24,755 bases of DNA from a virus: positions 1-24,755 of the IMG/VR virus record IMGVR_UViG_3300027668_000094; one strand, 5' to 3'. The position numbers were made by a program, and so were the translations under genes. Shown in pieces: positions 1-24,755 of this stretch. Within the stretch, counting starts at the first letter, position 1. Each line of letters starts with the position of its first letter. Under the pieces are notes generated by a model. It searched no databases and had not been told where the DNA came from. It saw nothing but the letters and a program-made list of their open reading frames with translations.

Positions 1-125
1 GCTGTGAAGGGTAGCACAAATTGCAAAGTGGCTGTCAATAGCCTTTGCATTGTGCTCCTAGAGCTACCTATACCGTTCAGTAGTACATCTTGTCCGCAGT
101 CAGTACATTCTATTGTTCTGCTCAT
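1..125 (-). CDS. Partial CxxC protein, cut by window edge
   Basis: An open frame starts with ATG at 125-123 and runs off the left edge, giving 41 visible residues. It begins MSRTIECTDCGQDV, so a CxxC pair (C7, C10) like half of a zinc knuckle lies at the N-terminus; a basic then hydrophobic stretch follows. The start is one base after the TAA (129-127) of the upstream gene, which suggests translational coupling because no strong ribosome binding site is visible. I do not recognise the protein. Its place after the tail fibre and next to a small membrane protein would fit a lysis or accessory cassette, but nothing in the visible part shows that. Confidence 0.5.
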   Translation of the reverse strand, partial: MSRTIECTDCGQDVLLNGIGSSRSTMQRLLTATLQFVLPFT

Positions 126-126
126 A

Positions 127-456
127 TTATCTACTCACTACAATATCAATAGAATCAACCCTATTCTCTATTACAGAAGCCACGCTAGTAGAAGATGGGT
201 ACAGTGAATCTATTTCATTAGAAGCGACATTCTTTAGTGGTAAAAGTATATCTATCTTAGTTTCAATTCTTACTAATCTCTGTTCGACGAGATTCAACCT
301 TTGCTCAACCTCAGACATTTTTTTGTGATTATCACTATTTGCTGCATCACTTGCATTTGGAACAACAAAAGCACCACCGCCCACACCTAAAGCTAGTGAA
401 GTGATTACCGATAGAATCAATTTTTGCGTACTTGAATTCTCGCTATTTTCAGCCAT
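127..456 (-). CDS. Small membrane protein with coiled coil, possible holin-like/lysis accessory
   Basis: The 109-residue form starts at ATG 456, with AAGGGG six bases upstream. A GTG start at 507 would add 17 residues and lies in the loop of a hairpin, so I prefer the ATG. After a short polar head there is one hydrophobic segment (about residues 12-31, LILSVITSLALGVGGGAFVV). A heptad-like stretch follows (about residues 48-71, EVEQRLNLVEQRLVRIETKI), then a polar tail. One membrane anchor plus a short coiled coil recalls small phage membrane proteins of lysis modules, although XhlA-type proteins have the two parts in the opposite order. Position downstream of the fibre gene fits a late lysis or accessory role. 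Function is inferred only. Confidence 0.6.
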   Translation of the reverse strand: MAENSENSSTQKLILSVITSLALGVGGGAFVVPNASDAANSDNHKKMSEVEQRLNLVEQRLVRIETKIDILLPLKNVASNEIDSLYPSSTSVASVIENRVDSIDIVVSR

Positions 457-489
457 TATAGACCCCTTTTCTAACTCTTTAAAGTGAAC

Positions 490-520
490 GGAGTTAGCTG
501 TTTTCACCTTAGCTAACTCC
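490..520 (-). promoter_or_regulatory. Perfect 10-bp hairpin in the leader of the small membrane protein gene
   Basis: On the minus strand GGAGTTAGCT (520-511) pairs perfectly with AGCTAACTCC (499-490) around an 11-base loop. The 5' arm contains an AGGAG-like ribosome binding sequence and the loop contains a GTG, so folding would hide a start at 507. No U-tract follows on the minus strand. Read on the plus strand, the same hairpin is followed by TTTT (521-524), so it could also stop antisense transcription. Which of these, if any, it does is unknown. Confidence 0.5.
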
Positions 521-558
521 TTTTAATAAATATACTAATTACATTCGCCCCATTGGGG

Positions 559-816
559 TTATGTTGTTGGGTCTGCCAAGTATGCTAAAACCGCATTCAT
601 TCCCTCTTGCATCACATCTCCCCCGATATACTCAAATGGGTGGTTATATGAAGCCAAGAATTCAAACATTTCGACCCCATCTACATCACGAACATTTGAT
701 ACTTTGTGATAAGTTTGGGCTTTTCCTTCCTCTTTAACCATTACATGAACTAAATGGATCTCTACTTTTGCAAGGGGAAGACCTTTGAATGATACATTCT
801 CTACTATTGTTTTCAT
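559..816 (-). CDS. Hypothetical 85-residue protein downstream of tail fibre
   Basis: A complete small ORF starts with ATG 816, with AAAGGGA upstream. It lies directly after the terminator that closes the fibre gene. The protein is soluble-looking and mildly acidic, with a beta-rich N-terminal half (KTIVENVSFKGLPLAKVEIH) and an alternating aromatic/acidic middle. No signal peptide, membrane segment or known motif is visible. Small genes just downstream of fibres are often fibre chaperones or lysis accessories, but I see no specific match. Function unknown. Confidence 0.65.
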   Translation of the reverse strand: MKTIVENVSFKGLPLAKVEIHLVHVMVKEEGKAQTYHKVSNVRDVDGVEMFEFLASYNHPFEYIGGDVMQEGMNAVLAYLADPTT

Positions 817-831
817 ATTGTTGTTCCCTTT

Positions 832-863
832 AAAAAGAGTGACACCTTCATTGATGCCACTCT
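832..863 (-). terminator. Intrinsic terminator after the tail fibre gene
   Basis: On the minus strand AGAGTGGCATC (863-853) pairs with GGTGTCACTCT (846-836) with two G-U pairs and a six-base loop. A TTTTT tract follows (836-832). It lies ten bases after the fibre stop codon. Confidence 0.8.
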
Positions 864-872
864 AAATTGTTT

Positions 873-3800
873 TTACCAAGTTGCGATTGCTGAACGCTTC
901 CAAGTATTTGTTGCAGTACATACATACATGTAACTAGCGTCCCAACGAATCTCACCTATCACACCTGTATCAGTTGCAGAAGTTGGTGCTGTGTTGAGTG
1001 CGGACAATGTAAAGCTCGCTGCTTTGGAATCACCATCGCTTTTAATACTAGCACCTTGGATGCCTTCGCCTGTATCTGTTGTACCGCCTTGGAGGATATT
1101 GTCTGTTGCCTTAAATGTCGCTACCGTTTCAAAAGTATTAGTGGCATAATCTGTTGAAAACATCACTTTACTATTTAAGCCTGCTGAATCGTAGAGTCTT
1201 AATAAAAAATTACTATCAGTCGTTGTTTCAGACCTAAAATTGAATCTTCTGCTACTATTAGCTCTTACTCCTAATATCCCCAGTTCACCATCACCTTGCA
1301 TAAATATATTAGTGCTTACTGCGTTGGGTGCCTCAATTGCACGAATAGGAAAATTATTATTGTTTGAATCTTGAAAGTAGCCCCTAGATGCGTTAACAAT
1401 ACCACCAAAAGTAGCATCACCATCAATCCCTAGAGAAGTTCCTTGGATGCCTTCACCACTATCTGTTGTAACGCCTTGGAGGATTTTAGGAACTTCCAAA
1501 TCTCGGAATATCTCAAAGTTTGAATCATACGTTGCTTTGAACATCTCTTGCGAAGTTGCACCATCTAGAGAGTATAAGAAAAGCCCGAATGTGTTTGCCG
1601 CCCCTGTTTGAGAATTAAAGAAAAAACGGGCTAACCCAGTAAGTGTATCACCAGTCCAACCAATATTACCATCACCCTCAGAACTCATAAAGTTTGACCC
1701 AGTACTTCGCATAACAAGTGGTGTACCAAAGGTAGTGTCTACTTTAATCCTGCTCCCAAAGTCCGCTAAACCAGGGATTCCTAAGCTCGCTCCTTGAATA
1801 CCTGAAACGTTATCGTCTGTAACATTACCTTGTAGAATTCTACCTCTACTCATTGGGTAATTTCCATCAACATCACTAGCCACTAGGTAACGATACTCAC
1901 CGAAATCGTTTGCGTTAAACTTAGCCCTGTAAGCCATATCCCCAACTGAACCATCGTTAACCGTAGAGTATGGCATAACTAGCTGTGTCTTTGACATATT
2001 TACATCGTTTGGATTTTTATCTATTTCGGTAGAGTTAAAACCAAAGTTTAAAGCGTAAGAGTAGTTAGAACCATTCAAAACAGGTGCATTAAGAGCACTG
2101 CTAATAAGTAACTTTTCACCCATACCTATACGAGATTGGTCGGAACTATTTGCATCGCTAGATTCTACACCAAATCCAAATAGTCCGCCGACCATCTGTC
2201 TCCAATTAGTTATATACGCACCTATATTCACTTGACCTAAGTTTGAATTCAATACACCACCAAAAGTAGCATCGCCATCACCTGTAATGCTGGCATTTGT
2301 AGTTCCTGCACCATTTTGAATCTCTAATACATTGTCGGCATCTAAAGCACTTCCTCTTTTTAGAGTTACCGCTCCACGGGTCGCATCAGTTACAATCTCG
2401 GGACTAACAGAGTTATTGTAGGCAGTTTGTAAGTCTACTAGAGTTGCACTACCTCCTGCACTACCACCACCTTCACCAAATTTAGGGGCATCAATGAATT
2501 GAGCTTGGGCAATGTCTGTCAAATCAGTTGCATTTTTCTTGACAATCAACAACCCACGTAAAAGAGCATTTGGCTTAATTGAAGGGGCTGTGAAGTAAGG
2601 CTCTCCGCTGATTCCGTTGATAGCATCATCTAGGGAATTAAATTCTGAAACACCCCTCTGAACTCCGACTATATTGGATGAGAAAGAATAAATCCGTTGA
2701 ACACTCCACTTTGTATTATTGGATAAAGGAGTTGTTCCGCCTGCACCATCATCTAGGGTAGTTGGGTCAATAAGTGTTCCTGTTGCCCCTGTTGCATCAT
2801 TATTAAAAGCATAGGTGAACGTAAGTGCAGTTAAAAGCGGTAAGGTTTTTTCATGTGGGTTATTAGAATCAGTTGCATAGTTTACACCCCCTCTAAATAC
2901 ATTACCCACACTTTTATCCAAGGAAAGGTTAACTCCGTTCCCAGAAAATAGATTTCCATTAATGTTAAAAATACCGATTGCTTCAGCCAAGTCATAAAGC
3001 GAACTCATAGCATTATAAGCTATATGTTGCTGATTATTAACTGCGACAACATTTACATTATCAAAATGCACTGCTATACCTAAGATAATAAGTGTTCTTG
3101 ATTGAGACACTGAAAAGTCTGTTGAGCTTTGAACAAGTAGCCCTGCACTATCAATTGCAAGATAAGTTCTAGCAGTGGTCGCTATATTAGTCGGGGTGAT
3201 ATTAGTGATTCCACTCCAAGTTACACCAACAATTGCACCAACGCCGTCAACTATCTGTCCCGTTCCATCTGTAATTGAAAACTCAGAAGCACCCGCACCA
3301 ATTGATAGTACTCCACCTGTTTTAACTCCTGTGGACTCTGAAATAGTTGTATCTGAATCTACTTGGCCACCTGTGGAGTCCCAATAAATTTTAGTAGTTC
3401 CTGCAACTGCCCCGGATATGCGTTCGTACTGGGCTGCCCCAGTCCCCGTAAAGGATGAGGACGTAAAGGCTGTTAGTCTTCTGAACCTTATGAGTGCTGA
3501 GTCACCAGTTAAAACTCCTGCCACGCCTAAAGCTGTGCCTATGTTGACTTCACAAAAGAAGTCCACTGAGCTAGTGTTGAGAGTAAGAGTGTTGCCCTCT
3601 ATGTTCACTGGAAGTCCTGTGACCCTCTTAATTATGGGTAGCGTGAACAGATCGTTAGCCGAGGCAAAAACCTCTGTTCCAATGTCCACTGTAGTATAAG
3701 AGGCTGACTGCATAGCGTTCTTAAACTCTGCCCAGGTGTGTACTGTTATCGAGTTAGTCTGAATCCAGTACTTAACTCCGGCCACCTCAGAGTGAGTTCG

Positions 3801-4121
3801 AGAGGTGCCATCTGCCATGTCCATTGACATGCCCACTGGTGAGGTCAAGAACTTCCAAGTATCATCCCCTCCATAGGCTACATCACTCCAATACGAGAGT
3901 CTACCCTCTTGACCAACGAAAGCCCCTGTGGCCGAGGCTCCAACGATATATAAGTCATTGTTGGCCGGTGAAGTTATCGTAGTAGGGTCACTCACTATCC
4001 CATTGACCGGGTTCTTAAGCAGTCGGTCAACCGTAGCAAAGTTATTGTTTACATCAAGCCCCCAAGAGTCCTCGCCATCCGCCCATCCCCACGCCTGTAT
4101 CTTACCAAAATTTGATGCCAT
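873..4121 (-). CDS. Tail fibre / receptor-binding protein with DUF2793-like N-terminus
   Basis: A 1082-residue fibre starting at ATG 4121 with AGGAG six bases upstream. Residues about 30-125 resemble the DUF2793 module of phage tail-fibre and gene-transfer-agent proteins (NNDLYIVGASATGAFVGQEG, then SYWSD and a TWKF block). A long, Gly/Ser/Thr/Asn-rich beta region without cysteine-rich or enzymatic motifs follows. Three copies of a motif of the type ILQGxTTDxGEGIQGxS occur in the C-terminal half. The protein ends with a compact domain containing GEIRWDASYMYVCTATNTWK, a C-terminal cap seen in many phage fibres and inferred here to be a trimerisation or intramolecular tip element. It probably binds the host surface from the tail tip. 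The N-terminal fifth (to about base 3420) is GC-richer than the rest, which suggests that the distal part was exchanged. Terminators flank the gene on both sides. Confidence 0.88.
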   Translation of the reverse strand: MASNFGKIQAWGWADGEDSWGLDVNNNFATVDRLLKNPVNGIVSDPTTITSPANNDLYIVGASATGAFVGQEGRLSYWSDVAYGGDDTWKFLTSPVGMSMDMADGTSRTHSEVAGVKYWIQTNSITVHTWAEFKNAMQSASYTTVDIGTEVFASANDLFTLPIIKRVTGLPVNIEGNTLTLNTSSVDFFCEVNIGTALGVAGVLTGDSALIRFRRLTAFTSSSFTGTGAAQYERISGAVAGTTKIYWDSTGGQVDSDTTISESTGVKTGGVLSIGAGASEFSITDGTGQIVDGVGAIVGVTWSGITNITPTNIATTARTYLAIDSAGLLVQSSTDFSVSQSRTLIILGIAVHFDNVNVVAVNNQQHIAYNAMSSLYDLAEAIGIFNINGNLFSGNGVNLSLDKSVGNVFRGGVNYATDSNNPHEKTLPLLTALTFTYAFNNDATGATGTLIDPTTLDDGAGGTTPLSNNTKWSVQRIYSFSSNIVGVQRGVSEFNSLDDAINGISGEPYFTAPSIKPNALLRGLLIVKKNATDLTDIAQAQFIDAPKFGEGGGSAGGSATLVDLQTAYNNSVSPEIVTDATRGAVTLKRGSALDADNVLEIQNGAGTTNASITGDGDATFGGVLNSNLGQVNIGAYITNWRQMVGGLFGFGVESSDANSSDQSRIGMGEKLLISSALNAPVLNGSNYSYALNFGFNSTEIDKNPNDVNMSKTQLVMPYSTVNDGSVGDMAYRAKFNANDFGEYRYLVASDVDGNYPMSRGRILQGNVTDDNVSGIQGASLGIPGLADFGSRIKVDTTFGTPLVMRSTGSNFMSSEGDGNIGWTGDTLTGLARFFFNSQTGAANTFGLFLYSLDGATSQEMFKATYDSNFEIFRDLEVPKILQGVTTDSGEGIQGTSLGIDGDATFGGIVNASRGYFQDSNNNNFPIRAIEAPNAVSTNIFMQGDGELGILGVRANSSRRFNFRSETTTDSNFLLRLYDSAGLNSKVMFSTDYATNTFETVATFKATDNILQGGTTDTGEGIQGASIKSDGDSKAASFTLSALNTAPTSATDTGVIGEIRWDASYMYVCTATNTWKRSAIATW
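1054..1840 (-). repeat. Three degenerate direct repeats in the tail fibre gene
   Basis: Units of about 47-49 bases at 1054-1100, 1441-1487 and 1792-1840 each encode ILQG(x)TTD(x)GEGIQG-like sequence (the third is ILQGNVTDDNVSGIQGAS). The first two are close to identical and the third has diverged. Between them are non-repeated fibre segments, so they look like hinge motifs separating fibre subdomains. Confidence 0.75.
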
Positions 4122-4156
4122 GTGTTACTCCTGTAGTTAGTATTTTAAATATAAGT

Positions 4157-4183
4157 AAAAAGGACTACATAGTGTAGCCCTTT
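4157..4183 (-). terminator. Intrinsic terminator between tip protein and fibre genes
   Basis: On the minus strand AAAGGGCTACA (4183-4173) pairs with TGTAGTCCTTT (4169-4159), an 11-bp stem with one G-U pair and a three-base loop. It is followed by a TTTTT tract (4161-4157). It sits 9 bases after the stop of the J-like gene and 36 bases before the fibre start. Confidence 0.85.
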
Positions 4184-4191
4184 GTATTGCG

Positions 4192-7083
4192 TTAGTCGCC
4201 CCAGTTGCTGCCCCAATCAAAGCCCCAACCTTGTCCCAATCCTGTCCCATATGTGATACTGTATTCGTACTTCTGCCATGACAATGAACCGTTTGAGGGG
4301 TTGATACCCTCAATAGTCAAGTCAATGAAAGTAGGCGCTGTGCCCCCATTGGCTGCTATCAAATTCGCTTCTAGAACTACATACCCAAGTGCTGTAGTAG
4401 TATCAGTGAAAGTGCCACCGTCCATAACAAAAGTCACTTTATAGAAGTTACCCCCCGAAGTGCCATCTAGACTAAGGAAGTGTTTAGGCGTTAAAGACTT
4501 GAAGTCATCCGTATGCTGTCTATGGCTCCATGATATTGTAACGTCCCCCGAGATAGTGTTAGGATATGAATTTCCGTTAACTCTTACATTGACCGGCGTT
4601 GGTGGTTTAGTTGACCTATTACCCTCCACGGGGTTCCATTGGTAGTACTGGGCTTCGCTGTCTGACAATACTTCACCTGAGAATAGTCCAGTTATCACTT
4701 TGTACTCAGACGGTGGCTGAACCGGAGGTACCGGAGCTAAGTTAGACATCCAATATACACCAGTGTTGTTAGGGAGCATTAGCTGCATTACCCTTACATC
4801 AGCAAGGTGGCTGACTGGGACTGTGTCATGACACCCCCGCCTAACAAGTATGCTTGTCACTCCTGCGGTATTTTCGCTGTACCCATACACTTGCACCATC
4901 TCAGCGCCTATGTACATAATGGAATCAAACTGAGGTAGGAACCCTAGCCCGTCTACAGCGATGCTGTTGTCTGAGGCTAGTATTGCATTGGCTAAGTTAC
5001 CCCAAAGAGCGAACCTAGCCTTAGCTGAGTTGTCCGGAGAAGAAAACCCTGGTACTTTGAAGTGGCTATGGTTGGCACTTGGAGACGCAGCCATTACCGA
5101 AATGAAAGGTCTTGTCACCATTGAGTTCAAATCTGTTATTTCGCCTAGCCTGTTTGACATCTCCAAGTAAGTAGCCCCTTGAGCTTCCGCACTAGGTGTA
5201 GGTAGAGCATAAGCCGATATGTTGTTCAGTCTCTCTTCTGTTCTCACATAGTACGGAGTAGCTGCGTTGCCCCATGTGTCAGTAACTAATGTCAGCGTCA
5301 CCTCACCATTGTCAGCTTTGCCATCTGCCACCCCAAGTACTCGGTACTCACCTGTTGGTACTCCTAATGTCACAGACCCAAACTTAACTACATCCCCTGG
5401 GTCTACATCCGACGCTGATCCTGAAGGGACTTTAACTGTTGCTCGCACTGACTTGGCTGTTAGCAGCCTAGAGTTGCGCACAAGTATCTTGTCTGCCACA
5501 GAAGAGTCATTCACATAAGGCATGTCCAATGTTATGTCAGACATGCTGCCTATGGAATTAGAGTTTACATAAGTCACCATGTCCATGTTTGAGTCATCTG
5601 AATATCTTATCGCTACTGACTTCGGCACTTCGTCACTTCTAGTCGCTGTCATGGTAGCTATTGATGTTATGCTAGTGTCATCAAACTCTTTATCTACCCA
5701 TTGGTTCTCTCTTAGCAGTGCTAGTGTTATGAGTCCAGTAGTCCGGCTAACGTATATTATAGCCTCAGCCACATTAGCACACTCATCTAGTATTGTCTCA
5801 TAGTCCCCATCAGCTACCGCGGTGTTTATGAAAATGTTCTCAGTGTATAATATCGAGGCCGCCTCGACAAAAGAATCTATGTCTATCTCAGCCTCCGGAG
5901 TGCTCATACCCCACACAGTATTAGTTAATATCTCAGCCATGACGATAGCAGGATTTGCGCCTATTAAATCACCTGGGTACGCTACATAGCCATCAAGTAG
6001 TGAGTACACAATCTTTTGCTCTGCCTGGAAAGAGTCTAATGCTCTAGTGTCAGACGATACCAGTCCTGTGACAGATCTCCTCTCTGCAAGTACATAGTAT
6101 CCTGAGTCTGCTGTATATCCCCCACCTTCTCCTACTGTATTTACACTAGCTATGTTTATGCAAGCTAGTTCTTCATAAGCATTAGTGTCCCTTGTTTGAT
6201 ACTCTTCTTCTGAGTCTCCTGCCTCCGGTGCGTTCACAGACCATGAAGTTTCAGGGTAGTAATGCTTACTTGTACTGTAGTCTTCCTGTACGAAAATGTA
6301 GGTACCATCTTGGCTTGTGAGAGCCCCCTCTTTGTCCCCTTGCCACCTATACGATACAAAAGGCTTTGTTGGTAGGGCACTACCACTTTGCATACCCTGT
6401 GGAAATATTGTAAATGAAGTGGAAGTACTTTGAGCAATGCTTACTCCCTTAACCTCTACCACTTGGTCATTCACACCATCAAAGTCTGTATCTTCATAAA
6501 GTGTTATGCTCCTGTTTACTACTGACTTATTACCCAAGCTAACACCAACCGTTCGCACTTTCGGGAAATGTCCATACCGGCCGCTGAACGTTCCGTCTAT
6601 TGGGTTGATCTCAAAGAATAGGGGCTGTCTGTTGTATGCTTGTGAAGGCTCTCGACCCACGCCGGGCTCATGCCCCACTTCGGCTAGTATCTCTCGCTCT
6701 CTATAGGTGTTATCTCCTAGAGGCATTAAGATAGCTTTGTTCTCTGCTGTCTTTTGGTAGAACATGCGCACCCCATCTACAGCATCAGCAAAAATATATA
6801 GTCCTGACTTTCGCCACACCGGGGAGTCTCCTACGGCTAGACCTGCCAGTGTCTCAGCCTCTGTCTGCTTAACCAATCTGCAAGGGACTATCTTAGCACC
6901 AAATACTGTAGGAACTTTAGCCCCTATTGGAGCTAGTTTACCCGGTTGCAAGTTGTCTATCCAGTTCTTCTGCTCAAGTTTTTTCCTCGCTTCTTCTGCT
7001 TCTGCCTGCTCAATAGTCTCCATGTCTGATAAGAGCCTATTGACCACAACACTTGCTGCCCACAATACTATAGCTGCTGCCAT
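4192..7083 (-). CDS. Tail tip / host-specificity protein, J-like (Phage-tail_3 type)
   Basis: A 963-residue protein starting at ATG 7083, which shares its A with the TAA of the hub gene (TAATG), with AAGGAG upstream. It opens with a hydrophobic helix (residues 3-18) and a charged helix. A tail-hub-like body follows, including PLGDNTYREREILAEVGHEP and NRQPLFFEINPIDGTFSGRY. A segment at about residues 360-600 (YPGDLIGANPAIVMAEILT onward) resembles the central region of lambda J-like proteins. From about residue 830 a fibronectin-III-like beta domain begins (PPTPVNVRV, then VTISWSH), and the tail ends in a Gly/Trp-rich tip. J-like proteins form the central tail spike and help recognise the receptor. 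Gene order (tape measure, distal tail, hub, tip, fibre) supports the call. Confidence 0.88.
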   Translation of the reverse strand: MAAAIVLWAASVVVNRLLSDMETIEQAEAEEARKKLEQKNWIDNLQPGKLAPIGAKVPTVFGAKIVPCRLVKQTEAETLAGLAVGDSPVWRKSGLYIFADAVDGVRMFYQKTAENKAILMPLGDNTYREREILAEVGHEPGVGREPSQAYNRQPLFFEINPIDGTFSGRYGHFPKVRTVGVSLGNKSVVNRSITLYEDTDFDGVNDQVVEVKGVSIAQSTSTSFTIFPQGMQSGSALPTKPFVSYRWQGDKEGALTSQDGTYIFVQEDYSTSKHYYPETSWSVNAPEAGDSEEEYQTRDTNAYEELACINIASVNTVGEGGGYTADSGYYVLAERRSVTGLVSSDTRALDSFQAEQKIVYSLLDGYVAYPGDLIGANPAIVMAEILTNTVWGMSTPEAEIDIDSFVEAASILYTENIFINTAVADGDYETILDECANVAEAIIYVSRTTGLITLALLRENQWVDKEFDDTSITSIATMTATRSDEVPKSVAIRYSDDSNMDMVTYVNSNSIGSMSDITLDMPYVNDSSVADKILVRNSRLLTAKSVRATVKVPSGSASDVDPGDVVKFGSVTLGVPTGEYRVLGVADGKADNGEVTLTLVTDTWGNAATPYYVRTEERLNNISAYALPTPSAEAQGATYLEMSNRLGEITDLNSMVTRPFISVMAASPSANHSHFKVPGFSSPDNSAKARFALWGNLANAILASDNSIAVDGLGFLPQFDSIMYIGAEMVQVYGYSENTAGVTSILVRRGCHDTVPVSHLADVRVMQLMLPNNTGVYWMSNLAPVPPVQPPSEYKVITGLFSGEVLSDSEAQYYQWNPVEGNRSTKPPTPVNVRVNGNSYPNTISGDVTISWSHRQHTDDFKSLTPKHFLSLDGTSGGNFYKVTFVMDGGTFTDTTTALGYVVLEANLIAANGGTAPTFIDLTIEGINPSNGSLSWQKYEYSITYGTGLGQGWGFDWGSNWGD

Positions 7084-7937
7084 TAGTTATCTCCTTTTGG
7101 TATGTCAGGGAAACCCCCGAAATAAAGCTCTTGCCCAAATACTGTTCTGCAAGTGTTCAATGTCTTGTCACACCCCCTAGCTATTAGCACCTCATCACCA
7201 AATGAAATGCCTGAGAGGGCACTCGCATCTGTAACTGTAATATCTGCTCTAGTTAAACCAAAACTTTCCACGTGCTGTATGGACGTAGATCTACCTGAGT
7301 ACACTAAAGCACCTCCTAGCATTATGCTCTCCCCTGGCATACCATCAACTGTGTGGATGCTGATAACGCCCCTACCTGCCTCAGTAGCAATTTCAACATC
7401 AGCGACTTGAGACTCACTACTAACTAGAGCAGGACACCCTCTGCCATTAGCTCTGCCACCATATACAACCCAGGGACAATCTGTGTAAAGTACTCTAGGG
7501 TTAACTTTGCGCTTCAGTTTGTTTAGCGAGCCTATGCAATCAATAGTCACACCCCTAGCACTATACATACCTCTAGTTACATATCCAACCCAACGCACTG
7601 CAATATCTCCCGTAGGAGATATCTTCATAACCGCTACTTTAACTTCTGTATCTATCACCCCAAGGGCTACCTCCCTAGCAAATTGAGAGTTTGGGTGGAA
7701 CATTATTTTCGTGGTTGCCGTAAGACCCAGTACATCAGCACTAGCGTTACTCCTAGATATTGCATCAGGTAAATAGTCGTGACTGACTCTATCAAAAACT
7801 GGTGCGGTGGCTGTTACTTGAGTGGCACTTGTAGTGAGAGCTTCATGGACTACAACGCCATCCACGTTCACATATTGGAACAAGTATAGCTCTGTCTCAT
7901 CCACCTGTTGTTGCCCGTCATATATGTCAAAACTCAT
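7083..7937 (-). CDS. Tail hub protein, DUF2163/BR0599-like (gpL-like) with four-cysteine site
   Basis: A 284-residue protein starting at ATG 7937 in a TAATG overlap with the upstream stop; GAGGG lies six bases before. The N-terminal part is a beta-rich tail-hub domain. The C-terminal end (ARGCDKTLNTCRTVFGQE, then FGGFPDIP) is the signature of the phage BR0599 family. Four conserved-looking cysteines are C154, C168, C256 and C263; the last pair has C-x6-C spacing. Lambda gpL, the positional equivalent, binds an iron-sulfur cluster through four cysteines in its C-terminal domain, so a metal site is plausible here. The protein likely sits between the distal tail ring and the J-like tip. Confidence 0.85.
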   Translation of the reverse strand: MSFDIYDGQQQVDETELYLFQYVNVDGVVVHEALTTSATQVTATAPVFDRVSHDYLPDAISRSNASADVLGLTATTKIMFHPNSQFAREVALGVIDTEVKVAVMKISPTGDIAVRWVGYVTRGMYSARGVTIDCIGSLNKLKRKVNPRVLYTDCPWVVYGGRANGRGCPALVSSESQVADVEIATEAGRGVISIHTVDGMPGESIMLGGALVYSGRSTSIQHVESFGLTRADITVTDASALSGISFGDEVLIARGCDKTLNTCRTVFGQELYFGGFPDIPKGDN

Positions 7938-10900
7938 TAGCCGCCCTCGTTTATGTCTCGAACTGAAATGCTCGCACTGCTTCTGTTAAAGCTGTCAATG
8001 TTTATCTCTAGTACATCAGAATTGAGCCTAGATTGTCTCACATTCGACACAGTGTCAGTAGTAAATATAGTCGCTATTATTGCTTTATCAAGCACCAATC
8101 TCACACCTCCTGTAACATTCTCTAGTGATAGTACTTCATACACCTCAGAGCTGTCCCAAGATCTGCCTCTTATGACAGTGAATCTTGTGCCAACTAGGTT
8201 TAGCGACTGAAGCCCTGGGTCTAGTACATCAAGATAGCCATCACTGATAGTACCCTCATTGAGTGGTATGATATCTGACTTAAATGATGCTGCGTCAAAG
8301 GCATTCTTACGGCCTCTGCATTGAGCAGCAAAGTCTAGCATATCTAAGTACTCTGCTCTGCTTTGATTGTCCCAAGAGTGAGTAGTTGTAACCGTAGGTA
8401 CTGAGCGAGTAGAGTTTACTTTAATGACCCCACCGACTGACTTGACTGTGTTTATGTGCAGTGAGTAGTTATTGCCTTTACTCGACTGAATAGGTACTTC
8501 TGTGAGCTTAGGGTCCTCCGGGTATGGACCTAAGGGGGCAGGTATTGGCGGGCTTACCTCTACTATGCCTTGAACAGCTCCACCTTCCCAACCTTCTTCG
8601 ACTGTACCTTGAATCGCTCCACCAAACCATTTTTTGTATTGGTGTTGAATTGTGCCAGAAGTCCAATCAATAGATGGTGTATCAGAACCAACACCACTAC
8701 ATAATTCTTTATATGTATAGAAAGGTCTATTTGAACCGACTGAATCGGGGTCAATAGAATATGAAGCTAGTTGATTTTTAAAATTGACATCTGTTGAAAC
8801 ATATAAATCAGCCCCTGAATCACCATTAGTAATTGTACCACTACAATTTGGTGCTGTCCCTGCAATACTATTTAATGGCAAATTTGTATTAACTACATTA
8901 AAAATCACCTCAACACCATTTATCCATAGTTTAGGTAATGCCATAGAGTCAGTGGTTACATCTAAATACGCAAAGAAGTGATTCCATTCACCTAACTGAA
9001 TATAAGTATCTGCCGAAGCTGTAGTACCTACTGTTTTATGATATATGCCATTAATAACACAAGTTGCCCATATAGTTTTTGAGGGTAATCCGTTAATATG
9101 AATTTCTAAAAATCTTGTGTTATTTGTAGAATCAGATATCCACATAATATTGTTGTATAAATCATGATTTTTAATATGTCTATATACCGAAAAACCTATG
9201 AATTTATCAATAACTACAGGAACATCTATACTCAACTTGATAGATGTTGCGTTATCAGCATAAAATGAATAAGGTGCTTCTATTTCAAAATGTTCTTGCC
9301 CATCTTTGTATTGCTCCATCGTTGCGCTATTCACAATCAAAGGGTTATCACCCCAATAAAGCTCCGCAATTTGCCCCTTATAGAAATTCCTAACACCTTG
9401 GTTGAAAGAGCCAAGCGTTAATACTAAACTCGTAGGGTTCGCAACTGAGGGAAGCCCGTCAAATGTCTCTGCGATTGTCTGCAAAACATCATTTACATAA
9501 ACTTTAAACCCACCAAAAGCCAAATCTAGTTTTACTAAAATTTCATAGACTTCACCGACTATGAAAGCATTTGTCGTTTCAAATGCTTTTTGAAAGATTG
9601 TGTTATATGAATATACAATCAATTTATTATTCGTTTGCATACCTACCAAATAATACGCTTCGTCAGTGTCTGCACCTTGTACGACTGCAATGAAACCATC
9701 CGTTGTCATTTGTTCGTGCTTAATTATAAATGAAGTACTAAAAACATCGCTACTAGCTCCAATGTTTGATTTATCTATATAGCTATCAACCCCATTACCT
9801 TTAAAAGACTTCACGGAGTATGGTACTACATCAGGTGCAACTTGTGTAAATAGCTCCCTACCTGTGTAAAATGGCCTGTTATTTACTAGGGCATTTGGGG
9901 CTTGTGCGTATTGTGCTATTGAAGAGGGCGATGAAAAATTTGAATCTGTACTCCAATAATAATCATATGCTGTAGAGCCATTTGAGAATGTAGCGCCCCC
10001 CCTATATGAAAAATCAACTGCTGAGAAGCTAGAAATTGAATCATTTATTAATATATAGAAATCCGTGAATTCAACACCATCTATATACAATCTAGGCAAT
10101 CCTAGTGGATTTGTAATGTCCAAAGATGCGTGTACTGATTTAGTAATTCCGATTGGAAATAAAGAAGCAAAAGTTACATTACTTCTTATTTGCTTTCTAA
10201 CTCCCCCCACATCCATAAACATTTCTAACTCATCATTTGGCAAATTACGCCTAAATATATGTAATGCTCTATTAGTGACATCCCCCCCCAAATATATCAT
10301 GGAATTAGAACTATCAATTGCATCATTTCTATACTTTATATTTGCACCCACATACTTATCAATTAAGAGAAATGAGTCGTTTGGTGAGTGTATTACACTA
10401 CCGAAATCTGTCTGCAATGTCTCAAATGTATTTACATATACACCGGGAATGACCCCACCACCAATAGAACTAAGTGGTCCATCTAGTCTCTTGATAGTGA
10501 CTACATAGTTCAGCTTTGTGTTGCGATTACGATCAGTGCTAGTGGTTGGTGAAGAAGCTATGAAGCCCTCCTCAATAGGTACTACACATTTCCAGTCTGT
10601 ACTGTTTACCCCGAACTTAATGTAGGAAGGGTTGACTTGCTCCACGTCTACTATCTGCCACTCTGTATCAGAAGCCCACAGCATCACTTGTAGGCCTTCT
10701 TTGTAGAATGTCTTGTCAGTGGTTGATATTGCTACTTCTGTGTCGCTGATGCGCTCAGTAGCTACATCTTGCCACATTGGTACGAGTACCTCTTGGCCTA
10801 AATCTCGAAGTACCCTATCAGTGGCAAACTGAAGCCCTGCACCCTTTAAGAGTGCAGAGTAGTTCACTGTGAATTGTGGATATTCTTTAGATAGACTTCT

Positions 10901-11011
10901 AGTGTTCACACTACTTATCGTATCAGTGAGTGCAGTATTCCATCTTATTGACATCTTCATACTTGAAGGCGAGAATGGTAGGACGTACCTACCTGCATAT
11001 TTCCATACCAT
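7937..11011 (-). CDS. Distal-tail-position protein with inserted LamG/concanavalin-like modules
   Basis: A 1024-residue protein whose ATG 11011 overlaps the tape measure stop as TAATG. Residues about 1-185 and 830-1024 form a shell like a minor/distal tail protein, directly downstream of the tape measure gene where the distal tail ring is usually encoded. Residues about 190-790 hold beta-sandwich modules of LamG/concanavalin type. Modules at about 195-390 and 580-775 are duplicates: both contain LPxLxIxGVE, a GAD/AYD-YxSTDxNF stretch and NRPFYTxxEL. The module at about 400-570 differs. Two linkers are also duplicated (GGAIQGTVEEGW and GGAVQGIVEV). LamG folds in phage tails usually bind surface glycans. 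The modules are encoded by much AT-richer DNA than the shell, suggesting a transferred insertion. Without the insert the protein would be about 420 residues. Confidence 0.8.
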   Translation of the reverse strand: MVWKYAGRYVLPFSPSSMKMSIRWNTALTDTISSVNTRSLSKEYPQFTVNYSALLKGAGLQFATDRVLRDLGQEVLVPMWQDVATERISDTEVAISTTDKTFYKEGLQVMLWASDTEWQIVDVEQVNPSYIKFGVNSTDWKCVVPIEEGFIASSPTTSTDRNRNTKLNYVVTIKRLDGPLSSIGGGVIPGVYVNTFETLQTDFGSVIHSPNDSFLLIDKYVGANIKYRNDAIDSSNSMIYLGGDVTNRALHIFRRNLPNDELEMFMDVGGVRKQIRSNVTFASLFPIGITKSVHASLDITNPLGLPRLYIDGVEFTDFYILINDSISSFSAVDFSYRGGATFSNGSTAYDYYWSTDSNFSSPSSIAQYAQAPNALVNNRPFYTGRELFTQVAPDVVPYSVKSFKGNGVDSYIDKSNIGASSDVFSTSFIIKHEQMTTDGFIAVVQGADTDEAYYLVGMQTNNKLIVYSYNTIFQKAFETTNAFIVGEVYEILVKLDLAFGGFKVYVNDVLQTIAETFDGLPSVANPTSLVLTLGSFNQGVRNFYKGQIAELYWGDNPLIVNSATMEQYKDGQEHFEIEAPYSFYADNATSIKLSIDVPVVIDKFIGFSVYRHIKNHDLYNNIMWISDSTNNTRFLEIHINGLPSKTIWATCVINGIYHKTVGTTASADTYIQLGEWNHFFAYLDVTTDSMALPKLWINGVEVIFNVVNTNLPLNSIAGTAPNCSGTITNGDSGADLYVSTDVNFKNQLASYSIDPDSVGSNRPFYTYKELCSGVGSDTPSIDWTSGTIQHQYKKWFGGAIQGTVEEGWEGGAVQGIVEVSPPIPAPLGPYPEDPKLTEVPIQSSKGNNYSLHINTVKSVGGVIKVNSTRSVPTVTTTHSWDNQSRAEYLDMLDFAAQCRGRKNAFDAASFKSDIIPLNEGTISDGYLDVLDPGLQSLNLVGTRFTVIRGRSWDSSEVYEVLSLENVTGGVRLVLDKAIIATIFTTDTVSNVRQSRLNSDVLEINIDSFNRSSASISVRDINEGG

Positions 11012-13245
11012 TAGATAGCCTTATATGAATCAGAAGTAGAAAGAACATTTACCATAGTGTCTTCACCTTCTTTAGTGTTTAAGTATTCCCCAACTACGCC
11101 AGGGTCTATTACGTTGACAATGTTAACTCTAGCACTAGAATTAATGTTCGGCCTGAAGCTTGGTGCCGGTGCTGCTGAAGGTGCTGTAGCAGAAGATAGT
11201 CCGGTCATTCCCGCCGTAACTGCATCACCCATGTAAGTGCTCCCTCCGCTGTCACTGCCTTGCATGCCCGACACACTACCTTTAAGCATATCAAATAGTG
11301 GATTAGTCACAAACTCTTTCGTGCCCATGACAGCTATGTCTCTTGCAATACCCTTAATCACATCTTTAACAATGTCACCAAAGTCCTGCCAACCTTTACC
11401 TGATTGGAACAATAGCTCTGACATATTGACTAGCCCTTCAGCAGAAGACTGGCTAAAACCATCCATCGCGCCGTGAAGCTCTTTGACAAAGCCTGTTAGC
11501 TCTTGGGTCTTAACTACCATGTTATCGACTAGGGTGTTATAGTCCGCCATGTAGATAGCTTGTGCAATGTTAAAGTCCTCTTGAGATATCTTATTAAGGG
11601 AAAGAAGATCATTGTACTTAGAAAGGCCCTCTTGGCCCTTTTGATATGCCTTGCCAATGTCATCCTGAGAAGAAGCTATGTCCTTATTGAAGTCAATGAG
11701 AGTCTTACCAAGAGCTAAAAGTTTCTCCTTAGCAGCTAACTCTCTTGCTAGGCCTATCAAGTCATCTTTGGTAGCGTTCTTTTTCTTCTCCCTGGTCATG
11801 TTGATAATCTCACCTTGAATCTTAGATTCTCTAGTGACACGGCCCATCATTTCTAGTTCGTCCTGTAAAGCTTTGAGCCTATCACCCATTGGATCTTTCT
11901 CAGTCTTAACTTTCGCTCCTTTTGCTCCCCCTTGTATCTTCTTCACTAAATCTTCGAGCTGTTTCTTCAGTGAGTCAATAGACACTTTAGGGCTATTAGC
12001 ATTCTTCTCCACTAGATCCCAGTAAAGCTTCTCATCTGCTGTCGCTTGCCTTGATGCCTTGGAAAGCGCAACCTTAGCATCGATTAGCTCATCAAACACT
12101 TTAGTCCCTACGTCAGCGTTACCGAAGTTGGCTGCCCAATCAAACTGCCACTGTGCAAACCCTGATTGTATTTTAGCATAAGCGAGTTTTACTTCACTAG
12201 CTAGTACATTTAACCCTTGCTTGAATGCAGGATACCCATCCCAAAAAGCAGCGAATATTAGTCCTACTGCTGTTGCTACTAAAGCTATTGAAGCCACCAT
12301 AGCGAGGAGTGGGAGGTTTGCTGTCACAAATGCCGTACCGAAAGCTATGATAGTGGGTACTGCGGCCACTAAAGCACCTACAAGTAGTGTGCCTATCATA
12401 GGAAGTATTATGTGAAGACTGTCTGCGATTAACATAAACACCATTGCTAGGGCTGATGACACTTTAGTGACTTCAAGTATCTTACCTATCACTAGTGTCA
12501 GATTGTTGTTTAGTACTGTCATAGCACCACTGATAGTAGGTGAAATGCTCTTGGATTCTTCTCTTAGTTTCTCTAGCTCCATGACTAGCGCAGGCAGTAC
12601 CTTCTCGGCGGTTATCTTACCTTCGGCACCTAGTTCTTTAAGCTTGGAAGTAGAAACGCCCATAGCGTCAGCAAATATGCGCTGTAGTCGTATGTTACCC
12701 TCTAGTATGTTCTTAAGTTCGTCACCATCGAAGCGGCCTTTCGCCAAACCCTGTGTGAACTGTATGATTCCACTTTTAGCTTCCTGTGAAGTTGACCCTG
12801 ATATCCTAAGAGTCTGGGATAGTGCTTCAGTCACAGCAAGCACGGACTCCGCTTGTATATTGTACTCTTTCATGGAAGTGCTTATTCTATTAAATAGAGT
12901 GGCATTAGATTCTAGATCAGTGTATGTACGGGTGCTTATGTCATTCAAGCCTCTTATCACATCTGCTCTGTCCTGTTCAGACTTAGTAACAAGTTTAACT
13001 CGTGAATTAAGATTCGTATATGAGTCCGACATCTTAGCGATAGCAGATATCCCTGTACCAACTACAAGAGCTGATATAGCAGTTCTGAATATATTAATGC
13101 TTGAGACCATAGAAGAAAGACTAGCATTAGTCTTCTTCCCTTGAGTCTCTATACCTTTTAGTTTTCGCTTAAGTGCCTCTACTTGATCCTTAGCCTTGGA
13201 AGCGTCTACGGTTATCCGTATTACTCTCTCTGTGCCTTTAGCCAT
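11011..13245 (-). CDS. Tail tape measure protein
   Basis: A 744-residue protein starting at ATG 13245 with AAGGGG upstream inside the end of the chaperone frame. The N-terminal 220 residues match the tape measure N-terminal domain (SDSYTNLNSRVKLVTKSEQD, then QFTQGLAKGRFDGDELKNI). A hydrophobic zone with probable membrane segments spans about residues 264-335. It is followed by a Lys/Glu-rich helical part (about 430-560) and a C-terminal region with FGDIVKDVIKGIARDIAVMG, as in lambda H-like proteins. Tape measures set tail length at roughly 1.5 angstrom per residue, so a tail near 110 nm is predicted. The hydrophobic part probably helps DNA cross the inner membrane. Confidence 0.93.
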   Translation of the reverse strand: MAKGTERVIRITVDASKAKDQVEALKRKLKGIETQGKKTNASLSSMVSSINIFRTAISALVVGTGISAIAKMSDSYTNLNSRVKLVTKSEQDRADVIRGLNDISTRTYTDLESNATLFNRISTSMKEYNIQAESVLAVTEALSQTLRISGSTSQEAKSGIIQFTQGLAKGRFDGDELKNILEGNIRLQRIFADAMGVSTSKLKELGAEGKITAEKVLPALVMELEKLREESKSISPTISGAMTVLNNNLTLVIGKILEVTKVSSALAMVFMLIADSLHIILPMIGTLLVGALVAAVPTIIAFGTAFVTANLPLLAMVASIALVATAVGLIFAAFWDGYPAFKQGLNVLASEVKLAYAKIQSGFAQWQFDWAANFGNADVGTKVFDELIDAKVALSKASRQATADEKLYWDLVEKNANSPKVSIDSLKKQLEDLVKKIQGGAKGAKVKTEKDPMGDRLKALQDELEMMGRVTRESKIQGEIINMTREKKKNATKDDLIGLARELAAKEKLLALGKTLIDFNKDIASSQDDIGKAYQKGQEGLSKYNDLLSLNKISQEDFNIAQAIYMADYNTLVDNMVVKTQELTGFVKELHGAMDGFSQSSAEGLVNMSELLFQSGKGWQDFGDIVKDVIKGIARDIAVMGTKEFVTNPLFDMLKGSVSGMQGSDSGGSTYMGDAVTAGMTGLSSATAPSAAPAPSFRPNINSSARVNIVNVIDPGVVGEYLNTKEGEDTMVNVLSTSDSYKAI

Positions 13246-13247
13246 AT

Positions 13248-13565
13248 TTATTTCCCCTTAGTGTTCTTCTTAGCCCATTCTGTTGTAACTAAATCTAGCT
13301 TTTTTATGCAGAACCAAAGCATATCAAAATCAAAAGTGTCTAAATCATTGAGTGTTGCCCACTTCTTCACGACTGTCCAGGGTATTGCGTTAATACCCTC
13401 AAAAGCAGGGGGTCTACAAGTTGCTAAATCAATAAACGCCTCCCACACCCACTCTAGTCCTGAAATATCAGGTAGAGCTAAAAGTGCAAGAGGCGTGTAT
13501 TTATCAGTGATTTGGTCAGTCAAAAACTCCGCTGAATCACTCCACTTATAGTGCCACTCTAGGAA
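13248..13565 (-). CDS. Tail assembly chaperone T domain, expressed by -1 frameshift (G-T fusion)
   Basis: This frame is open from the slippery site at 13571-13565 to the TAA at 13250-13248 and encodes 105 residues starting FLEWHYKWSDSAEF. It is the -1 frame relative to the upstream chaperone gene. A shift at GGGAAAT would give a 242-residue fusion spanning 13975-13248. The sequence, Trp/Phe-rich and helical (GLEWVWEAFIDLATCRPP, then LWFCIKKLDLVTTEW), resembles the C-terminal T part of such fusions, which binds the tape measure during tail assembly. The only internal start is TTG at 13523 with GGAG just three bases before it, so independent translation is unlikely. The tape measure gene starts three bases downstream. 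Confidence 0.85.
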   Translation of the reverse strand, partial: FLEWHYKWSDSAEFLTDQITDKYTPLALLALPDISGLEWVWEAFIDLATCRPPAFEGINAIPWTVVKKWATLNDLDTFDFDMLWFCIKKLDLVTTEWAKKNTKGK

Positions 13566-13975
13566 TTTCCCAAGGTGTCAGCCACGCCTCCGTGTAGTGC
13601 AGGAATGAATGACTCCCGGTCTTCAGCGTACTCCTTAATCTGCTCGAACAAGTCCGGCAGGTCAGTGAATAGCTTAACCACGTTCTCATGCGAGAACTTA
13701 AGGGCCTTGCCTTCTTTATCTGTAACGCCTTCCCATCCCTTAATCACTGAATCAGCAAACACATTTACTAGAATGCCCTGTGCCATTTCATCATCCAAGG
13801 TTCCTGCTTTGATAGCAAACAAGAAAGGTTTTGTTCTCTTTCTAGAGGCTTTAGCATAAGCAGGGTTAGATTTACCTGCTCTAGCTACTTTGAAAATAAC
13901 TCCGTCTCCGAAGTCAATCTCAATACCCTCTGTCTCTGACTTATTGTCAGTGTCAAACTTTTTATATAAACTCAT
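13559..13975 (-). CDS. Tail assembly chaperone G-like protein
   Basis: A 138-residue protein with AGAGGGG six bases before ATG 13975. Its sequence is typical of phage tail chaperones upstream of tape measure genes: a small beta N-terminus (GIEIDFGDGVIFKVARAGKS), a helical KASRKRTKPF stretch, a GWEGVTDKEGKALKFS core and LFTDLPDLFEQIKEYA. It probably coats the tape measure with the longer G-T form and brings tail tube subunits during assembly, and is absent from virions in the lambda model. The gene ends GNS-stop, with the slippery heptamer overlapping the G and N codons, so most ribosomes stop here and a minority make the fusion. Confidence 0.9.
   Translation of the reverse strand: MSLYKKFDTDNKSETEGIEIDFGDGVIFKVARAGKSNPAYAKASRKRTKPFLFAIKAGTLDDEMAQGILVNVFADSVIKGWEGVTDKEGKALKFSHENVVKLFTDLPDLFEQIKEYAEDRESFIPALHGGVADTLGNS
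13565..13571 (-). promoter_or_regulatory. Programmed -1 ribosomal frameshift site GGGAAAT
   Basis: On the minus strand the zero frame reads G GGA AAT, exactly the X XXY YYZ pattern; lambda G-T uses GGGAAAG. After slippage the tRNAs re-pair with GGG AAA and continue with TTC into an open frame. The zero-frame stop is two codons on (13561-13559). A GGAGG sequence at 13591-13587 lies 15 bases upstream and could stimulate slippage as internal Shine-Dalgarno sequences do. I find only a weak 4-bp hairpin downstream. Confidence 0.88.
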
Positions 13976-13994
13976 AGTGTCCCCTCTGAGTATG

Positions 13995-15128
13995 TTAAGC
14001 TACATCAATCTGTATCTGACAACCAGTTACAGTATCTAATTTAGCTGTGAAGTCCAGTTCTTGCATAATATCAGTATCAATACCGGAAGCTGCGACTGGG
14101 TTACTTGTAATCTTAGCATTTGGTACTGTTACTCGCAAGGCATTACCTACAGAGTCTCTAAACCCGAATGAGATTGCAATACTTGTGTGGTTAAAGAATA
14201 CATCAAGTAGCCCTCTGTTTTTGAAGTAGGCTGTAAGTGATCCTGTCACTTCCATTTGGCCATAACCTATCCCTACCGCATACTTAGAGCATACTGCGTC
14301 TTGCGCTCTCAGCTTATTGTCTAGTGACACACTGACTTTTTGTATAGGAGTATCTGACACTGCACCGTCAATCTGAACACAGCCCATGTCAGTAGTTGCG
14401 TTGACAACCTCTGAAGAAGTGGGTGCTACTGGCGAGGACACGAAAGTAGTCCCACCCACCTCAGCAGAGGTTCCCATGAACTCAAAGTTTAGTGTAGCGA
14501 TTTGCTTGGCTGTAGCTTCTACAGACATCTTACCCACGCGCATTCCGATGAACTTCTCAAACACACTGATATCATTGAAAGACTTTTCAAAAGCGAAAGA
14601 CTGTTGCTCAATACCATTCCTGTATGAAGTACCTTTGATAGTAACTGTGTCGGAAGACGTAGCGAGGTCTGTGCTCACTGTCACTGCGTCATCAGAAGCA
14701 CGGACAGTGACTAAATGCCAACCGTTGTTTACTGCCTCAGCAGACCCTTGTATCTCAATGTATTGGCCGACTACTACATCAGCAAAGGCACCAATAGCGT
14801 CAATCACATTTGTAGTGACAGTAAATGTCGCTGAACCTGAGAAATTAGTAGTGCTGCCCGGTAGTCCGCATAGCGCAGCTTCATAGAATGTATCATAAGT
14901 AGTCAGTGACAACTCCCCATCTACTGACCCACCTGAGCTTCCGCCCACTTCGATAACATCAGAAATGTTACGATCTGACCTAATCTCTTTTGATGTCTCA
15001 GTGGCTTTTTCAGCCACTAAAGACTCTGATGTTAATCTCATTGATGTTGCGCCTACTAGGTCGCCATCGCCAAAGGTAGTCTCTTTTTTGTAATAGACCC
15101 CTACTCTGTTTGATTCTGCTAAACTCAT
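13995..15128 (-). CDS. Major tail tube protein
   Basis: A 377-residue protein starting at ATG 15128, one base after the tail terminator stop, with AGGAG six bases upstream. The N-terminus (MSLAESNRVGVYYKKETTFG, then a long alternating beta pattern with a GSSGGSVDGELS loop) fits the phage tail tube fold. Residues about 95-170 form a Thr/Val-rich segment that may be an inserted surface domain. The C-terminal third has the second half of the tube fold, ending in FTAKLDTVTG. It would polymerise into stacked hexameric rings along the tape measure. Position directly before the chaperone genes supports the call. Confidence 0.85.
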   Translation of the reverse strand: MSLAESNRVGVYYKKETTFGDGDLVGATSMRLTSESLVAEKATETSKEIRSDRNISDVIEVGGSSGGSVDGELSLTTYDTFYEAALCGLPGSTTNFSGSATFTVTTNVIDAIGAFADVVVGQYIEIQGSAEAVNNGWHLVTVRASDDAVTVSTDLATSSDTVTIKGTSYRNGIEQQSFAFEKSFNDISVFEKFIGMRVGKMSVEATAKQIATLNFEFMGTSAEVGGTTFVSSPVAPTSSEVVNATTDMGCVQIDGAVSDTPIQKVSVSLDNKLRAQDAVCSKYAVGIGYGQMEVTGSLTAYFKNRGLLDVFFNHTSIAISFGFRDSVGNALRVTVPNAKITSNPVAASGIDTDIMQELDFTAKLDTVTGCQIQIDVA

Positions 15129-15129
15129 C

Positions 15130-15558
15130 TTATTCTCCTAAGATATCATAATTGTAATCTGCTGCTACCATGGCACCAAACCAGTTACCTGATTTGATAA
15201 GTCCACCCCCTTCTTCAAGATGAGGAGGGTCAACATCAAAGAGCTTAAGGCCGTCAAACCTCTTACCCCTAAAATATAACCTAAGTGACTCCGCTTTGTC
15301 TAAAATATCGTCTTCTGATACACTGTTAGGTGCTACAACGTGTAGTACAGCAGAACCAAGCTCTCTGTACAGGTTTGATCCTGGGGTGCCTAAAGACCTA
15401 TTCTGCTCAACTGACGCTGTGTATTGTATCGCCACGAACATGCCAGTGGTGATGCTCGGTGGCCTAAACGCTGTGGGGTCATATACATCTATTATAGGTA
15501 GTTCACCCCAAAGTGCTAGCTGCTTCTTAAATTCTGCTCTTACTGCTTTACTGCTCAT
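15130..15558 (-). CDS. Tail terminator protein (gpU/DUF4128-like)
   Basis: A 142-residue protein whose ATG 15558 overlaps the previous stop as ATGA. The sequence (FKKQLALWGELPIIDVYDPT, then GMFVAIQYTASVEQNRSLG and SVSEDDILDKAESLR) fits tail terminator proteins, which cap the finished tail tube and join it to the head. Length and position just upstream of the tube gene are as expected for siphoviruses. The family call rests on pattern and context rather than on an invariant motif. Confidence 0.75.
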   Translation of the reverse strand: MSSKAVRAEFKKQLALWGELPIIDVYDPTAFRPPSITTGMFVAIQYTASVEQNRSLGTPGSNLYRELGSAVLHVVAPNSVSEDDILDKAESLRLYFRGKRFDGLKLFDVDPPHLEEGGGLIKSGNWFGAMVAADYNYDILGE

Positions 15559-16298
15559 ATTTTAGTCCCTGTGGAAAATCCTATCTGAATCATAGGGTAT
15601 CTATTACTTGCTCTCGAACCCTTACCTTTACCTCTTGTGACTTTAACTGTTCTAGCACTGTCAAGAGATTTAAACGCATATTTTATGTACGCTGAATTGC
15701 CATACTGTAACTTAAGCAGCCTGGCTACTAGGCGGTAAACGCCCTGTGGGGCATAGTTAGACTGAGGCCTTCTCTTTCGAGGTTTGCCTGCTTTAGTCGT
15801 CCCTCCGCCGCCAATGTCATACCCTTCCATCTTCCTTGCATACTCTGCGACATTCATTAACTGCACTGTATCATCAGGAGAAAGTACAATGCTGTCAACT
15901 GAGTGTAGTGGAACCTCTTTACCATTCACCATTATTATATGGCTTGATAGATATGTACCTGACTTAACAGGAGATACTTTGCGAATAAGTCTAACTGCTG
16001 TCTCTAGTATCTCCGGCATTGTTGCTTTACGTACATAACTTACAACACCATAGTCTTTAACTGACCGAACTGAGACATCAAATTTCCTATCTACAACGGT
16101 ACGGTAGTCAGACTTCTTATGGGGGAACTCACGTCTATTAGTGAGGCGTTTTCTCTCCTCTTCTACTAGCTGTATCTGATATCCTCTAATCTCTTCAGTG
16201 CTCCACTTCTTAAAGTCATCACTCTCAAGAATGGTGACATGCTTACCTGATGACAGGCTCTTAAACTTAAATTGCTGTCTAGGGAACGCGAAGTCCAT
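15555..16298 (-). CDS. Neck/head-tail protein, HK97 gp10-like
   Basis: A 247-residue protein with a central segment typical of HK97 gp10-like minor structural proteins (TAVRLIRKVSPVKSGTYLSS). It is longer than the usual 110-150 residues because of an extended basic N-terminal region (about residues 1-85) and a Gly/Lys/Arg-rich C-terminal part (GGGGTTKAGKPRKRRPQ). It lies between the head closure and tail terminator genes, the expected slot. A role in the head-tail interface is inferred. The extra basic stretches might contact DNA or neighbouring proteins. Confidence 0.65.
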   Translation of the reverse strand: MDFAFPRQQFKFKSLSSGKHVTILESDDFKKWSTEEIRGYQIQLVEEERKRLTNRREFPHKKSDYRTVVDRKFDVSVRSVKDYGVVSYVRKATMPEILETAVRLIRKVSPVKSGTYLSSHIIMVNGKEVPLHSVDSIVLSPDDTVQLMNVAEYARKMEGYDIGGGGTTKAGKPRKRRPQSNYAPQGVYRLVARLLKLQYGNSAYIKYAFKSLDSARTVKVTRGKGKGSRASNRYPMIQIGFSTGTKI

Positions 16299-16299
16299 A

Positions 16300-16623
16300 C
16301 TACCCGAATGTCCTTATTCTATAACCAACGGAGCTAGAACTCTCCCAAAGATTTGATACCTCAGTAATAGTTCGCTCCATTCCACCTGCGTCAAGGATAA
16401 CGTCGTTGACTTTAGGTAAAGTACTTCCAATAAACTCTTTTGCATCATACCAATACTCTTGTTGCTCTTGCTCTAGATTACCAAGCATCTGCTCAGGACC
16501 ATTAGTTCTGAAGTCCCTAGATGCTGCTTTAAATACGAATTGAGTGCCTTCCGGCACCCTATATAGGGTCACTTCACGACTATTGCGTGATATGACCCTT
16601 TGGAATGGACCTAATATACTCAT
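16300..16623 (-). CDS. Head closure / head-tail joining protein
   Basis: A 107-residue protein whose ATG 16623 overlaps the connector stop as ATGA. It is a small beta-rich protein (VTLYRVPEGTQFVFKAASRD, a PKVNDVILDAGG turn and RTITEVSNLWE), matching in size and slot the head closure proteins such as HK97 gp7 or SPP1 gp16 that seal the portal channel after packaging. Identification is mostly by position and fold pattern. Confidence 0.65.
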   Translation of the reverse strand: MSILGPFQRVISRNSREVTLYRVPEGTQFVFKAASRDFRTNGPEQMLGNLEQEQQEYWYDAKEFIGSTLPKVNDVILDAGGMERTITEVSNLWESSSSVGYRIRTFG

Positions 16624-17201
16624 ATGAGTGCCTTTGATGAAACGTAAAGGTCAAGTATTGTCATGTAAGGCCCTAGTAGTGGGTTCTTGTCAAAAGCTGT
16701 AGTTCTCTCATAAATGTAGTTAGCCACATCAGGAATGCTCTCTGATCGGATACGTCTAGTTGGATCATTGATAAACTTGTTAGCATATCTAGAATGTACC
16801 AAGTCAGACACCACTCGCTGAATATCCGCAGGTATTGTAGCGTAGCCACCAACATAAACAATGTCTACAGCGTCATAGTCGCAGAAAGCTCCTGTCTTAA
16901 GAGATAGAGTACCACTCTCTCTAATCATTTTAACTGGTGTGTCAGAGAGGTCAAGCGACACCCCGTCTAAGGTCACTGACACTAATGAATCAAGGGGGTA
17001 GCTGTTTGTCACAACAGTAACGCCATCATGGTAGTCAAGTACGTCAGTATATGTCGCTTGAGTGAACTCTCTAGCACAGTACTTCTCAACAATAGCTGAC
17101 ATAGACGTAAGCTCATTAGTGAGATACGCGTCATCATCAGTGTTACCAGGGTCAATGCCCAATAATGCCTTCATTTCATTGAGAGATACAAGTAGTGCCA
17201 T
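16620..17201 (-). CDS. Head-tail connector adaptor, HK97 gp6-like
   Basis: A 193-residue protein starting at ATG 17201 with GGGG six bases upstream. The N-terminal helical part (SLNEMKALLGIDPGNTDDDA, then SAIVEKYCAREFTQA) is the typical start of gp6-like/phage connector proteins, followed by a beta insertion with YPLDSLVSVTLDG and a helix PADIQRVVSDLVHSRY. It should form a ring below the portal and contact the head closure protein. Order portal-protease-capsid-connector supports it. Confidence 0.85.
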   Translation of the reverse strand: MALLVSLNEMKALLGIDPGNTDDDAYLTNELTSMSAIVEKYCAREFTQATYTDVLDYHDGVTVVTNSYPLDSLVSVTLDGVSLDLSDTPVKMIRESGTLSLKTGAFCDYDAVDIVYVGGYATIPADIQRVVSDLVHSRYANKFINDPTRRIRSESIPDVANYIYERTTAFDKNPLLGPYMTILDLYVSSKALI

Positions 17202-17204
17202 CTA

Positions 17205-17459
17205 TTACCCCATAGCCTTTAGTGCTTCATTTTCTTCTTTAAGTGCTTTGATTTCAGCAAGCATAGCCTTCTCAGACAGCCCAACTAAATCTCCACCATA
17301 AACTTCTACAATACCTGTTTTGATAAGAGCTTCAATACTCATAGCTTTAGGCAAGTCTTTCTGTGTGATAATATCGCCAACTTGGAATACTCCATGTTGC
17401 TTACTGCCAAAACCTACTGCAATGCGTCCACGTAACTCTACTTCGATTTTCTTAGCCAT
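17205..17459 (-). CDS. Small hypothetical head-region protein
   Basis: An 84-residue protein. I start it at ATG 17459 because GGAGG lies four bases before it; a longer start at 17498 would fall inside the preceding terminator. The N-terminal half is a small beta-rich unit (VELRGRIAVGFGSKQHGVFQ), and the C-terminus is a short coiled coil (LSEKAMLAEIKALKEENEAL) that may oligomerise. It sits between the capsid and the connector genes, where many HK97-like phages encode small head or decoration proteins. I do not recognise a named family. Confidence 0.65.
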   Translation of the reverse strand: MAKKIEVELRGRIAVGFGSKQHGVFQVGDIITQKDLPKAMSIEALIKTGIVEVYGGDLVGLSEKAMLAEIKALKEENEALKAMG

Positions 17460-17474
17460 GTGGCCTCCAATTAG

Positions 17475-17504
17475 AAAAACCCACCTCACACTAGGCAAGG
17501 TGGG
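17475..17504 (-). terminator. Intrinsic terminator after the major capsid gene
   Basis: On the minus strand CCCACCT (17504-17498) pairs perfectly with AGGTGGG (17486-17480) around an 11-base loop, followed by TTTTT (17479-17475). It is ten bases after the capsid stop and just before the next gene's ribosome binding site. No promoter-like sequence is visible between it and that gene. Confidence 0.87.
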
Positions 17505-17514
17505 CTAGTTTAGT

Positions 17515-18693
17515 TTATACTGCTCTTACAGTAAGTTTCTTGATCGCTTCTGTGATTAGTAGTTTTGCGTCTACGCGCTGTTTCACTAGGAATCCAACTT
17601 GGCCATTTACTGCAAAGTTTTCATTCATGCGAAGCATTGAGCGTTTAGCTCTGTCAGCGATGATATACTCGTTGAAGTCACCATAGATAACAGGTACCGC
17701 AGAGTTAGCTACGTCAGCCATTTGATCATTGTAGAACACTTCTTTTCCAAGTAATGTATCTACTGAACCGGCTTTAACACCTGGTTGCCAAATGTATTGC
17801 CCATTAGCATCCTTAAGCAAATTAAGGAGAAGCGCTGTAGAGCGATTCATCATAAACTTACCGCGTGAGCTATACCCAGTTTTCAAAGAAGACTGAAGGC
17901 CTTTGATATCGTCAAAAGTGATTACGCCAATGCCGGCAGAAGTAAGACCCGCATCAGCAGAAGTAATGACACCTGTTGGCTTACCTGTACCATCGCCAGT
18001 AGTCATAGCCACTTCTTCAAGTAGACCTAACTGCTTACCGAAGGCGTTACCGATATAGCTAACCATGTTTGAGATACTGTCTTGCAACAACTCATCAGAG
18101 ATTTTGATAAGAGAAGTAGCTTTGTAAGCACCAATTGTTTTGCGGGAGAATGTAGGCTGTGTTTCAGTAGCCGCAGCATTCTCAGCAGTCCAAAGGGCAG
18201 TCCCAATAGCATCTTCTAAAGTGAACTCTTCCGTAGAAGTAGTAGAGATTACTCGTCCTGCTCTACGCATTACGTTGTTCTCTTCTAGTTTCATAAGAAT
18301 AGCAGCATTTAGCTTTGTAGGTACAGTGTACCCACCGTTCGCGTCAGTACCGACTTCTAAGACATTCACAAACTCTTGTCCGGCGTTTTGGCCTTTCTGA
18401 GCAGCAACTTGGAATGCTTCCATGTAAGCTTCAGTGTCAAGTTTGTTAGTGCTTTCAATAATCCCTGATGCGCCGTGGCTTGATTGAGACCGTTCAGCGT
18501 CAGCTTGGATAGATGCCTCTAAAGACCCAAGAGTTTTAAGATTCTCGATCTCTGCATTCTTAGCCATAGCGTCAGAAGACATCTGATGAGCAGCTTCGAT
18601 TTGCTCAGGGCTTGATAGTTTGTTGTCGATAGTTGCGCGAGCGTCAAGAACTAATTTATTGCGCTCGGCTACAAGTGATTGTATTTTAGACAT
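17515..18693 (-). CDS. Major capsid protein, HK97 fold
   Basis: A 392-residue protein with AAGGAG five bases before ATG 18693. Residues 1 to roughly 105 are charged and helical like the scaffolding delta domain of HK97 gp5, which the prohead protease removes. The body matches HK97-family capsids: GTDANGGYTVPTKL, an E-loop-like region (FTLEDAIGTALWTAENAAAT), a spine helix (LQDSISNMVSYIGNAFGKQL), GDGTGKPTGV, and C-terminal FNEYIIADRAKRSML. It should form the icosahedral shell. Its own terminator and strong ribosome binding site fit high expression. Confidence 0.95.
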   Translation of the reverse strand: MSKIQSLVAERNKLVLDARATIDNKLSSPEQIEAAHQMSSDAMAKNAEIENLKTLGSLEASIQADAERSQSSHGASGIIESTNKLDTEAYMEAFQVAAQKGQNAGQEFVNVLEVGTDANGGYTVPTKLNAAILMKLEENNVMRRAGRVISTTSTEEFTLEDAIGTALWTAENAAATETQPTFSRKTIGAYKATSLIKISDELLQDSISNMVSYIGNAFGKQLGLLEEVAMTTGDGTGKPTGVITSADAGLTSAGIGVITFDDIKGLQSSLKTGYSSRGKFMMNRSTALLLNLLKDANGQYIWQPGVKAGSVDTLLGKEVFYNDQMADVANSAVPVIYGDFNEYIIADRAKRSMLRMNENFAVNGQVGFLVKQRVDAKLLITEAIKKLTVRAV

Positions 18694-18703
18694 AATGTCT
18701 CCT

Positions 18704-19402
18704 TTAATTGATAGCCTGTAATTGGCAATTTGTGAGGTTTCTTAAGACCTCGGCTCTAGCACTATCGAGTGTGCCAGTGTTTTGAGGCTCTTCTTTACCT
18801 GTCATGTTCGCGAAGCCTTTGGCTACCGCGTCCTCAGCAGAAAAGAAGGTCTCGTTATCCATATAGTCAATCAGCTCTTGTGAGCTTAGACCTGTTGCGT
18901 TCTCATAAATCTTAACTAAGTCACCTGTGATGCTCTCAACTAAGTCAGCAGTCACTCTAAGTGCCCTGTGGTCGCCACCTGCAAATACACTCGCATTGTG
19001 GATCATAAATCTTGTTCCCGTCTTCATTTCAGGCTTATTACTGCCACCAAGTGCAATAATAGAGGCAATAGAAGCAGCGATGCCAGTAACTTTAACAGTG
19101 ATGTCACCCTCATGGTCCTGCATAGCGTTGTATATAGATAGACCATCGAAAACACTCCCGCCAGGTGAATTAATGTACATTGTGATAGCTTTATCTTTAG
19201 ACTCATGGATGGCTTTGACTACTGTAGAAGCGTCAATACCATAGAATCCGTTGATAGCATCATCTATGTAAATAGCTACTGAGCCATCTTCTTTGGCCTC
19301 AGCTTTAACCTCTTTAAGGTCAATCTTCGGAGTGTTGCTAGATGTAGAGGCTTTTAGGGCTTCTACACCTGCCCAAAACTCACTATTTCCAATCTTATTC
19401 AT
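18704..19402 (-). CDS. ClpP-like prohead protease
   Basis: A 232-residue serine protease of the ClpP/S14 type, starting at ATG 19402 with GGAGGA upstream and overlapping the portal stop by 8 bases. Visible landmarks are NSPGGSVFDGLSIYNAM, the nucleophile motif GIAAS with Ser111, and the MIHNAS motif with His135. The third residue lies probably in the YMDNETFFSAEDAVAKGF region. It likely cleaves the capsid delta domain and itself during prohead maturation. It is encoded between portal and capsid as in many HK97-like phages that use a ClpP-type protease instead of the U35 type. Confidence 0.93.
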   Translation of the reverse strand: MNKIGNSEFWAGVEALKASTSSNTPKIDLKEVKAEAKEDGSVAIYIDDAINGFYGIDASTVVKAIHESKDKAITMYINSPGGSVFDGLSIYNAMQDHEGDITVKVTGIAASIASIIALGGSNKPEMKTGTRFMIHNASVFAGGDHRALRVTADLVESITGDLVKIYENATGLSSQELIDYMDNETFFSAEDAVAKGFANMTGKEEPQNTGTLDSARAEVLRNLTNCQLQAIN

Positions 19403-20666
19403 TGTTGTCCTCCCCGGAGGTGTCTGTCTTAGTCATGTCTTTGCCTTTGCCTTTGTCAGGGTTCTGCAAGTTGTCTAGGTTATCTACAGAAGCCATGTTC
19501 TGTTGAATATATAACTTATCAGCGCCTTCGTCGTCAAATTTAGGTAAATTAACAATTTTTCTTGCTTCATTAGGGGTCATTAGACCACCTTGAACCATAT
19601 TGCGTAGGTATTTTGATGTAGAGTCAAGGTCGCCACGTGACAAAGCCCAAAAATTGTGATTAAAGACATAAGTCTTAGTATCATTAAATGCTAGTAGTTG
19701 GTTGCGCCAAGCTGCTTCAAATCTCTCAGCAAGTGGACGTAAGCCAAAATCAACAAAGCCTAGATGCTGTTGTTGAGCAGTAGAGTACGTAGACTCTGAA
19801 GTTTGGTGGATCATAGCCGGAGGCACATTAAAAAGTCTACATATCTCTTCAACAGAGAATTTACGCGACTCTAAAAACTGAGCATCTGTATTACTGACGT
19901 TCAGAGCACTGAACTCCATGCCTGCATCGAGGGCGATAGTCTTCCATGAGTTTAGCTTGCCTGCTGCTCTGTCGTCGAATCGTTTTTCAACATTCTTAAG
20001 AGCAGTAGGTGAAATCTTTTTGTCTGTAGTGATCACCCCACCTGGCATAGCTCTACGCTTACCAAATGATTGGTCTTGATGTTCAGACATTGACATGTCA
20101 ATAGATATAACATTACGGCCATCGCCTAGAGGAGAGACTGCTGTAGTTATGTCAGAGTACAAACCCCTTACATGGAGCATATCTTTCTGATATACTACTC
20201 TTACCGATTGGTCTGTTGGGTCTGTAACATGATATTTCAATGCTCCACCGGGCATCATCTCAATTTGTACGTTGCTAGTAGGGATAGGGACAAGGCCAGT
20301 GGTGTTACCCATGCCGTCTCTAAATATGCGAGCGTAAGCTGCACCCCTAAGAACTAGATTGTAGGCCATTATCTCTCTAAAAGCGAAAGAATCCTGCCAT
20401 CTGTTTGCTCTTACATTAAGAACATACCAAAGAGAATGTTTTTTAGTTGTAGTAAGGAAGTTCTCCTCATCAGATTTTGAGATGTCGATACTCATCGAAG
20501 CCATTGAAGCAGAAATCAATCTAACACAAGCTGAAACCGCAGACTGCTGCATAGCTGTGCGCTCTGTTACAGCATTGACCGCACCACTTAAATCAAAGTC
20601 GTCGCCATACACATCGGCTGTCGTGATTGCATTATATATCTTTCTGATAGGTGAAAAAATGCTCAT
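19395..20666 (-). CDS. Portal protein, HK97 family
   Basis: A 423-residue protein beginning MSIFSPIRKIYN. HK97-type portal landmarks include AVSACVRLISASMASMSIDI, FREIMAYNLVLRGAAYARIF, VPIPTSNVQ, and EEICRLFNVPPAMI followed by STYSTAQQQHLGFV. It should form the dodecameric ring at one capsid vertex through which DNA enters and leaves. The start (ATG 20666) is four bases after the nuclease stop and its ribosome binding site is weak, which suggests coupling. A large terminase gene would normally sit immediately upstream; here a VRR-NUC gene does. Confidence 0.95.
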   Translation of the reverse strand: MSIFSPIRKIYNAITTADVYGDDFDLSGAVNAVTERTAMQQSAVSACVRLISASMASMSIDISKSDEENFLTTTKKHSLWYVLNVRANRWQDSFAFREIMAYNLVLRGAAYARIFRDGMGNTTGLVPIPTSNVQIEMMPGGALKYHVTDPTDQSVRVVYQKDMLHVRGLYSDITTAVSPLGDGRNVISIDMSMSEHQDQSFGKRRAMPGGVITTDKKISPTALKNVEKRFDDRAAGKLNSWKTIALDAGMEFSALNVSNTDAQFLESRKFSVEEICRLFNVPPAMIHQTSESTYSTAQQQHLGFVDFGLRPLAERFEAAWRNQLLAFNDTKTYVFNHNFWALSRGDLDSTSKYLRNMVQGGLMTPNEARKIVNLPKFDDEGADKLYIQQNMASVDNLDNLQNPDKGKGKDMTKTDTSGEDNNE

Positions 20667-20670
20667 GTGC

Positions 20671-21045
20671 TCACTTCATTTCTAAGTATTCACATAATAT
20701 AGCCCACGCTTCTCTGGATGTCAAGGCTATTTTACATAAATACCCGACACCGTTCAATGAGCCCATAATTCTTTTCTGATCCTTCGAGACAACGCCTTTT
20801 CCATTTGGGTTTTTGAATTCAATGAGTAGGCCACAGTAGAAAGCATTTGGCAGTAGCATAATCCAATCAGGGACTCCTGGCACAACACCTTCCCTTTTTA
20901 GCTTCATGGCAGTGCCAATATCCCTTCGACCCCCATTTGGGACGGAGAAATGGAAATTATTTAGCTCAGGCTTTAGGCACCTAAGCTTGTTTATGAAAGC
21001 TGCTTGCTCTCTATGTTCGAGGTCTTGTCTTTTCTTTTTCATCAT
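20671..21045 (-). CDS. VRR-NUC domain nuclease
   Basis: A 124-residue protein (from ATG 21045) that is almost entirely one VRR-NUC domain of the PD-(D/E)XK superfamily. Key features are Glu12 in the first helix, FSVPNGGRRDIGTAMKLK, GVVPGVPD with Asp60, IEFK with Glu76 and Lys78, and the downstream Gln90. Phage stand-alone VRR-NUCs are structure-specific nucleases, probably acting on branched DNA in replication or packaging. A TTG start at 21060 would add five residues and could use GAGGGG in the stem of the terminator just upstream; the ATG lacks a good ribosome binding site, so the start is uncertain. Confidence 0.88.
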   Translation of the reverse strand: MMKKKRQDLEHREQAAFINKLRCLKPELNNFHFSVPNGGRRDIGTAMKLKREGVVPGVPDWIMLLPNAFYCGLLIEFKNPNGKGVVSKDQKRIMGSLNGVGYLCKIALTSREAWAILCEYLEMK

Positions 21046-21058
21046 ATCTACATAATAC

Positions 21059-21087
21059 AAAAAGCCCCTCGGGTTAGCAAGGGACTT
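21059..21087 (-). terminator. Intrinsic terminator between the small replication genes and the nuclease gene
   Basis: On the minus strand AAGTCCCT (21087-21080) pairs with AGGGGCTT (21069-21062), eight bp with one G-U, around a ten-base loop. It is followed by TTTTT (21063-21059). It lies ten bases after the stop of the upstream gene and immediately before the possible start codons of the nuclease gene. Confidence 0.75.
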
Positions 21088-21096
21088 AATTTTGAG

Positions 21097-21360
21097 CTAT
21101 CTATCCACCCCCCAAACATAGATAGGGGTGTGTTCGCCTACATAAGCACCCTCGATGTTATATGCCATGTGCTCAAGGCAGTCCTCTAGGTCCAATCCCA
21201 TCTCTTTATCCTCTAGCATGGACTGTATCATCTCATCTGCGTCATAGACGATCTTGACTTCCGGGTGGTGGACTATTCCGAGTATGCAGTTATCATACCC
21301 ATCGGTGAATAGTACACCTGGTTCGCCTTCGCAGGCTTCTTCAGCTTCTTCTCTAGTCAT
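21097..21360 (-). CDS. Hypothetical acidic phage protein
   Basis: An 87-residue acidic protein starting at ATG 21360 with AGAGGA upstream and overlapping the preceding gene by 8 bases. It contains TDGYDNCILGIVHHPEVKIV, then a helical MIQSMLEDKEMGLDLEDCLE block and EGAYVGEHTPIYVW. This layout (GYDxCIxG, Tyr-Asp, helix, GAxVGxxTP) recalls an uncharacterised small protein common in phage replication regions. Function unknown; co-transcription with the primase and the nuclease suggests a replication accessory. Confidence 0.75.
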   Translation of the reverse strand: MTREEAEEACEGEPGVLFTDGYDNCILGIVHHPEVKIVYDADEMIQSMLEDKEMGLDLEDCLEHMAYNIEGAYVGEHTPIYVWGVDR

Positions 21361-21676
21361 TTTTGATGTCCTCTTCGTATGTACGCTTGACAGTACGGCT
21401 TACGTTATTCATAAATATTGGCTTCTTAAAGTAGTCCTTGTAGTAGTTGATACCTGACCTAAGTTGTAGCTCGGTCTCTTCTTCTGACAAATCATATCGT
21501 GCACCGATTAGCCTTGATACTTTTCCTCTGTCATATATATAAGCCCCAGTAAGTGAGTCTATACCCAATAATGCCTCATCTAAGAAATAGGGTAGTATGA
21601 CTACCTTCTCATAGATTCTGCGTACCTTGGCCTTACCTTCTGCTATCTTTTGTGCTTTGTTGTCATCCCATTCCAT
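21353..21676 (-). CDS. Hypothetical 107-residue protein
   Basis: I start this at ATG 21676, which shares its A with the primase stop (TAATG), with AAAGGA nine bases upstream; a TTG three codons earlier is less likely. The protein is charged and mostly helical (MEWDDNKAQKIAEGKAKVRR; later SEEETELQLRSGINYYKDYF) with a basic C-terminal part. No known motif is seen. Coupled translation with the primase-helicase implies a replication-related role, unproven. Confidence 0.7.
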   Translation of the reverse strand: MEWDDNKAQKIAEGKAKVRRIYEKVVILPYFLDEALLGIDSLTGAYIYDRGKVSRLIGARYDLSEEETELQLRSGINYYKDYFKKPIFMNNVSRTVKRTYEEDIKND

Positions 21677-23931
21677 TAGAAACAATCCTTTATGCTAAGT
21701 AGAGCATCTTTGTTTTGTAGATCCTGAGCCTTGTTAAACAGGTCCGGCCTTTTTATTATCATTGCATTCATGTTAATGTCATAGTACCTAAAGACCCCAT
21801 ACCGCCCGAAGTTCTTAGCTCCTTTAGATCTGTCCAAGAAACCTATTGATTTAAGTATTCCGTTTAGTCTGTACCTCTCATTGTTGGGGAGTTTTGACCA
21901 TTTAGTATCTAGTACTTGCTCACTAATCTCTTTAGCTGTTATGGTGGTGCGAACCATTAGTTCATCAGACATGTCACCACCTTGGTAGAAGTTGATAGGT
22001 ATTGGGGTGGCCAAGTATTCTAATATTGCCGGTATGTCGGGGTCTTCATAAGTGCGAGACTGCCTCATGGCCTCCACTTCAGCTTCAGTCTCTTTGCTTA
22101 AGAATAACTTGAACTGCATTTTCTCATCATGGTTGTGCATAACCTCAGCCCATAGTTGGTCTACTACCCCACTAAATTTCTCAAGGTCAATCTCTCCTGG
22201 GCCTTGCTTTATAGGCAAATACCTTCTATTACCTGTGGGGTCCTTTAGGTATTCAGTGTCATTAGTAGTACCCATAAAAACACTTGTCCTCTTCACATCT
22301 ACAAGCACTTTAGCATACGGCGGTCGGTAGCTGTCTTCTGTCCTAGTTATCATAGCCTTCATAGACTCAATATCCCCTTTGCCGAGACTGGCGAGCTCAC
22401 ACATTTCTATCAGCCAAAACCTAGACAGTTTAGCTAGTGAGTCCTTCGAATCAAATGAAGTGTTATCCGAATTGAAATAGCCTTTAGCAAGTGTTTGTAG
22501 CAGGGTCGATTTACGCGTACCCTGAACACCTTCAATTATCGTAACATAGTCAAACTTACATCCTGGGTACAATGCTCTTGTGGCTAAGGCATCAAGCACT
22601 AATCTACCCACTTGTCTAGTGTATTTACTGTCTTCTACATTTAGATAATCAACTAGCCAAGAGGACGCTCTAGGCACTCCATCCCAAGAGCCCCTAACCC
22701 CTTCTAAATAGTCTACTACTGGGTTGTAACTGTTGTCCATAGCACATAGGTTGAATATGTTCTCGAGGACTTCCATTGTGAAGTTTAGTCTATATGTCTC
22801 ATTCACATATCTACGGTATGCAGCAAAGTCATCTCTCAGAGGTTGGAGGATTTCAAGGTTCCTTTTTCTCCATGGCACCTTCCCCGTCATCTCATGTTTA
22901 TGGCCGAGCTCATTGTACGCAGGAAAGGGAAGCATCTCATCAAACTTAAGTATCAGCTCTAGGTTTGCCTCGGTTTTCAGCAGATTGCCGGGCTCTCCAT
23001 TCTCACCATCGGGGGCATACATGAGCCTATCTCTCCAATTTTCTTGATCAGGTTTAGCTTGCACCCAACCACCCTCTTTGGCCATGTGTATAAGTGACCC
23101 AAAAGTGATGGGTGATGAGCTAGAATTATTGTTCATCCTATAGTATGTATCTTCCATGTCTTTCTCAGACGCGAGTTTGCCTTCTGTCTCAGCTTTAGAT
23201 GACCAGTCTTTAAACACCTGTAAGCCTTCTTCTCCAAAAGTATGATGTAGGCACATAGCTACCCTGACCCAAGTCTCATTACTACAATCAGGACTTATGT
23301 AGTTAAGCATCTCAATGGCTTGAGTCCTGTCATCAGAAGAGCCCGCAGGAAACCAAACCTCAACAACAGTATCACTGTTAACCCTCTTCTCATCATCAGT
23401 ACCAGGGATCTTAGTGTATTTAGTTAGTGCTTTTGCCGGAGTTATTATGTCCTCTGTCCAAGTGAGAAACTGAGAACCTTGGTAAGTCTCTACGTTGTTC
23501 TTGTTCCAACGTATAGCTTTACCTTTGAAAAATCCATGTACTCCTTTACCACTGGGGGAGAACTCCCAGTAGCCGGGGTTTAGTTCCATTATGGTTTTAC
23601 AGTGGTCATTGAACACAGGCTGACCGTCTTTATGCGTCACACACCCGTCTAGGTCTACTGCTACTATGTCACCGTCATCAGGGAGCATACAATATCCGAT
23701 ACCATCATACCCACCCATACCCCACATCGCGATTGCGTCATCATAGGTAACTAATTTGCTCCGGTCTTCTTCCGAGCCTTGAACGCCTCTCCGCGATTCT
23801 CCTGACAAAGCATAGAACGGTATTTTCCCTCTCTTGTCACTGCCTGGCACATCCTTAAACTTCCACATTATCCAATGTGGATTCAATAGAAGTTCCTTTG
23901 GTATTTTATCAATGTTGTTCCCGTAGTCCAT
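21676..23931 (-). CDS. Primase-helicase: AEP-like primase, PriCT-2 and VapE-like ATPase
   Basis: I start the 751-residue protein at ATG 23931, which has AGGAG five bases upstream; an upstream TTG at 23994 lies inside the predicted promoter. Residues about 10-170 are an AEP/prim-pol-like primase with the acidic motif VAVDLDG (Asp93, Asp95) and SPSGKGVHGFF (His132). Residues about 203-290 match a PriCT-2 linker domain. Residues about 405-600 are a VapE/D5-type superfamily III helicase: Walker A GVQGTRKST (Lys474), Walker B FWLIEMCEL (Glu509), and FMGTTNDTEYLKDPTGNRR. The C-terminal 120 residues resemble a winged-helix region. It likely primes and unwinds phage DNA at the origin. It leads the minus-strand transcription unit. 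Confidence 0.93.
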   Translation of the reverse strand: MDYGNNIDKIPKELLLNPHWIMWKFKDVPGSDKRGKIPFYALSGESRRGVQGSEEDRSKLVTYDDAIAMWGMGGYDGIGYCMLPDDGDIVAVDLDGCVTHKDGQPVFNDHCKTIMELNPGYWEFSPSGKGVHGFFKGKAIRWNKNNVETYQGSQFLTWTEDIITPAKALTKYTKIPGTDDEKRVNSDTVVEVWFPAGSSDDRTQAIEMLNYISPDCSNETWVRVAMCLHHTFGEEGLQVFKDWSSKAETEGKLASEKDMEDTYYRMNNNSSSSPITFGSLIHMAKEGGWVQAKPDQENWRDRLMYAPDGENGEPGNLLKTEANLELILKFDEMLPFPAYNELGHKHEMTGKVPWRKRNLEILQPLRDDFAAYRRYVNETYRLNFTMEVLENIFNLCAMDNSYNPVVDYLEGVRGSWDGVPRASSWLVDYLNVEDSKYTRQVGRLVLDALATRALYPGCKFDYVTIIEGVQGTRKSTLLQTLAKGYFNSDNTSFDSKDSLAKLSRFWLIEMCELASLGKGDIESMKAMITRTEDSYRPPYAKVLVDVKRTSVFMGTTNDTEYLKDPTGNRRYLPIKQGPGEIDLEKFSGVVDQLWAEVMHNHDEKMQFKLFLSKETEAEVEAMRQSRTYEDPDIPAILEYLATPIPINFYQGGDMSDELMVRTTITAKEISEQVLDTKWSKLPNNERYRLNGILKSIGFLDRSKGAKNFGRYGVFRYYDINMNAMIIKRPDLFNKAQDLQNKDALLSIKDCF

Positions 23932-23965
23932 ATCATCTCCTCGACTGAAAAACTCAGTTGCATAA

Positions 23966-23994
23966 AATATACATCTACTGCCTTCTAAAAACAA
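23966..23994 (-). promoter_or_regulatory. Sigma70-like promoter for the primase gene
   Basis: On the minus strand TTGTTT (23994-23989) and TATATT (23971-23966) are separated by 17 bases. The -10 matches five of six consensus bases and the -35 three of six. The predicted transcript would start near 23959, giving a leader of about 28 bases before the ribosome binding site and ATG 23931. Confidence 0.55.
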
Positions 23995-24160
23995 GTGTTA
24001 TTTTGTGTTTTTTGTAATGTTAGGGCTTTTATTTGTTCCAAGAGAGGATACTGTAACATCCTGTTTTAGAGCTGTTATCACATAAGGCATTGAGACTCAT
24101 GGCTTTAAGGTGCCTAAATACACAAAACACAAAGCACAGCCCATCTGAACAAAAAGGTAA

Positions 24161-24278
24161 AGCCTCTGAGCCCTATACCCCCTCTCTCTATACTATATAT
24201 TATTATTACTATTCTATATAGAGTATGTTATAATGTTACCCTCCCCGCGAAGCTAGGTTTTATAAGGGCTGAGAGGCT
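24161..24278. repeat. Nested inverted repeat around an AT-rich core
   Basis: The left arm AGCCTCTGAGCCCTATA (24161-24177) is complementary to the right arm TATAAGGGCTGAGAGGCT (24261-24278) except for one mismatch and one bulged base. Inside, CTCTATA (24186-24192) pairs with TATAGAG (24217-24223). The 83-base centre is mostly A and T with pyrimidine-rich edges and contains the rightward promoter. Confidence 0.7.
24206..24234 (+). promoter_or_regulatory. Sigma70-like promoter for the HNH gene
   Basis: TTACTA (24206-24211) and a perfect TATAAT (24229-24234) are separated by 17 bases. The -35 matches three of six consensus bases. It points toward the HNH gene, whose ATG is about 110 bases downstream, leaving a leader that contains the right arm of the inverted repeat. 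Confidence 0.6.
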
Positions 24279-24350
24279 AACGGCCAATGTCACTACTTGT
24301 TATCAGCATTTTTATCTATATTTCCTCTCAGAAATCAATGGAGTATATCA

Positions 24351-24695
24351 ATGGCAAAATCTATGCGTGTCCACAGAACACCCCCTACCCGAATGAAATC
24401 CCACAACAAAGCAATAGCCAAAAAAGCCGAGCTAAAGAGGGGTAACGAAAAAAGCAAAATCTACAGTCATGATTGGAGAAGCCTTCGTGCTCACTTCCTA
24501 GCACTCAACCCAACGTGTCGATCCTGTGGAGCAATGGCAGTCCACGCTGACCATCTGAAATCAGCGAGAGATTTTCCAGAGCTACGACTGGTGATGTCAA
24601 ACCTTCAACCGCTCTGCCACTCATGCCACTCAAGAAAAACTGCAAAAGAGGACGGTGGGTTCGGAAACACTAAGAAATCCCATTTAGCCAAATGA
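24351..24695 (+). CDS. HNH endonuclease, packaging-associated type
   Basis: A 114-residue protein starting at ATG 24351 with GGAG seven bases upstream; a TTG at 24297 is less likely. After a basic N-terminal region (Arg/Lys-rich, residues 1-40) the HNH fold is clear: CRSC (Cys56, Cys59), VHADHL (His65, Asp67, His68), NLQPLCHSCH with Asn84, Cys89, Cys92 and the final His93. Zinc is probably held by the two CxxC pairs. HNH proteins of this size encoded next to terminase genes are needed for cos cleavage in HK97-like phages. It is on the opposite strand from the head genes, so terminase is probably encoded to the right. Confidence 0.9.
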   Translation: MAKSMRVHRTPPTRMKSHNKAIAKKAELKRGNEKSKIYSHDWRSLRAHFLALNPTCRSCGAMAVHADHLKSARDFPELRLVMSNLQPLCHSCHSRKTAKEDGGFGNTKKSHLAK

Positions 24696-24702
24696 CTAAA
24701 TG

Positions 24703-24718
24703 TTAACCATATGGTTAA
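24703..24718. repeat. Perfect 16-bp palindrome at the start of the next ORF
   Basis: TTAACCATATGGTTAA is fully self-complementary and its right half begins with the ATG of the partial ORF at 24711. No U-tract follows. It could be an operator or a structure over the start codon. Confidence 0.55.
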
Positions 24719-24755
24719 AAACACTAAAAAAGCTGATGGGCTGAAATCACGACAT
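24711..24755 (+). CDS. Partial ORF, possible small terminase subunit
   Basis: An open frame from ATG 24711 runs off the right edge; the 15 visible residues are MVKNTKKADGLKSRH. It begins 15 bases after the HNH stop, on the same strand. No Shine-Dalgarno sequence is visible and a palindrome overlaps the start. In many HK97-like phages the small terminase gene follows the HNH gene, and a basic N-terminus would fit, but the visible part is too short to decide. Confidence 0.35.
   Translation, partial: MVKNTKKADGLKSRH

Follow-up and report, generated by a model that had tools for sequence, protein, structure and literature searches.

A predicted lambda-type G/GT tail assembly chaperone gene with a -1 frameshift in an uncultured siphophage

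The window (the whole 24,755-nucleotide stretch of viral DNA analysed here, IMG/VR record IMGVR_UViG_3300027668_000094) very probably carries a tail assembly chaperone gene of the lambda G/GT type, in which a -1 frameshift would join the product of the zero-frame gene, G, to an extension encoded in the overlapping -1 frame, T. Sequence comparison strongly supports the programmed frameshift put forward in the original prediction: both frames match tail assembly chaperone families, the slippery heptamer, its phase and the -1 frame are conserved among relatives, and no start codon within T is conserved. One uncultured siphophage lineage is thereby added to the conserved G/GT class. The arrangement is an ordinary one for such phages and leaves the mechanism known from lambda unchanged, and the likely correction concerns the annotation of T, which becomes part of a 242-residue fusion instead of a 91-residue ORF starting at TTG.

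In lambda, gpG is made together with gpGT, which arises through -1 frameshifting at about 1 in 30, and the G/GT arrangement is conserved among long-tailed dsDNA phages (PMC5009743, and Levin 1993 and Xu 2004, 2013 and 2014 as cited therein for gpG and gpGT). For the related phage Loki, a frameshift of this kind has been predicted before, with AAAAAAC as the motif (PMC5313236). The case in the window differs only in detail from what is known.

Layout of the junction

G begins with an ATG at 13975 and ends with a TAG at 13559..13561 on the minus strand, its last codons being ACC TTG GGA AAT TCC TAG. Codon reading bears out the earlier claim that GGGAAAT at 13571-13565 stands in the correct phase just before the G stop: the heptamer is read as G GGA AAT, the right phase for a tandem -1 slip onto GGG AAA, and a single sense codon, TCC, separates it from TAG. 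The -1 frame was also correctly described as open from the heptamer down to 13248, where its TAA ends, and comprises 107 codons counted from GGG. The arithmetic of the proposed product holds, with 137 G residues and 105 T residues giving a predicted fusion of 242 residues and a junction of TLGN/FLEWHYK. Mechanical ORF calling returns T as an isolated TTG-start ORF (13248-13523), which, as had been foreseen, omits the first 14 post-shift codons. The TAA of T (13248) is three bases before the ATG of the tape measure gene at 13245. The heptamer also sits within a near-palindrome, TTGGGAAATTCCTAG (13559-13573), which is identical in both close relatives.

Table 1. Features of the G/T region and its neighbours, with positions in the window
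Feature	Coordinates	Strand	Evidence or remark
Tape measure protein, directly downstream of T	11011..13245	-	PF20155 TMP_3 (E 4.2e-50), phrog_339 (E 4.9e-67)
T, predicted -1 frame extension, 105 post-slip residues + TAA	13248..13565	-	phrog_3817, phrog_8233, Phage_TAC_18, dN/dS
G, tail assembly chaperone, zero-frame product, 138 aa	13559..13975	-	phrog_313, phrog_8233, tblastn
Putative slippery heptamer G GGA AAT	13565..13571	-	In phase; identical in both close relatives; equivalents in 22 cultured phages
GGAGG, possible upstream Shine-Dalgarno-like stimulator	13587..13591	-	15 bases before the heptamer
Major tail tube protein, directly upstream of G	13995..15128	-	PF18906 Phage_tube_2 (E 5.2e-39)
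Tail terminator	15130..15558	-	phrog_179 (E 5.9e-10); PF13554 below its cut-off

Identity of G, T and the neighbouring genes

G matches the profiles of two tail assembly chaperone families (phrog_313, E 2.5e-31; phrog_8233, E 2e-18), and a tblastn search with it finds matches in 267 phage records; no credible match of G to a solved structure was obtained by sequence profile. For T, profile matches were obtained to phrog_3817 (tail chaperonin, E 2.8e-13) and to phrog_8233 (E 9.9e-8); Pfam PF23812 Phage_TAC_18 covers only the middle part of T (residues 37-92, 30.3 bits against a curated cut-off of 27). Positions 5-129 of the phrog_8233 profile align to G and positions 183-249 to T; the profile spans both halves, and the family therefore includes the fused product.

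The gene order is tail tube, G, GT, tape measure. As with lambda gpG and gpGT (lambda being known here from the literature), the pair is flanked by the tail tube and tape measure genes and has similar sizes, the G stop follows just after G GGA AAN, and the -1 T extension overlaps the end of G. Unlike lambda, where the heptamer is GGGAAAG with a Lys codon in the A site, the window has GGGAAAT with an Asn codon. In most relatives T is separated from the tape measure gene by a tail completion (Neck1) gene, whereas the window lacks such a gene at this place and has the two directly adjoining. Upstream of the tail terminator, within 11011-16298, a 247-aa protein of unknown function (phrog_16336) is encoded.

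Conservation of the heptamer and the -1 frame

Single-protein searches with G and T identified two close relatives, the IMG/VR contigs L002 and L003, with identities of 91% and 76% in G and of 90% and 84% in T. Both contigs have the GGGAAAT heptamer followed by the same TCC and TAG, and both retain the T frame; 25 consecutive bases around the junction are identical. A further 22 cultured phages infecting Pseudomonas, Acinetobacter, Bordetella, Stenotrophomonas, Rhodobacter, Vibrio and other hosts were inspected, giving a family set of 25 (the window, the two IMG/VR relatives and the cultured phages). An in-phase X XXY YYZ heptamer inside an open, T-like -1 frame is present in all 25 members, so that the alignment with related phages suggested in the original prediction finds the heptamer conserved, and in phase, in 24 of 24 relatives.

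In the cultured phages the heptamers, at or near the end of G, are GGGAAAC, AAAAAAC and, once, GGGAAAA. The window shares an in-phase heptamer at the G end with Nipunavirus PaMx25, Yuavirus M6, Lokivirus Loki, Septimatrevirus PaMx42 and others carrying phrog_313, phrog_8233 and phrog_3817 chaperones, to which its identity is 29-47% in G and 14-33% in T; most of these relatives use GGGAAAC or AAAAAAC, whereas the window uses GGGAAAT. An Asn codon occupies the A site of the heptamer in 24 of the 25 family members. All 25 T proteins match phrog_3817, and in the family alignment the T sequences can be aligned immediately after the heptamer.

The main genes of the window contain 26 in-phase X XXY YYZ patterns in 7588 codons, and such a pattern near a gene end is by itself not rare (about 5% per 15 codons). 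Among the 26, only the heptamer of G opens into a long -1 frame, of 107 codons; behind the other patterns this frame stays open for at most 26 codons. Taken alone in the window, this combination is suggestive; on comparison with relatives, a chance origin of the G heptamer is ruled out because such a heptamer recurs in all 24 examined. Elsewhere, the phrog_824 gene contains, at 20809-20941, three in-phase heptamer-like patterns (CCCAAAT, AAACCCA and CCCAAAT) with -1 runs of 24-26 codons, and these are probably due to chance.

Selection on T and alternatives to frameshifting

T might also be produced as a separate protein, without any frameshift, if ribosomes re-initiated at the TTG (13523) or at a start further downstream. 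The T frame does contain a TTG, preceded by GGAG at a distance of three bases, and some records annotate an isolated T ORF with its own start (e.g. PaMx25). However, the TTG is replaced by CTG in L002 and by CTA in L003, and an independent T start at this codon was rejected on the ground that it is not conserved; across relatives, starts in the T frame occur at varying places, and none is common to the whole family. Relatives combining a conserved T start with the loss of the slippery sequence, named in the original prediction as contrary evidence, did not appear, the TTG being lost in both close relatives and the heptamer being present everywhere. The 14 codons preceding the TTG are moreover conserved in the T frame, and between the G stop and the TTG seven of the eight differences from L003 affect the third base of a T-frame codon. 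For the whole of T, dN is 0.047-0.086 and dS is 0.24-0.79, giving a dN/dS of about 0.10-0.20 (NG86, T frame). By these substitution patterns T is under purifying selection at the protein level, the part upstream of the TTG included, and its synthesis as a separate protein is very unlikely.

Still less likely is a fusion generated by transcriptional slippage on a run of A or G instead of by ribosomal frameshifting. Polymerase slippage can occur on runs of A, and AAAAAAC is used by several relatives, but the only runs in the window are GGG and AAA, of a length too short for efficient transcriptional slippage, and the codon phase is kept across the different heptamers. A sequencing error or a decayed gene is the least credible account of the break between the two frames, with a negligible probability: the window is a single uncultured virus record, but the same break occurs at the same base in two independent contigs whose G proteins are only 91% and 76% identical to its own, and at the equivalent place in 22 cultured phages.

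Proposed mechanism

In the -1 frameshift reading, the following account is our inference as regards the occurrence and rate of slippage, its stimulation by GGAGG and the function in assembly. Most ribosomes would translate G and terminate at its TAG, while a small fraction would slip back by one base on G GGA AAT, re-pair on GGG AAA and read on in the -1 frame, producing the G-T fusion. By analogy with lambda, the tape measure protein would be coated by many G and few G-T molecules, and the T part would recruit tail tube subunits. Heptamers ending in Asn slip less well in E. coli than the Lys AAG type of lambda, and the efficiency of slippage is uncertain because the A-site codon is Asn AAT and not the Lys AAG of lambda.

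The GGAGG noted earlier at 13591-13587 is found there, 15 bases upstream of the heptamer, and is a plausible frameshift stimulator. The anti-Shine-Dalgarno duplex predicted upstream of the heptamer in the window has an energy of -8.6 kcal/mol, compared with a control mean of -2.6 and a best control of -7.7. Across the family, the Shine-Dalgarno-like sequence 5-20 bases upstream of the heptamer exceeds its own control mean in 23 of 25 members (Wilcoxon p 3e-5), an enrichment that is suggestive only, because the sequences are related and the acidic codons encoded there are purine-rich. In L002 the GGAGG reads GGGGG.

Downstream of the heptamer, no RNA structure beyond that of shuffled sequences was found in the window (z-scores of 0.08, 0.81 and -0.40). 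A downstream stem-loop was rejected as a stimulator, the z-scores of the window being near 0 and the weak signals in L002 and L003 corresponding to different folds; the folds downstream of the heptamer differ among all three sequences. It is conceivable, if rather doubtful, that frameshifting on the Asn-ending heptamers of this family (A AAC or A AAT in the A site) depends mainly on an upstream Shine-Dalgarno-like element and not on downstream structure.

Annotation of T in phage records

The joined frameshift product was annotated by the depositors in four of the 22 records of cultured phages (AH03, Loki, Siara and RcRudolph). In the records of R6L (L018:787-1146), HD01 (L015), VneS_S3 (L017) and PW916 (L013), T is unannotated and both the frame and the heptamer are present, and some other phage records cut T back to an internal start.
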